Shown here in pieces: positions 1 to 59,294 of a stretch of DNA of 59,294 nt (position 1 is the first letter of the stretch; each line of letters starts with the position of its first letter). The notes under the pieces are model-generated. The model was not told the origin of the DNA, did no database searches, and was given only the letters and a program-made list of their open reading frames with translations. Made by a program: the position numbers and the translations under genes. This stretch comes from [Phormidium] sp. LEGE 05292. Lineage in GTDB: Bacteria > Cyanobacteriota > Cyanobacteriia > Cyanobacteriales > Aerosakkonemataceae. Location: the NCBI RefSeq assembly GCF_015207735.1, contig NZ_JADEWG010000031.1:1-59294 (forward strand), given 5' to 3'.

Positions 1-18
1 CCCCATTCCCGCATCTCC

Positions 19-1842
19 CTAACAACTAAGTGGGCATTGAACAATAAATTCAGTGAGATTATTGGCACTTTTGGCGATGATGTTTCCCCCCATTTGTTCG
101 ACCAACTTTTTCACTAGTGCCAGTCCTAAACCAGTGCCACCATGTTTCCAGGGATCGTTTTGGGGTATGCGATAAAATTTATCAAAGATCCGGGGAAGTT
201 CTGCGGTAGGAATTTCCACTCCTGTATTAGTCACGATGAATTGCAGCCAAGAAGATTGATTGATTAGAGAAATACTAGCTTCTTGTTGTGTTGTTTCTTG
301 CTGAAAGGTGCTAAGTTCGATCGCAATCGTGCTACCTGCGGGAGTATATTTATAAGCATTATTCAATAGTTCTGTAACCACCCGACTGAGGCTGAATGAA
401 TCGCAACTTACTGTTGGCAAGTTTGGCGCAAGATTAACTTGAAAATATTGTCGATGATTTTGGCTGCGAACTTCAAACGGCTCAATAACATGGAGAAACC
501 AATCTTTGAGGTTAATTCTTGCGAGTTGTTGCTGATAAGTTCCGGCTTCCAGATGTTGTAAGTTTAACAAGTCTTCTACTAAAAGAAGTTCCCGATCGCA
601 CTCTTCTTGTAAAATTGTCAAATACTGCAAAATTTGACGGTTTTGAGTTAATAAGTTAGAGTTTGCCTCCACTTGATTATCTTCTTGATTGGACAAAGTT
701 GCCAATAGTTGAATTATCATTTTCATATTAGCGATCGGGGAGCGCAATTCGTGAGAAATGGTATGAAGAAAATCATCTTTAAGCTGATTGAGCCTTTGCA
801 GTTCTTGGACTTGAGCTTGTGCTGCTTCATAAAGACGGGCTTGGCGGAGAGCGATCGCACATTGATTCGCCACCTGTTCCACCAAATTTACCTCCATTTC
901 ACCAAAACTAGAAGCACAAGTTTTGTATAACCACAAATCGCCTAAAATACCTGTTTCTGCTACTTGATTATCAAAAATTGGACAGGCAAAAATTGCTGCA
1001 TGATTCCCACTTGAATCCGACTCAATCGGACAGAAAGCAAAGCAATATTTCTGCCTTAACTGCTGAAAAAGCTCAGGAAAATCTATGGGATAAAAAGTTT
1101 GTTCTTGAGTAAAATTTAGTCCAGGCTGTATCCATTGATATCGCATAATGGAATGTAAGCGATCGGAATGATAAAGGACAGCATGACAACAATTCACCTC
1201 CAACGCACTTCCCAATGCTTCCACAACCATTTGCAAAATTTGGTTTTGATCCAAACAGTCCCGCATTCGATCGGAAATCTGCTTTAAAGTGGCAGCAAAA
1301 TTTAAGGATTGTTGTAATTGCAAGGTGCGAATTTGTACTCCTCGTTCCAAATTAATATTCAATTGCCGGACTTCTGCTTCGGCAAGTTGACGTTCATGAA
1401 CTTCTCTTTCTAATTTCTGATTTTGTTCAACTAAAAGTTGCTGTTGTTGTTGAATTAATAATTGATTTTTAATTCTTGCTAATACTTCTAATTCTTGAAA
1501 AGGTTTACTAATATAATCTTGTCCGCCGATTTCAAATCCCCGGACTTTATCACTTATCTCATCCATAGCACTAATAAATATAATTGGAATATGGCTGGTA
1601 ACTTCTGACTCTTTCAACTTTTGGCAAACTTCATAGCCATTCATTCCTGGCATATTAATGTCCAGCAAAATCAAATTCGGTGGATTTCGATGTACAGTTT
1701 GTAACGCTAATTTCCCAGTCAGGGATTTACGAACAACATAGCCTCGCAACTCTAGGATTTTAGCTAGCAACCGCAAATTGTCCGGGTGATCGTCTACAAT
1801 CAGAATATTTGTTTCTGATGGGGACTTAAGTAAGTTAACCAT
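19..1842 (-). CDS. Response regulator-GAF-histidine kinase hybrid (607 aa)
   Basis: This is a cytoplasmic sensor kinase with an N-terminal receiver domain. Residues about 12-125 are the receiver (ILIVDDHPDN, phospho-Asp in LILLDINMPG, Lys in ISKPF). A Gln-rich coiled coil follows (about 130-185), then a GAF-like segment (about 190-345), a HisKA dimerisation helix with phospho-acceptor His364 in TISHELRSP, and a HATPase with GTGLGLALVKKL near the C-terminus. No membrane segment is seen. It starts 24 bp after the stop of the larger kinase at 1867-5562, so the two are probably co-transcribed. The same two-gene order recurs at 26818-33026, where the second gene is clearly paralogous along its whole length. 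A plausible role is to receive phosphate from the upstream hybrid kinase and pass it on. The signal is unknown. Confidence 0.9.
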   Translation of the reverse strand: MVNLLKSPSETNILIVDDHPDNLRLLAKILELRGYVVRKSLTGKLALQTVHRNPPNLILLDINMPGMNGYEVCQKLKESEVTSHIPIIFISAMDEISDKVRGFEIGGQDYISKPFQELEVLARIKNQLLIQQQQQLLVEQNQKLEREVHERQLAEAEVRQLNINLERGVQIRTLQLQQSLNFAATLKQISDRMRDCLDQNQILQMVVEALGSALEVNCCHAVLYHSDRLHSIMRYQWIQPGLNFTQEQTFYPIDFPELFQQLRQKYCFAFCPIESDSSGNHAAIFACPIFDNQVAETGILGDLWLYKTCASSFGEMEVNLVEQVANQCAIALRQARLYEAAQAQVQELQRLNQLKDDFLHTISHELRSPIANMKMIIQLLATLSNQEDNQVEANSNLLTQNRQILQYLTILQEECDRELLLVEDLLNLQHLEAGTYQQQLARINLKDWFLHVIEPFEVRSQNHRQYFQVNLAPNLPTVSCDSFSLSRVVTELLNNAYKYTPAGSTIAIELSTFQQETTQQEASISLINQSSWLQFIVTNTGVEIPTAELPRIFDKFYRIPQNDPWKHGGTGLGLALVKKLVEQMGGNIIAKSANNLTEFIVQCPLSC

Positions 1843-1866
1843 AATAAAAAGATTTTTTGCTATAAA

Positions 1867-4800
1867 CTATTGGCTATTTAAAGAGGAAAGAGTTGAGAGT
1901 AATTGAATAATTTCTTCAAACTGATAATTGTTTGCCAATTTAGTTAAATAGATGGCTAATTTAGATAGCATTGGCGGAAGTTGGACAATGAGTTCAGCAA
2001 CGGCAACATCGTCTCCACAGACAGCAGAATTTTCCATTCGCATGAACCATTCTTCAGGTAATAAATTTAGTACTTTAAGATCGCATTCATCCCATAAATC
2101 TTGATTTTCTAACGCAGCAACAGAGTTTGGTTGCTGGTTTTCCTTGGGGTTGGGTTCTGCATAGGTGTATTCTAAACCCAAATATTCCTTCATTTTGAGA
2201 AATAAAGTTTCTTCTCGGAAGGGTTTGCTGATATAGTCGTTGCAACCTGCGGCTAGGGCGAGTGTGCGGTCGCTTTGCGTGCCGACAGGCGTATCGCTCT
2301 GAGAAGCTTGGGCAGTTAGAGCAATAATAATACTAGTAGGTTCCTTTTCCATTGCTCGAATTTGCTTGGTTGCTTCATATCCATCTAGTATTGGCATCCG
2401 AATATCCATCCAAATTAAATTAGGTTGCCATTGTTGCCAAATTTGCACTGCTTCTTGTCCGTTAGTAGCTTCTCGGACGGCAAAACCTAACTGCATGAGT
2501 AACTTAACTAACAGCAAGCGATTATCTTTTTGATCGTCAACTACTAAAATTCGCCACTGAGGTTGATTAGGAACTAAGCCAATCACTCGGCGGAAGTTCT
2601 CCTGAGACTCAATAATTACTGCATTTGTTAGAGTTACAGGAACAGTAAAGGTAAATGTACTTCCTTTTCCCAAAGTACTACGCACAGAAATTTCTCCTCC
2701 CATTAATTGCAGTAACTTGCGACTAATGGTTAAACCTAAACCAGTTCCATTGCTAGATTTTCTCCCCGCCTGCGCCTGAACAAAAGCATCAAAAATTGTC
2801 TCCAATTCTTCAGCTGCAATACCTACTCCCGTATCTGTCACTTGAAACTGAAGGGATAGCTTTGAGTTTTGAGTTGTAGGGGTAAGTTTTTCCCCAGATA
2901 AACCCGCCAACACTTCCCCTTGTCCCCTTGTCCCCTTGTCCCCTTGTCCCCTTGTCTCTTTGTCCTCAACTTCCCAACTTTCAGGCATAACTATAACTTG
3001 TAAAGTGATGCTACCTTGGTTGGTAAATTTAATGGCATTACTCAGGAGATTTAGCAAAATTTGACGTAATTTTTGAGCATCGCTAATAATAAATTGGGGT
3101 ACTTCTGGAGCAATATCAAACAGCAATTGTAATTTTTTAGAACTTGCTCGTTCACCTAACATACTTTTGAGAGAGTGGAGTAGAGCAATTAAGTCAAAAG
3201 TCGTTTCTTCGAGCGTATAATGCCCGGATTCTATTTTGGAAAAGTCTAGAATATCGTTAATCAGGTTGAGTAGGTGATCGCCACTGCGACGAATGGTTTC
3301 TAAGTCTTCCTTTTGACTCAAAGTTAGGGAAAGATCGCGTTCCAATACTTGAGTAAAACCGAGAATTACATTGAGTGGCGTGCGTAATTCATGACTCATA
3401 TTGGCTAAGAAAATACTTTTGGCTAAGTTTGCAGCTTCTGCGGCTTCTTTTGCTTGTCGTAGTTCGATTTCATTACGTTTGCGTTCGCGTAGCGCCGCTT
3501 GCTGTTCGCTAATATCTTGTCCGATGCCTAAAAAATATCCATTGGAAAGTTGCACATTTGCCCAGCTTGTCTCCAATTGTTGTCCAGTCGCAGTTAAGGT
3601 TTTCATATCTTGCCATTTTCCATTTGCCAACATCATGTGTTCCAACGCTGCTTGGTAATCTATCGGATCTGGATAACATTCTTGTAAAACATCTCGCTGT
3701 TGCCATGTTGCCAGTGACCAACCTAAAATTTTTTCCAATTCATGATTCACAAATTCTATTCTACCTTGAGAGTTAAACATGGCAATCATCACTGGAATGT
3801 GGCTGACAATTGTTTGAAACATTTCTTTTTGTTGCTTTAAGTCGGCTTCGGCTTGCTTGCGTTCGCAAAGTGCGGCTTGCCGTTCGGTAATGTCTCGTAC
3901 CATAATCAACACTTCATCAGGCAGAAATGGCACTATTCGCACTTCTTCGTAACGTAGTTTCTCTTTAATTAAGATTTCATGTTCATAAATTTGCATCATG
4001 CCTGATTGCAGAGCTTTTTGAGTATACTGCATTCGCATTTGTGCTAAGTTTTGCGGTAGTATGTCATAAATGTTCACTCCGAGACGATCGCGATCGGGCC
4101 GAAAAATATTAAATTCATTACTAGCAATAAAATCTAAATAATCTCCGTTTGAGCGCATCCGAATCAACAAATCTGGAATTGCTTCAATAATTGCTTTTTT
4201 GGTGGCTTCGCTTTCCCGCAAAGCTTTTTCTGCCGCTTTTTTAGCTGTAATATCGCGGAGAAATGTGGTAAAAATTACCTCTCCGTTGAGCTTCAACTTA
4301 GAAATTGAAGCTTCAGCAGGAAATTCTGTACCATCTTTGCGCCGTCCAAAAATTTCTCCGCGATCTGCCATTTGTCGGGTTTCTCCCGGCGTGTTAGCAT
4401 AATTTTGCACTTGGCGATCGTGAGATTTGGCAAAGCGTTCTGGTAATAGAAATGATAAAGGTTTTCCTAAAACTTCTTGATTTTTATAGCCAAAAATTTT
4501 CTCTGCTCCTTGATTGAACAAGATAATAGTTTGATTTTGATCGATTGAGATAATAGCATCGTTGGCAATGTCTAGAATTCCGGCTAATCGAGATTGAGAA
4601 ATTTCTAAGGCTGTTTTAATTTCTTTTTTCTGGCTGATTTCCCATTGTAATTTTCGATTGGTTTGGGCAAATTGACGAATTCGCTGATAACTCAGTTGCA
4701 CTAGATACACGACTAAGGCAAATAACCAAGCGGAAATTAATCCAGCTACTAGTACAACTTTTGGCAGCGGTGATTTTTCCTTTGCTAATAAGGCAAGATT

Positions 4801-5562
4801 TGGATAAACTTCTACTTGCCAATTAATTCCGTAAGCTTTAACTATGGTGGTTTTTTTCAGAGTTGATTGAGTTAGTAAGCCTTGACTGTAAATTAATTGG
4901 TTGCGATCGTATATTTGAACTTTGTAATCTTTGTTTATTGGTAAAATTCCCTCAAATATCTCAGGAAATTGAAAAACTCCTAAAATAAAGCCATCGAAGC
5001 GATCGCCCACAAATAACGGAATACTTACTAAAAATCCTTTGCCTCCTTGAGCTAAGGAAATAGATCCTGTAACAATTGGTTGACGAAGCGCTTGAGAAAT
5101 CTTTAAACTAATTTGGCGACGAGGTTCTTGGCTCAGGTCTAGATTTTGTGCTGCTTCATTTCCCGCTAATGGTACTATCCAACGGACATGATATGAAGAA
5201 TCGACATATTCGATCGCTCGATAACCATAAAAATCATTAACAAAAGCAGCTGCATCATTTTCCCAAACTGCTCTTGCTATTCCATTGCGGCTTTCCCATC
5301 GCTTTGCCATCCGCTGTAGAGCTCGGATTCGATTGCTCAGTTCATGGCTGAGATTTCTTTCTATTGTGGTTGCTTCAGCAAGAGTCAAATCTTCAATATA
5401 TATATGTTGTTCTATGCTAAGCTGATACCACAAAAATAAAACAGCGACAGAAGCTATCACACCCAGTAATAACGACCAAATTTTCATCATGAGTGTGCGA
5501 CGGATAACTTGCATAAGTGTGAGCGGGATTTTAATCATAACGCGATCGATCGATCGAGTCAT
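1867..5562 (-). CDS. CHASE-type membrane hybrid histidine kinase with three PAS domains (1231 aa)
   Basis: This is a membrane sensor kinase. A transmembrane helix at about 27-47, an extracytoplasmic region of about 220 residues that looks like a CHASE domain, and a second helix at about 268-292 form the sensor. Three PAS domains follow (about 330-445, 455-565, 590-700), then HisKA with His724 in ANMSHELRTP, a HATPase (GTGLGLTISRKL), a receiver with Asp1053 in WMDIRMP, and an Hpt-sized C-terminal tail without an obvious His. Three in-frame insertions look derived from mobile short repeats: two QAALxER heptads in PAS linkers and TPVGTQSD in the receiver. A CCCCTTGT-type tandem repeat also encodes part of a HATPase loop. 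The paralogue at 26818 lacks all of these. The start could be Met1, Met9 or Met25/26; the N-terminal codons are made of GATC repeats. Confidence 0.9.
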   Translation of the reverse strand: MTRSIDRVMIKIPLTLMQVIRRTLMMKIWSLLLGVIASVAVLFLWYQLSIEQHIYIEDLTLAEATTIERNLSHELSNRIRALQRMAKRWESRNGIARAVWENDAAAFVNDFYGYRAIEYVDSSYHVRWIVPLAGNEAAQNLDLSQEPRRQISLKISQALRQPIVTGSISLAQGGKGFLVSIPLFVGDRFDGFILGVFQFPEIFEGILPINKDYKVQIYDRNQLIYSQGLLTQSTLKKTTIVKAYGINWQVEVYPNLALLAKEKSPLPKVVLVAGLISAWLFALVVYLVQLSYQRIRQFAQTNRKLQWEISQKKEIKTALEISQSRLAGILDIANDAIISIDQNQTIILFNQGAEKIFGYKNQEVLGKPLSFLLPERFAKSHDRQVQNYANTPGETRQMADRGEIFGRRKDGTEFPAEASISKLKLNGEVIFTTFLRDITAKKAAEKALRESEATKKAIIEAIPDLLIRMRSNGDYLDFIASNEFNIFRPDRDRLGVNIYDILPQNLAQMRMQYTQKALQSGMMQIYEHEILIKEKLRYEEVRIVPFLPDEVLIMVRDITERQAALCERKQAEADLKQQKEMFQTIVSHIPVMIAMFNSQGRIEFVNHELEKILGWSLATWQQRDVLQECYPDPIDYQAALEHMMLANGKWQDMKTLTATGQQLETSWANVQLSNGYFLGIGQDISEQQAALRERKRNEIELRQAKEAAEAANLAKSIFLANMSHELRTPLNVILGFTQVLERDLSLTLSQKEDLETIRRSGDHLLNLINDILDFSKIESGHYTLEETTFDLIALLHSLKSMLGERASSKKLQLLFDIAPEVPQFIISDAQKLRQILLNLLSNAIKFTNQGSITLQVIVMPESWEVEDKETRGQGDKGTRGQGEVLAGLSGEKLTPTTQNSKLSLQFQVTDTGVGIAAEELETIFDAFVQAQAGRKSSNGTGLGLTISRKLLQLMGGEISVRSTLGKGSTFTFTVPVTLTNAVIIESQENFRRVIGLVPNQPQWRILVVDDQKDNRLLLVKLLMQLGFAVREATNGQEAVQIWQQWQPNLIWMDIRMPILDGYEATKQIRAMEKEPTSIIIALTAQASQSDTPVGTQSDRTLALAAGCNDYISKPFREETLFLKMKEYLGLEYTYAEPNPKENQQPNSVAALENQDLWDECDLKVLNLLPEEWFMRMENSAVCGDDVAVAELIVQLPPMLSKLAIYLTKLANNYQFEEIIQLLSTLSSLNSQ
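2917..2962. repeat. Heptanucleotide CCCTTGT tandem repeat inside a kinase gene
   Basis: About six copies of a CCCTTGT unit lie in the coding sequence of the 1231-residue kinase and translate on the minus strand as a TRGQGDK-type low-complexity run. The same unit is found at 33332-33367 and 58706-58741. Confidence 0.85.
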
Positions 5563-5736
5563 TATAATTTAAAATATCTCGAATTTCCGGTGATTTCCCC
5601 CCCCGCTCAACAATCCGCAATATAAATTTTTGCTCCTAGATTATTATAGTAACAGAGTAAAATTTTAAATAATTTTTAATAGTCTGTTCGATGTGAATCT
5701 AGTACTAATGCAAGTTGCTACTTACTAACGTGGTGA

Positions 5737-5808
5737 TAGGTAGTGGGTAGTGGGTAGTGGGTAGTAGGTAGTAGGAATCCCATTACCCATTACCTACTAC
5801 CTACTACC
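5737..5808. repeat. GTAGTGG-type foldback repeat
   Basis: Tandem GGTAGTGG/GGTAGTAG units are followed, after a short spacer, by the complementary CCTACTAC/CCATTACC units. This gives a long imperfect hairpin upstream of the 1231-residue kinase. Similar foldbacks occur at 6956-7024 and 42037-42082. The gap 5563-5817 holds nothing else recognisable. Confidence 0.8.
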
Positions 5809-5817
5809 AACCTCAAT

Positions 5818-6021
5818 TTAATAACTAGGAACTGGAGTTATTAACAGAGAATGAGGTTTTTTCAATCCTACGGATCTAAGTGAAATATTAGGCAGAGATA
5901 AATTCTGCTGACAACTAACTAAATTAGGCATCTCTTGCCAACAATGACGACAAAACCAGTAAGTTTGATTTCCCCGAATGTGACGCAGCATTTGATCGGA
6001 GCAACAAGGGCAGGTAGCCAT
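5818..6021 (-). CDS. Small zinc-ribbon-like protein (67 aa)
   Basis: Two CxxC pairs (Cys4/Cys7 and Cys24/Cys27, in CPCC and CRHC) are spaced like a zinc ribbon. The rest is short and polar with no signal peptide or membrane helix. The protein is not assigned to a named family. It lies between two signalling genes on the same strand, more than 250 bp from each, so it probably has its own promoter. A structured leader candidate lies upstream (6111-6143). A regulatory or nucleic-acid-binding adaptor is possible, but that is inference from the metal-ligand pattern only. Confidence 0.7.
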   Translation of the reverse strand: MATCPCCSDQMLRHIRGNQTYWFCRHCWQEMPNLVSCQQNLSLPNISLRSVGLKKPHSLLITPVPSY

Positions 6022-6110
6022 AATAAACCTCTTTTATTAAAACTTATTTTTTTAAAACGCTTTTCTTTGCCGATCGATCTCCTACCAGACACCTTGGTGA
6101 GGTAAGGAAA

Positions 6111-6143
6111 CTGGGAACAAATCTTTCTCTGATTTCGTCCCAG
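6111..6143 (-). promoter_or_regulatory. Candidate leader hairpin upstream of the zinc-ribbon gene
   Basis: On the minus strand, CTGGGACGAAATC and GATTTGTTCCCAG pair with 11 of 13 positions around a 7-base loop. It lies about 90 bp upstream of the 67-residue gene, within a 259-bp gene-free stretch (6022-6280). It could be a 5' UTR structure, a small RNA or a terminator for the gene at 6281. No known riboswitch consensus was recognised. Confidence 0.3.
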
Positions 6144-6280
6144 CTTGGGTTATTAGCCACCTTCACTAAGCCATCAGCGCATTTTAGGTTAGAAAAAAAT
6201 AATAAAAAATTAGTAAAGAACCTAAAATTATTACATTATTGATACATAGTTAAATATTTATTTACAATTTTCAACATTTG

Positions 6281-6655
6281 CTACCAGCCTAAAATTTCGG
6301 TTATTTCTTCGGTTAAAGTTATAGGTTGTACAGGTTTGGTAATGACTCCGGTAACGCCAATTTGAGTAAAACGATCGCGATCGCTAGGTAACACTTTTGC
6401 AGTGAGGAGAATTACCGGAATCGATTTTGTGGCTGGGTTAGACTGAAGTCTTTGATAAACTTCATAACCATCCATTCCTGGCATTGACACATCTAGGACA
6501 ATAGCATCAAACCTTTGGGTTTGTACTATTTGCAAACATTCCTCCCCTGAAGCAGCTGTTATGGTCTTCCATCCCCCTAAATCTTCCAAACAAGCTTGCA
6601 CTAGTTCCCGGAGATGTATTTCATCATCGACAACTAATATTGTTTTGCCGCTCAT
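6281..6655 (-). CDS. Single-domain CheY-like response regulator (124 aa)
   Basis: The protein is a receiver domain only. It starts with ILVVDDEIHLRELV (acidic pocket), has the phospho-acceptor Asp in AIVLDVSMPGMDG, and ends with Thr and Lys switch residues (LLTAK, ITKPVQP). It has no output domain, so it probably works as a phosphate shuttle or by protein contact. It lies about 500 bp downstream, on the same strand, of the 1523-residue kinase, which lacks a receiver of its own. That kinase is a reasonable partner by position, although the gap is filled with mobile repeats and the pairing is inference. Confidence 0.88.
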   Translation of the reverse strand: MSGKTILVVDDEIHLRELVQACLEDLGGWKTITAASGEECLQIVQTQRFDAIVLDVSMPGMDGYEVYQRLQSNPATKSIPVILLTAKVLPSDRDRFTQIGVTGVITKPVQPITLTEEITEILGW

Positions 6656-6802
6656 AAATTTATTTGTCGATAAGATATATTAGATATTGTCGCATATTTA
6701 CTCATGCAAGCATAGCTCGATCGGGGATTCTCTCAAAGTTAGTTTTGAGAAAATTTTAGTATAAAAGAGTACTTGGTTATTATTAAATCCGTCAATGAGC
6801 TT

Positions 6803-6907
6803 ATACCAATTCTCTATGAAGATGCGCTGCACGGAACCCCACCCCAAACCCCTCCCCGTACACGGGGAGGGGCAATGATTAAGCGCAATTTTACAGAGAA
6901 TTGGTAT
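6803..6907. mobile_element. Miniature element with ATACCAATTCTCT termini
   Basis: ATACCAATTCTCT at the left is matched by AGAGAATTGGTAT at the right, enclosing about 80 bp that include a CCCCTCCCCGTACACGGGG hairpin. It encodes no protein. The layout is that of a MITE. It lies in the 506-bp gap between the CheY-like gene and the multi-PAS kinase. Confidence 0.6.
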
Positions 6908-7061
6908 TAACTCAAGTTGCTAGTTAGTTATATTTATTGTTTAGGCTGGTAGTGGGTAATTGGTAGTCGGTAGTAGGATTTTTATGAAATATTTTACTAC
7001 CCATTACCCACTACCTACTACCAATTACGACTAGAAGTAAAGTAACTAGCAACTTGCGTTA
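6908..7061. repeat. Nested foldback element (CAAGTTGCTAGTTA arms)
   Basis: Outer arms TAACTCAAGTTGCTAGTTA and TAACTAGCAACTTGCGTTA enclose a GTAGTGG/CCACTACC foldback. It directly abuts the element at 6803-6907. Related half-arms are seen near 5708 and 49165. The following bases, 7067-7130, share GGTTCCCCCCT and TCAGGCT motifs with the repeat at 53579-53660. Confidence 0.65.
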
Positions 7062-7161
7062 TCAGAAGGTTCCCCCCTTAGTAAGGCAGGCTAGTTCGGA
7101 TCTAGGTTTCAGGCTCCAGAGTGCGTGAGTCCGTCAAGCTTGCGCTGTGACGGTGAAAGTG

Positions 7162-10100
7162 TCAACCGCAATTTCTCGGTAAAGTAAAGAAAAAAGTACT
7201 ACCTTTACCTAGAACACTTTCAACCCAGATTTCTCCGCCATGCTGTTGAATAATACTCTGACAGATTGCTAATCCTAATCCTGTTCCTCCTTTGTCGCGG
7301 GAGTCGGAAGCATCAACTTGCTGAAAGCGCCCAAAGATAAGTTCTAATTGATCGGCGGGGATACCGCGTCCTCGATCGGTAACTTGGAACAAAACCAGAT
7401 CCATTTGAGATTTAGCCTCAAGGGTAATTGTAGAATTAGGAGGGGAAAATTTGATCGCATTACTTAACAAATTTGTTAATGTTTGCACGATCGCATCCCG
7501 CGCCGCCCAGACTTGGACATCAGTAGAATTAATTTTTAGTGTAATCTGTTGAGCAGTGGCAAGTGCTTCCATGCCATTAACGGCTTGTTGGATTAAATCT
7601 ACTGCTTGACAAATTGTTTTCTCTAAAACTACTCTTCCTGACTCTAACCGTTCTAAATCTAAAATATCGTTAACTAAATTTACTAAACGATTAGTATCAA
7701 GCAAAGCTATATCGAGCATTCGCTGAAACTTTTCGGGATTATTTTTATAAACTCCTGTTTTCAACAATCCTAAAGACATTTGAATTGCGGTTAAAGGTGT
7801 GCGAAGTTCATGGCTAACAATGCCAATAAATTCGTTTTTAATTTGTTCAATTTGTTGCTGTTCTGTGATGTCTTCGGCAATGCCAGCAACTCGAATAATT
7901 TCCCCGGCTTCATTTAGGATTGGGAAAGCTCGATCGCGAATCCAACGAATCGAACCATCGGGACGAATTATGCGATATTGCTCTTGTAATGGCTCTGTTC
8001 TTTTTCGATTAAAGAATGTAGATTCAACTTTTTGACGATCGTCTGGATGAATTGTATTTAGCCAATTAAAAGCGTTTTGAGAGAGACTTTCACAACTCCT
8101 TTGCCAGATAGTTTGATATGCTTGACTCACATAAAGATTGTTGTGAGTTTGAGCATCTTTGATCCAAAAAACTGCTTGAATGTTTTCGGCTAATTGACGG
8201 AACTTTTCTTCACTCTGTTGTAAAGCTTCTTCGGCTTGTTTGCGATCGGTGATGTCTTCAGCAATGCCAGCAACTCGAATAATTTTTCCGGCTTCATTTG
8301 CGATCGGGAAAGCTCGATCGCGAATCCAACCTACAGAATCATCGGGGCGAATAATCCGATATTCTAGATCGAAAGACTCTATATTTTGTAGTTCACAACA
8401 TAAAAATTCAACACGCTGGCGATCGTCTGGATGAACTGTTTCTAGCCAATTTAAACGGTTTTGATAGACGCTTTCACAACTCCTGTGCCAGATAGTTTCG
8501 TAAGCCTTACTCAGATAAATAATTTTTTCAGTTTGAGTATCTTTGATCCAAAAAACTGCTTGGATATTTTCAGCTAATTGACGGAATTTTTCTTCACTAA
8601 CGCGCAAAGCAGTTTCGATTTTTTTCTGTTCGCTAATATCTTTAATCAGCCAGCGAATCCCAGTAATTTTCGTTTTTTGATCGTAAATAGTAGAGGCAGT
8701 GATCGCTGCTGGGAAGAGATTGCCTTGGCGAGGTTTCATAGTTAACTCATAGCGTTGGCGAGCAAACCACTGCGTCAACTGGTTTAGAGCGGTGCGAAAA
8801 ATAGTTCGATCTTGGTCAGAGATGTATATCGATAAGGGCTTGCCAACTAAGCTAGATTGACTGACCAGAAACAGGTTTTCTGCGGCTTGATTAGCTTCTT
8901 GAATCACTCCATTTGTATCTGTTACCAGATAACCATCTGGAGCAAAGTTAAACAAATCTTCATATCGGGAGCGATGCAGTTGTGAATCTGAGAGAGCGAT
9001 CTCTAGTTGCTCATAGCTTTCTTGAAGGTTTTCCTGAATAATTTGTAGTTCTTCTAGAGTTACTTGTAATTCCTGATTGAGTTCTTCTAATTGAGTTGTG
9101 CGCTTTAGTAGTTCGGCATTAGCTTGTTGTAGGTCAATTTCTGCTCGTTGGCGATCGCGAAGTGCGGCTTGTCGATCGCTCACATCCTGTGCTAAAGAAA
9201 GAAGCGACACCAAATTCCCCGATTCATCGAGCAAAGCAGAATTGTACCATTCACAATCAATCACCCTGCCATCTTTGTGATAATTGCGATTATTACACAG
9301 GGTTTTATTTCCGTTTAACAAGTTTTCCTCGACTAATTTGACTTTTTCTAGGTCGGCTTCAAAAATAAATTGCCAATCGTACATTCTTTTACCCAAGACT
9401 TCTTGGGCACTCCAGCCAAAGATCCGCTCTGCTTGTTTTGACCACTGCTTAACTCGAAAATCGGCATCCCAAATAATAGTTGCCAAAGGGGTATTTTCAA
9501 TGTGAAAAGTCAATTGATTATGAGTCAGTTTGAGAGCTTCTTCAATGCGTTTGCGCTCAGTGATGTCTAGCAAGAGCGAACCGATAGCGATTACCTGTCC
9601 AGTTTCGTCAAAAATGGGGAAATGAGAAACCAGCCAGTAATGCAGGGATTCGGGTAAACTTGGAGTAGTTCCTTTTATTTCTAACCTGCGAATCGCTTCT
9701 TTGGTATCAATTACCTTTTGTAGGGCTGGGATTATTTGGGGAGCCAAATCTGGTAATATTTCTGCTACATTTCTCCCAAAATATGCTTCGATCGGAAAAC
9801 CGTTAATGTCTGCTAATGCTTGATTAATTTTGACGTAATTGAATTGTCGATCGTGAATCGCTAACCCGATATTGGCGGATGATGCGGCATTAAAGAAACT
9901 ACCTAACAATCGTTCTCTTTCCATCACTTGCCGTTGTAATCTGGCACTAAGGATCAGTTCTTCTTGTAAGCGATCGTTTGCCTCTATCAATTCTGCCGTC
10001 CGTTGCGCTACTCGTGCTTCTAGTTCGGCATTCAATTGCTGTAAAGCAATTTCCGCTTGTTTGCGTTCTGTAATATCTTGGCAGATGCCAATCCACTCTT

Positions 10101-11733
10101 TGATTTCGCCATCACCATTGAAAATTGGCACAGCCCGAACCGCAAAATCCCGATAAGTACCATCTTTAATGCGAAGCCGAGACTCTGTTTCGTAAATAGT
10201 ACCGTTGGTGCAGGATTCGATCCAGATTTGAGTGGTGCGATTGCGATCGTCAGGATGAATAACACTCAGCCAACCCCACCCCAAGCACTCTGCTGCGGGT
10301 TGTCCAGTTAGTTCTTCCCAACTATCCGACGCAATTATTGTTCTACCTTCAGCATCAGAACGCCAAACAATTTGAGTCGTAGCATGAACTAAGGAGCGGT
10401 ATCGGAGTTCACTTTCTCGCAAGCTAGCTTCAATCTGTTTTCGTTCTTCTAGTTCAGTCTGTAACTGAGCAAATAACTCGGATTGCCCAATCGCAATGCT
10501 CACTTGTGCGGCTAACTGTCGCATCAATTCGATTTCGGAAGTTTGCCATTGCCGAGGCGCTTCGCAATGATGAGCAATCAATAATCCCCACAATTCATTT
10601 TGCTTGATAATGGGAACTACTATATTTGCCCTGACTTGGAAATTAGCCAATAGTTGTACGTGACAGGGATCGATTTCAGCTTTATAAATATCGGATTTGA
10701 CAGTAATTAAGCCTTGTTTAAAAGGTTCAACATAGTTTTCGCCAAAGCAAGGATCGTAAATTTCAGTTGATAAAATAGCTGTCCATTCTGCGCCAACAGA
10801 TTCTACTAGGACAGTTCCCCGCCATTGAGGGTTAAATTGAAAGATAATTACCCGATCGGTTTTTAGTATCCGGCGAATTTCATTTACAGTTATTTGCAGG
10901 GTTTCTGATAAATTAAGCGATGTGCGGATGCGTTGGTTGATTTCCATCACCAAGCGTTGTCGCTCAAATTGCTGCTGTAGTAAGTTTTGGGTTTGTTTGC
11001 GATCGTCAATTGCCGTAGCTGTTCCCGTCATCAAAATCGGTTCTCCCGCTTCATTATAAAAAGCGTGTCCCTTGCCCTCAACCCAATGAATGCTGCCATC
11101 TGCCCAAACTACCCGAAATTCTTGATAAAGAAGGCTATGATTTTGAATTGCCTCTTGTATTCCTTTGTGAACTGCTTCTTTGTCTTCAGGATGCAAACAA
11201 TCTATAAAAGCTTGATATGTACTACCAAAGGTTCCGGGAACAAAACCAAATAACTGTTGTTGCTCTGGAGACCATTTCAATTTTCCTGTTACTATATTCC
11301 CATTCCACATCCCCATTTTTGCCGCTGCTGCTGCCATGAGTAAAGGTTCAACATTTTGCTGCACCAGTTTTTGGCTAAGTAGCTGAATCTTGTGTTGGCT
11401 ATCTAAAAGATTACTGCTAAAAATGTTGATGGCTAAGGCAACTAGGAAGAAAACACCCAACCGCAATAAACTTTCTAATTGAAGACTTCCAATGTGATTC
11501 AAGGGAGGAATGAAGAAATAATCGATCGCCAATGTTGAGATGACAACTGCCACAAATCCAGGTCGAAAGCCGCCATACCAGGTACTTAAAATAATCGCCA
11601 GGTAAAAAAAGGAGCTAATTAAGGGATAGAGTAATGATTTCAACCAAAGTGTTAGTAGGAGGGCGATTACTGTTGAAGCGATCGCTACCATAAAAGGTAA
11701 CAAATTTTGATACATTTTCTCGACTCCTCCCAT
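7162..11733 (-). CDS. Membrane multi-PAS/GAF sensor histidine kinase (1523 aa)
   Basis: The N-terminal 120 residues hold about four hydrophobic helices resembling the KdpD-like DUF4118 module. Then come a PAS (about 140-245), a GAF of phytochrome/cyanobacteriochrome style (about 270-420), and further PAS domains at about 445-560, 620-740, 750-860, 920-1030, 1040-1155 and 1165-1280. HisKA has His1308 in GIVSHELRTP and is followed by a HATPase with GTGLGLAICQSI. There is no receiver, unlike its neighbours. The last two PAS domains are near duplicates. The GAF segment has no clear conserved bilin-binding Cys-His pair, so a chromophore is not claimed. The 616-residue regulator lies 103 bp upstream on the same strand and is the obvious partner. 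A QAALRD heptad sits in one PAS linker. Confidence 0.92.
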   Translation of the reverse strand: MGGVEKMYQNLLPFMVAIASTVIALLLTLWLKSLLYPLISSFFYLAIILSTWYGGFRPGFVAVVISTLAIDYFFIPPLNHIGSLQLESLLRLGVFFLVALAINIFSSNLLDSQHKIQLLSQKLVQQNVEPLLMAAAAAKMGMWNGNIVTGKLKWSPEQQQLFGFVPGTFGSTYQAFIDCLHPEDKEAVHKGIQEAIQNHSLLYQEFRVVWADGSIHWVEGKGHAFYNEAGEPILMTGTATAIDDRKQTQNLLQQQFERQRLVMEINQRIRTSLNLSETLQITVNEIRRILKTDRVIIFQFNPQWRGTVLVESVGAEWTAILSTEIYDPCFGENYVEPFKQGLITVKSDIYKAEIDPCHVQLLANFQVRANIVVPIIKQNELWGLLIAHHCEAPRQWQTSEIELMRQLAAQVSIAIGQSELFAQLQTELEERKQIEASLRESELRYRSLVHATTQIVWRSDAEGRTIIASDSWEELTGQPAAECLGWGWLSVIHPDDRNRTTQIWIESCTNGTIYETESRLRIKDGTYRDFAVRAVPIFNGDGEIKEWIGICQDITERKQAEIALQQLNAELEARVAQRTAELIEANDRLQEELILSARLQRQVMERERLLGSFFNAASSANIGLAIHDRQFNYVKINQALADINGFPIEAYFGRNVAEILPDLAPQIIPALQKVIDTKEAIRRLEIKGTTPSLPESLHYWLVSHFPIFDETGQVIAIGSLLLDITERKRIEEALKLTHNQLTFHIENTPLATIIWDADFRVKQWSKQAERIFGWSAQEVLGKRMYDWQFIFEADLEKVKLVEENLLNGNKTLCNNRNYHKDGRVIDCEWYNSALLDESGNLVSLLSLAQDVSDRQAALRDRQRAEIDLQQANAELLKRTTQLEELNQELQVTLEELQIIQENLQESYEQLEIALSDSQLHRSRYEDLFNFAPDGYLVTDTNGVIQEANQAAENLFLVSQSSLVGKPLSIYISDQDRTIFRTALNQLTQWFARQRYELTMKPRQGNLFPAAITASTIYDQKTKITGIRWLIKDISEQKKIETALRVSEEKFRQLAENIQAVFWIKDTQTEKIIYLSKAYETIWHRSCESVYQNRLNWLETVHPDDRQRVEFLCCELQNIESFDLEYRIIRPDDSVGWIRDRAFPIANEAGKIIRVAGIAEDITDRKQAEEALQQSEEKFRQLAENIQAVFWIKDAQTHNNLYVSQAYQTIWQRSCESLSQNAFNWLNTIHPDDRQKVESTFFNRKRTEPLQEQYRIIRPDGSIRWIRDRAFPILNEAGEIIRVAGIAEDITEQQQIEQIKNEFIGIVSHELRTPLTAIQMSLGLLKTGVYKNNPEKFQRMLDIALLDTNRLVNLVNDILDLERLESGRVVLEKTICQAVDLIQQAVNGMEALATAQQITLKINSTDVQVWAARDAIVQTLTNLLSNAIKFSPPNSTITLEAKSQMDLVLFQVTDRGRGIPADQLELIFGRFQQVDASDSRDKGGTGLGLAICQSIIQQHGGEIWVESVLGKGSTFFFTLPRNCG

Positions 11734-11760
11734 TCCTTGTTTTGATTCAGATCTCTTACT

Positions 11761-11788
11761 CTCGTTCCCAGGTTGAACCTGAGAACGA
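11761..11788. repeat. REP-like palindrome (CTCGTTCCCAGGTTGAACCT family)
   Basis: CTCGTTCCCAGGTT and AACCTGAGAACGA form a near-perfect palindrome in the 103-bp gap between the 616-residue regulator and the 1523-residue kinase. A perfect copy lies at 13899-13927. It may act as a transcript-processing or attenuation structure between the two genes. Confidence 0.7.
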
Positions 11789-11836
11789 AAACAGAGGCTC
11801 TGGCTCTAGATGCAAGAGTTCTATTTGATACTATTT

Positions 11837-13687
11837 TTACCTATTTTTTGATAAAAATCGATATCGATTACGTTCAATCCGGCTAAGTATCCTTGTTACC
11901 AATTCTGGCCCTAATACTGGTTTAGTAATAAAGTCATCGGCTCCAGCGGCAAAAGCTTGCTGAAGAGATTCTGCATCAATATGAGCAGTCACCACCAAAA
12001 TTGGCAAATCTCCCCATTGAGAATCCTGTCGAATCACTTGGCACAATTCTAATCCACTAACTAAAGGCATTTCTACATCCAAAACTACTAAATTTGGGTT
12101 AGTGGCAATCAAGACTTCCCAAAATTTTTCCGGTTCAGCTAAAGTAAATACTTCTAAACCCCAAGGTGTCAACAATGCTTTTAAGTTAGTTAATACTAGT
12201 GGATCGTCATCTACGATTAATACTTTAGCTTCTGTAGTAACGGTTTGAAAAACACGGTTGATTGCCTGAAAAATTTGTTCAGTTGTGGCGGGTTTATGTA
12301 AAAATTGCCTTGCTCCTAAGCGTGAAACTGTTAAGCGATCGCTCAAACTATTTTTATCAGTAAACACAATTACCGGAATTTGTGGCGATTTTTCGACTAA
12401 TTCCTGTAATAACATTAGCCCATGTTCTTCGGTATCAGAGAAACTCAAATCCAGCAGCACTAAGTCAGGAGGTGTTAAAGTAATTTGCGATCGCGCAGTT
12501 GACAAATTCAGTGCTACTTTGATCTCAATTGCCCAAGCGTCGGCTTCTGCTAATAGCTGTTCCATAAGTATGGCATCATTATCGATCGCCAAAACCCGAT
12601 GTTTTTTTGGCACTGCTTCAGTTGTCAAATCTAAGGGAATAGGAGATTTACTTAATTCCTTTTGCAACGCTGTGACTAATTGGACAAACCGAGCCATATC
12701 TTCACTACTTAAAGGAAATTTTTTTTGCAAAAGATGTTCTATTGTCCGCGCCAATCTCGATCCTTCAGGATAACCAAATGAACCTAAAGAACCCGCCAAT
12801 TTATGTGCTTCGTACTTGGCTGATTGGTATAATTTTTCGTCTAAATTTCCGGTTAAAAAAGCAGTTTTTGCCGCAGTTATCACAGCCAATTGTTCTTGCA
12901 ATATATCGCGAAATTGCTCAATGACCTTATTAATAGATGTCATTACCTTGTGTTTTTTTTCTGTTTCTGCTTCCTGACTAACTGCACTATTTTTCGGACA
13001 AGGTTTCAGTCGATAACCCATACCATAAATAGTTTCGATAATCTCTTCAGTTAAACCCCCCGCCTTGAGTTTTTTTCGCACCTCTTTAATATGAGTATTA
13101 ATTGCTCGTTCCGTAGGTGCGTCTTCAAATCCCCACAAGCGATCTAAAATAGCACTGCGGTTGAAAATGCGATCGGGATTTCGCAAAAACAACTCCAACA
13201 AATTATATTCCGTCGCCGTCAAAGGAATAACTTGTTCGCCAAAAGTTACCCTTCCAGAATTTAAATCTAAACAAAGATTTCCCCAAGTTAAGTGAGAAGA
13301 TACTTGAACATCACTAGAAACAATAGCGCCACTTCGTCTCAATAAGGCCCGAATTCTTGCTAGCAATGCTTCTGGCGCATAAGGTTTGATGACATAATCA
13401 TCCGCTCCCGCATCCAACCCAGCTACAATATCAGTATCAGAGCCTTTCGCCGTCAGCAAAAGAATTGGCTTAGTGTAACCTTGACTTCGCAGTTTTCGAC
13501 ACAAACTAATCCCATCAAGAATCGGAATTTGCAAATCTAGCACAATCAAGTCATATTCCCCGACTGTAACCAAATTTAGCCCAGTTTGCCCATCAGTCGC
13601 CAAATCAGTTATGTAGTGATGCGCCGCTAGCATCTTTTCCAGCGCCGTACTCACAAATGTATCATCTTCTACTAAAAGTATTTTCAT
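11837..13687 (-). CDS. Complex response regulator: REC-wHTH-Hpt-REC-REC (616 aa)
   Basis: Residues 1-118 are a receiver (ILLVEDD, phospho-Asp in LIVLDLQIP, Lys in VIKPY). Residues about 130-225 are an OmpR/PhoB-type winged helix (LTATEYNLLELFLRNP, ending YGMGYRLKP). Residues about 255-340 look like an Hpt domain with the likely phospho-His in AHKLAGSLGSFG. Two more receivers follow: about 353-470 (VLLDLSFSD) and about 490-605 (LVVLDVEMPLVSG). The protein therefore combines DNA binding with an internal phosphorelay. It is the first gene of the minus-strand signalling run and sits just upstream of the 1523-residue kinase. Its targets are unknown; the exopolysaccharide operon next door is a candidate by position only. 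Confidence 0.9.
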   Translation of the reverse strand: MKILLVEDDTFVSTALEKMLAAHHYITDLATDGQTGLNLVTVGEYDLIVLDLQIPILDGISLCRKLRSQGYTKPILLLTAKGSDTDIVAGLDAGADDYVIKPYAPEALLARIRALLRRSGAIVSSDVQVSSHLTWGNLCLDLNSGRVTFGEQVIPLTATEYNLLELFLRNPDRIFNRSAILDRLWGFEDAPTERAINTHIKEVRKKLKAGGLTEEIIETIYGMGYRLKPCPKNSAVSQEAETEKKHKVMTSINKVIEQFRDILQEQLAVITAAKTAFLTGNLDEKLYQSAKYEAHKLAGSLGSFGYPEGSRLARTIEHLLQKKFPLSSEDMARFVQLVTALQKELSKSPIPLDLTTEAVPKKHRVLAIDNDAILMEQLLAEADAWAIEIKVALNLSTARSQITLTPPDLVLLDLSFSDTEEHGLMLLQELVEKSPQIPVIVFTDKNSLSDRLTVSRLGARQFLHKPATTEQIFQAINRVFQTVTTEAKVLIVDDDPLVLTNLKALLTPWGLEVFTLAEPEKFWEVLIATNPNLVVLDVEMPLVSGLELCQVIRQDSQWGDLPILVVTAHIDAESLQQAFAAGADDFITKPVLGPELVTRILSRIERNRYRFLSKNR

Positions 13688-13898
13688 CAGACTAAATTTT
13701 AATCAACTACTAAAAAATCCTAACTATTAACTTGCCAAATTAATTTTTTTATTTTGGGTTAACTGTTTATCACCACCGTTGCTAGAATTGTTTGAGAAGA
13801 AGTCCCGATCTGAGTTGATGAAATAGAACACAAATTTCTTATAGTCTAATTTATAGCATTCGCCACAATTGTTAGGGCAGTTCCTTTTTACCTGTATT

Positions 13899-13927
13899 CT
13901 CGTTCCCAGGTTGAACCTGGGAACGAG
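13899..13927. repeat. Perfect REP-like palindrome
   Basis: CTCGTTCCCAGGTT and AACCTGGGAACGAG pair perfectly. This is the same family as 11761-11788. The 632-bp gap 13688-14320 contains this, the 120-bp dispersed repeat at 14145-14264 and no convincing gene. Confidence 0.8.
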
Positions 13928-14144
13928 GTCTTGGGAGGTTCAACCTCCTTACTGGAACGCCCCTACCCTTAACCGAGAAGTATTGATTTCCTTTTTACCT
14001 GTTGCCTTTAAATCAAAATACAATGTCCTAACCGATATGTCCGTTGCTATATGACGATCGTCAAAATCAAAGAAGTGGGAAAAGTCGTAAAAGCAAAGGT
14101 TCTAGCCCTTCCTCCTGGGTTAACCGCCCTGACGGTTGCTATAA

Positions 14145-14264
14145 TAAACTGCTACGCATTTAAATTGAATATTTAGGCTGATGGGGAGATGGGGGGATGG
14201 GGAGAGGGATTGACGGTTTTTGCCTAACACCAAAAATATACAATTTAGATGCGATGCAAGCTTA
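14145..14264. repeat. 120-bp dispersed repeat, copy 1
   Basis: This stretch, from TAAACTGCTACGCATT to GATGCGATGCAAGCTTA, recurs almost unchanged at 42972-43092, with one substitution and a one-base length difference. It includes G-rich GGGGAGATGGGGGGATGGGG. A fragment (AAAAATATACAATTTAGAT) is also at 53677. It encodes no protein and its ends show no clear inverted repeats. Confidence 0.85.
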
Positions 14265-14320
14265 TCACATCAATTACACAATATGCGATTAGAGTCCTGT
14301 TGTATTTGTTATTGGATAAA

Positions 14321-15439
14321 TTAACAAACTAGTTTTTTGAATCCAAATTTTTCCAACATTATAGAAAATGCCAAAGAAATTAAGAGTAAGAATATCCAAC
14401 CAAAGAATTTGATAATTAAGGCTTCTTTGAAGCTAAAAGTAAATTCACTAAACCAACGACTACCAAAAGACAGCAAGATTTGACTTAAAATACCATTAAT
14501 ACAAAAAATTCCTAAGCTGTATTTAGAGAGCAGATAAACTAATTTTCTGATTCCAGGTGAAACTTGACTTTCCACTACACTACTAAAACAGATAAACATT
14601 ACAGGAACGCTGATAATACAGGAGTAAATTAAATAATCAAAAGGTGGAATCTTACCTTGAGTAAGGTTTGACAAAAGAGAATATTCACTTATGATTAAAC
14701 AACTGAGTGATAGTAAAATTATGACCTTCCAAACCCTACTAAAACTAGTTGAAATTTGCATCAAAGAAGGCAGTTTATGATAAAAAAACACACCCATCGC
14801 TATATAGACAAACCAGTAAATGATTAAAGGTCGATCGATTTGTCTAAGAATCGGTATCAGACCCGGAAAAATTTGCTGAGATAAAGAAGCATAAATCAAA
14901 ACAAAAATAACTACTTGACAGAAAACAGCAAGCAAAAAATTTCTAGCTTTTTTAAGTGAGTTTCTAACTAATATTAAAACTATAAAAAGTTGAAAGATAA
15001 TCAAAAAATAGTAAGCCCCTGTAAATATATTACCAGTTAATATTTGTAAAGTTATAGTTTTTAAAGAATTTCCTGTAATCAGTTTCAACAAAGCGGCAAT
15101 AGTAAACCAAAATCCAGCCGGAATTAAGAGCCTAGTCAGACGTTTTGTTAATAAATTCCACTTATTAAATTCTGGTTTATTTACTAATCCTCGTTCTAAT
15201 AACAAAAAAGAAATTGTGAGTAATACGGGGACACAAAATTTTAATGGAGCAAACAAAATATCTAAAAGTAAGGCACTAGATTCATAACTAGAACGAGGTA
15301 CAAACATGGCGTGAAAGGAAACAACTGCTGTAATGCTCATTGCTTTAAGAAGGTCAATAAAAAATAACCTATTGTTAAAGTTAGCTAATGCCTTTACTGA
15401 AGTATCCATATTTATCGAAGCTTGATGTTGTTGTTGCAT
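14321..15439 (-). CDS. Membrane acyltransferase, acyltransferase-3 type (372 aa)
   Basis: The protein has about ten hydrophobic helices across its length. Near the N-terminus is FFIDLLKAMSITAVVSFHA, which matches the opening of the acyltransferase-3 family, where the His in the first helix is catalytic. Members of this family O-acetylate surface polysaccharides using acyl-CoA. It is the last gene of the exopolysaccharide operon, 49 bp after the GH10 gene, which fits a polymer-modification role. The acyl group and sugar acceptor cannot be read from the sequence. Confidence 0.82.
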   Translation of the reverse strand: MQQQHQASINMDTSVKALANFNNRLFFIDLLKAMSITAVVSFHAMFVPRSSYESSALLLDILFAPLKFCVPVLLTISFLLLERGLVNKPEFNKWNLLTKRLTRLLIPAGFWFTIAALLKLITGNSLKTITLQILTGNIFTGAYYFLIIFQLFIVLILVRNSLKKARNFLLAVFCQVVIFVLIYASLSQQIFPGLIPILRQIDRPLIIYWFVYIAMGVFFYHKLPSLMQISTSFSRVWKVIILLSLSCLIISEYSLLSNLTQGKIPPFDYLIYSCIISVPVMFICFSSVVESQVSPGIRKLVYLLSKYSLGIFCINGILSQILLSFGSRWFSEFTFSFKEALIIKFFGWIFLLLISLAFSIMLEKFGFKKLVC

Positions 15440-15488
15440 TTCTTAATTAACTCTTTTTTTGAATCAAGATAAATTATTTTTTAAATCT

Positions 15489-16592
15489 TCACCGAGCTAC
15501 AATTTTAGCCACTGCATAATAAGCAGGTTTCGGTTGGTAGTTTTGGTCAAAAAGTAGTGGTGCATCGGGACTTTTGTAAAAGATAGGAATCCAAGAAAAG
15601 CGATCGCTCAACCCCCAAGTTGTTAAAGTATTACAATTAGGTGCTGCTAAACAAATTCGAGTAATGTTTTCATAAACTTTGGCTTGCTCTGCTAACGTAA
15701 CTGCAACTGGTTGATTGTGAATTTTAACATCCATTTCAGTAATTTTTACTTCTAATTTCAATTCATTTAACCGACGGATATTAGCGGCTACTTCTGCGTA
15801 ATTCGGTGGTTTTTTAATACTAGTGTGCATCTGAAAACCTACGCCGTGAATCGGAACATTTTTTCGACGTAATTCTTTAACTAGATTATAAATAGTATCA
15901 GACTTTTTTCCTAAATCCTCAGCTTCAAAATCATTGTAAAACAAACGTGCATTCGGATTAGCTTCATGTGCCCAACGAAATGCCATTTCAATATATTCTG
16001 AGCCAATAGTCTTTAACCAAATTGAATCTCTGAAACTTCCGTCCTTGTTAACTGCTTCATTAACTACATCCCAAGAATTAACTTTTCCTTGGTAGCGTCC
16101 GACAACTGTATAAATATGCTTTTGCAAAATATCCATTAATTCTTGACGAGAAAACTGCCGATCTTTAAACCAATTGGGGAGATTGCGATACCAAACTAAA
16201 GTATGTCCATGTACCTGCATTTGATGATCTTGAGCAAAAGCAACTATATCATCAGCATCAGCAAAATTATAATTACCTCTTTCCTGACTTAATTTTCCAA
16301 ATTTCATCGCGTTTTCTGGAGTTAAGGTATTAAATTCTCGTGCTAATACTTCTCGATATTTGGCATCTTTACGGAGTGGTTCAATTAGTACGGAAGTACC
16401 GATTTTCATCTGAGACTTTTGAGCTAATTGGCGTAAGGTTACATTGGTACTCGATCGAGCATTTACTAGATAATCAACTTCTTCATTTATAGTACTTTTT
16501 TCTTGAGAAATTCCCTGGTATTTATAGACAAAAATACTTAATACCAACATCACGCAAAATAGGATTATAAACAGAAATCTTTTTTTTAACAT
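15489..16592 (-). CDS. GH10 endo-1,4-beta-xylanase-like glycoside hydrolase (367 aa)
   Basis: An N-terminal hydrophobic helix (FLFIILFCVMLVLSIFVY) acts as a signal peptide or membrane anchor. The GH10 fold is marked by the acid/base Glu179 in WDVVNEAVN, the nucleophile Glu286 in KITEMDVKI, the substrate-binding HGHTLVW motif, and LTTWGLSDRFSW near the C-terminus. The length is normal for a single-domain GH10 with no carbohydrate-binding module. It sits between a Wzx-like flippase and an acyltransferase in the exopolysaccharide operon. It is therefore more likely to trim or release the cell's own polymer than to digest plant xylan. The true substrate is not shown by sequence. Confidence 0.92.
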   Translation of the reverse strand: MLKKRFLFIILFCVMLVLSIFVYKYQGISQEKSTINEEVDYLVNARSSTNVTLRQLAQKSQMKIGTSVLIEPLRKDAKYREVLAREFNTLTPENAMKFGKLSQERGNYNFADADDIVAFAQDHQMQVHGHTLVWYRNLPNWFKDRQFSRQELMDILQKHIYTVVGRYQGKVNSWDVVNEAVNKDGSFRDSIWLKTIGSEYIEMAFRWAHEANPNARLFYNDFEAEDLGKKSDTIYNLVKELRRKNVPIHGVGFQMHTSIKKPPNYAEVAANIRRLNELKLEVKITEMDVKIHNQPVAVTLAEQAKVYENITRICLAAPNCNTLTTWGLSDRFSWIPIFYKSPDAPLLFDQNYQPKPAYYAVAKIVAR

Positions 16593-16621
16593 TATCTTAT
16601 TTAAGCAATTAAATTTGCAGT

Positions 16622-18091
16622 TTATTTAACCTGAATTGATTTTTGTTTTGATTTCCAAATTTGCTTGAAAAGTGTTAGTACTGTGCGGGGAATTCGACCA
16701 GCAGACAGAAGTGAAATTAGGAAAGTATTAACTACAATTACAAGTAAAGGTTGGACGATCGCTTGGAGTGGTAAAGTTAAAGAATTAGTCAAGAAAATAA
16801 CTATCCAAGTAGTCACAATTGCAGTAACGGTTGGTAAAATTACTGGGGTAGCTAATGTGTTCAGGCTCCATTTAGCAGCGCGACAAGTAGCAAACCAAAA
16901 CCAAATAGTTGCTGCAATACCCATTACTAAAGTAACTGCGATCGCCACACCAACAGTTCCTCCTAATTTAGCACCAATAAAGTAAGCAGGAACAGATAAA
17001 GGAACTAAAGCCCAATTAATTGCTGCATTAATAGCAGGTTTATTAATCGCATTTAAAGCAGTTCCCAGAATTGACATAAATCCCCTAGCATAAGCAAAAA
17101 TTAACACTATTTGAAACAAGGGAACTGACTCTCTCCATTCAGAACCATATACTAAGGGAATAATCCAAGGGGCAATAATAAAGCCAATACTATAAATCGG
17201 TGAATAAAATAAAGCATATAACTCCAGTATTTGACATAAATAAGATTTTCTTTTTTCATCATTATATTGAGAAAGAATAGAAAAATTTATCTTATTAATT
17301 TGGGATAAAGCAAAAGCTGGTAACATAGCTAACTGATAAGCTAAATTGTAATAGCCTAAAGATTTAGCTCCCAAGAATTTTCCTATTAAAAAATTATCAC
17401 TATTGGTATTAGCATAAACTGCCAAATTAATGCTTACTAAACTACTAATAAAACTCCATACTTCACCCAATTTTTTTTTGTCTGGGAGAAGATAGTAAAT
17501 AAATTGATAAGGGCAATACCAACGTTTTAATACTGCATCTGTAATTGCCCGACATATTTCTCCAGCAGCAAATGACCAAACACCTGCTCCGAATAAAGCA
17601 AATATTAATGCTCCTCCCATTCTGCCTATTCCTTCAGCCGTACTAATAATTGCTAGTTCTTTAAATTTCATTTGACGCTGGAGAATTGAACCACGAACGC
17701 CACTGCCAGCATTAATTAAAAACTTAAGAGAGACACAAGCAATTAACGGAAATAATATAGGTTGATTAAAAAACCAAGAAATAGGTAAACCAGCCAAACT
17801 TAAGAGCAAAAACATTGCAAAGGAGATATTAATGCCCAAACTGTAAACATTATCTACGAGTTTTTTATTATCTAATCCTCGCTGAATTAATACAGCACTT
17901 ATAGCTTGTTCTTGAAATAAATCAGTTAAGGTTGTGATAATCAAAACCATTGCCCAAATTCCAAAATCTTTGGGAGAAAGAAGATGTGCTAAATAAATTT
18001 GAGCAACTAGCTGGGCAAGTTTATTAAGCGCGTAACTTATTGTTAGCCATAAACTGCTTTTCGCAATTTTACTAGCATTACTATCGGGCAT
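16622..18091 (-). CDS. Wzx-like polysaccharide flippase (489 aa)
   Basis: Twelve or more hydrophobic helices and the opening SLWLTISYALNKLAQLVAQI, followed by SPKDFGIWAM, match the MOP/polysaccharide-synthase exporter superfamily (Wzx/RfbX type). It would flip lipid-linked repeat units across the inner membrane. It lies 18 bp downstream of a GT4 transferase and 29 bp upstream of the GH10 gene, in an operon that also has Wzy-like and Wzc-like genes. Substrate specificity cannot be read from the sequence. Confidence 0.88.
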   Translation of the reverse strand: MPDSNASKIAKSSLWLTISYALNKLAQLVAQIYLAHLLSPKDFGIWAMVLIITTLTDLFQEQAISAVLIQRGLDNKKLVDNVYSLGINISFAMFLLLSLAGLPISWFFNQPILFPLIACVSLKFLINAGSGVRGSILQRQMKFKELAIISTAEGIGRMGGALIFALFGAGVWSFAAGEICRAITDAVLKRWYCPYQFIYYLLPDKKKLGEVWSFISSLVSINLAVYANTNSDNFLIGKFLGAKSLGYYNLAYQLAMLPAFALSQINKINFSILSQYNDEKRKSYLCQILELYALFYSPIYSIGFIIAPWIIPLVYGSEWRESVPLFQIVLIFAYARGFMSILGTALNAINKPAINAAINWALVPLSVPAYFIGAKLGGTVGVAIAVTLVMGIAATIWFWFATCRAAKWSLNTLATPVILPTVTAIVTTWIVIFLTNSLTLPLQAIVQPLLVIVVNTFLISLLSAGRIPRTVLTLFKQIWKSKQKSIQVK

Positions 18092-18109
18092 AAACTCTCT
18101 ACTTTTTAT

Positions 18110-19318
18110 TTAAAGATAGATGGAACTATGGAGTATTTGTTGCTGGGCAAGTTCTTGTCCTTTTTGACCTAATTTTTCTCGCAGTTGTGGATTTTGACAC
18201 AACAATGTTAGTGCATTAATAAGTTCTTCTGGTGAATTAGGATCGACTAGTAAGCCGTTTTCTTGATGAATTACTGCATCAACAACTCCACCAACACGAG
18301 CAGCTATTACAGGTTTACCAAAAAATCCGGCTTCTCGGTAAACTATGCCAAATCCTTCAATGCTTCGATCGGCAGTATCAAAGTAAGTAATCATGGCAAA
18401 TATGTCGCACCCAAGGTAATATTTCGCTAATTCTTGATCGGGAACATAACCAGCAAAATGTACTCGGTTTTCTACTCCTAAATTTAAGGATAATGACCTT
18501 AATTCGGGTTCCATTACTCCTCGACCGCAAATGATGTAATGAACATCTAAATTTTTGGCGAGTAATTTAGGTAAAGTTTCAATAATGCGATCGAATCCTT
18601 TACGCGCAACTAAGCGACCTACTGATAAAATTACAATCGCATTTTCGGGAATACTATATTTTTGCCTCAGCTGAAAATGAAGTGTTCCAGGATTAAGGTC
18701 TGCGAGGGTTTTAATGCCAAATTTTTCTGGTCTAATATTTGGGTTAATCACATAAGTTGGCGTTGTAATATCAAAGTGTTGTTTGAGGTAATCACAGGTA
18801 AAAGAACTATTACAAACAACGCCTTCTACTCTCTGAAGCGTCCAATAAAATATAGCTTTAAATACAGGATTTTTTAAAGGACACAATAGGTCATTGCCAT
18901 GCAAATAAATAAAGCATTTAACAGGTAACAAATAAGTTAATAGTAATAAGGAAGGAAAATCATAACCATGTGACCATTCAATGTAACGATAGCGGTAACG
19001 AAAATAAAGTTGAATTGCTAAAACAAATGAGCCAATTAGATTAAAAATCTGTTTAGCAAGACTGCTTAAAGTTCCAGTCTTGAGAAATTGTGGCAAATAC
19101 CATCGATATACAGGAAATAGTTGCTTTCGATCGAATTTAGCAGCTTCTGGATAACTTGATGTTAAGACAATGATTCTTTGGGAGTCTTGCAAACAGCGAT
19201 TGTAAACGTATTCTTCTATTCCTCCTTCTTTTGGTAAAAACGTTCGTGAAATAACTAAAATATCGCGTGAGGAAATTTGATTGTTAGTTACTGTGTCAAT
19301 TCCAGTATGATTTTGCAT
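18110..19318 (-). CDS. GT4-type glycosyltransferase (402 aa)
   Basis: This is a GT-B fold transferase. The N-terminal acceptor domain has FLPKEGGIEEYVYNRC, and the C-terminal donor domain has VGRLVARKGFDRIIE and the E-x7-E region in GFGIVYREAGFFGKPVIAA. Family members use nucleotide-sugars with retention of configuration. It is separated by only 13 bp from the next upstream transferase (19332-20531), so the pair is co-transcribed. It probably adds one sugar to the lipid-linked repeat unit on the cytoplasmic side. The sugar is unknown. Confidence 0.88.
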   Translation of the reverse strand: MQNHTGIDTVTNNQISSRDILVISRTFLPKEGGIEEYVYNRCLQDSQRIIVLTSSYPEAAKFDRKQLFPVYRWYLPQFLKTGTLSSLAKQIFNLIGSFVLAIQLYFRYRYRYIEWSHGYDFPSLLLLTYLLPVKCFIYLHGNDLLCPLKNPVFKAIFYWTLQRVEGVVCNSSFTCDYLKQHFDITTPTYVINPNIRPEKFGIKTLADLNPGTLHFQLRQKYSIPENAIVILSVGRLVARKGFDRIIETLPKLLAKNLDVHYIICGRGVMEPELRSLSLNLGVENRVHFAGYVPDQELAKYYLGCDIFAMITYFDTADRSIEGFGIVYREAGFFGKPVIAARVGGVVDAVIHQENGLLVDPNSPEELINALTLLCQNPQLREKLGQKGQELAQQQILHSSIYL

Positions 19319-19331
19319 AATAATTATTTAC

Positions 19332-20531
19332 CTAGTTTTCATTATAGATTAGCTCATTTGTAGGCGTAAGTTGGGTAATTTCCATAATTTTGCGAGCATA
19401 GCCTTGTAAGCTACATTCAGTTTTTATCCAAAGTTGGCCTTGAGCAATTAAATTTCGCGAATTTGGATTATTTGCTATGTTAATGATTGTGTCAGCTGCG
19501 GCTTTAAAATCATTAGGAGCAACTGTCCATTCAGGGGCAAAATGATTTAGTATTTCGCTAATTCCACCAGTATTACTACCAACAACTGGTACGCCACAGG
19601 CGATCGCTTCTACCACAGTTCGACCAAAAGGTTCTCTAGGAGCTAATGTAACCACTACATCCGCATATTTGTAATAATTTTCTATTTCAAAAGTTGGTGG
19701 CAAAATTGAAAAACAATCTGCCACTCCTAACTTTGTTGCTTCTTCTTGTAAAGAACGGCTAGCTATTTGATTCGGCGTTTTATCTTCTCCTACAATAACA
19801 CCATGATACTTGTAGCCTCTACGTTTAAGTTCAACTAACAGAGGCAATAAAGCAAATAAGTTCTTATCATTCATATCACCTGATAGTTTAATTCGGCTCG
19901 GTGTCAGTATTAATTTTTCTCCTTTATCCAAAATAGGTTTTAATTTCTCTGGCGGTGTCTTTTCAGAAAGATTAGAATTAAACTTTTCTAAATCAACTGG
20001 TTGATACAAAACTCCTTTTACAGGTGAAACAAAATTTTTAATATGACTAGCAGTATAGTGAGAATTGCAAATAGCCATAGGTTTCAACAAGGAAAAAAAT
20101 ACTTTTCTCCCCAGATATCCCAAATGATTATAAGATAAGGATAGATCGTGGAAAAAAAAGTAAACTGGACGACCGCTCCAGCGTAACTTAGGTGTCAAAA
20201 TAGTAAGAGTGGGGACAACTTCACGCTGTACACAATTATCAAGCAATAAAGGAAAATCTTTAGGTTGTTGATGAATGAATTCTAAAGATTTTTGGAGAAA
20301 TTCTTTCTGGTTTCCCGCTTGAATTATCTGTAAGTATTTTCCCGACCCTTTTTCTTTCAAATAGTTTTCTAACAAAGAACCCGAACAAGCTAATATTTTT
20401 AATTTATCACCCATACCACAGTCTGCAAATCCTTTGCTCATTAAAGATAAAGTTACTAAAGTTCCTCCTAATGTGTTCTGAGCACTAGGTAATATTAAAA
20501 GTTGTTTTTTTTGTACGTTTGAGATTAGCAT
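19332..20531 (-). CDS. GT4-like glycosyltransferase (399 aa)
   Basis: The C-terminal half shows a GT-B donor-binding domain with REPFGRTVVEAIACGVPVVG, containing the E-x7-E region, and SNTGGISEIL. The N-terminal half has FLPSAQN-like and HDLSLSYNHLG segments expected for an acceptor domain. It is a cytoplasmic or membrane-associated enzyme of repeat-unit assembly. It lies 174 bp downstream of the Wzy-like gene and 13 bp upstream of the other transferase. The 174-bp gap is AT-rich and may hold an internal promoter. Sugar specificity is unknown. Confidence 0.83.
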   Translation of the reverse strand: MLISNVQKKQLLILPSAQNTLGGTLVTLSLMSKGFADCGMGDKLKILACSGSLLENYLKEKGSGKYLQIIQAGNQKEFLQKSLEFIHQQPKDFPLLLDNCVQREVVPTLTILTPKLRWSGRPVYFFFHDLSLSYNHLGYLGRKVFFSLLKPMAICNSHYTASHIKNFVSPVKGVLYQPVDLEKFNSNLSEKTPPEKLKPILDKGEKLILTPSRIKLSGDMNDKNLFALLPLLVELKRRGYKYHGVIVGEDKTPNQIASRSLQEEATKLGVADCFSILPPTFEIENYYKYADVVVTLAPREPFGRTVVEAIACGVPVVGSNTGGISEILNHFAPEWTVAPNDFKAAADTIINIANNPNSRNLIAQGQLWIKTECSLQGYARKIMEITQLTPTNELIYNEN

Positions 20532-20705
20532 AATTAAAAAAGATTTTACTAATTGTTTTTTTGTGGTTGTTTGCCTAATATTTTATACAAAGACAGTTTT
20601 TTGTTTTTGATCGCATTCAATTTATTTTTAACTAGCATTTGTCCATTCTATTAAACTAATAAACTAAAATCAGCAATCAACTAATCACTACCTATTGCTT
20701 TATAA

Positions 20706-22073
20706 TTACTTATGGTTTTGAGTAAGTATTTTTGATTCACGAGAACGAATAATTAGAGATAAAATAACAAGCATCCAAGCTAATAATTCTCCATATTCCA
20801 TTACAACACAGAGTAAAGTGTACATAATTAACACACTATAACTACACCAAGGTCTACCTTTAGAAGTTTGGAAAACCCAGGCAAATAAAGATATCCAAAA
20901 AGACAGAAACAACGTAGTTCCAACTAAACCAAGGTGATATAGTAAAGTTCCTAAAATAAAACTATGTGTACCAACCCGACCAAGCTCAAAACCTGGTAAT
21001 ACTGTCGGTCCAGGTTTCCAGTGACCTAAATATAAATTATCTGGAATCCGTTCAATAGTTTCTCGATAAATATCGCTACGAACTTTTGTCGAATCAGCAC
21101 GGTATTTACCAGTTTCTTCTGACTTTTCATACGCAGTATTAATAAGAAAATTTGTTATGGGAGGAAATGATAAGGTTGTAAAACTAATTACTGCTATTAA
21201 AGCAAAACTTAAGTACCATCCCCGCTTTGTACCAAGCATGATTAAGTAACGCAAACTCAACATAATTGGTAAAGTTAACCAAACCGATCGAGTTCCACTT
21301 AATAATAATAAAAAAACACTTCCTCCGAATAGAAGTATTGACCACAGACGATTTTTTAAATCTAGAGCTAATGTAGCAATAAAAGCTACTACTAATGCTA
21401 GTAATTCTGGAATAATGAAGAAAAAACTCCAACGAGCAAATTTCCCAATACTAACATCACCTGGACGGTAAGGAATCAGATAATTTGCTAATCCTTTACC
21501 TGGTTCATAATTGCCTTCAGCATTACCTAGTAAACTGGAAAAAGGAGTACGAGGCGGAGTATAAGAGCCAGCACCTAAAATTAACTGACCGACTACCCAA
21601 AATGCTAACATTTGAATCACAAGAACTGAGCAAGCCCAAGCTACAACTTCTAGACGAATCTTAATTTTGTTGCTTTGAATATACCAAAGTAAAAAAGCAA
21701 TAGGATACCAAAAAAGTAAGCTACGAACAAAAGCAGTAATACTTATTGGCTCCGAGTTAATTAAGTCATAAAAAAGTGAACCTAACTCACGATAAGTAGT
21801 AAAAATAAGTAAAGCTATTACAGTAATTTGTGGGCGTTTTAAGTGTATTTGTCCATAGTTACGTTTTTCGTAACAAAAAATCCCTAAAAGCAGCAAAGTT
21901 GGCATATATCTATATAGTCCTAATACCCACCATACGGGTATTAGGACTATATTTGCACAGACTAATTTTTCAGCAATGCTTAATATTTGCCAACGAATCA
22001 ATAAATTATTAAATAAAGGTTCATTGTTTCTTAAAATTTTAGATAAGTCGCTAGGGAGGACTAAATTTTTCAT
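20706..22073 (-). CDS. Wzy-like O-antigen/exopolysaccharide polymerase (455 aa)
   Basis: This is a polytopic membrane protein with about ten to twelve helices and a large periplasmic loop around residues 310-370 (including TAYEKSEETGKYRADSTKVR). That topology is typical of the Wzy/WaaL O-antigen ligase superfamily, as is GTRSVWLTLPIML before the loop. Its ATG overlaps the stop of the Wzc-like gene by 4 bp (22070-22073), so translation is probably coupled. It would polymerise flipped repeat units in the periplasm. A ligase role cannot be excluded. Confidence 0.85.
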   Translation of the reverse strand: MKNLVLPSDLSKILRNNEPLFNNLLIRWQILSIAEKLVCANIVLIPVWWVLGLYRYMPTLLLLGIFCYEKRNYGQIHLKRPQITVIALLIFTTYRELGSLFYDLINSEPISITAFVRSLLFWYPIAFLLWYIQSNKIKIRLEVVAWACSVLVIQMLAFWVVGQLILGAGSYTPPRTPFSSLLGNAEGNYEPGKGLANYLIPYRPGDVSIGKFARWSFFFIIPELLALVVAFIATLALDLKNRLWSILLFGGSVFLLLLSGTRSVWLTLPIMLSLRYLIMLGTKRGWYLSFALIAVISFTTLSFPPITNFLINTAYEKSEETGKYRADSTKVRSDIYRETIERIPDNLYLGHWKPGPTVLPGFELGRVGTHSFILGTLLYHLGLVGTTLFLSFWISLFAWVFQTSKGRPWCSYSVLIMYTLLCVVMEYGELLAWMLVILSLIIRSRESKILTQNHK

Positions 22074-24112
22074 GAATTTACCTCCTTGGTAATTTGCTGT
22101 TCATAAAGATAGCCTTCATTAGGTGTTTCCACTCTATTTACAACTAATCCAACCACACGAGCTTGGTGTCTTTTTAATAAATTAATGCTGTCGTTAAATG
22201 GGTTGCGATAACTATTTCCTGGGGAAACAACAAGTAAAACATTATTTACTACAAGTGCCATTAATAGAGATTCGCTTGTTAAGGTTAAAGGCATACTATC
22301 AATTAATACATAATCGTAATCTTTTGTTGTTTGAGCAAAATTCAAAGCCTTTTCAAACCCCCCTCGACTAATAAATTCATTAATGTTTTCTCCTTGGGGA
22401 ATTATGGTCAATAAATCGAGATTGGGGCGAATAGATATTGGCAAAGAGGGAAAATCTAATTGTCGTCCTAGAGGAACTCCGAAGCGTTGAGTTAACTGAG
22501 TTGTATTAATATCTGCATCGACCATCAACACTCGAAATCCAAGAGAGGTTAAGGCGATCGCCAATCCCATTGTTACAGTAGTCTTTCCTTCCCCTGCGAT
22601 CGCACTACTAACCAACAAACGACGATTAGGCAAAAGAATCATACTCACAGCTGATGCTAATCGTTGATACTCTATAGAAGTTTCCAACTGGGAATCATTA
22701 CCAGTTGCAAAACTTTTAAAGCGAGGAATACTTCTTAGCACTGGAATATTCACTGTATGAATATCCTTAACATTGAGTAAAGGATTACCACTTTCTAGCC
22801 ACAAAGCTAAGGCTACACTACCAAAAACAGACGCTAAAATTATTCCTAAAATAATCGGGCGTTTTCCGGCACCACTTGGTTTATCACCAGCTCTCGGTTG
22901 ATCCAAAATTTGAACACTAGGGTAAGCACCAAAAGCATTTAACTTACTCTCCTTTACCCTAGCAACTAAACCATTATATATACCTTCCGCTATGTCAGTT
23001 TGTTGTTGCAATTCATTTAATTTAGCCTGATCTTTAGGAATTGCTTTCAATTCCGCACTCAATTGATTAATTTGATTTCTTAATTTTTCAGCCTGTTGTT
23101 CCAATGCAGCAAATTGACTTTCAGCTAAAATTAGTTGCTGCATTAAAGGAGCTGAATCATTACCAATTGACGAATCTACTTTCACTTGCGTCAATTGTTC
23201 ACCAGTAGCTTGAGTTAAAAATCTTTGTTGCTGACTAAGTAGCCGATTACGCTGCTCTAGCAAATTACGAACTAGAGGATGAGTAGGTAAAAATTTACTT
23301 TGTGCTTCCACTAAAGCCGCTTCTACTTCAGACAACTTTTGTCGCAAGTATTGATAATTTGTATCTTCCTTTAACTTTAAAGATTGAACAGCTATATTAG
23401 GAGTTAAACCTAAACGGCTTGACAAAACAGCAACTTCAGTTTTTCTAGCTTGGGCTTCTGCTAGAGTTTGCGCTTCCAACGTTTTTAAGTTATTAATACT
23501 AATAACTATTTTATCAGTTTGGGAATCATTATTAACTAATCCAGAAGTTTGTTTAAAATTAGCCAAGGTTCTTTCTGCTGTTTGTAAATTATTAAAAGCT
23601 TGTTCAAGTTCTTTTTGTAAAAATTCTGTTCGTTGTTTGCCGTCATCTTGGCGTAATTCATTTAATCGTTCTTTAAATACTGAAATAAAAGCGTTAGCTC
23701 GTTTTTCTGCTAGTTCCGGTGTCGAGCCTTGAGCATCCACAGAAATGATCGTCGTCTCACTTTGCGGAGAAACTTTAAATAAAGACTTGTACAAATCCAA
23801 TCGTGGATATTCTTGTTTTTCAGGATCGGTTTTCCATAGTTTACCGATTACTTCATCACTATTCATGATCGATCGCAAAGTATTCAAGGGATTAACTTGT
23901 TGAGAAAACTGAATCCCTTCATCGCTGAGATTCCCTAATTTTCCTAAGTTAGCGTTTAAATCACTACTTGGATTCGGAAGAATTAATTGAGCACTAGCTG
24001 TCCACTGAGGTTTTAAGGTTAATATGCTAAAAGCACCAATTACTAGAATAAATAAATTTAGTCCTAGTAAAGCTTTGCCATGTCTCATTACTATTGTAAT
24101 AAACATTTTCAT
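22070..24112 (-). CDS. Wzc-like polysaccharide co-polymerase with BY-kinase-type ATPase (680 aa)
   Basis: A Wzz domain spans the N-terminal part, with one membrane helix near residues 14-34 and another near 425-445, separated by a long periplasmic coiled coil (about 130-390). A cytoplasmic P-loop domain follows with Walker A AGEGKTTVT (about 505-513), Walker A' VLMVDADIN and Walker B YVLIDSMPL. This is the fused form of the co-polymerase and bacterial tyrosine kinase. The C-terminus (EGYLYEQQITKEVNS) has only two Tyr, not the usual Tyr cluster, so autophosphorylation control may be weak or different. The protein would set chain length with the overlapping Wzy-like polymerase. Confidence 0.92.
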   Translation of the reverse strand: MKMFITIVMRHGKALLGLNLFILVIGAFSILTLKPQWTASAQLILPNPSSDLNANLGKLGNLSDEGIQFSQQVNPLNTLRSIMNSDEVIGKLWKTDPEKQEYPRLDLYKSLFKVSPQSETTIISVDAQGSTPELAEKRANAFISVFKERLNELRQDDGKQRTEFLQKELEQAFNNLQTAERTLANFKQTSGLVNNDSQTDKIVISINNLKTLEAQTLAEAQARKTEVAVLSSRLGLTPNIAVQSLKLKEDTNYQYLRQKLSEVEAALVEAQSKFLPTHPLVRNLLEQRNRLLSQQQRFLTQATGEQLTQVKVDSSIGNDSAPLMQQLILAESQFAALEQQAEKLRNQINQLSAELKAIPKDQAKLNELQQQTDIAEGIYNGLVARVKESKLNAFGAYPSVQILDQPRAGDKPSGAGKRPIILGIILASVFGSVALALWLESGNPLLNVKDIHTVNIPVLRSIPRFKSFATGNDSQLETSIEYQRLASAVSMILLPNRRLLVSSAIAGEGKTTVTMGLAIALTSLGFRVLMVDADINTTQLTQRFGVPLGRQLDFPSLPISIRPNLDLLTIIPQGENINEFISRGGFEKALNFAQTTKDYDYVLIDSMPLTLTSESLLMALVVNNVLLVVSPGNSYRNPFNDSINLLKRHQARVVGLVVNRVETPNEGYLYEQQITKEVNS

Positions 24113-24184
24113 CTTTTTTGTATTCGCTTAATTTCCTACTTGTCTACATTCCTACTAAATTACCTTAATTCTCTCCTCTATTAC

Positions 24185-24727
24185 TCAATGGATAAAGTAT
24201 AAATCTTTTTTTTCCTTTTCTAGAATATTGGTATTTTTCGGCTTTTCAGCAGGATAGCACTTGACTAAGTGTTCGACTAGTTTGGGGCTATCAAATAGAG
24301 CACATGGTAGAGGAGAAGGTGGTTTCTTTATCGCTTCTTCAAGTGTTTCTAGGGATAAACAATGTTTCACACCTAATGATTCCACACACTGAGCAAATAA
24401 TAATTGGTGATCGTCAATATGTTCTCCGTAACGCGCCAGTCTTGGTACTAGAATAAAAGAAGCTTTCTTAGCAGCTAAAGATCTAGTAGAACCTTGACCT
24501 GCGTGAGAAATCACTAGGCGCGACTTTTCCACCAATGTCACCATGTTACTTAGGCTAACAATTGAAAATGTAGTGACTTGTGGATATTTTTTTAAAGCAG
24601 AAATTTCTGTTACCCCATGCTGAATAACCACAGGTTCAGAAATTATGCCTTTTTCGATCAAGATACCTATCCAATCTATTACTCGATTAAAAGGATAGGG
24701 AATTGTTCCTAAAGTTACAGTAATCAT
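24185..24727 (-). CDS. Alg13/PssE-like glycosyltransferase catalytic subunit (180 aa)
   Basis: It begins MITVTLGTIPYPFNRVIDW, the donor-domain opening of the Alg13/EpsF-like half-transferases, and has SHAGQGSTRSLAAKKASFIL, the nucleotide-sugar binding loop of GT28-type enzymes. The start is taken at the ATG at 24725-24727; extension upstream to a TTG at 24784 is open but adds residues not expected in the family. The partner subunit lies just upstream at 24852-25301, as in pssD-pssE and cps14F-cps14G pairs. Together they would transfer the second sugar of the repeat unit. Confidence 0.82.
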   Translation of the reverse strand: MITVTLGTIPYPFNRVIDWIGILIEKGIISEPVVIQHGVTEISALKKYPQVTTFSIVSLSNMVTLVEKSRLVISHAGQGSTRSLAAKKASFILVPRLARYGEHIDDHQLLFAQCVESLGVKHCLSLETLEEAIKKPPSPLPCALFDSPKLVEHLVKCYPAEKPKNTNILEKEKKDLYFIH

Positions 24728-24851
24728 TGGCTGTGTTTGGGTTAATTTGAAAATTTGCCTTGCTACAAGTAGAGCGCATCCCAAAGTAAAGACTTTTAAT
24801 CAACATTGCAATGATGTTGACGATTTGACTGATTCTTCCTGATCCCAAGGG

Positions 24852-25301
24852 TTAAACAACGCCTTTATAAATTGCTTTGGGATACTTATCGCATAGGTTT
24901 GACCATTGCACATAAAACTCTTGGGAAAAATGATAGACAAGTTTACCACTAAGGCTTAAGTCATGAAACCGAGAAATGCTTTCAATATAAATAAAAGGAA
25001 TTCCTAATAACTTAGCAATAATAGCAAAACTTACCGCAATGCTCGCTCCCGTTGACACTACTAAATCAGGTTTTTCTTTGATGATGATTTTAATTACCGC
25101 TGGTACATTCTTGAGGAAAGCTAATAAATCTCTTGGCCCTTGATAAGGCAACCAATGAACTGTTTCTTGCTCTTCAATCAGAACTTCTGTATCTTGCTTA
25201 AAGTCTGTAATCCACACTCTTTTGTGTTGAAACCAAAAATCTTTTAAACTACGCATTGTTGAAAAATGTCCACCTGATGTTGATGCTAAAAGTAATTTCA
25301 T
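24852..25301 (-). CDS. Alg14/PssD-like glycosyltransferase membrane subunit (149 aa)
   Basis: It opens with KLLLASTSGGHFSTMRSL and contains VVSTGASIAVSFAIIAKLLG and YIESISR, which match the Alg14/PssD family. Family members recruit the catalytic Alg13/PssE partner to the membrane. The length of 149 residues is normal. It is the first gene of the exopolysaccharide operon, and the partner follows after about 125 bp. Upstream is a long AT-rich region (25302-25839) that must hold the operon promoter. Confidence 0.88.
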   Translation of the reverse strand: MKLLLASTSGGHFSTMRSLKDFWFQHKRVWITDFKQDTEVLIEEQETVHWLPYQGPRDLLAFLKNVPAVIKIIIKEKPDLVVSTGASIAVSFAIIAKLLGIPFIYIESISRFHDLSLSGKLVYHFSQEFYVQWSNLCDKYPKAIYKGVV

Positions 25302-25839
25302 AGGTTACACCTCACAAATACCTATCTAAATCATGAATGCCCAAATCACGGTTTGTTTTGCTAGAGATTAAGAAAAGTCTCTTTTTTTTCAGTGGTTACC
25401 TCACTACTTTTGTAAATAAGTACGTGAAATTTACTAGAGAAAGTCGCTACTGGTGAAACTACATATTTTTTTTGTAAAGTTTCTTTGCTTAGTATATATT
25501 TCTAACATTTTTGCAATAATTAGTCAATTAACGTTAAATAATTCATAAAAAATTCTTATAATGTTAATATAGAATACGTATTTTTACTGTCGATCGACCT
25601 AGCTTTTCTCATTAAAGAGACAAGTTGACAAACTCAATTATATGAAGTTTTTTTGAAGAATAGAGAATTTCCCGGATTGATTTTTAAAGAGTAGAGAATT
25701 TCCCGGATTTTTTTTTAAATTAGAGAATAGCTATAAATGTACAGAAAGATAAAAATTATCAGTAATATAAGAATTTTTCATAAATATCTGCAATAGTTCC
25801 CATCCAACCTTTTTCATTGGCTGTCGGGGGTTACTCGCT
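25302..25839. promoter_or_regulatory. AT-rich divergent control region of the exopolysaccharide operon
   Basis: This is a 538-bp gene-free stretch between the divergent exopolysaccharide operon and the MAPEG gene. It contains runs of A and T and one pair of direct repeats (25661-25709). No promoter can be fixed with confidence by eye. Confidence 0.5.
25661..25709. repeat. Direct repeat pair (TAGAGAATTTCCCGGATT), possible operator
   Basis: TAGAGAATTTCCCGGATT occurs at 25661-25678 and again at 25692-25709 with a 31-bp start-to-start pitch, near three helical turns. A partial third copy (TTAGAGAATAG) follows. The location in the control region suggests a regulator binding site, but it could be a plain duplication. 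Confidence 0.5.
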
Positions 25840-26379
25840 TTGGGTTTATCCTATCAAGTAGTCATGGAACGTACCCGAACTCGCATTTGGCATGGATCGA
25901 CAACCGCAGAAGTTGCCTTACAGCCTGACTACTTGAAAGATCCTAATGCCTGGGCTGCTTTTGTTGAGAAACTGACGCAAAAAACAGTTGTTACAAAAGA
26001 AGCAGATGATGGGGTGTTGCAACGAAAGATTCGAGCTTATGGCAATTTTACTGAGTATGTTCCGATCGGTTTGCTGTTTTCGATCGCACTGGAATTGATG
26101 CAAGCTTCAACTGGCTTGATTTGGATGCTGGGTGCAATAGACATCTCCAACAAAGAATGTAGAGACGTTGCATGCAAGGTCTCTACAAAGGTTTCAGACA
26201 ACGCAACTTTATATTTCTGGAGATGTCTAATGTTAATTGTGGGAAGGATTGCCCATGCTTGGGGACTGATTCAAATTTATGGGCTTTCGCCGGGACGAGC
26301 GATCGGCTTTTTCGGCACTTGGCTAGTCTACATTATTGGTAGCATAGCTTGTCTATACTATAGTGTCCAGCAATTTTAA
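25840..26379 (+). CDS. MAPEG-family membrane protein carrying an in-frame 30-codon insertion (179 aa)
   Basis: Conserved MAPEG segments are present: SYQVVMERTRTRIWHG, IRAYGNFTEYVPIGLL and LIVGRIAHAWGL. The family comprises small four-helix membrane proteins linked to glutathione and eicosanoid metabolism; the bacterial substrate is unknown. A miniature transposon (26138-26229) interrupts the gene between LGAI and MLIVGR. Element plus duplicated TA add exactly 90 bp with no stop, so the frame survives with 30 foreign residues next to a membrane helix. The start is also poor: TTG at 25840 is the first usable codon, and readable family sequence (GLLAL) extends upstream without a start. The 5' end may therefore be damaged. 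The gene is possibly non-functional despite an open frame. Confidence 0.72.
   Translation: MGLSYQVVMERTRTRIWHGSTTAEVALQPDYLKDPNAWAAFVEKLTQKTVVTKEADDGVLQRKIRAYGNFTEYVPIGLLFSIALELMQASTGLIWMLGAIDISNKECRDVACKVSTKVSDNATLYFWRCLMLIVGRIAHAWGLIQIYGLSPGRAIGFFGTWLVYIIGSIACLYYSVQQF
26138..26229. mobile_element. IS630/mariner-type MITE inserted in the MAPEG gene
   Basis: Perfect terminal repeats TAGACATCTCCA and TGGAGATGTCTA bound 92 bp; the outer TA at each end is the expected target duplication of IS630/Tc1-mariner elements. Inside is GTAGAGACGTTGCATGCAAG, followed by GTCTCTAC, a near-perfect palindrome. Removing 90 bp restores an uninterrupted MAPEG reading frame (GGT GCA ATA ATG TTA ATT). Confidence 0.85.
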
Positions 26380-26516
26380 GTAGGTGAACTAATCATTTGT
26401 TTGTCGCTCAATTCAAACGGAAAACCACTTAGTTGCTGTAGTTATATTTGGGTAAAAGATCGCTATAAAAGGCGTAGCTAAGTTAAGACTTCGACAGATT
26501 ATCTAAATGTAGCACC

Positions 26517-26620
26517 ATATCATGTCCGGCTAATCAGCCATAGTATCCTTAATGCACAACTTTGTAGAGACGTTATATATAATGTAGAGACATTATGGGT
26601 AATCTTGCCAGACATGATAT
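26517..26620. mobile_element. Miniature element with ATATCATGTCCGGC termini
   Basis: ATATCATGTCCGGC at the left and GCCAGACATGATAT at the right form 14-bp terminal repeats with one mismatch around about 76 bp. The interior has GTAGAGACGTTATATATAAT and GTAGAGACATTA, resembling the core of the MITE at 26138. The gap 26380-26816 contains this and no convincing gene. Confidence 0.7.
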
Positions 26621-26817
26621 AAATTCATGAATTAACCCTACTAGAGTTTATTTTCTGAAATTAGCTTAAAGTTTCTTTATTTTTTCTATTTATTTACGCC
26701 ATCTCAAATAGTATAAAAGGACAACCGACCAATCCTCAAAGGGCTTCAATTTCCCAACAAGTAACTCAAGCATTACTGGGTGAGGATTTACATCTGGTAT
26801 TGGTTTAGGAGGTTCAG

Positions 26818-29800
26818 GTGAAACGATCGCTCTTTCATGAATGGATTCAACAATTCAAAAAGCAAATTCAACAAACCAGACAAATCAACCAAAAGTTACA
26901 GGCCCAAATCATCCAGCGACGGCAAGTAGAAGAGAGTTTGCGAGAAAGTGAAAGCAGATATCGTCAATTGATCGATCGCATAAATACTGGGTTCGTAGTT
27001 CACGCACCTGATACTAGCATTTTGTTATGTAATGCAACCGCTTGTGATTTATTAGGGCTGTCGATGGATCAAATGTTGGGAAAAACAGCGATCGATCCAG
27101 CATGGCATTTTATTCATGAAGATGGCACGATCGTACCCATAGAGGAATACCCTGTCAATCGAGTTTTATCTACAGGAATTCCCCTGGAAAATTATCTGCT
27201 AGGAATTAGTAGAGGCTGTGGGCCAAAAACTTGGTTATTAGTTAGTGGATTTCCCGAATTTGATGGCAAGGGTCAACTCAAACAAATTGTAGTTACCTTC
27301 ATTGATATTAGCAAACTGAAGCAAGCAGAAGCAAACCTGCGAGAAATGACTGGGGTATTAGAAAATGCAGTCTCAGGCATTTCCAAACTAGACGTTCAAG
27401 GACGCTACCTCTACGTTAATAAAACTTATGCCAGCATCACTGGCTACCAACCAGAAGAAATGATTGGGATGTCTTGGGAACGGACAGTGCATCCTGATGA
27501 ACTAGAGAAAATGCTGGTTCTTTATCACCAAATGGTAAAAGAAGGCAGAATAGAAGTTGAAACTAGGGGAGTTCGCAAGGATGGTGCAATTTTTTATAAA
27601 CAATTGGTGATGATTGCATCCTACGACGAACAACACCAACTTTTGGGGCATTACTGTTTTCTGAAAGACATTAGCGATCGCAAACTTGCAGAACTTGCCC
27701 TGAAAAAAGAATCGCTACGCAGTAAAACACTTTTCGATATTTCAATGGATGGCATTGTTGCCATGAATCATCTAGGAGATGTAGTACAAGCCAGCCCCAG
27801 TTTTGCTCGGATGATTGGCTATACCGTAGAGGAAACCTTACAACTTAATGTAGCGGATTGGGATGCTCAGTGGACGAAAGAAGAACTACAAATTTTCATC
27901 AACAGAGATGAGATAATACCTCTGTTTGAAACAAAGCATCGCCGTAAAGATGGTTCTGTGTATGACGTAGAAATTAGCTGGAACCGAGTGGAATTAGAAC
28001 ACGAGAGAATACATTTTTGTATTTGTCGAGATATTAGCGATCGCAAACGCATTGAAAAAGAACGCCAACAAGCTGAAACTGCCCTACGCCTGAGTGAAGC
28101 TCGCTTTCAAGCATTCATGAATCATAGCCCTGCCGCTGCTTGGATTACCGATGCCAATGGCATAATACTATATCTCAGTCAGACTTATTACCAATCTTTT
28201 CTCATCCAAATTGAAGATTTAGTTGGTAAATCTATTTTTGAAATTTATCCTCAAGAAGTTGCCCAACAATTTCTGGAAAATATTCAAACAGTTGCTCAAA
28301 CTCAGCAGGTACTTGAAGCAATTGAAATTGCTCCGCGTCGAAATGGTGAAATGGGCGATTTTCTAGTTTATAAATTCCCTATTCCTGACCCAACTGGACA
28401 AACATTGGTGGGCGGAGTAGCAGTTGATATGACTCTACAATATCGAGCCGAAGCAGCATTACGTCAAAGCGAAGCTACAAAACAAGCCATTATTGAAGCA
28501 ATCCCAGATTTACTGATCCGAATGCGTTCTGATGGTACTTATCTAGATTTTATTTCTGAAAATAAGTTGACTCTGATCGATTCAGAGCAGATTAGTCAGA
28601 ATCTCAATATTTTTGATGTCTTGCCTCATGAACTAGCTCAACTTTGCATGAATTCTATGCAACAGGCTCTCCAAACTGGAAAGACGCAAGTTTATGAGCA
28701 TCAGATTTTAATCAAAAATCGACTTATTTATGAAGAAGTGCGAATTGTGCCATTACAGCTACAGCAAGATCAAGTATTGGTCATGGTACGCGATATTACC
28801 GATCCCAAACGTGCAGAAATCGAACTGAAACATCAAACAGAAATCTTACAAGCCATGTTTGACCACATTCCGATCATGGTAACGATGTTTAACGAAAACC
28901 ACCATGTCGAATTCATCAATCCTGAATTGCAAAAAGTATTAGGCTGGTCACTAGAAGATTGGAAACAACGAAATTTGTTAGTTGAGTGTTATCCCGATCC
29001 CACCTATTACCAAGAAGTACTAGATCATATCACCGCAGCTAATGGTAAATGGAAAGACTATATTACCTTAACAGCTTCCGGTCAAAGCTTGTACACCTCT
29101 TGGGCAAATGTCCGACTTTCTAACGGCTACTATATTGGCATTGGACAAGATATTACAGAACGCAAGCAATTTGAAATTCAACTGCAACTAGCCAAAGAAG
29201 CCGCAGAAGTAGCAAATCAAGCCAAAAGTATCTTCCTAGCTAACATGAGCCATGAATTACGTACCCCGTTAAACGTAATTCTCGGATTTACGCAAGTAAT
29301 GAGCCACGATCTATCCCTGAGTAGCGAACAGCAAGAAAACCTGCAAATTATTCGCCGCAGTGGGGATCATCTGCTCAACTTGATTAATGATGTGCTAGAT
29401 TTATCAAAAATCGAAGCTGGACACACCACGCTTAACCTGTGCAATATTGACTTAGTAGCCCTATTGCATTCACTTCGCAGTATGTTTAGCCAAAGAGCGA
29501 TCGCCAGAGATCTCGACTTTAACTTCTATATAGATCCAGATTTACCTCAATACATCAGCACCGATCCCAGCAAACTCCGTCAAATACTAATTAACCTCCT
29601 CAGCAATGCCATCAAATTCACCAAACGAGGCAGCATCTCCTTGCGCGTGAGAGTCGATCGTCAACAAGAAGAAGTAAAACACACAACAGAAAATCACCGT
29701 ATTTCCTCAAAGCTTCACTTCCTGAGATTTGAAGTAGAAGATACTGGCAGCGGTATTGCTGAGAAAGATATGAATAAAATTTTTGATGCTTTCGTACAAG

Positions 29801-30717
29801 CTGAAGCTGGTAGAGGAACAACGGAAGGAACAGGATTAGGTTTAACCATTAGCCGTAAACTTGCCCATATATTAGGAGGAGAACTTAGCCTAACTAGCAC
29901 AGTAGGAAAAGGCAGTTTATTCACACTGATCTTGCCAACTCAAATTGCTACTAGTGCAGAAATACAAATAGAGGAAAGCGATCGCCAAGTCATTGGACTG
30001 GTTCCTAATCAACCTAAATATCGCATATTAGTAGTCGACGATCAAACCGAAAACCGTTTACTGTTAGTTAAACTATTAACTCAGTTAGGATTGGACGTGC
30101 GAGAAGCAAGGAACGGACAAGATGCGATCGCCATTTGGAAAGAATGGCAACCTCATCTCACCTGGATGGATATTCGGATGCCTTTGGTTAATGGCTATGA
30201 AGCTACAAAATGGATTAGAGAGCAAGAAATTATCTTGCGGGAAAGTGAAACAGATGTGGAAAATGAGGAATCAAAATTCAATTTGCAACATCAACGATCG
30301 ATTATTATTGCTCTGACTGCTCATGCTTCGCAAAGCGATCGTGACCTTGCCCTCGCCGCAGGTTGTGATGACTACATTTGCAAACCATTCCAGAAAGACA
30401 CCTTATTTGAAAAAATGGCAAAATATTTAGGAATCTCTTATATTTATGCCGAAAATCAACCGGAATTGCACAATCATACCAACCTTTCTCCCGCCCAGAC
30501 ATTAACTACTGAGAGTTTATCTGTAATGTCAGAAGAATGGATTGCCCTATTAAACTACAAGGCGCTATCCTGCGATCAAGATGCAGTTTTGGAATTGCTC
30601 GAGCAAATTCCTGCTGAGAACAGCCAACTTGCAGATGGATTACGCCAACTGACACAAAACTTTGAATTTCCTGAAATCGTCAAGTTAGCTAATTTGCCTA
30701 TGAATTGGGAATCCTAA
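26818..30717 (+). CDS. Cytoplasmic multi-PAS hybrid histidine kinase (1299 aa)
   Basis: The GTG start at 26818 is supported by AGGAGG at 26807-26812. No membrane helix is seen. A coiled coil (1-45) leads into about six PAS domains (about 45-165, 175-295, 300-420, 430-545, 555-670, 680-790). HisKA follows with His812 in ANMSHELRTP, then a HATPase (GTGLGLTISRKL), a receiver with Asp1118 in WMDIRMP, and an Hpt-sized tail. From the fifth PAS onward it is a clear paralogue of the kinase at 1867-5562. The N-terminal sensor half is unrelated: PAS domains here, a CHASE membrane module there. The following gene starts 23 bp after its stop, so the two are co-transcribed. Confidence 0.92.
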   Translation: MKRSLFHEWIQQFKKQIQQTRQINQKLQAQIIQRRQVEESLRESESRYRQLIDRINTGFVVHAPDTSILLCNATACDLLGLSMDQMLGKTAIDPAWHFIHEDGTIVPIEEYPVNRVLSTGIPLENYLLGISRGCGPKTWLLVSGFPEFDGKGQLKQIVVTFIDISKLKQAEANLREMTGVLENAVSGISKLDVQGRYLYVNKTYASITGYQPEEMIGMSWERTVHPDELEKMLVLYHQMVKEGRIEVETRGVRKDGAIFYKQLVMIASYDEQHQLLGHYCFLKDISDRKLAELALKKESLRSKTLFDISMDGIVAMNHLGDVVQASPSFARMIGYTVEETLQLNVADWDAQWTKEELQIFINRDEIIPLFETKHRRKDGSVYDVEISWNRVELEHERIHFCICRDISDRKRIEKERQQAETALRLSEARFQAFMNHSPAAAWITDANGIILYLSQTYYQSFLIQIEDLVGKSIFEIYPQEVAQQFLENIQTVAQTQQVLEAIEIAPRRNGEMGDFLVYKFPIPDPTGQTLVGGVAVDMTLQYRAEAALRQSEATKQAIIEAIPDLLIRMRSDGTYLDFISENKLTLIDSEQISQNLNIFDVLPHELAQLCMNSMQQALQTGKTQVYEHQILIKNRLIYEEVRIVPLQLQQDQVLVMVRDITDPKRAEIELKHQTEILQAMFDHIPIMVTMFNENHHVEFINPELQKVLGWSLEDWKQRNLLVECYPDPTYYQEVLDHITAANGKWKDYITLTASGQSLYTSWANVRLSNGYYIGIGQDITERKQFEIQLQLAKEAAEVANQAKSIFLANMSHELRTPLNVILGFTQVMSHDLSLSSEQQENLQIIRRSGDHLLNLINDVLDLSKIEAGHTTLNLCNIDLVALLHSLRSMFSQRAIARDLDFNFYIDPDLPQYISTDPSKLRQILINLLSNAIKFTKRGSISLRVRVDRQQEEVKHTTENHRISSKLHFLRFEVEDTGSGIAEKDMNKIFDAFVQAEAGRGTTEGTGLGLTISRKLAHILGGELSLTSTVGKGSLFTLILPTQIATSAEIQIEESDRQVIGLVPNQPKYRILVVDDQTENRLLLVKLLTQLGLDVREARNGQDAIAIWKEWQPHLTWMDIRMPLVNGYEATKWIREQEIILRESETDVENEESKFNLQHQRSIIIALTAHASQSDRDLALAAGCDDYICKPFQKDTLFEKMAKYLGISYIYAENQPELHNHTNLSPAQTLTTESLSVMSEEWIALLNYKALSCDQDAVLELLEQIPAENSQLADGLRQLTQNFEFPEIVKLANLPMNWES

Positions 30718-30740
30718 AGTTGAGAGGGAAGTTTATTGTT

Positions 30741-33026
30741 ATGAATATAACTACATCTGACCCAGACAAAAAAACCAAAATCAGTATTTTAATTGTCGAT
30801 GACCAACCGGACAATTTAAGAACTTTGTCTGCAATTTTAAGAGATGAAACGTATACAGTGAGACAAGCGATTAGTGGCAAAATCGCTTTGGATGCAGTGC
30901 AAGCAAATCCCCCAGAACTGATTTTGTTGGATGTGCGAATGCCAGAAATGGATGGTTATGAAGTTTGTTCGATCCTGAAAGCTAATCCTGCCACTTGTCA
31001 TATTCCAGTAATTTTCTTAAGTGCTTTGAATGATGTTAATGATAAAGTGAAAGCCTTTAAAGCTGGCGCAGCAGATTACATCACTAAACCGTTTCAAGCT
31101 GAAGAAGTGTTGGTTCGGATTGGGCATCAGCTAACAATTTATCAGCAGGAACAGCAACTATTAACTCAGAATCAACAGCTAAAAAAAACTGAGGAAATGT
31201 TGAGGTTTCAGGCAGAACAAGAACGGTTAATGGCTCAGATTATTCTCAAAATTAGGCAATCTCTTAATAAAGAAGTTGTTTTCCATACAACGGTTTCTGC
31301 GATTCAACAATTGTTGCAAGCCGATCGCGTATTAATTTATCAAGTATTTGCTAATCATACGGGAAAAGTAGTTGCTGAATCAGTTGTCGCAGGTTTTCCA
31401 GCTATTTTAGGAAAGTCTTTCCCAGAAGAAGTATTTCCTTTACCCTATCATGAACTTTATAATCATGGCAGAATTGGCATTATTAATGATATTTATGCCC
31501 AAAATTTAGACATGGCTCCTTGTTTAATTGAATTTGTGGAACAATGGGCAGTTAAAGCTAAATTAGTGGTGCCAATTTTGGCTAATGAAAAGCTTTGGGG
31601 ATTGCTCATTATTCACCATTGTTCTGCTCCTAGAAGTTGGCTGAGTTCAGAAGTGAGTTTACTTTCGCAATTGGCTTGTCAAATAGCGATCGCTATTCAA
31701 CAAGCCGAACTCTATAATGAAATTCAAAGCTTCAGTAACACTTTGGAAAGAGAAGTCTATATCCGTACTTTAGAACTACAGCAATCGCTCAATTTTGAAG
31801 CAACACTGAAACGGATTTCTGATAAAGTACGCGATTCATTGGATTCGCATCAAATTTTAGAAATTGCTGTCAAAGAATTAGCGGTCGCGATCGAAGCACA
31901 AGCTTGTGATGCTGCTCTCTATAGTCTCGATCGTCTTACCTCGAAAATTCATTATCAGTATGTTGTTCCAGGACTACCCACAAATCAAGGGCAAGAAATT
32001 CAAATCCGAGATGCTTTTGAGATTTATGGACAATTACAAAAAGGCTATTGCTTCGCCTTTTGTCAGACTCAAGCTACTAACATTCGCAATCATTCGGCAA
32101 CTTTGGTCTGTCCGATTTTTGATGGACAATTGGAACAACCGGAAGTTATTGGCGATCTTTGGGTATTCAAATCCATTAATTCCAGCTTTAGCGAGATGGA
32201 AATTCATCTGGTGCAACAAGTTGCTAATCAATGTGCGATCGTACTCCGACAAGCTCGACTTTATGAAACGTCACAATCTCAAGTTAAAGAGCTCGAACGA
32301 CTCAATCATCTCAAAGATGATTTTCTCAGTACCATCTCTCACGAACTGCGTACTCCAATTTCCAGTATTCACATGATTACTGGCTTATTAATGGGGCTTA
32401 CCAATCAAGGAGAAACTTTCATTCAAGACACTGTTCAGTCAGAAGCACACAACAAAGAAGCAATTCACTATTTGAGAATTTTGCAAGAAGAATCTGAGCG
32501 GGAACTCAACTTAATAGAAGACTTACTTAATCTTCAGCACATAGAAGCTGGAGTTTATGCTACTCAACCTATCCCAATAAATTTACAAGATTGGCTGCCT
32601 CATGCGATCGAAAGTTTTGAAATTCGCGCATATAATCAACAGCAAACACTCCAACTAGAAATTGAACCTAATCTTCCGACCCTAACAGTTGACTTAAGTA
32701 GCTTTAGCCGCATATTCACCGAATTACTCAATAACGCTTGCAAATACACTCCATCAGGTGAGACGATCGCAATTTCTGCTTATACCCAAGGAAAAAATTT
32801 CTATCTGAGCATCACAAATACGGGTAGCGAAATTGCACCTGAAGAACTTCCTCATATCTTCAATAAGTTCTACCGCATACCCAACAACGATCCTTGGAAA
32901 TACAGCGGTGTTGGCTTAGGATTGGCATTAGTGAAGAAACTGGTTGAACAGATAGGCGCGACAATTACCGTTCAAAGCAATAACAATCGCACTCAATTCA
33001 TCGTTCAATTACCAATTATCGAATAA
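30741..33026 (+). CDS. Response regulator-GAF-GAF-histidine kinase hybrid (761 aa)
   Basis: The start is taken at ATG 30741 with a purine-rich GAGAGGG upstream; a TTG at 30705 would overlap the previous gene. A receiver (about 8-125; ILIVDDQPDN, LILLDVRMPEMDG, ITKPF) is followed by a coiled coil and a phytochrome-style GAF (LWGLLIIHHCSAPRSW) that the paralogue at 19-1842 lacks. A second GAF-like segment, HisKA with His534 in TISHELRTP and a HATPase with GVGLGLALVKKL complete it. The first Gly-rich loop residue is GVG rather than GTG. It probably forms a phosphorelay with the kinase at 26818-30717. Confidence 0.9.
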   Translation: MNITTSDPDKKTKISILIVDDQPDNLRTLSAILRDETYTVRQAISGKIALDAVQANPPELILLDVRMPEMDGYEVCSILKANPATCHIPVIFLSALNDVNDKVKAFKAGAADYITKPFQAEEVLVRIGHQLTIYQQEQQLLTQNQQLKKTEEMLRFQAEQERLMAQIILKIRQSLNKEVVFHTTVSAIQQLLQADRVLIYQVFANHTGKVVAESVVAGFPAILGKSFPEEVFPLPYHELYNHGRIGIINDIYAQNLDMAPCLIEFVEQWAVKAKLVVPILANEKLWGLLIIHHCSAPRSWLSSEVSLLSQLACQIAIAIQQAELYNEIQSFSNTLEREVYIRTLELQQSLNFEATLKRISDKVRDSLDSHQILEIAVKELAVAIEAQACDAALYSLDRLTSKIHYQYVVPGLPTNQGQEIQIRDAFEIYGQLQKGYCFAFCQTQATNIRNHSATLVCPIFDGQLEQPEVIGDLWVFKSINSSFSEMEIHLVQQVANQCAIVLRQARLYETSQSQVKELERLNHLKDDFLSTISHELRTPISSIHMITGLLMGLTNQGETFIQDTVQSEAHNKEAIHYLRILQEESERELNLIEDLLNLQHIEAGVYATQPIPINLQDWLPHAIESFEIRAYNQQQTLQLEIEPNLPTLTVDLSSFSRIFTELLNNACKYTPSGETIAISAYTQGKNFYLSITNTGSEIAPEELPHIFNKFYRIPNNDPWKYSGVGLGLALVKKLVEQIGATITVQSNNNRTQFIVQLPIIE

Positions 33027-33092
33027 ACAGCTCTTTTGTACTTCTGGTAAGGGAATGCAAGGGGACTGGGGACTGGCGAACTTCTGAGTTTT

Positions 33093-33238
33093 GATACCAA
33101 ATCCGGGTCAGTTACCCCTTTTATGATTAGGCGATTAAAATACGTGCTATGCACACGCTACGCGAACGTGGCTACACAAACAAAGTCCGCCTACACGGAC
33201 TAAAGAATAACGGGGGTATTTAAGCCGGACATGATATC
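33093..33238. mobile_element. Repeat element related to 26517-26620 and 41953-42027
   Basis: It is bounded by GATACCAAATCCGG on the left and CCGGACATGATATC on the right; inverted, these agree at most positions. The left 85 bp (up to CACGCTACGCGAACG) recur in inverted orientation at 41953-42027. The right end matches the terminus of the element at 26517. It fills most of the gap 33027-33287. Confidence 0.65.
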
Positions 33239-33287
33239 AGGTGAGAAATTGTCTGCTAAACCCGCCCGTACAGAGTTGGAGGAAAGT

Positions 33288-35780
33288 TTAAGGAGTTGTA
33301 CGTTTTGAGTTTTGAGTTAATGAACTTCTTCTTATCCCCTTGTCCCCTTGTCCCCTTGTCTCCTTGTCCCTCCTGCTCCCCTGCTCAAGAGCTCCCCTGC
33401 TCAAGAGTTCCCCTGCGACTTCAACTGGTTCTCTTAATACACTATGTAGCATTTGCATCAGTTCTTGAATAGTGAAGGGCTTATTGATGAAGTTTTTGAT
33501 TCCGCTTGCCTCTTTCAATTTATCGTTAGACACAAATCCACTGACTGCGATCGCTTTAATGTGCGGATCAATTTTTTGCAAAGTTTGAATTGTGGTTATT
33601 CCATCCATTGATGGCATCATCATATCAACTAACGCTACAGCAATCTTGTTTTTGTGTTGAGCGCAAAGCGAAATAGCTTCAATTCCATCACTGGCTGTTA
33701 GCACGCGGTAGTTATAGGTTTCTAGCGAAACTTTAGTAGTTTCTAAAATTGCCTTTTCATCATCTACAACGAGAATCCATTCCGCATTTCCGTTGAGCGA
33801 ATTAGGCGATTCTGCTTCTGGGGAAACGGATGCTTCTACGGCTGGTAAATATACTTTAAACTCACTTCCTTCACCAATCTTGCTAGACACATCAATGAAT
33901 CCTCCATGACTTTTAACAATCCCCCTGACTGTAGAAAGCCCTAATCCTGTTCCTTTACCAATTTCTTTAGTTGTAAAAAACGGTTCAAAAATTTTATCTG
34001 CTATTTCAGCGGACATTCCAGTTCCTGTGTCTTTAACAGTAAGTTTAATGTAGGAGCCAACTGTTGCATCAATATTCATCCTGGAAAAGTTTTCATCTAC
34101 AAATATGTTTTCGGCAGAGATGGTGAGTTTACCGCCATTTGGCATTGCATCACGAGCATTGACTACCAGATTCATCAGCACTTGATGCAGGTGAGTGGCA
34201 TCGCCAGACACTAACCAAAGTTCTGATTCTACATTAACCAGTATTTCAATAGATTTAGGAAAAGTTTTCTCAGCAATTTGCTTAATTTCGTAGATCAGAT
34301 GTTTCACTTGTACGATCGCTCTTTTACCCTCCACGCCACGAGTAAATTGAAGTACTTGTTTGACCAAAGCAGCGCCGCGTTTACTGTTTGTTTCAATGAT
34401 TTCAAACAAATGCTGGCTTTGTTCGTCGGCGTTGGGGAACTTGAGTTTTAATAATTGTGCTGTAGCCAGAACTGGAGCCAAAATGTTGTTGAGATCGTGA
34501 GCAATACCGCCTGCAAGTGTACCCAAACTTTCCAGCCTTTGAGTGCGGAGAAATTGTCTTTCCAGTTGTTTTTTTTCCGTGATGTCTGTATTAACTGTCA
34601 AGACAGATTTTGGTTGTCCCTGTGTATCACACATTAACGTCCAACGGCTAGCAGCAATGATTTCTTTTCCTTGTTTATTGACTTGATATAATTCACCTTG
34701 CCAAGCACCAGATGCTGTTAAACTTTGCTGAACAATTTCCAGTTGCTCGACCAAATCTGGTCGATACAAAAGTTGATTCACGTTTCGATCGATCGCCTCT
34801 TCAAAATTCCATCCGTAGATCTGCTCTGCCCCTTTGTTCCAATACCGAATTTTATCGTCTAAATCTCGGACTATAATCGCATCTGTTGTGATGTTGAGTA
34901 GAGCTGCCTGTTCCCGAATCTTGTCTTCTGCTTGTTTGTGCTGAGTTAGGTCAAGAACAAAGCTAACGATCGCCTGTTGAGATTCATCAAGCAAAGCGCC
35001 GCCAATCATTACCGGAATGCGGCTTTTATCTTTGCGGAAGTACTCTTTCTCAAAGGTATTAAATGCTCCTGAACAGGTTAATTCTACGATCGCTGCTTGA
35101 TTGAGATGAGCATATTCTGGAGGTGTGATTGTATGCCAGTTTAAATTTCCAGATGTTAGGTCTGTGCGATCGTATCCAATGATTTTTAGAAAAGCATCAT
35201 TAGCATCTGTAATCGTGCCATCTGTCATGCTAAACACCACCCCAATTACATTGGATTCAATTAAACGTCTAAAGCGGGATTCACTGCGTTGTAAAGCTCT
35301 AAATGCTTGCTCCCGTTCTGCTTCTACCTGCTGACGCTGTTGAATTTCCTTTTCTAATCGCTCATTTTGTTCAGTTAATCGCTTAGTCAGATTTTGCAGC
35401 CGAAAGTGAGTATTAACTCGTGCTAAAACTTCCTCATGATTGAGCGGTTTGGTGATGTAATCGACTGCTCCGAGATGTAAGCCTTTGACTTTATCAACGT
35501 TGTCGGTAACAGCAGTGAGAAAGATGACTGGAATCTCTTTTGTAATTGAATTTATTTTTAAACGACGACAGGTTTCAAATCCGTCTATTCCGGGCATGAG
35601 AACATCTAGCAAAATCAAATCGGGTGGAGCGTATTCTGCTAGACCGATCGCTCTTTCTCCATCTTCCGCTACCACGACTTTGAAACCATCAGCCTCTAGC
35701 AAATCGAGTAGTACTTCTAGATTGGTGGGCGTATCATCGACTATTAAAATAATACCTTTCTCAGAAATATTTGTTTCCAT
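33288..35780 (-). CDS. REC-PAS-PAS-histidine kinase-REC hybrid (830 aa)
   Basis: The start is taken at ATG 35778-35780 (METNISEKG), with GAGG just upstream; a TTG at 35804 gives an unlikely 8-residue extension. The N-terminal receiver ([31 protein letters not shown]) is followed by a coiled coil and two PAS domains (about 150-265, 280-400). HisKA of the GGIAHDLNN type has His428, followed by a HATPase ([12 protein letters not shown]) and a second receiver ([13 protein letters not shown]). The last about 40 residues are encoded by CCCTTGT and CTGCTCAAGAG repeats and are probably not part of the ancestral protein. It follows the 2003-residue kinase by 20 bp and is probably co-transcribed with it. 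Confidence 0.92.
33332..33367. repeat. Heptanucleotide CCCTTGT tandem repeat forming a kinase C-terminus
   Basis: About five CCCTTGT units, followed by CCCCTGCTCAAGAG direct repeats to about 33412, lie at the 3' end of the 830-residue kinase and are translated as its tail (TRGQGDKG). Confidence 0.85.
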
Positions 35781-35800
35781 AAATACCTCTTCAATACATT

Positions 35801-38800
35801 TCAATTTTGCTGCAAAAATTCTAAAATTTGCCGTCCCTTAAATTCTTTAGCAAGCTGTCTCAAGTGGCTGGCAAAATGGCTCCACTGCGGGTTCGATTCC
35901 TCTAATTGTGTAGCTCGTTTCGCGATCGCTCTTAAGTCTCCTCGCATAGCTAAATCGAGAAAAATAGCGACCTCTTCTCTAGATGGAATTGACATTACAG
36001 GAGAAATTGAAGAACTCACTTGGTTATTTTCCAATTTATCTTTCTCTTTTAATGGTTCCCCAATTTCGCTCTCATTTTCATAAATCCATTCCAACTTCAA
36101 ATGTTGTTGCAATTTCTCAAGCAGATCCTCTTCTCGAATCGGTTTTGGTAAAAAATCATTACAGCCGACTTTAATACTTTGTTGTTGATCGAATTCAAAG
36201 ACGCTTGCCGAGATAGCAATCACGATAATATCTTTCAAGGCAGGTATCGATCTGAGCCGACGAGTTGCTTCAAAACCGTCTAGATTCGGCATTACCAAAT
36301 CAATTAGGATGGCATCAGGCTGAAATACTTGTGCCTTATTCAATCCATCTTCACCATCCACAGCGTCTAACACCTCAAATCCGATCGGCTCTAAAAAATT
36401 GACCAAGATAGAGCGATTCGTCGGTTTGTCGTCTACAACTAAAATTTTCCGCTTTTCGCCTTTGATTCCAATCACCGTGCGCTGTAAGACATTCGCCGCA
36501 TTTGTCGATGAATGAATTTCCGGCAAGTCTAAGTCAAACCAGAAAGTGCTGCCTACACCCAAGCTACTCTTAACCTGAAGCTTTCCGCTCATCATCTCCA
36601 CTAGTTGACCGCTGATGGCTAATCCTAATCCTGTTCCTTCTGTTTTGCGGCTATTTTCGCCTACCTGTTGAAACGGCTGAAAGATTTCGTCGAGCTCATC
36701 GGCAGCAATACCAACGCCTGAGTCTTTGATTTGAAAGCGAATCTTCTCCTCGTGATAACCTACTTTAAATGCGATCGCTCCCATTTCAGTAAACTTAATC
36801 GCATTTCCCAGTAGATTTAGCAAAATTTGGCGCAAACGTTTGTCATCTGCTCGCACCACTTTGGGCAGAGGAGATAATGTTTCATAAATTAACGTAATTC
36901 CTTTTTGTTCAGCTTTAATTTTGCAAATCTCGACAATACTTTGTAAAAATTCATCAAAATGAAACTCTCTGGGATAAAGTTCCATTTTGCGAGCTTCAAT
37001 TTTAGACAAATCTAAAACATCATTGATCAGCGTTAGCAAGTGTTCTCCACATTGGTGAATGATGGCAATGCGATTCTTTTGCTGCTCAGATAAAGCTTGA
37101 TCTTTTCGACAAATTTGAGTATAGCCTAAGATGCCATTAAGCGGTGTACGGAGTTCATGACTCATATTTGCTAAAAATTCACTCTTGGCGCGGTTAGCAG
37201 ATTGGGCTATTTCCTCGGCGCGTTGGCGATCGCGTACTTCTTGCCGAAGTTGTAAAGTCCGTTCTTCCACTTTTAATTCCAGAGTTTTACTGTAATCCTC
37301 TAATTGTTCGTGAGATTTTTGCAAGTCAGCGTTAGCAGTTCCTAAATCTTGATACAGACGTGCATTTTCAATAGAAATCGCCGCCTGAGAAGATAAAACT
37401 TGTAAAACTTCTACTCGTTCTGCTGTAAAAGCACCCGTTGTTAAATTGTTTTCTAAATAAAGAATACCGATTAGTTTGCCTTGATGAACGATCGGCGCAC
37501 ATAAAACAGATTTCGGTTGTTGAGCAACAATATAGCTATCAGTTATAAAAATTCCCTCACGATTAGCATCATTTAAAACTACATTTTCCTGCGTTTGTTG
37601 CACATAATTAATAATCGATAATGGTAACTGTTGGCTGGTTTCTACAACAATAGATTGTTCGACAGTAATCTCATCTTGATTAACTCGTCCAGTTGCTTCT
37701 ATAAAGAGTTGTGTAGATTTTTCTAAAATTAATATTCCTGTTTCTGCTCCCGCATTTTCCAGTAAAATCTGCATCAACTTTGTCAGCAATTTGCTGAGAA
37801 TAATTTCACCCGAAAGAGCTTGCGCTGCTTTCATAACAGTAGCTAAATCCAGGTTTTTATCAGTTTCAGTATGATGGGTAGTTATTTGGTGATTTGTAGT
37901 ATTTGTGCCATTCTTGACTGAAGTCCGAGTCAAAAATTGGGGATATTTTTCTTTTAAATACTCAACTTTAGCTTGAGCGCCCCAAACTTGATAAGCATAA
38001 TGTGCCTTTTGGAGATAGAGTTGCGCGATCGCATCTTTCCCCCATGACAAATAGAATTTGGCAGCGAGTTCATTAGCAAGTGCTTCTTCATTCAAATATT
38101 TATTTTCTTTAGCCAATGCAATGGCTTTATCATACAGTTCCATTGCTTCTACTTTTTCACCTAAAACCCGATGCCGCTCTGCCTCTACTAAATAGAATTT
38201 GTGCAGATAATTCATGGGAGCATGATGCGCCCAATTCTGTATTTTTTCTTGATTAGCTTTTACTCTGCCAAGAATGTCTCGCTGTTCTGACTGGGGAACG
38301 TCAGAATATACCGCCAGCTTGACTAAAGAGTCATAGAAATGAAAGAGAGAAATATGGGGTGTTGCGACAACTGCGTCCAAATAATTTTCTTCGATTACGG
38401 CATTTTCGAGCGCTTCTGAGTAATTTTCAAATAAATAACAAAGTAAAAGTTTATTCAAATAGGTGTAAGCGATCGCTGCTCTGTCGTTTGCTTGCTCGTG
38501 TAGTGGCAGCCCTATTTGTTCATCGTAAGCTTCACCCTGGAGACGGCAAGGATTTTCACTTTGCCCCAGCAGATTTAAGGTAGCCTGCCAATAGATTTCA
38601 TGATAATTAAGTGCTGTTTTTTGCTTGATTTTATCAATCGCATCTCTATTGATTGCCATCTCTCTTGCAAGGGCAGTCAATTCTTTGCTGCTGTAGTAAG
38701 CGAAATAGGATCTCACTAATAGACCAAAAGCACCAAATTCTAAATCTCCTGTCTCCATCCCAATAGAATAAGCTGACATCAAAGGCTCTAACGTTTGTCT

Positions 38801-41800
38801 CAGGTGCTCTTTCCAGGGTCGGATAAAGATATTGACGATGACGATTGTCTTAGCTTTAATTTCTTGAGTATTTAATCTTGACAGCAGATTTAAAGCTAAT
38901 TGACCAAACTGATAGCCCGAATCAATATCTCCCACAACTCCGCACAGTAGAAGACCATAATTGGCATAAGCAGTAGGAGAAACCGGAGCATTACCGTGTT
39001 GGACTGATAGATCGACTTGTTTGCACACTGCCAATGGTAACAGTGTAGGAGCAGCAATATAGGCGGGAGCAAAGATACTTGCTAAAAGTTTAATAGCTGC
39101 TAGTTCGTAGGGATCGCTCATTTGAGGCAGATCGACTAAATCCTCAATTCGTCTCCCATTCAAAATCGCCGCAGTTTCGGAAAGTGCTTGTCCAATATCA
39201 GATGGAACTGGGTTTTCGGGAAAATTCACTTCCAACAGCTTTAAGGCTTGTAGTGCCGTATTAATTGCTTCTAGCAGTTTGTTCTGCAATACATGAGCTT
39301 GAATCTGAATCTCATATACTTTCACTTTATCCAACAAAGTTTTAGCGCAGTTTCGCACAATGTCAACGAATCGCTGTACTGCTTCAAAATCACTGCTCAA
39401 ATATGCCGACTCTGCTGCTTCGGTATGCAGTGCTAATGTCAGTTCGTACTCAGTCTCCCAACTCAAATTTCCTAACAGTTCTAAACCGACTTGCAAATAT
39501 TTGTTTGCCGCAACAGAAGCCATTGCTGCTTTGGCTTTCTGTCCAGCAATTAAATTAAGCTTGGCGATTTCAACTCGTTCCGCTGAATCTGTAATTAACT
39601 CAATGCCTAAATTGAGGTGATCGACAATTTCAAATATCTTTTCTGATAATGTTTCTGGTGACGTATTTTGCCAAAGCAAACGACCAATTTGTAAGTGAGT
39701 GGCTTGCTTAAAATTATCATCAATTAGCGCATCAGCTGCTTGTTGCACTCGGTCATGCAGAAACTTAAATCCCAGGTTCATTAGATGCGGATCGATCGAA
39801 TCTTCTATTGGAAGTGTTAATTCAGAAGTTGGTAATATTAAGCCTTCTGCAATGGCTGGTAAAATATTTTGATAGGTAACGGTTGGCGATCGCTTATAAA
39901 TAGTTGCCAGAGTTTGCAAGTCAAATCTATTACCCACACAAGCTGCTAACTGTAACACCTGTTGAGTAGATTCAGGTAATTTTCGCAACTTCTGAATCAT
40001 CAATTCAACAACATTATCTGTAATGTCAAGTGCCTCAATTTGGGTAATATTCCATTGCCAATATGCTTTACTTCCCGGCGCTGAACTATTAAATTGAAGC
40101 AGATTTTCCTGATACAATGTTTTCAAAAATTGAGTAACAAAGAAGGGATTACCTGAAGTTTTTCGGATAACTAATTCAGCTAATGTTTGAACAGAAATTC
40201 TATCATTATGAAGTGTGTCAGCAATGAGGTTGCTAATATCTGCAAGGGCTAAGGGAGCCAAGGTAATTTCATGAATAATAATGCTTTTAGACAGCATTGA
40301 ATCAAGAGCGATCACTAAAGGATGGCTCAAACTAACTTCATTATCTCGATAGGCTCCCAGTAAAAATAAATAGCCTGTTTCTGCATCAGTTAGGATCGCA
40401 TCCAGCAATTTGAGTGTAGCAGAATCAGCCCATTGTAAATCATCCAGAAACAAAACTAAAGGGTGTTCTGGCGAGCAGAAAACACGAATAAACTTTTGAA
40501 AAACAACATTAAATCGGTTTTGGGCTTCCGTTGGAGCTAATTCTAGCGCAGTGGGTTGTTTGCCAATAATCAGTTCTATGTCTGGAACAACATCAATAAT
40601 AATTTGAGCATTATTACCAAGAGCTTTTAAAAGTTTGGTTCCCCATTGGGTTAGTTGAATTTCATTTTCAGTCAAGAGTTGTTTTACTAATGATTGAAAG
40701 GCGGTAATAATTGCAGAGTAAGGAATATTGCGTTGAAATTGATCGAATTTGCCAGAGATGAAATATCCTCTCGCTCCAACAATAGGTTTGCGAATTTCAT
40801 TAACTAATGACGATTTTCCAATACCAGAATAACCTTTAACTAACATGACTTCAGTTTTGCCATCTGTAACGCGAGCGAAAGTTTTCATTAACAAGTCAAT
40901 TTCGCGATCGCGTCCATACAATTTTTCTGGAATCGAAAATTGGCTAAATAAATCGAATTCTCCTATCTTAAAACCAGAAATTGCACCAGAAAGATAAATT
41001 TCTAAATCAGCTTTCAATCCCAGCGCACTTTGATAACGTTCTTCTGCCGTCTTAGCTAGTAATTTCATCACAATATCGGACACTGCTTGTGGAATATCCG
41101 AATTGATAAGATGAGGTGGAATGGCTGTTTTAGCAATGTGGCAATGAATTATTTCTAAGGTATCAGTCGCTGGAAATGGCAGCTGCCCAGTCAACATTTC
41201 ATAGAAAGTAACACCAAGAGAATAAAAGTCTGTGCGATAGTCGATCGATCGATTCATTCTCCCAGTCTGTTCTGGAGACATATAGGAGAGTGTTCCTTCC
41301 AGAACATTGATGCGATCGATCGTTGGACTTTCTGTTGATAAACGGGTAGAAATACCGAAATCAATTAACCTAACTTCACTTGTTTTTTCATTGACGAGAA
41401 TGTTATGAGGTTTAATATCTTTATGAATAATATTTTGCTGATGCAGCTGCGCCAGAATTTCCGCTAAGTGAATGGCTATTGGTAAAAAATTGTTTAATTT
41501 AAATGGTTGTTTAGCGATCGCTTTTGCCAACGATTCTCCATCGAAATCAGACAGAATCAACGCTAATCCATTACCGTAGCTTTCTAAAGCTAATGGTTCA
41601 ACAATTTCTGCAATTTCTAAGTCTTGTAAAATTTGATATTCGTGTTTTAACCGATTTAGCTGACCGATCGTTGGATACTCAGCTTTTAGAGTTTTAATAA
41701 TGACAGACGTTGCTCCTAAATTGTTTTGACACGCTTTAGCTCGGTAAACACAGGTAGTAGCTCCTTCATAAAGGATTTCGAGCAAATTGTAACCAGCGAT

Positions 41801-41812
41801 CGTCGTACTCAT
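35801..41812 (-). CDS. Ser/Thr kinase-AAA ATPase-GAF-histidine kinase-REC protein (2003 aa)
   Basis: This is a multi-output signalling protein. Residues 1-275 are a Hanks-type kinase (VIIKTLK lysine, HKDIKPHN catalytic loop near 129, LIDFGIS). A predicted ATPase follows with Walker A GYSGIGKSS near 330 and Walker B LVLFLDDLQWAD. A long alpha-helical, TPR-like stretch runs about 600-1290. A GAF domain lies at about 1320-1470, HisKA with His1552 in ANMSHELRTP, a HATPase (GTGLGLAISGQL), and a receiver at about 1795-1915 (ILIDLVMPNLDG). The tail resembles the Hpt-like tails of the other hybrids. HRD is HKD here, which keeps the catalytic Asp. Such trifunctional proteins are known in cyanobacteria; their signals are mostly unknown. 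Translation ends 20 bp before the next kinase. Confidence 0.93.
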   Translation of the reverse strand: MSTTIAGYNLLEILYEGATTCVYRAKACQNNLGATSVIIKTLKAEYPTIGQLNRLKHEYQILQDLEIAEIVEPLALESYGNGLALILSDFDGESLAKAIAKQPFKLNNFLPIAIHLAEILAQLHQQNIIHKDIKPHNILVNEKTSEVRLIDFGISTRLSTESPTIDRINVLEGTLSYMSPEQTGRMNRSIDYRTDFYSLGVTFYEMLTGQLPFPATDTLEIIHCHIAKTAIPPHLINSDIPQAVSDIVMKLLAKTAEERYQSALGLKADLEIYLSGAISGFKIGEFDLFSQFSIPEKLYGRDREIDLLMKTFARVTDGKTEVMLVKGYSGIGKSSLVNEIRKPIVGARGYFISGKFDQFQRNIPYSAIITAFQSLVKQLLTENEIQLTQWGTKLLKALGNNAQIIIDVVPDIELIIGKQPTALELAPTEAQNRFNVVFQKFIRVFCSPEHPLVLFLDDLQWADSATLKLLDAILTDAETGYLFLLGAYRDNEVSLSHPLVIALDSMLSKSIIIHEITLAPLALADISNLIADTLHNDRISVQTLAELVIRKTSGNPFFVTQFLKTLYQENLLQFNSSAPGSKAYWQWNITQIEALDITDNVVELMIQKLRKLPESTQQVLQLAACVGNRFDLQTLATIYKRSPTVTYQNILPAIAEGLILPTSELTLPIEDSIDPHLMNLGFKFLHDRVQQAADALIDDNFKQATHLQIGRLLWQNTSPETLSEKIFEIVDHLNLGIELITDSAERVEIAKLNLIAGQKAKAAMASVAANKYLQVGLELLGNLSWETEYELTLALHTEAAESAYLSSDFEAVQRFVDIVRNCAKTLLDKVKVYEIQIQAHVLQNKLLEAINTALQALKLLEVNFPENPVPSDIGQALSETAAILNGRRIEDLVDLPQMSDPYELAAIKLLASIFAPAYIAAPTLLPLAVCKQVDLSVQHGNAPVSPTAYANYGLLLCGVVGDIDSGYQFGQLALNLLSRLNTQEIKAKTIVIVNIFIRPWKEHLRQTLEPLMSAYSIGMETGDLEFGAFGLLVRSYFAYYSSKELTALAREMAINRDAIDKIKQKTALNYHEIYWQATLNLLGQSENPCRLQGEAYDEQIGLPLHEQANDRAAIAYTYLNKLLLCYLFENYSEALENAVIEENYLDAVVATPHISLFHFYDSLVKLAVYSDVPQSEQRDILGRVKANQEKIQNWAHHAPMNYLHKFYLVEAERHRVLGEKVEAMELYDKAIALAKENKYLNEEALANELAAKFYLSWGKDAIAQLYLQKAHYAYQVWGAQAKVEYLKEKYPQFLTRTSVKNGTNTTNHQITTHHTETDKNLDLATVMKAAQALSGEIILSKLLTKLMQILLENAGAETGILILEKSTQLFIEATGRVNQDEITVEQSIVVETSQQLPLSIINYVQQTQENVVLNDANREGIFITDSYIVAQQPKSVLCAPIVHQGKLIGILYLENNLTTGAFTAERVEVLQVLSSQAAISIENARLYQDLGTANADLQKSHEQLEDYSKTLELKVEERTLQLRQEVRDRQRAEEIAQSANRAKSEFLANMSHELRTPLNGILGYTQICRKDQALSEQQKNRIAIIHQCGEHLLTLINDVLDLSKIEARKMELYPREFHFDEFLQSIVEICKIKAEQKGITLIYETLSPLPKVVRADDKRLRQILLNLLGNAIKFTEMGAIAFKVGYHEEKIRFQIKDSGVGIAADELDEIFQPFQQVGENSRKTEGTGLGLAISGQLVEMMSGKLQVKSSLGVGSTFWFDLDLPEIHSSTNAANVLQRTVIGIKGEKRKILVVDDKPTNRSILVNFLEPIGFEVLDAVDGEDGLNKAQVFQPDAILIDLVMPNLDGFEATRRLRSIPALKDIIVIAISASVFEFDQQQSIKVGCNDFLPKPIREEDLLEKLQQHLKLEWIYENESEIGEPLKEKDKLENNQVSSSISPVMSIPSREEVAIFLDLAMRGDLRAIAKRATQLEESNPQWSHFASHLRQLAKEFKGRQILEFLQQN

Positions 41813-41952
41813 TATTTTTTCTGTGGTTTGTCCTCTAATTTGATAATATCAAATACCTCATTTGAGCACATTTCTCTGTTCCCCGCTCTCCGTTCCCTGT
41901 TTTCAATCAAAATCCTAATTAAACAGCGATCGTGCTAATCCTTGAATAACAG

Positions 41953-42027
41953 CGTTCGCGTAGCGTGTGCGTAGCACGTATTTCAATCGCCCAATCATAA
42001 AGGGAGTAGCTGACCCGGATTTGGTAT
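41953..42027. repeat. Inverted copy of the repeat at 33093
   Basis: CGTTCGCGTAGCGTG through CCCGGATTTGGTAT is the reverse complement of 33093-33178 with a few mismatches. It lies in the 322-bp gap upstream of the 2003-residue kinase. It includes the GCGTTCGCGTAGCG motif that also appears inside kinase genes. Confidence 0.75.
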
Positions 42028-42036
42028 AACAGATAA

Positions 42037-42082
42037 TGGGTAGTGGGATTTCTACTACCCACTACCCACTACCCACTATTTA
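42037..42082. repeat. GTAGTGG foldback
   Basis: GGGTAGTGGG and tandem CCCACTACC units form a hairpin with a short loop. Same family as 5737-5808 and the core of 6908-7061. Confidence 0.7.
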
Positions 42083-42134
42083 CTAGGACTCAAGCGCAAC
42101 AACATACCTATTAACTTGAGTTAATCTCAAGTTC

Positions 42135-42614
42135 CTATTGGCAAGCCATTACAGCAACGTGATAGGCATTGTTACGAGCGCTAGAAACATTAAAGTTAAT
42201 CTGAAAAGGTTGCCTTCCAGAGGGAGAACGAAAATTTCCTGAATAACGCTGGAATCTTTGAGCTGCAATTGTTTTCCTAAATACTTCCGCACTGCTACCG
42301 TCATTGTATTTAAAAAACAATCTAGCATCGTAGTTAGCAGTGTTTTCTGGCAATAACATAGCAACGTATGATTTAAATCTGACTCCCGTAGGAACAGCAA
42401 AATCGGTATTTTCATTGCCTACCCGTACCACTTTTCTAACCTGCGGCTGCCCTGTAGTAACTTCCTTAAGAAAAACACAACTTTTCTGTAACGGGGGGAG
42501 AGGCGGGGGAGTTGCGGGAGCTGCGGGAGTTTGAGCATGGGAAATAGCGGTAAAAAAAGCAGCAGATACTCCAGCAGCAACAATTCCACAAAGTACTAAA
42601 TGAGATGTTTTCAT
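42135..42614 (-). CDS. Secreted protein of unknown function (159 aa)
   Basis: A signal peptide is clear: a Lys near the N-terminus, hydrophobic residues 6-24 and a likely cleavage after AISHA. A Pro/Ala-rich linker (TPAAPATPPPLPP) leads to a compact domain of about 115 residues containing two Cys (CVFLKEV and the C-terminal CQ), which might form a disulfide. No family was recognised. It is a single gene flanked by repeat-rich gaps, so it is probably monocistronic and exported to the periplasm or outside. Confidence 0.75.
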   Translation of the reverse strand: MKTSHLVLCGIVAAGVSAAFFTAISHAQTPAAPATPPPLPPLQKSCVFLKEVTTGQPQVRKVVRVGNENTDFAVPTGVRFKSYVAMLLPENTANYDARLFFKYNDGSSAEVFRKTIAAQRFQRYSGNFRSPSGRQPFQINFNVSSARNNAYHVAVMACQ

Positions 42615-42801
42615 ATTACGTCCTTAATTTTTTTACAGAAAATCAATGTCAAAATTGAAAGATTTGGGAAATCAATCGACCTTCAACAATGCCTATTTCG
42701 TCGAGCTTGCCAAGCATGATGCTGATATTTTTACCTTGGGCAACCATTACATTGTTTAAATGCCCTAGCCGCTCTTGCCTTTAAGCTTGTTGGGGCAGTG
42801 A

Positions 42802-42957
42802 ATGCAAGTGCATAGCCGTCACATCGCAATAGAACAAGAATTACTTGCTCCTGTTTTACATCCCCCTAAAGAAAGAGAATATTTGGTTTCTTGCCTGTTG
42901 TCAAGGATCGCTTCGGAGTTGAACAGAGGGTTCAAAGCGGACTGGTTTAATCAATAA
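42802..42957 (+). CDS. Short open frame, possible gene or gene remnant (51 aa)
   Basis: An ATG directly after an in-frame TGA opens a 51-residue frame that includes IAIEQELLAPVLHPPKEREY and ends in ADWFNQ. Its composition looks coding, and a GGGG lies about 6 bp upstream, but the family is not recognised. It lies inside the 945-bp stretch 42615-43560, otherwise filled with repeats (42972-43092, 43123-43210). It may be a remnant of a longer gene. Confidence 0.3.
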   Translation: MQVHSRHIAIEQELLAPVLHPPKEREYLVSCLLSRIASELNRGFKADWFNQ

Positions 42958-42971
42958 GGGATTTAGTACAC

Positions 42972-43092
42972 TAAACTGCTAAGCATTTAAATTGAATATT
43001 TAGGCTGATGGGGAGATGGGGGGATGGGGAGAGGGATTGACGGTTTTTGCCTAACACCAAAAATATACAATTTTAGATGCGATGCAAGCTTA
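42972..43092. repeat. 120-bp dispersed repeat, copy 2
   Basis: Nearly identical to 14145-14264 in the same orientation, about 28.8 kb away. One extra T in AATTTTAGATG and one substitution near the left end separate the two copies. Confidence 0.85.
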
Positions 43093-43122
43093 AGTACGGA
43101 AAAACCTCTCTGCCTGAAACCT

Positions 43123-43210
43123 AGATCCCCCCTAACCCCCCAAAACACAAGGGGGGAAGTTAATTAAGTCCCCAAAACACAAGGGGGGAAGTTAAGGGGG
43201 TTGGGGGATC
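43123..43210. repeat. G/C-run repeat (AAAACACAAGGGGGGAAGTTA doublet)
   Basis: TAGATCCCCCCTAACCCCCC is followed by two copies of a CCAAAACACAAGGGGGGAAG unit and then GGGGGTTGGGGGATCG. The ends are complementary and form a foldback. Related elements are at 49198-49335 and 53579-53660. Confidence 0.65.
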
Positions 43211-43560
43211 GCCAGTGCGTAAGTCCTAAATTTAGCGATCGCTTTTTCCCTTTGGCATGAAATGACAAGAAATTGGTCTGTGCTTGTTCAAAAATTTAGA
43301 TGTGCTTTGCGTAGGAGTGAGTCTTGTTATACTGATTTTTCTATATCTGGCTACCAATTCAAACTGAGACGAAGAAAGAAAATATTTGTTCCCTGTTCCC
43401 TTCCCCCACCAAAATTTCCGGTTCGCTAATCCAACAGTCTGTTTTCTAATGTGTGTACGATCGCGCAGATGCACATCAAATACATTTAGGGCTATAAGCA
43501 TTTGGGTTCATTAATTAAAACTCATGATTTCATCAATTAACACCAGAGGTTAGGTTAACA

Positions 43561-45426
43561 ATGAAAACCAAGGTTGAGGATTTTACCCCACACGATCTCT
43601 CCCAGCTTAATTTGGAACCGCGTGGAAGGGTTTTTCCCAGCCCCATGCTTTGGAAACATCATATTTTTTATCAAATATTGCCCGATCGCTTCAGCGATGG
43701 TCGGGAGGCAGAGCGTCCGATGTTCGACTATCGCCATCCCGAACAATACCGAACTCAAGACAAACGCGCCTGGATGTCAGCTGGCTTACGCTTCACAGGG
43801 GGAACGCTTCAGGGCATACGCAGCAAGTTGGATTACTTGCAAGGATTGGGAATTACAGGTTTGTGGCTGAATCCTGCTTTCAAGCAAAGAGCAGATTTGC
43901 AAACTTATCATGGCTATGCGATCCAGAATTTTCTCGATATTGACCCTCGTTTCGGCACGATTCAAGATTTGCGCGACCTGATCGATGATGCACACGATCG
44001 CGGAATGGTCGTTGTGTTAGATGTTGTGATCGACCATACTGGTAATAACTGGTTCTATGGGCCAGACCTGACTGGCATTACTGAAGAATCACTGCCTTAC
44101 CGCTATGAGCCGCCTTACAGTTTTGCGGGCTGGCGTTCCGGCACGGGTGAGTGTATTCCTGAAATTCAAAGCCTGGAAGATGGCTGCTGGCCCAAGGAAT
44201 TCCAATCTTTAGATGCCTATAACCGTCGGGGTGCGATCGTCAACTGGAGCAATCCCGACCCGATGGACCCGAATGCGGAATTTCGCCGGGGCGATTTTTT
44301 CGATTTGAAGAAGCTGGATGGCTACCACAAAGCCACGTTGGAAGCGATCGTTCGTTGCTATCAATACTGGATTGCTGTAACTGATTGTGACGGCTTCCGC
44401 ATTGACGCTGCTAAACATATTCCCAAAGACATCTGTGCTCAGTTCAGTTTTGCGATCGCTCGCTATGCTCAATCGATCGGTAAGGAAAACTTTCTCCTCG
44501 TAGGCGAAATCACCGATAACTTGATGTCGTTCAACTATCTATCTTTGTTCGGCAGTGTTTTCGATCGAGCATTAACCGCAGTACTTGATATTAACAACTC
44601 CCCAAATCAGATGGCAGGGGCGGCTCGCGGTACACTCAATCCGATGGACTTCTTTCAACGCTTCCGTACCGATTCCGATCTGGCTCGTTACATCCAGACT
44701 GGACGGCTCCATGTCTCCATCCTGGATGACCATGATATGTCCTGCAAGTCCCACAAGCAGCGTTTTGCCGCCCATAACTCCACACCGCACAGCTACTGGC
44801 AATCGGCTCATGCGGTTGGCATTCAACTGCTAACTCCCGGTATTCCCTGTATCTACTACGGCACAGAGCAAGCTTTTGATGGCAATGAGGGTTATCACGA
44901 CTACAGCATTGAACCCAACCGCTTTGGTGAAGACCGTTATATTCGGGAAGATATGTTTGGGGGGCCGTTTGGGGCATTTCAAACTACAGGTTGTCATTTC
45001 TTTAATCCTGAGCATCCCACCTATTTGCGGATTGCTGCGATCGCTCGAATTCGCAACGGTAATAATTCGATCGGACGCTCCCTAAGAATGGGTATTTGCT
45101 ATCCTCGTGAAACCTCCTTCTGTGGCTATCCCTTCCAGATTCCAGGGGCAGGTGAACTCTTTGGCTGGTCTAGAATTCTCTCCTATCACGAGATTGTCAT
45201 GGTGATGAATACTCATGGATTAGAACCTAGAGGAGCCGATGTCACCGTAGACGGAAACTTGAATCCTCCAGGGTCAAAACTGCGGGTGCTTTACCGGGCT
45301 GATTGGACAGATGAACAACTCAAACAGCCTCCCACTAACGAATTTATCGCTGTTGAGCAGACTGCCGAAGGTCGTGCTTATGTGCGGCTGTCTTTGCCAC
45401 CAGCAGGGATGGTCATTTTGGGCTAA
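43561..45426 (+). CDS. GH13 alpha-amylase-family enzyme (621 aa)
   Basis: The four GH13 motifs are present: DVVIDH near 153, the nucleophile Asp282 in GFRIDAAKH, the acid/base Glu316 in LVGEIT, and Asp392 in ILDDHD. It starts IFYQILPDRFSDG and has TPGIPCIYYGTEQ late in the barrel. No signal peptide is seen, so it is probably cytoplasmic. Length and the extended C-terminal domain fit alpha-amylase or related glucan-active enzymes; exact specificity (hydrolase or transferase) cannot be decided. Another GH13 lies at 46943, suggesting an alpha-glucan processing locus. Confidence 0.9.
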   Translation: MKTKVEDFTPHDLSQLNLEPRGRVFPSPMLWKHHIFYQILPDRFSDGREAERPMFDYRHPEQYRTQDKRAWMSAGLRFTGGTLQGIRSKLDYLQGLGITGLWLNPAFKQRADLQTYHGYAIQNFLDIDPRFGTIQDLRDLIDDAHDRGMVVVLDVVIDHTGNNWFYGPDLTGITEESLPYRYEPPYSFAGWRSGTGECIPEIQSLEDGCWPKEFQSLDAYNRRGAIVNWSNPDPMDPNAEFRRGDFFDLKKLDGYHKATLEAIVRCYQYWIAVTDCDGFRIDAAKHIPKDICAQFSFAIARYAQSIGKENFLLVGEITDNLMSFNYLSLFGSVFDRALTAVLDINNSPNQMAGAARGTLNPMDFFQRFRTDSDLARYIQTGRLHVSILDDHDMSCKSHKQRFAAHNSTPHSYWQSAHAVGIQLLTPGIPCIYYGTEQAFDGNEGYHDYSIEPNRFGEDRYIREDMFGGPFGAFQTTGCHFFNPEHPTYLRIAAIARIRNGNNSIGRSLRMGICYPRETSFCGYPFQIPGAGELFGWSRILSYHEIVMVMNTHGLEPRGADVTVDGNLNPPGSKLRVLYRADWTDEQLKQPPTNEFIAVEQTAEGRAYVRLSLPPAGMVILG

Positions 45427-45494
45427 ACACATTGCTTTTCCTCTCTTGATATTCATGTTCATGCAAACCATCCACGAGTAGATAGTGATAGTAA

Positions 45495-46952
45495 ATGAGA
45501 AATTCAGCTAAGAATTTAGTAGGGTTATTCATCGCATTCCTTTTAACGCTTCTTTTAAGTAGTCTTAAATGGTTGCCATTAGCTGTAGCTCAACAGCCAC
45601 CTTCCCCTCCTCATATCCTCTACATTATGTCGGATGACCAAGGATGGAAAGATGTCGGGTTTCACGGTTCCGATATCAAAACACCAAACCTCGATCGGCT
45701 TGCTCAGAGTGGGGTACAACTCGAACAATACTATGCCCAGCCCATGTGTACACCATCAAGAGCCGCACTGATGACTGGCAGATATCCCCATCGCTATGGA
45801 CTACAAACATTAGTGATTCCTTCAGCTGGTAAATATGGTCTGGCAACCGACGAGTGGCTGCTACCCCAAGCACTGAAAGAAGTGGGTTACAAGACTGCCA
45901 TCATAGGCAAGTGGCACCTTGGTCATGCCGATCGCAAGTATTGGCCCCGACAACGGGGATTTGATTACCAATACGGCCCGATTCTTGGCGAGATCGACTA
46001 TTTCACTCACTCAGCACATAACAAGATTGATTGGTATCGAGACAATCAGTTGGTTGAAGAAGAAGGCTATGTGACGACATTGTTGGGTCAAGATGCAGTA
46101 AAACTGATCGGAGAACACAATCCAAAGACCCCACTTTTTCTTTACTTGGCATTTACCGCACCCCATGCTCCCTATCAAGCACCACCGGAGTATCTAGACC
46201 AGTACAAAAACATCACTGACCCTAACCGTCGTACCTATGCTGCCATGATTACAGCGATGGATAACCAGATTGGTCTGGTGCTGGCGGCGCTAGACAAGCG
46301 TGGGATGCGTGACAACACGCTCATTGTCTTCCAAAGCGACAATGGCGGACCCCGATCGGCTCAATTTACAGGTGAGGTCGATACCTCTGGCGGAACCATC
46401 CCTGCTGACAATGGTTCTTTCCGCGATGGCAAGGGATCGCTATACGAGGGCGGCACTCGCGTTGTTGCACTAGCCAACTGGCAGGGACACATCAAGCCAG
46501 GTTCGGTGGTTAATCAACCGATTCACATTGTAGATATGTACCCAACATTGACAGGTCTTGCTGGTGTGCCTTCTGGTAAGAGTAAACCACTCGATGGATT
46601 GAACGTTTGGTCAGCATTAAGTGGTGAGAAGCCCTCCGCCCGTAATGAAGTTGTTTACAACATCGAGCCATTTCGTGCCGCACTTCGTCAGGGAGACTGG
46701 AAATTGGTTTGGCAGGTGACGCTGCCGCCTCAAGTCGAACTCTTCAACCTGGTACAGGATTCTTCGGAGAAGACCAACCTTGCTGACAAAAACCCGGAGG
46801 TCGTGTCCAAGCTGAAGCAGCAGATTGAGGGGATGTCTGGTGATGCCGTCTTCCCGCTGTTTTTAAAAGAATCATTTGGTGCGGCAAAGAGCATACTTTT
46901 TACCTCTGTTTCCACGCCTGATGAGAAGGAGGCGATCGAAAATCAACCATGA
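45495..46952 (+). CDS. Exported arylsulfatase-type sulfatase (485 aa)
   Basis: A signal peptide (hydrophobic 10-32, cleavage near AVAQQ) is followed by the sulfatase metal-binding opening MSDDQGWKDVG. The Cys-type activation motif CTPSRAALMTGRYP is complete, with Cys85 to be converted to formylglycine. VFQSDNGGPR and IIGKWHLGH are further conserved sites. It would remove sulfate esters outside the cytoplasm and needs a formylglycine-generating enzyme elsewhere in the genome. Its 3' end overlaps the convergent GH13 gene by 10 bp. Sulfated polysaccharide is a plausible substrate but unproven. Confidence 0.92.
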   Translation: MRNSAKNLVGLFIAFLLTLLLSSLKWLPLAVAQQPPSPPHILYIMSDDQGWKDVGFHGSDIKTPNLDRLAQSGVQLEQYYAQPMCTPSRAALMTGRYPHRYGLQTLVIPSAGKYGLATDEWLLPQALKEVGYKTAIIGKWHLGHADRKYWPRQRGFDYQYGPILGEIDYFTHSAHNKIDWYRDNQLVEEEGYVTTLLGQDAVKLIGEHNPKTPLFLYLAFTAPHAPYQAPPEYLDQYKNITDPNRRTYAAMITAMDNQIGLVLAALDKRGMRDNTLIVFQSDNGGPRSAQFTGEVDTSGGTIPADNGSFRDGKGSLYEGGTRVVALANWQGHIKPGSVVNQPIHIVDMYPTLTGLAGVPSGKSKPLDGLNVWSALSGEKPSARNEVVYNIEPFRAALRQGDWKLVWQVTLPPQVELFNLVQDSSEKTNLADKNPEVVSKLKQQIEGMSGDAVFPLFLKESFGAAKSILFTSVSTPDEKEAIENQP

Positions 46953-48835
46953 CGGTCATCCGGTTTTTGCAAAACAACTCCAGCAAAAGGGGCAAGGGCG
47001 ATCTGATTTGTGTGAGAGTTCCAGAGTGTAGTTGAGTCAGTGGTCAGGATCGGTTGAGGTTGTTTCCAACGATCGGATAAAGACAAGGTGAATTTCTGAG
47101 TATGTGCGTTGAGTACGATCGCATACTCGCCACATTCATACCCATAAACACGATTAACATCATCAAGTAACCAAGATTGACGCGGTTGCTGCCAAAGTTC
47201 AGGCGTTTTCCGACGCAAGGCAATTAACTGTTTGTAGAACTCCAGCAAAGAGGTATCTTGTTCTGCGCCCCACAGCATTGGTAATCGAGATTCTTCCAAG
47301 CGCCCCACGTTTTCTAACTGACTTAAGCCCACTTCGGTTCCATAATAAATGATTGGGGGATTGGGTAAGGTAAATTGACATAATGCTGCCAGTTTCAGGC
47401 GGCGTTTATCGCCATCCACCACCCACAAAAACCGATTCATGTCGTGGTTATCTAAGAAACTGGGTAAGACTAAACTCGACCCGAAATAAGCCAAATGCTG
47501 TTCTAATGCACGATCGAACTGACTGACGCTGAGGTTTTCAAACACAAAGAAGCCGCGCAGGAGTTCTAATAATCTAAAGTCTAAACAACCATCCATTCGT
47601 CCGGTGTACGATCGCATTACCGATGGCGGTTGGGTAATTTCTCCCAGCGTCACACTATCTGATTTTGTGCGTCGAGTTGCGTCACGAAACATAGACCAGA
47701 AGGCATGAGTCACCCCATGAGCATAATCTAACCGAAAACCATCACAACCCTGTTGTAACCAATAACAGGCGTGTTCGATGAAATACTCCCGCACTCCCGG
47801 ATTATCTGAATTTACTTCGGGTTGTCCAGGAACATCAAAAAAGCAATCGTATTCTAATGGATGGTCGCGAAATCGAAACCATTCGTAGCTAGGATGTAGA
47901 CGATCGCTCAAAGCTGTTTGGAAGGCAGAATGTTTGTCGGAAACATGATTCACCACGTAATCTAAAATAATCCGAATTCCACGTTGATGGGCTTGTGAGA
48001 TCAGGTTTTGCCAGTCTTCCATTGTGCCAAGGCGAGGTTCAATGGTGCTGTGATCGATCGGATCGTAGCCATGATGGGAAGGACTGGGAAAAATGGGCGT
48101 TAACCAGAGACAGTTTACGCCTAAATCTTGCAAGTAATCCAGTTTTGATAAAATTCCGTTTAAAGTGCCACCATAAATGCAACTGCGATCGTCTGGTGTG
48201 TGAAAAGCGGTTCCTGGATCTGGTGCAAAGCGATCGACAAAAATTTGATAAATAATCGCTTCTCCGATCCACGCTGGAATCTTTTCCCCATCAACAACGA
48301 ATTGATAAATTTGCGGTTTATTGTTTCGATACAGCTTTTCTAATGCTTTGAAATCAAAATCTTCTGCGTTACTCGACTGTTTTAGCGCATCCACATCTAC
48401 ATAAGGACTGGCGATCGTTTGATTGGTTATCGTGGTTGCAGTTATCAAATATGATACTTGCGTTCCTTGCGCTTGACCTGGAATAGTAGCTTCCCAATGT
48501 TCTAGATAACACCATTGCAAAGTATCCCATTCAATCTGAGTACGTTGCATTGGTAGCGTTACGATCGATGGATGCTCGAAATCCAAGGAAGATAAGAGAG
48601 CAGAGGTATCTGTTGTGTAATGAAGGCTAACGGATTTAACCGCAATTTCTGCCCCCACTCGCACGGTGATGAGAATCGGTTCGTTTTCTGTGGGATCGAT
48701 CGCTCTCAAGGTAACATCATGAAATAACCCGATTCGTTCCATCCGGGCTTGTTTCAATCGTCCCTGAGAGGTTGAAAGCGGACCAAAGATAAATTCAGGA
48801 AGTTGGGGAAATTGATCTTTCATCGATCCTATCAA
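46943..48835 (-). CDS. GH13 maltogenic amylase/neopullulanase-like enzyme (630 aa)
   Basis: The N-terminal about 160 residues resemble the beta-sandwich found before the barrel in neopullulanase and cyclomaltodextrinase (WEATIPGQAQGTQVSYLI). The barrel has DYVVNHVSDKH, nucleophile Asp370 in GFRLDYAHG, acid/base Glu399 in LGEIT, and Asp465 in FLDNHDM. WLTPIFPSPSHHGYD is typical of this GH13 subgroup. No signal peptide, so cytoplasmic use on maltodextrins or glycogen-derived chains is likely. Convergent with the sulfatase, sharing 10 bp. Confidence 0.92.
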   Translation of the reverse strand: MIGSMKDQFPQLPEFIFGPLSTSQGRLKQARMERIGLFHDVTLRAIDPTENEPILITVRVGAEIAVKSVSLHYTTDTSALLSSLDFEHPSIVTLPMQRTQIEWDTLQWCYLEHWEATIPGQAQGTQVSYLITATTITNQTIASPYVDVDALKQSSNAEDFDFKALEKLYRNNKPQIYQFVVDGEKIPAWIGEAIIYQIFVDRFAPDPGTAFHTPDDRSCIYGGTLNGILSKLDYLQDLGVNCLWLTPIFPSPSHHGYDPIDHSTIEPRLGTMEDWQNLISQAHQRGIRIILDYVVNHVSDKHSAFQTALSDRLHPSYEWFRFRDHPLEYDCFFDVPGQPEVNSDNPGVREYFIEHACYWLQQGCDGFRLDYAHGVTHAFWSMFRDATRRTKSDSVTLGEITQPPSVMRSYTGRMDGCLDFRLLELLRGFFVFENLSVSQFDRALEQHLAYFGSSLVLPSFLDNHDMNRFLWVVDGDKRRLKLAALCQFTLPNPPIIYYGTEVGLSQLENVGRLEESRLPMLWGAEQDTSLLEFYKQLIALRRKTPELWQQPRQSWLLDDVNRVYGYECGEYAIVLNAHTQKFTLSLSDRWKQPQPILTTDSTTLWNSHTNQIALAPFAGVVLQKPDDRHG

Positions 48836-49197
48836 ATTGGCTAGTACAAGAAGGCTCCAAGGCAGAAGGCAGAAAGCAGAAGGAAAGAAGGCTTTTATAT
48901 TCAGCTTTATTACCTTTTTTCAACTGATTGGTGATTTCTGCTGCGCTGCACTAGCTTTACAATATCCGATCTCCTGGTAAAAAATCCTTAAATAAATTTT
49001 TTGTTTGATAGGTTCTTAAATTACAAAACTTGCTGCGTGAAATGTCATGAGAACCGATTTTTAATTTCTTATGTGAACTTGTTAAAAAACTGGACAAGTC
49101 ATTTCTAGAGGAGGGTAAATATTATTAATAGGTGCGACTAAGATGGATTTATGCACTATAGTAACCCAAGTTGTTAGTTACAAATATTGTCGATTCG

Positions 49198-49335
49198 ATC
49201 CTCCCTAACCGCTTTAAAAGATCCCCCCTCCGCCCCCCTTAAAAATGGGGGAACCAGCGGAAGCTTTGCTATTAACATCACGGGGGGAATCGGATTCAAA
49301 GTCCCCCTTTTTAAGGGGGATTTAGGGGGATCTTG
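49198..49335. repeat. G/C-run foldback upstream of the CHAT gene
   Basis: GATCCCCCCTCCGCCCCCCT and AAGGGGGATTTAGGGGGATC are complementary arms around CCCCCTTTTTAAGGGGGA and CGGGGGGA segments. It sits in the 573-bp gap 48836-49408, about 75 bp before the start of the CHAT gene. The rest of the gap has CAGAAGG repeats (48850-48890) and a CAAGTTGTTAGTTAC half-arm. Confidence 0.65.
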
Positions 49336-49408
49336 CGCTAGTAAGAATTTGCGATCGCTACTTTGATAACTGTTATAGTAGGGAGAAGATCAGCGTAGTT
49401 GTAAATTT

Positions 49409-51127
49409 ATGAGTACTCCTACAAGAAAAAAGAAAACCATCCTATTTTTGGCAGCCAATCCTAAAAATACTAGCCCTTTGAGTTTAGAGCAAGAAGTTAA
49501 AGAAATTGAACATGGTTTACAAAGAGCAAAAAAGCGTCACAATTTCCAACTAGAAAAAGAATTGGCAGTGACACCCAGAGATATGCAGCGAGCAGTGTTA
49601 GGATTTAATCCAGAGATTGTCCATTTTGCAGGACATGGTGCGGGAGAGGATGGTTTAGCTTTTGAAGATGGAAATCAAAAGATCAAGTTGGTGAGTGCTA
49701 AAGCATTGGCAAGTTTGTTTGAGTTATTTAAAGACCAAGTGGAGTGTGTGGTACTGAATGCTTGCTACTCGGAAGTGCAAGCAAAAGCGATCGCACATCA
49801 TATACCCTACGTTATCGGCATGAAACAAGCAGTAGGAGATAATGCGGCACGCGAATTTGCAGTAGGATTTTACGACGCATTAGGCGCGGGGAAAACAGTA
49901 GAATTTGCGTATAAAATGGGCTGCGTCAGTATCAGTATGGCGGGTATCCCAGAAGAACTTACGCCAATATTATTAAAAAGCTCAGATTTTGCTGATTCCG
50001 ATTTACCAGAAGAACTAATTGAAGATGAAAATTCTGATTTGCCAGATAGCAGTACAATTGAGGAATCATCTGGGCGATCGACCATTGCACAACCCATTTC
50101 ACTCACAGAATTAGATAACCCAGAAGGTTCTGTTAGTTTGAATTCTCCCCTATATATAGAACGTCCTCCCATTGAATCAGATTGTTATGAAACAATTGTT
50201 AAACCAGGTGCATTAATCAGAGTGAAAGCACCGCGACAAATGGGAAAAACTTCTCTTTTGCAACGCATTTTACACCATGCTAAACAACAAGGACATCAAA
50301 CGGCTTATCTGAATTTTCAAGCTGCTGATGCAGAATTTCTTAGTAGCATAGATAAATTTTTACAATGGTTTTCTGCCAGTGTTGCTAATGAATTAAATTT
50401 GGACGATCGTCTAACAGAATATTGGAAAGGCGTACTAGGTAGCAAAAACAAATGTAGTAACTACTTTCAACGCTACTTACTCACATCTGTCACCGAACCA
50501 TTAACATTAGGATTAGATGAAGTCGATCAGATATTCCATGATGAGAAAACTGCTCAAGAATTCTTTGGTTTACTAAGAGCATGGCACGAAAGAAGTAAAA
50601 ACGAACCAACTTGGCAAAAACTACGTTTAGTCATCGTTCATTCTAAGGAAGTTTACATTCCTCTTAATATTAACCAGTCGCCGTTTAATGTTGGTTTACC
50701 CATTGAATTACCAGATTTAAACTCAACACAAGTTACTGAATTAATAAAACGTCACGGGTTAAATTGGTCGAATCATGAAATAGAACAATTAATCGGAATG
50801 GTAGACGGACATCCTTATTTATTGCGAAAAGCACTTTATAATTTTGCGCGAGGACAATTAACCCTAGAAAAGTTTTTAGAATCAGCGCCTACCGAAGCAG
50901 GAATTTACGACGATCATTTGCGGCGACATTTAACTAATATTAAAGCCGATCCGAAATTAGAAGCAGCAATGAAACAGGTAATATCTGCTTCTGTTCCAGT
51001 GCGGTTGGAACAAATGGAAGCGTTTAAACTAAGAAGTATGGGATTAGTAGAATTGCGAGGTAATGATGTAGTTCCATTATGCAACCTTTATCGCTTGTAT
51101 TTCAAAGATATGTTAGGAGTCCGTTAA
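49409..51127 (+). CDS. CHAT caspase-like peptidase fused to AAA-like ATPase (572 aa)
   Basis: Residues about 8-190 form a CHAT domain with the catalytic dyad His76 in VHFAGHG and Cys119 in VVLNACYSE. A variable acidic linker (about 195-235) follows. Residues about 245-560 form an AAA-like ATPase (PF14516 type) with Walker A RQMGKTSLL near 279 and Walker B TLGLDEVDQ, ending with a winged-helix-like stretch. CHAT proteases paired with NTPase modules act in stress, self-killing or anti-phage responses in other systems. The next gene carries a second AAA-like domain of the same family plus WD40 repeats. A palindrome separates them. Confidence 0.88.
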   Translation: MSTPTRKKKTILFLAANPKNTSPLSLEQEVKEIEHGLQRAKKRHNFQLEKELAVTPRDMQRAVLGFNPEIVHFAGHGAGEDGLAFEDGNQKIKLVSAKALASLFELFKDQVECVVLNACYSEVQAKAIAHHIPYVIGMKQAVGDNAAREFAVGFYDALGAGKTVEFAYKMGCVSISMAGIPEELTPILLKSSDFADSDLPEELIEDENSDLPDSSTIEESSGRSTIAQPISLTELDNPEGSVSLNSPLYIERPPIESDCYETIVKPGALIRVKAPRQMGKTSLLQRILHHAKQQGHQTAYLNFQAADAEFLSSIDKFLQWFSASVANELNLDDRLTEYWKGVLGSKNKCSNYFQRYLLTSVTEPLTLGLDEVDQIFHDEKTAQEFFGLLRAWHERSKNEPTWQKLRLVIVHSKEVYIPLNINQSPFNVGLPIELPDLNSTQVTELIKRHGLNWSNHEIEQLIGMVDGHPYLLRKALYNFARGQLTLEKFLESAPTEAGIYDDHLRRHLTNIKADPKLEAAMKQVISASVPVRLEQMEAFKLRSMGLVELRGNDVVPLCNLYRLYFKDMLGVR

Positions 51128-51128
51128 G

Positions 51129-51180
51129 GTACGTTGTTGCGCTTCAGCGCCAGCTATAGCGCTAAAGCGCAACAACGTAC
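51129..51180. repeat. Near-perfect palindrome between the CHAT and WD40 genes
   Basis: Arms of 22 bp (GTACGTTGTTGCGCTTCAGC... and its complement) match at 21 of 22 positions around an 8-bp loop. It lies 2 bp after the stop of the CHAT gene and 30 bp before the start of the WD40 gene. A REP/MITE origin is likely; it could attenuate or stabilise the transcript. Confidence 0.85.
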
Positions 51181-51209
51181 ATTTATAATTCAAAATCAAA
51201 AATAAAAAG

Positions 51210-53522
51210 ATGGTTTACGAATATCAAGTTGGTGGTAGTTTACCAATTAATGCGCCTACTTATGTCAGACGAAAAGCTGACGAAGATTTGTATGCAGCAT
51301 TAAAAGCAGGTGAGTTTTGTTATGTACTCAATTCCCGACAAATGGGTAAGTCTAGTTTGCGGGTACAAACAATGCAACGCTTACAAAATGAGGGAGTTGC
51401 TTGTGCTGCTGTTGATATTACTGCTATAGGAACTTCCGATATTACTGCTGAACAATGGTATGCCGGAATCATCGATTATTTAGTAAATGGTTTTGAACTT
51501 TACGGCAACTTCGATTTAGATGATTGGTGGACGAGTCACGGCTTATTGTCTCCTGTACAAAAGTTTAGTAAATTTTTAGGTGAAATTCTTTTAGAATCTA
51601 TTGATAAAAATATTGTAATTTTTGTTGATGAAATTGATAGTGTATTGGCTTTACCATTTAATATTGATGACTTTTTTGCGCTGATTCGGGATTGTTTTAA
51701 TCAACGGGCAGATAAACCAGAATATAACCGTTTAACTTTTGCTTTGATTGGGGTGGCAACGCCTGCGGATTTGATTAGTGACCGTCGTCGTACACCATTT
51801 AATATTGGTCGGGCAATTGAGTTAACAGGGTTTCAATTAACGGAAGCTGAACCTTTAGCAAAAGGTTTCGCTAATCGAGTGGAAAATTCCCAAGAATTGT
51901 TAGCATCGGTGTTATCTTGGACTGGCGGACAGCCTTTTTTAACCCAAAAGATTTGTAAGTTAATCAACAATTCCCTCAATTCCCAATCAATCGAACATCC
52001 CCAGGTTTGGGTAGAAAATTTGGTGCAAAAGCGGGTAATTGAAAATTGGGAAACCCAGGATGTACCAGAGCATTTAAAGACGATTAGAGATCGCATTCTC
52101 AGAAGCGAACAACGCGCCAGCAGATTATTAGGAATATATCAGCAAATCCTCCAATCAGAACCGAGTCCCCAGTCCCCAGTCGATGGCGGTCCCCAACCTC
52201 CAGTCCCCGCAGACGATACACCAGAACAAATGGAACTGCGACTTACAGGATTAGTGGTCAAGCGTGAGGGGAAACTGAGAGTTTATAACCGAATTTATCA
52301 GACTGTTTTTAACTTTGATTGGGTAGAGAAAGCATTAGCTAATCTCCGTCCTTACAACGAAAACTTTCGGGCTTGGGTAGATTCTAATTATCAAGATGAA
52401 TCGCGATTATTGCGGGGTCAAGCTTTGGAAATTGCCCAAGCTTGGGCGGCTGGGAAAAGTTTAAGTCACCAAGATTATCAGTTTTTGGATGCTAGTCGGG
52501 AGTTGGAAAGGCGGGAAGTTGAGCGTTCTTTGGCAACCGAGAGAGAAGCTAATCAAATTTTAAGTGAGGCGAGACAGAAAGCAGAGTTGGCGTTAGAGGA
52601 TGAACGGGTAGCCAAACAACAAGCACAAAAGATTAGGACTAGGACTGCGATTTTTGCTGGGGTAGTTGGATTAATTGCAGTTGGGGCAGGTGTTTTTGCT
52701 ATTTACCAAGTCATGCAAGCCCAGAATTTAAGATATGCAGTAGAGAAAACTGTCTTTTCCCAAGCATCATTTAATTCTGGAGATGGACTCAAAGCACTAC
52801 TGGAAGCATTAAAGGCAGGGCAAGCATCCAAACAACTAAATTTTTCGGAAGAATCTATTACAAATTATATTCAAGAGCAAGCTATCGCTGTCCTTGAGCA
52901 AACAGTTAATAGGGGTGAAATCAGAGAACGCAATACTTTGTCAGGTCATCAGAGTTATGTCAATAGTGTCAGTTGGAGTCCCGATGGTCAAACTCTGGCA
53001 ACCGGAAGTTGGGACAAGACGGTGAAACTGTGGAACCGACAAGGAAAGTTGCTGCAAACTCTCACAGGTCATCAGAGTTCTGTCAATAGTGTCAGTTGGA
53101 GTCCCGATGGTCAAACTCTGGCAACCGGAAGTTGGGACAAGACGGTGAAACTGTGGAACCGACAAGGAAAGTTGCTGCAAACTCTCACAGGTCATCAGAG
53201 TTCTGTCAATAGTGTCAGTTGGAGTCCCGATGGTCAAACTCTGGCAACCGGAAGTTGGGACAAGACGGTGAAACTGTGGAACCGACAAGGAAAGTTGCTG
53301 CAAACTCTCACAGGTCATCAGAGTTCTGTCAATAGTGTCAGTTGGAGTCCCGATGGTCAAACTCTGGCTACCGGAAGTTTAGACAAGACGGTGAAACTGT
53401 GGATTTTGGATGTCAATCAACTCATGGCTTCCGGCTGTGATTGGGTTAAAGATTATCTAGAAACTCATCCTGATGAAGCAAAGGAAGAACGGCGTATCTG
53501 TGCCAACCTCGCCAAAAAGTAG
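51210..53522 (+). CDS. AAA-like ATPase with membrane helix and WD40 repeats (770 aa)
   Basis: An AAA-like (PF14516 type) domain begins [17 protein letters not shown] with Walker [11 protein letters not shown] near residue 45 and Walker [12 protein letters not shown] near 140. A charged coiled coil (about 430-475) leads to one membrane helix at about 481-503 ([19 protein letters not shown]). The C-terminal part (579-733) holds four 41-residue WD40 repeats, three nearly identical ([19 protein letters not shown]). Four repeats are fewer than the seven of a normal propeller, so it may oligomerise or be a contracted array. It lies 82 bp downstream of the CHAT gene. Known AAA-WD40 proteins sense or scaffold; the ligand is unknown. 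Confidence 0.88.
52944..53405 (+). repeat. Four tandem 123-bp WD40-coding repeats
   Basis: Units begin at 52944, 53067, 53190 and 53313, exactly 123 bp (41 codons) apart. The first three differ by one or two bases; the fourth diverges after [10 protein letters not shown]. Such identity at the DNA level indicates recent unequal recombination or gene conversion. Confidence 0.95.
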
Positions 53523-53578
53523 GTTCTCTGGTGTTTTTGGGGACTAGGTGACAAGGAGAGAAATCAATTTAACTACTG

Positions 53579-53660
53579 AGATCCCCCAACCCCCTTAAAA
53601 AGGGGGCTTAGAAGGTTCCCCCCTTTGTAAGGGGGGCTAGGGGGGATCTAAGTTTCAGGC
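53579..53660. repeat. G/C-run foldback downstream of the WD40 gene
   Basis: GATCCCCCAACCCCCTTAAA and GTAAGGGGGGCTAGGGGGGA form complementary arms. The same family as 43123-43210 and 49198-49335; the two copies at 49198 and 53579 flank the CHAT/WD40 gene pair. The tail TTTCAGGCTTCAGCACGCAA resembles 7105-7130. Confidence 0.65.
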
Positions 53661-53742
53661 TTCAGCACGCAAGCCCTAAAAATATACAATTTAGATTGCG
53701 CTTTAGTTTATTAACTGATTAGTAATTCTGTAGGTGTGATGA

Positions 53743-55254
53743 ATGTTGTTAAAACCTAAATTTTTTAATTATTTAGCTTGGTTTGCGCTCTTATTTGGGA
53801 TTATAATTCGCTGCTTTCAATATTTGAGTAATCGCTCTTTGTGGGGAGACGAAGCAAGTCTGGCGTTGAATATTGTCGATCGCTCTTACCTAGAATTACT
53901 ACAACCTTTAGATCATAATCAAGCTGCACCTTTCGGGTTTTTGTGGATTGAAAAATTAGCAACTCAGCTATTTGGACACAGCGAATATTCATTGCGCTTG
54001 TTTCCTCTCATTGCTGGAATCGCTTCTTTATTTCTTCTTTATGAATTAGGTAAAAATACTGTATCTGTGGTTGCTTTACCGATCGCACTAATTCTATTCG
54101 CTTCCCTCAAAGAACCTCTTTATTATGCTACTGAAGTTAAGCAATATTCTAGCGATGTTATGGTAGCATTGCTGCTTTCTCTAGTTTTAATACCCCTAAA
54201 AAATCAAATTTTAACCTTACCCAAAATTATCTTATTTGGTGGCTTGGGAATATTAGCAATTTGTCTATCTCATCCAGCTATTTTTGTCTTAGCAGGAATT
54301 GAGAGTGCCAATTTTCTGTTAACTCCTGCTAAAAGACGAAGAGAAATTCTGATTAACCGTTTACCCCTCTATTTTATTTGGATTATTGGTTTTGGCTTTT
54401 TCTATTCTTTAACTTTAGCAAATGCCGCCAAAAATCAAAACTTACACAATGCTTGGAAACCTGAATATCCCCAATCTGTATTAGACTTAGGCTGGCTAAT
54501 AAATTCTTTGAAAAGGTTCTTCAATAATCCATTAGGATTTGAAACTATAGACGAAATTTCTTTAATTGTGTTTATCATAGGTAGCATTATATTCCTGAGA
54601 AAAAACAAACAGATGTTTCTGGTGTTAATGTCTCCATTATTTGTAACTTTGGTGGCGGCATATCTTCATAAATATCCTTTTCGTAACCGCTTAATTTTAT
54701 TTTTAACTCCTTTTTTCATTTTAATCATTGCTGAGGGTGCAGCATTTCTAACTTCTCAATTCAGTAAGCAGAAAAAGCTGAGAACAACAGCCGGAGTAAT
54801 AATTATTAATTTATTAATCCTTCCACCTTTAATTTTATCAAGTATATTTTTCTTTGTTCCAGAAACGAGACACGAAATTAGACCTGTAATTGAGTATATA
54901 CAAGCTAATCAACAACCCAATGATGGCATATTTTTAGTTGGAGGCTCGCCCGATCAATTTGAATATTATGCAGCCAAATATGGCTACTCTAAATCTATGT
55001 ATTTTATTCTTCCTTATAACGACTTTTTTAATCCTGAGACATTTTCGGAACAAAATTGGGAAGAAATTAAACGCACATCATCACACCTACAAAATAAACA
55101 GCGTGTTTGGTTTATAGTTTCTGGATTAAGGAGAGAAAGAGAAGTTATAGTTAAGCCTAGTCTCGATCGCTTAGGGCAAAAACTGGACTATTTCAGCAAG
55201 CCAGGATCGCTGACTTATCTTTATCAGATGAAATCAGGTGAAAGCAGACAATAA
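53743..55254 (+). CDS. GT39/PMT-like polyprenyl-phosphate-sugar transferase (503 aa)
   Basis: The protein has about ten membrane helices and the N-terminal SLWGDEASLALNI motif with the acidic pair typical of the PMT_2/ArnT-like superfamily. APFGFLWIEKL and EYSLRLFPLIAG follow, as is usual there. These enzymes move a sugar from a polyprenyl phosphate to protein, lipid or glycan on the outer face of the inner membrane. The acceptor is unknown. The last five codons and the stop lie in the left end of the Tn7-like element (55239-56580), so the C-terminus may have been changed by that insertion. Confidence 0.85.
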   Translation: MLLKPKFFNYLAWFALLFGIIIRCFQYLSNRSLWGDEASLALNIVDRSYLELLQPLDHNQAAPFGFLWIEKLATQLFGHSEYSLRLFPLIAGIASLFLLYELGKNTVSVVALPIALILFASLKEPLYYATEVKQYSSDVMVALLLSLVLIPLKNQILTLPKIILFGGLGILAICLSHPAIFVLAGIESANFLLTPAKRRREILINRLPLYFIWIIGFGFFYSLTLANAAKNQNLHNAWKPEYPQSVLDLGWLINSLKRFFNNPLGFETIDEISLIVFIIGSIIFLRKNKQMFLVLMSPLFVTLVAAYLHKYPFRNRLILFLTPFFILIIAEGAAFLTSQFSKQKKLRTTAGVIIINLLILPPLILSSIFFFVPETRHEIRPVIEYIQANQQPNDGIFLVGGSPDQFEYYAAKYGYSKSMYFILPYNDFFNPETFSEQNWEEIKRTSSHLQNKQRVWFIVSGLRREREVIVKPSLDRLGQKLDYFSKPGSLTYLYQMKSGESRQ

Positions 55255-55307
55255 AGTTGTACACTTGTGGCTCTAGGGCTGACCTATGGAGGATAAAGTT
55301 GTATACT
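55247..55307 (+). repeat. Left-end TnsB-type sites of the Tn7-like element
   Basis: CAATAAAGTTGTACACT at 55249-55265 and GGATAAAGTTGTATACT at 55291-55307, 42 bp apart and in the same orientation. The first overlaps the stop codon of the GT39-like gene. Confidence 0.8.
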
Positions 55308-55489
55308 AAGAAGCTTATTATGTGGCTTTGGAACTGCTTAGGCGATCGCTGAGGTGTAAGCCATCGCCACTACCAAATCAAATCCGATCGGCTGTTGTGG
55401 AGTTGTCGAGCGAGCGTACACAGTGGAAAGATTTGTCTTGTTTGATGCAAATCTTTGATCTCAACTGCGATCGCTTGATATTGATTTTT

Positions 55490-55617
55490 TTATTTTGGCA
55501 CAGACCAAGAACGAACTTCGCCCAAAGTTACAGGAATCCTGTCGCTCACATCAACTGTAAACCGATAAACTTTCTTCGCCCTCCGACCATTTTCAGGATC
55601 GAAAAACTTTCGTTCAG
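55490..55617 (-). pseudogene. C-terminal fragment of an unrecognised gene
   Basis: The minus strand reads RKFFDPENGRRAKKVYRFTV and then DVSDRIPVTLGEVRSWSVPK before a stop, with an in-frame TGA just upstream of the readable part and no start codon. The composition looks like real protein. It lies between the left end and the Uma2 gene, so it is probably decayed cargo. Family unknown. The rest of 55255-55648 holds nothing recognisable. Confidence 0.4.
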
Positions 55618-55648
55618 TTCAATATCTTCTGACCAATAAGGTTTGCAC

Positions 55649-56227
55649 TCAAAAAACGGGTAATTCTAAAACAAATCCGGGTAAGACATTTTCTCCGGAT
55701 AAACTTGTGGGTAATTGAACAATTTCAACGGTTTGATGCGGACGGTAGATTTCTACTTGTTGCGCTTGGGGATTAATCAACCAACCTAACCGCAAACCGC
55801 TGTTGAGATATTCCTGCATTTTTTCTTGCAGTTGGGTTAGGGAGTCGGTACGAGAACGCAACTCTATCACAAAATCAGGACATAATGGGGGAAATTTCTC
55901 TTGTTCTTCTGGTGTTAATGATTCCCAGCGTTCGTTGGCGACCCAAGCAACATCGGGAGAACGGTCTCCCCCATTCGGTAAGCGAAATATGGTAGACGAA
56001 CTAAAGACTCTGCCGAGTTGAGTTTGACGATTCCATAACCAAAGAGGGCCGTTTAAATCGGCTTCTCGATTTCCACTAACTCCACCGACGGGAGGCATAA
56101 TTATTAATTCTCCTTTGGGTGTTCGTTCCAGTTGCCAATTTTGATTGTCTTGGCAGAGTTGGTAAAATTGCTCGTCGCTTAAGTCTACATTTTTTAAATT
56201 TAAAATTACCGGAGTGGAAGTAATCAT
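55649..56227 (-). CDS. Uma2-family putative restriction endonuclease (192 aa)
   Basis: Length and motifs match the Uma2/DUF820 family, a PD-(D/E)XK nuclease fold very common in cyanobacteria. ELIIMPPVGG, SPDVAWV (metal-binding Asp), CPDFVIELRSRTD (Glu of the core) and LGWLINPQAQQVEIYRP are conserved, as is the opening LSDEQFYQLCQDN. The biological role of the family is unproven. This copy is intact and is the only complete gene within the Tn7-like element, suggesting cargo. Confidence 0.9.
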   Translation of the reverse strand: MITSTPVILNLKNVDLSDEQFYQLCQDNQNWQLERTPKGELIIMPPVGGVSGNREADLNGPLWLWNRQTQLGRVFSSSTIFRLPNGGDRSPDVAWVANERWESLTPEEQEKFPPLCPDFVIELRSRTDSLTQLQEKMQEYLNSGLRLGWLINPQAQQVEIYRPHQTVEIVQLPTSLSGENVLPGFVLELPVF

Positions 56228-56242
56228 TGCTGAAAATTCCCC

Positions 56243-56317
56243 ATGCCAAGGAAACGCCGTAATTTAAAACTTGGATACTCTTACCATATCACCTCTCGTT
56301 GCAACAATCGCGAGTAG
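56243..56317 (+). pseudogene. N-terminal fragment of a REP-associated (IS200-like) transposase
   Basis: ATG at 56243 opens MPRKRRNLKL and continues GYSYHITSRCNNRE, then TAG. This matches the opening of Y1/RAYT transposases (YHxxxRxNNRE motif). The catalytic HUH and Tyr are missing, so it is a 24-codon remnant. It ends exactly where an unrelated minus-strand fragment begins. Confidence 0.6.
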
Positions 56318-56375
56318 TTGGATCGACACCAAGCTGACGTGCTATTCCTCGTAAACTAACAGTTGAATCTTGCCA
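56312..56375 (-). pseudogene. Helix-turn-helix fragment of a transposition gene
   Basis: The minus strand reads QDSTVSLRGIARQLGVDPTT, a helix-turn-helix segment, preceded by an in-frame stop. It resembles the C-terminal repeats of TnsD/TniQ proteins or the InsA part of IS1-family transposases; the fragment is too short to decide. The preceding frame (DEVIRWLNVSVARDLMARFN, 56377-56427 region) may be its frameshifted upstream part. Confidence 0.4.
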
Positions 56376-56493
56376 TTAAGTCCCTAGCAACTGATACGTT
56401 TAGCCATCTGATTACCTCATCCAGATGGTTAATACAAGCCAGTCTCCAGAACTTATCGCTCTGGAAAACCTGGCAAGTAAAATTTCCGTGCTC

Positions 56494-56572
56494 ATTGTAC
56501 AACTTTATTGTTCAGTGTACAAGTTTCAGGCACGGTGTACGACTTTATTGGCAAGTGTACAACTTTATTGTC
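56494..56572 (-). repeat. Right-end TnsB-type site array of the Tn7-like element
   Basis: Four 17-bp sites at 56494, 56514, 56534 and 56554 follow a strict 20-bp pitch. Read inward from glmS they are CAATAAAGTTGTACACT, CAATAAAGTCGTACACC, CCTGAAACTTGTACACT and CAATAAAGTTGTACAAT. The third is degenerate in its first half. Tn7 right ends also carry four abutting TnsB sites. Confidence 0.88.
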
Positions 56573-56582
56573 TTTATACACC

Positions 56583-58484
56583 TTATTCAACTGTTACCGA
56601 CTTCGCCAAATTTCGAGGTTGATCGACATCTAAACCTCGTCTTGAAGCGATATGATAAGCCAACAATTGCAAAGGAATTACTGTCACAATGGGAGACAAT
56701 AATTCATCAACTAAAGGAACTGGTAAAACTTGATCGAAAACATCAGATTCTTCACCTTCATTAGCAGCGGTTACGCCAATTAAACGGGAATCGCGGGCTT
56801 TGGCTTCTTGGGCATTGGAAATTACTTTTTCGTAAACTGGACTACCGGGCATTGCGATCGCCACTACCGGAACTTTAGCATCTAAAAGAGCGATCGGGCC
56901 ATGTTTCATTTCCCCAGCCGGATAACCCTCAGCATGAATATAACTAATTTCCTTCAGTTTCAGCGCCCCTTCCAAAGCAATTGGATAATTAATTCCCCTA
57001 CCCAAAAAGATAAAATCTTGCGTCTCCGCAAAATCATGGGCTAACTCTTCAATATATCTTTCTTGGCTTTCCAAAACCATTTCAATTTGTGCCGGAAGCA
57101 ATCGCAAAGCATCCAAAATCTTTACTATTGCTGTAGCAGATAAAGACTTTCTCCGATAAGCCAAATCCAAAGCCAAACAATAAAAAGCAATTAATTGTGC
57201 CAAAAAAGTTTTCGTCGCCGCCACCCCAATTTCAATCCCAGCATGGGTGTCAATAATATGAGAAACTAATTGACCAAGAGAACTTTCAGGACGATTAGTA
57301 ATTCCCAATAATCTAGCCTCAAACTCCGCAGACTTACCCAACCTGCGAGTTTGTTCCATTGACAACGCAGCCAAAGTATCAGCCGTTTCCCCTGATTGTG
57401 TCACCCCAATAGTTAAAGTATTTGCAGTTAACGGCGGTGGTGCATAACGAAACTCCGAAGCATACTGCACAGTCGTCGTAATTCCGGCCAACTGTTCCAA
57501 CAAATATTTTCCTACCAAACCAGCGTGCCAAGAAGTACCACAAGCCAAAATTTGAATATGTTCTAAATCTGCACAAAGTTCTTCTGGTAATTCCAATTTA
57601 ATCGGTGATTTCCCATTAGATGCCGTCCAATCACTATCAAGATAAGCTTCTAAACAAGCCCTGACCACCCCTGGCTGTTCATAGATTTCTTTCAACATGA
57701 AATGACGGAATCCCTGCTTTTCTACTAATATCGGATTCCAATTCAAAGTGCGGGGAGTTTTCTTCAATCTATCACCCGCAAAATTGTACACCTCCACACC
57801 CAAAGGAGTTAACCGCGCTAATTCCCCATTTTCCAAAGTTAAAACCGCACGAGTATAAGGCACAATTGCCGGAGTATCCGACGCACAGAAAAACTCACCC
57901 GAACCAAAACCGATCGCCAAAGGAGCCTGCTGTCTCGCTACAATTAACTCATCAGGAAAATCAGCAGAAATCACAGCAATCGCAAACGCCCCCTCCAGCT
58001 TACTCACAGCCTGTCGCACCGCTTCCAAAAACCGCGAACTAACAGAAACCGCAGAATTATTCGGCAACAAAGTTAAAAACTCCGCAATTAAATGCGGAAT
58101 CACTTCCGTATCCGTATCCGAACGAAACTTATGCCCCCGACTCTTTAACTCTTCCCGCAACTCCCGGTAATTTTCCACAATCCCATTTTGCACCACCGCC
58201 ACACGCATCGCCGTATCCGTATGAGGATGCGCGTTGTACTCCTCCGGCTTACCATGCGTAGCCCAGCGAGTATGCCCAATTCCTATTTGCGCCGGATTTT
58301 CATCACCTGCCAACTTATCACGCAGGTTTTGCAACTTCCCTTTAGCCCGAACGCAGTAAACCTCTCCCTCTCTCACAGTGGCAACGCCAGCAGAATCGTA
58401 ACCCCGGTATTCCAGCTTCTCTAATCCTGCTAATAAAATCTCACTAGCTGCCTGAGTGCCAATATAACCAACAATTCCACACAT
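56583..58484 (-). CDS. glmS: Glutamine-fructose-6-phosphate aminotransferase (633 aa)
   Basis: GlmS makes glucosamine-6-phosphate from fructose-6-phosphate and glutamine, the first step to UDP-GlcNAc. The start is ATG 58482-58484, giving MCGIVGYIG so that Cys becomes the N-terminal nucleophile after Met removal; the frame continues upstream to 58514 but that would bury the Cys. The glutaminase domain (1-240; YRGYDSAG, HTRWATHG) is followed by two SIS sugar-isomerase domains (GTSWHAGLVGK, SGETADTLA, EGYPAGEMKHGP) and the conserved end PRNLAKSVTVE. Length is normal. The stop codon is 2 bp from the terminus of the Tn7-like element. The 3' coding end is the classical TnsD recognition region. Confidence 0.97.
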   Translation of the reverse strand: MCGIVGYIGTQAASEILLAGLEKLEYRGYDSAGVATVREGEVYCVRAKGKLQNLRDKLAGDENPAQIGIGHTRWATHGKPEEYNAHPHTDTAMRVAVVQNGIVENYRELREELKSRGHKFRSDTDTEVIPHLIAEFLTLLPNNSAVSVSSRFLEAVRQAVSKLEGAFAIAVISADFPDELIVARQQAPLAIGFGSGEFFCASDTPAIVPYTRAVLTLENGELARLTPLGVEVYNFAGDRLKKTPRTLNWNPILVEKQGFRHFMLKEIYEQPGVVRACLEAYLDSDWTASNGKSPIKLELPEELCADLEHIQILACGTSWHAGLVGKYLLEQLAGITTTVQYASEFRYAPPPLTANTLTIGVTQSGETADTLAALSMEQTRRLGKSAEFEARLLGITNRPESSLGQLVSHIIDTHAGIEIGVAATKTFLAQLIAFYCLALDLAYRRKSLSATAIVKILDALRLLPAQIEMVLESQERYIEELAHDFAETQDFIFLGRGINYPIALEGALKLKEISYIHAEGYPAGEMKHGPIALLDAKVPVVAIAMPGSPVYEKVISNAQEAKARDSRLIGVTAANEGEESDVFDQVLPVPLVDELLSPIVTVIPLQLLAYHIASRRGLDVDQPRNLAKSVTVE

Positions 58485-58612
58485 TTCACGACCACTCCTG
58501 CTCTTGCCAAACAACTATACTTACTTGCTAAAAGCTACTGAGCTATCAGGATAACGTCAAGTTTTCAGCAAGTCATCAAAAAAAGGAACAGGGACTAGGA
58601 AAGTTTTGAGTT

Positions 58613-58681
58613 GTAGGGGCGGGTGAGAGTAGATAAATCTGTGTTCACAACACAAGAGTTAACAACAAAACCCGCCCCTAC
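58613..58681. repeat. Inverted repeat (GTAGGGGCGGGT arms) upstream of glmS
   Basis: GTAGGGGCGGGT and ACCCGCCCCTAC pair perfectly around about 45 bp. It lies about 130 bp upstream of the glmS start in the psaC-glmS gap (58485-58849), with the heptanucleotide repeat and another inverted repeat. A dispersed repeat is more likely than a regulatory site. Confidence 0.6.
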
Positions 58682-58705
58682 CAGAGTTTTTCGTCAATAA
58701 AATTC

Positions 58706-58741
58706 CCCTTGTCCCCTTGTCCCCTTGTCCCCTTGTCCCCA
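58706..58741. repeat. Heptanucleotide CCCTTGT tandem repeat, intergenic copy
   Basis: Five CCCTTGT units followed by CCCCAGTCCC. The same unit is inside two kinase genes (2917-2962, 33332-33367). Confidence 0.85.
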
Positions 58742-58768
58742 GTCCCTAATCCCCAATCCCCAAATAAT

Positions 58769-58835
58769 TAGTCCTGAGTGCGAGTCAGAAGTTCAACATA
58801 GAAGAAGAATCTTCACAACTCAACACTCAGGACTA
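58769..58835 (-). terminator. Inverted repeat just downstream of psaC
   Basis: TAGTCCTGAGTG and CACTCAGGACTA are perfectly complementary 12-bp arms with a 43-bp loop, 15 bp after the psaC stop on its strand. It could end or stabilise the psaC transcript; there is no T-run, so a repeat element is also possible. Confidence 0.4.
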
Positions 58836-58849
58836 TAAGATGCAAGAGC

Positions 58850-59203
<354 letters not shown>

Positions 59204-59259
59204 TCAAAACTCAGCAAAACTTTAAAGAACTTGACAATTGATCGAAAGAATCAGAGTTT

Positions 59260-59294
59260 CAGGGCAGAGGGGCAGAGGGGCAGAGGAGCAGAGG
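59260..59294. repeat. GCAGAGGG tandem repeat at the window edge
   Basis: Four units of GCAGAGG(G/A) with period 9 run into the end of the window, so the array may continue. Upstream of psaC. Confidence 0.7.

Follow-up and report, generated by a model that had tools for sequence, protein, structure and literature searches.

A transposase-less element with Tn7-type ends beside glmS in [Phormidium] sp. LEGE 05292: a probable remnant of a glmS-homing transposon

The window, as we call the whole 59,294-nucleotide stretch of DNA that was analysed, contains next to glmS a 1.34-kb unit that has transposon-like ends. The question raised by this locus is whether the unit is an intact small element, what is left of a larger one, or no transposon at all. 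Tn7 has a right end that faces glmS and carries several abutting TnsB sites, a left end with spaced sites, and termini that begin with TG; TnsB pairs the two ends. In the window, inverted Tn7-type ends delimit 55239-56580, with two sites on the left and a four-unit array on the right. The features of the locus are as follows.

53743-55254, plus strand: flanking PMT_2-type glycosyltransferase gene, 503 aa (Pfam PF13231)
55239-56580: the window element, 1.34 kb, transposase-less, with Tn7-type ends, beside glmS
55239-55308, plus strand: left end by site scores, with putative terminus TGAAAGCA (55239-55246) and sites at 55247-55266 and 55289-55308
55461-55610: short stretch, possibly a gene fragment, matching L071 at 88% over 151 bp
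55649-56227, minus strand: Uma2-family gene, 192 aa (PF05685, E 5.8e-48)
56493-56580, minus strand: right end by site scores, with terminus TGTATAAA (56573-56580) and four units at 20-bp pitch (56553-56572, 56533-56552, 56513-56532, which is degenerate, and 56493-56512)
56583-58514, minus strand: glmS, with SIS and GATase domains, protein ending LAKSVTVE, stop codon at 56583-56585

The perfect 21-bp inverted repeats reported in an earlier note on this DNA are present at 55247-55267 and 56552-56572 with no mismatch, and about 0.001 such pairs would be expected in the window by chance, assuming independent bases. Sites were scored with a matrix built from the sites of other genomes, the window's own being left out; the background maximum was 12.5 bits in the first 55.2 kb and 8.7 bits after position 56600. 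On the left, the sites starting at 55247 and 55289 scored 26.4 and 21.3 bits, and the right units at 56572, 56552, 56532 and 56512 scored 26.4, 23.3, 8.0 and 23.7 bits, respectively. The exact 20-bp register given in the note for four right-end sites was therefore found, with the reservation that the third unit is degenerate and, taken alone, falls within background. The right array matched those of genomes G011 (79% over 78 bp) and G001 (86% over 43 bp).

Of 388 genomes from the order, 28 matched a pattern of two tandem sites when no more than two mismatches were allowed, and a reversed control pattern gave one match, in one genome. We read 29 arrays, one from each of the 28 genomes and a second from the window's genome, further matches being left out. 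Twenty of these, in 20 of the 28 genomes including the window's, lay downstream of a recognised glmS end, and the loci of the other nine showed no GlmS similarity; the repeats are thus not scattered over unrelated loci, an outcome that the note had named as contrary to its reading. The gene itself was matched in 59 of the 60 genomes searched, own genome counted. TnsA and/or TnsB was encoded within the examined locus (1.8-3.0 kb) at 10 of the 20 glmS-docked arrays, although five of these ten loci themselves supplied queries, and four of those five (G022, G031, G096 and G169) had initially come to light through G056 queries. At the other ten, the window included, neither was found at E 1e-5, a count that may be due in part to the shortness of the flanks or to the sensitivity of the search. 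Away from glmS, TnsA/TnsB was present at one of nine arrays (G224). The ten tns-negative docked loci are what speaks for a regulatory or structural repeat at glmS in place of transposon ends. That explanation is extremely improbable in our estimation, as several genomes have such arrays at the borders of TnsABC-bearing DNA, and the arrays make up transposon ends flanked by perfect target duplications, including at sites away from glmS.

The tns-bearing relatives show to which family the sites belong. G056 has two copies of one element (6489 and 6491 bp), each encoding TnsA-B-C-TniQ/TnsD, bounded by TGTATAGA / TGTATACA termini and flanked by perfect 5-bp duplications, ACAGG and CCCCC. TnsB is 99.8% identical between the copies and the other three proteins are 100% identical. 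The 299-aa TniQ/TnsD aligns with the TnsD profile, 355 positions long, over positions 1-106 only, and beyond the four tns genes no ORF of 100 aa or more lies between the ends. We infer that the G056 elements are autonomous. G096 has the window's site type at glmS and, inside a span of 16.2 kb, TnsABC, TniQ/TnsD, Cas5, Cas6 and two transposase ORFs. That relatives having this site type at the same place encode TnsA/B/C and TniQ/TnsD upholds the view that a Tn7-family element is docked here with its right end toward glmS. Like Tn7, the window element has abutting predicted TnsB-type sites on the right, in the end toward glmS, spaced sites on the left and a TG-initial right terminus; unlike Tn7, it has neither tns genes nor a 5-bp duplication.

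Since ends of this type are found on a plain Tn7-like element in G056 as well as on a CAST-like one in G096, they place the window element in neither group. Of the Tn7/CAST assignment made in the note, the Tn7 part stands, and the CAST link is indirect, through the Cas5 and Cas6 of G096; the G056 element shows only its four tns genes among ORFs of 100 aa or more. I-B1 elements are described as close Tn7 relatives with a glmS-targeting TnsD (PMC11406308). Unlike type I-B CAST, the window element has no Cas gene that could be seen, and a repeat search found no CRISPR-like array in 54500-57500. The reading as a CAST remnant was rejected, nothing seen in the element showing CAST features; it may nevertheless descend from a CAST.

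ORF and Pfam searches of the DNA between the element's ends turned up neither a tns ORF nor anything recognisable as what is left of one. Eight Tns proteins, taken from G056 and G096, gave nothing better than E 0.13 against the element, in agreement with the absence of transposase stated in the note. Its ends match a tns-bearing family and its transposase genes are absent, as in a non-autonomous Tn7-like derivative; lacking the genes by which a Tn7-like transposon is defined, the element is classed as a derivative of that family. Uma2 is the only recognised whole cargo gene and the only ORF with a Pfam match. At the DNA level it shares 90-91% identity with the copies of G360 and G005, and no Tn7-like site was found in the 3.7 kb examined at each of those Uma2 loci. 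A DNA search with the whole unit, scoring at most two candidates per genome and saying little about the ends, matched 350 of 376 genomes; among the matches listed, all except the window itself consisted of the Uma2 part plus up to about 90 bp beside it. Given matches in so many genomes, Uma2 is ordinary cargo or a bystander. The short stretch at 55461-55610 was found in G004 too, about 11 kb from its glmS, and the 105-aa ORF at 55322-55639 had no Pfam match. No tRNA, and no Rfam family above gathering score, was found anywhere in the window. The genome as a whole gave eleven matches to the phycobilisome family, for which Synechococcus elongatus alone was positive in a set of 14 control genomes, and this supports a cyanobacterial source.

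The left end of the element is abnormal. An 8-bp TG-initial segment had been described before each repeat. The right terminus is TGTATAAA. The left 8-mer, TGAAAGCA, begins with TGA and not TGT; since 27 of the 29 outermost arrays read start with TGT (outermost units picked by eye), the left terminus is doubtful. The two left sites are spaced by 42 bp, compared with 67, 67, 67, 68 and 68 bp in G056, G096, G357, G001 and G312, values that came partly from a matrix including the window's own sites, which later rescans left out. A third left site, where seen (G056, G096, G357 and G312), lies 45-65 bp beyond the second, and G030 has two facing sites 55 bp apart, like the inner pair of G056; the 42-bp spacing of the window is closest to this inner spacing. 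A sixth comparable end, the far end of a 149-bp element in G041, has a spacing of 58 bp, with a weak second site (13.9 bits).

The neighbouring gene was altered at the same junction. The native stop codon of the PMT_2-type gene has been destroyed, and translation would now continue to a stop within the first TnsB-like site. In five homologs (G000 and G001) the frame stops right after the matching AAA codon, and in the window copy only the T of the stop codon is left. The DNA match to the G001 ortholog stops at 55234. The simplest inference is that a breakpoint between 55234 and 55247 took away the outermost left site and the terminus; an assembly join at 55.24 kb may also lie behind the junction. 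The left end thus appears truncated or altered. The intact compact element envisaged in the note does not fit this, and its suggestion of a rearranged left side is favoured by the TGA start, the spacing, the lost stop codon and the missing duplication.

As the note had said, the 5-bp flanks differ (TCAGG and CCTTA), so that a target-site duplication is absent. Among nine elements with both ends read, a perfect 5-bp duplication was present in four (G041, both G056 copies and G312) and absent in five (the window, G001, G096, G357 and G006). Because the tns-bearing G096 is one of those five, a missing duplication is weak evidence alone. Mismatched flanks would also be produced by a composite, in which the right end came from an old glmS insertion, the left-like sites from a second stacked element, and chromosomal debris filled the space between. 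Stacked ends do occur by glmS in G056, where a second end type lies ahead of the 6.49-kb element, and at the loci examined for the most similar Uma2 copies in other genomes, ends of this kind are missing. The outer sites of the window, identical over 21 bp and inverted, suit a single element, and we regard a composite origin as very unlikely.

A much larger element was also considered. The DNA shared by the window and G001, the only genome of the same genus searched, runs up to window position 13754 and resumes at 56537, continuing into glmS; the two shared blocks lie about 43 kb apart in the window versus 6 kb in G001. A 43-kb Tn7 element with its far left end near 13.75 kb was rejected, there being no left-end sites at that place. 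Scanning the window beyond the known sites, with a matrix that included the window's own, gave one match of 11.5 bits, at 24214, and three shuffled windows reached 11.2 bits. CCTTATG, a repeat of the right flank followed by TG, occurred only at 13384 and 48406, both on the minus strand and without sites. Parts of the 43-kb block are on another contig in G001, which points to a wider rearrangement.

On the right, the terminus at 56580 is 2 bp from the glmS stop codon (56583-56585), and the note had called this closer than the roughly 25 bp of Tn7; the gap is a true outlier. Eighteen of the 20 glmS-docked arrays have gaps of 17-27 bp; G056 (231 bp) and the window (2 bp) are the two outliers. In Tn7, TnsD bound at the glmS end directs insertion about 20 bp downstream with 5-bp duplications (PMC2918618), and the window gap is unlike this. 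By coordinates, the second right unit lies 22 bp from the stop codon, where relatives usually have their first unit, and the outermost unit fills the usual flank position. The simplest account of the 2-bp gap would be a 21-bp deletion.

Elements with Tn7-type ends and no tns genes were found elsewhere in the order. G041 has one of 149 bp at glmS with a perfect 5-bp duplication (TAACT), G312 one of 335 bp with a perfect 5-bp duplication (TTTCT), and G006 one of 209 bp with one left site only and no duplication. In G001, two ends without tns genes lie at glmS and enclose ORFs that, as judged from sequence, are of the IS200/IS605 type. The window element resembles the mini-elements of G041, G312 and G006 in its ends and missing tns genes, and differs from them in being far larger (1.34 kb) and carrying Uma2. 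The perfect duplications of G041 and G312 also set these two apart from it; like G006, it has none. It could accordingly be read as a functional MITE-like mini-element with intact ends and Uma2 cargo, mobilised in trans by the TnsABC+D of a related transposon. The duplications in G041 and G312, the strong sites retained at both window ends and the 58-bp spacing in G041, which shows that left spacing varies, agree with this. Against it stand the absent duplication, the TGA terminus, the 42-bp left spacing and the destroyed stop codon of the neighbour, and we consider it unlikely.

The search for a helper in the window's own genome, a draft of 351 contigs, bears on the same reading. At 0-2 mismatches, the site pattern matched the window element, an array on C214 adjoining a parA-type gene, and a lone site on C245, and a second pair of such ends was not seen. 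Allowing up to three mismatches gave 35 matches versus 31 for the reversed control, and therefore only sites with 0-2 mismatches were used. The search for Tns genes recommended in the note yielded a TnsA-B-C-TniQ set on C147 and a TnsA-type frame on C245; no close TnsB was found, the best TnsB-like proteins being only distant (25-30% identical to G056 TnsB). Neither locus was accepted as a partner: the end repeats of C147, read by eye, are of another kind and its TnsB shares 22-30% identity with the G056 protein, and the C245 frame is cut short beside an IS-like ORF (IS judged by eye). G001 had no TnsB match either, so that no helper is known in the genus.

We conclude, with a probability of about two in three, that the window element is a non-autonomous remnant, rearranged and probably no longer mobile, of a Tn7-like transposon from the glmS-homing TnsA-TnsB-TnsC-TniQ/TnsD family. 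An element would have inserted downstream of glmS by a TnsD-type pathway, with its right end toward the gene, and would then have lost its tns genes. A chromosomal rearrangement would have removed the outer left end and fused the remainder with an unrelated gene at its 3' end. Through a small deletion, the right terminus would have come to lie 2 bp from the glmS stop codon. The Uma2 gene between the ends is of an ordinary kind and probably shares that space with gene fragments. Several observations run counter to the remnant reading. The two left sites score high, the outer of them is perfectly repeated at the right over 21 bp, TG stands at the correct distance from the left site, and the 2-bp gap is accounted for only by an assumed deletion. 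The left end might therefore be intact but atypical. A broader proposal is that cyanobacterial glmS sites harbour a population of Tn7-type elements, some as small as about 150 bp, that lack transposase genes, genuinely parasitise TnsABC+D transposons and owe their homing to glmS to them, with the window element as a cargo-carrying member with intact ends; we find this doubtful.

Hsieh and Peters (2023) reportedly treated cyanobacterial Tn7-like elements. Among the few papers that literature searches joining Tn7 to MITE listed, no title or displayed abstract dealt with Tn7-type mini-elements, and we make no claim that they are absent from print. The duplications of G041 and G312 suggest that gene-less elements can parasitise Tn7-type transposition. 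The window element is ordinary in kind, and ordinary if it simply decayed. It adds one more tns-less case to the cyanobacterial Tn7-type ends docked at glmS, and such stubs may be recognised by tandem 20-bp sites, a gap to glmS that is usually 17-27 bp, and a left spacing that is mostly 67-68 bp.

Tn7-type ends of the kind found at the window element also bound elements in other genomes of the order. One of these, a MITE-like element of 149 bp (G041, L070 728-876), lies 23 bp downstream of glmS and is flanked by TAACT as a perfect 5-bp duplication. At the end that faces glmS it has a single strong site and no clear tandem array. The 335-bp mini-element of G312 (L138 8510-8844) is flanked by the duplication TTTCT, and a second locus in this genome, on contig C5, is similar only to its first 97 bp. 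At glmS in G357, Tn7-type ends enclose 12.2 kb (L126 3270-15512), in which no tns gene was detected and whose flanks show no target duplication. Its ORFs code, among others, for ABC exporter, patatin, FeeM-like and sigma-factor proteins.

A distinct tandem end type, GAGAATAGTTAATTGAAC-like and also at 20-bp pitch, was found directly downstream of glmS in G030 and G056 (L052, L056), ~23-24 bp past the gene as counted by eye. In G056 it is stacked ahead of the other element, a 6.49-kb TnsA-B-C-TniQ/TnsD unit. On contig C68 of G030 (L130 9381-9663), two arrays face each other ~0.3 kb apart, and their inner sequence resembles, by eye, both ends of the G056 element. This pair looks like an internal-deletion derivative.

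The window and G001, the only genome of the same genus among those searched, share flanks between which ~43 kb in the window (13754-56537) replaces ~6 kb in G001 (C14 95487-101392); part of the larger block matches a different G001 contig. At window positions ~52940-53370, tandem DNA units, near-identical as judged by eye, code for WD40 repeats in a 770-aa ORF, which suggests that they expanded recently.

Elsewhere in the window's genome (G000), contig C147 (L026) encodes TnsA-B-C-TniQ with flanking repeats of another kind, and contig C245 (L024 15520-16833) carries a TnsA-type frame that is cut short and adjoins an IS-like ORF. A second Tn7-type array, on contig C214 (L021 7940-8007), has three units at 20-bp pitch; its terminus, TGTGGTCA, abuts the start of a parA-type ORF in a parA/parB-type pair, the genes being named by eye. 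Similar arrays adjoin an apparent parA start at a 209-bp mini-element in G006 and at TnsA/TnsB pieces in G224. The position of arrays beside parA-like starts in these three genomes suggests a second preferred target.
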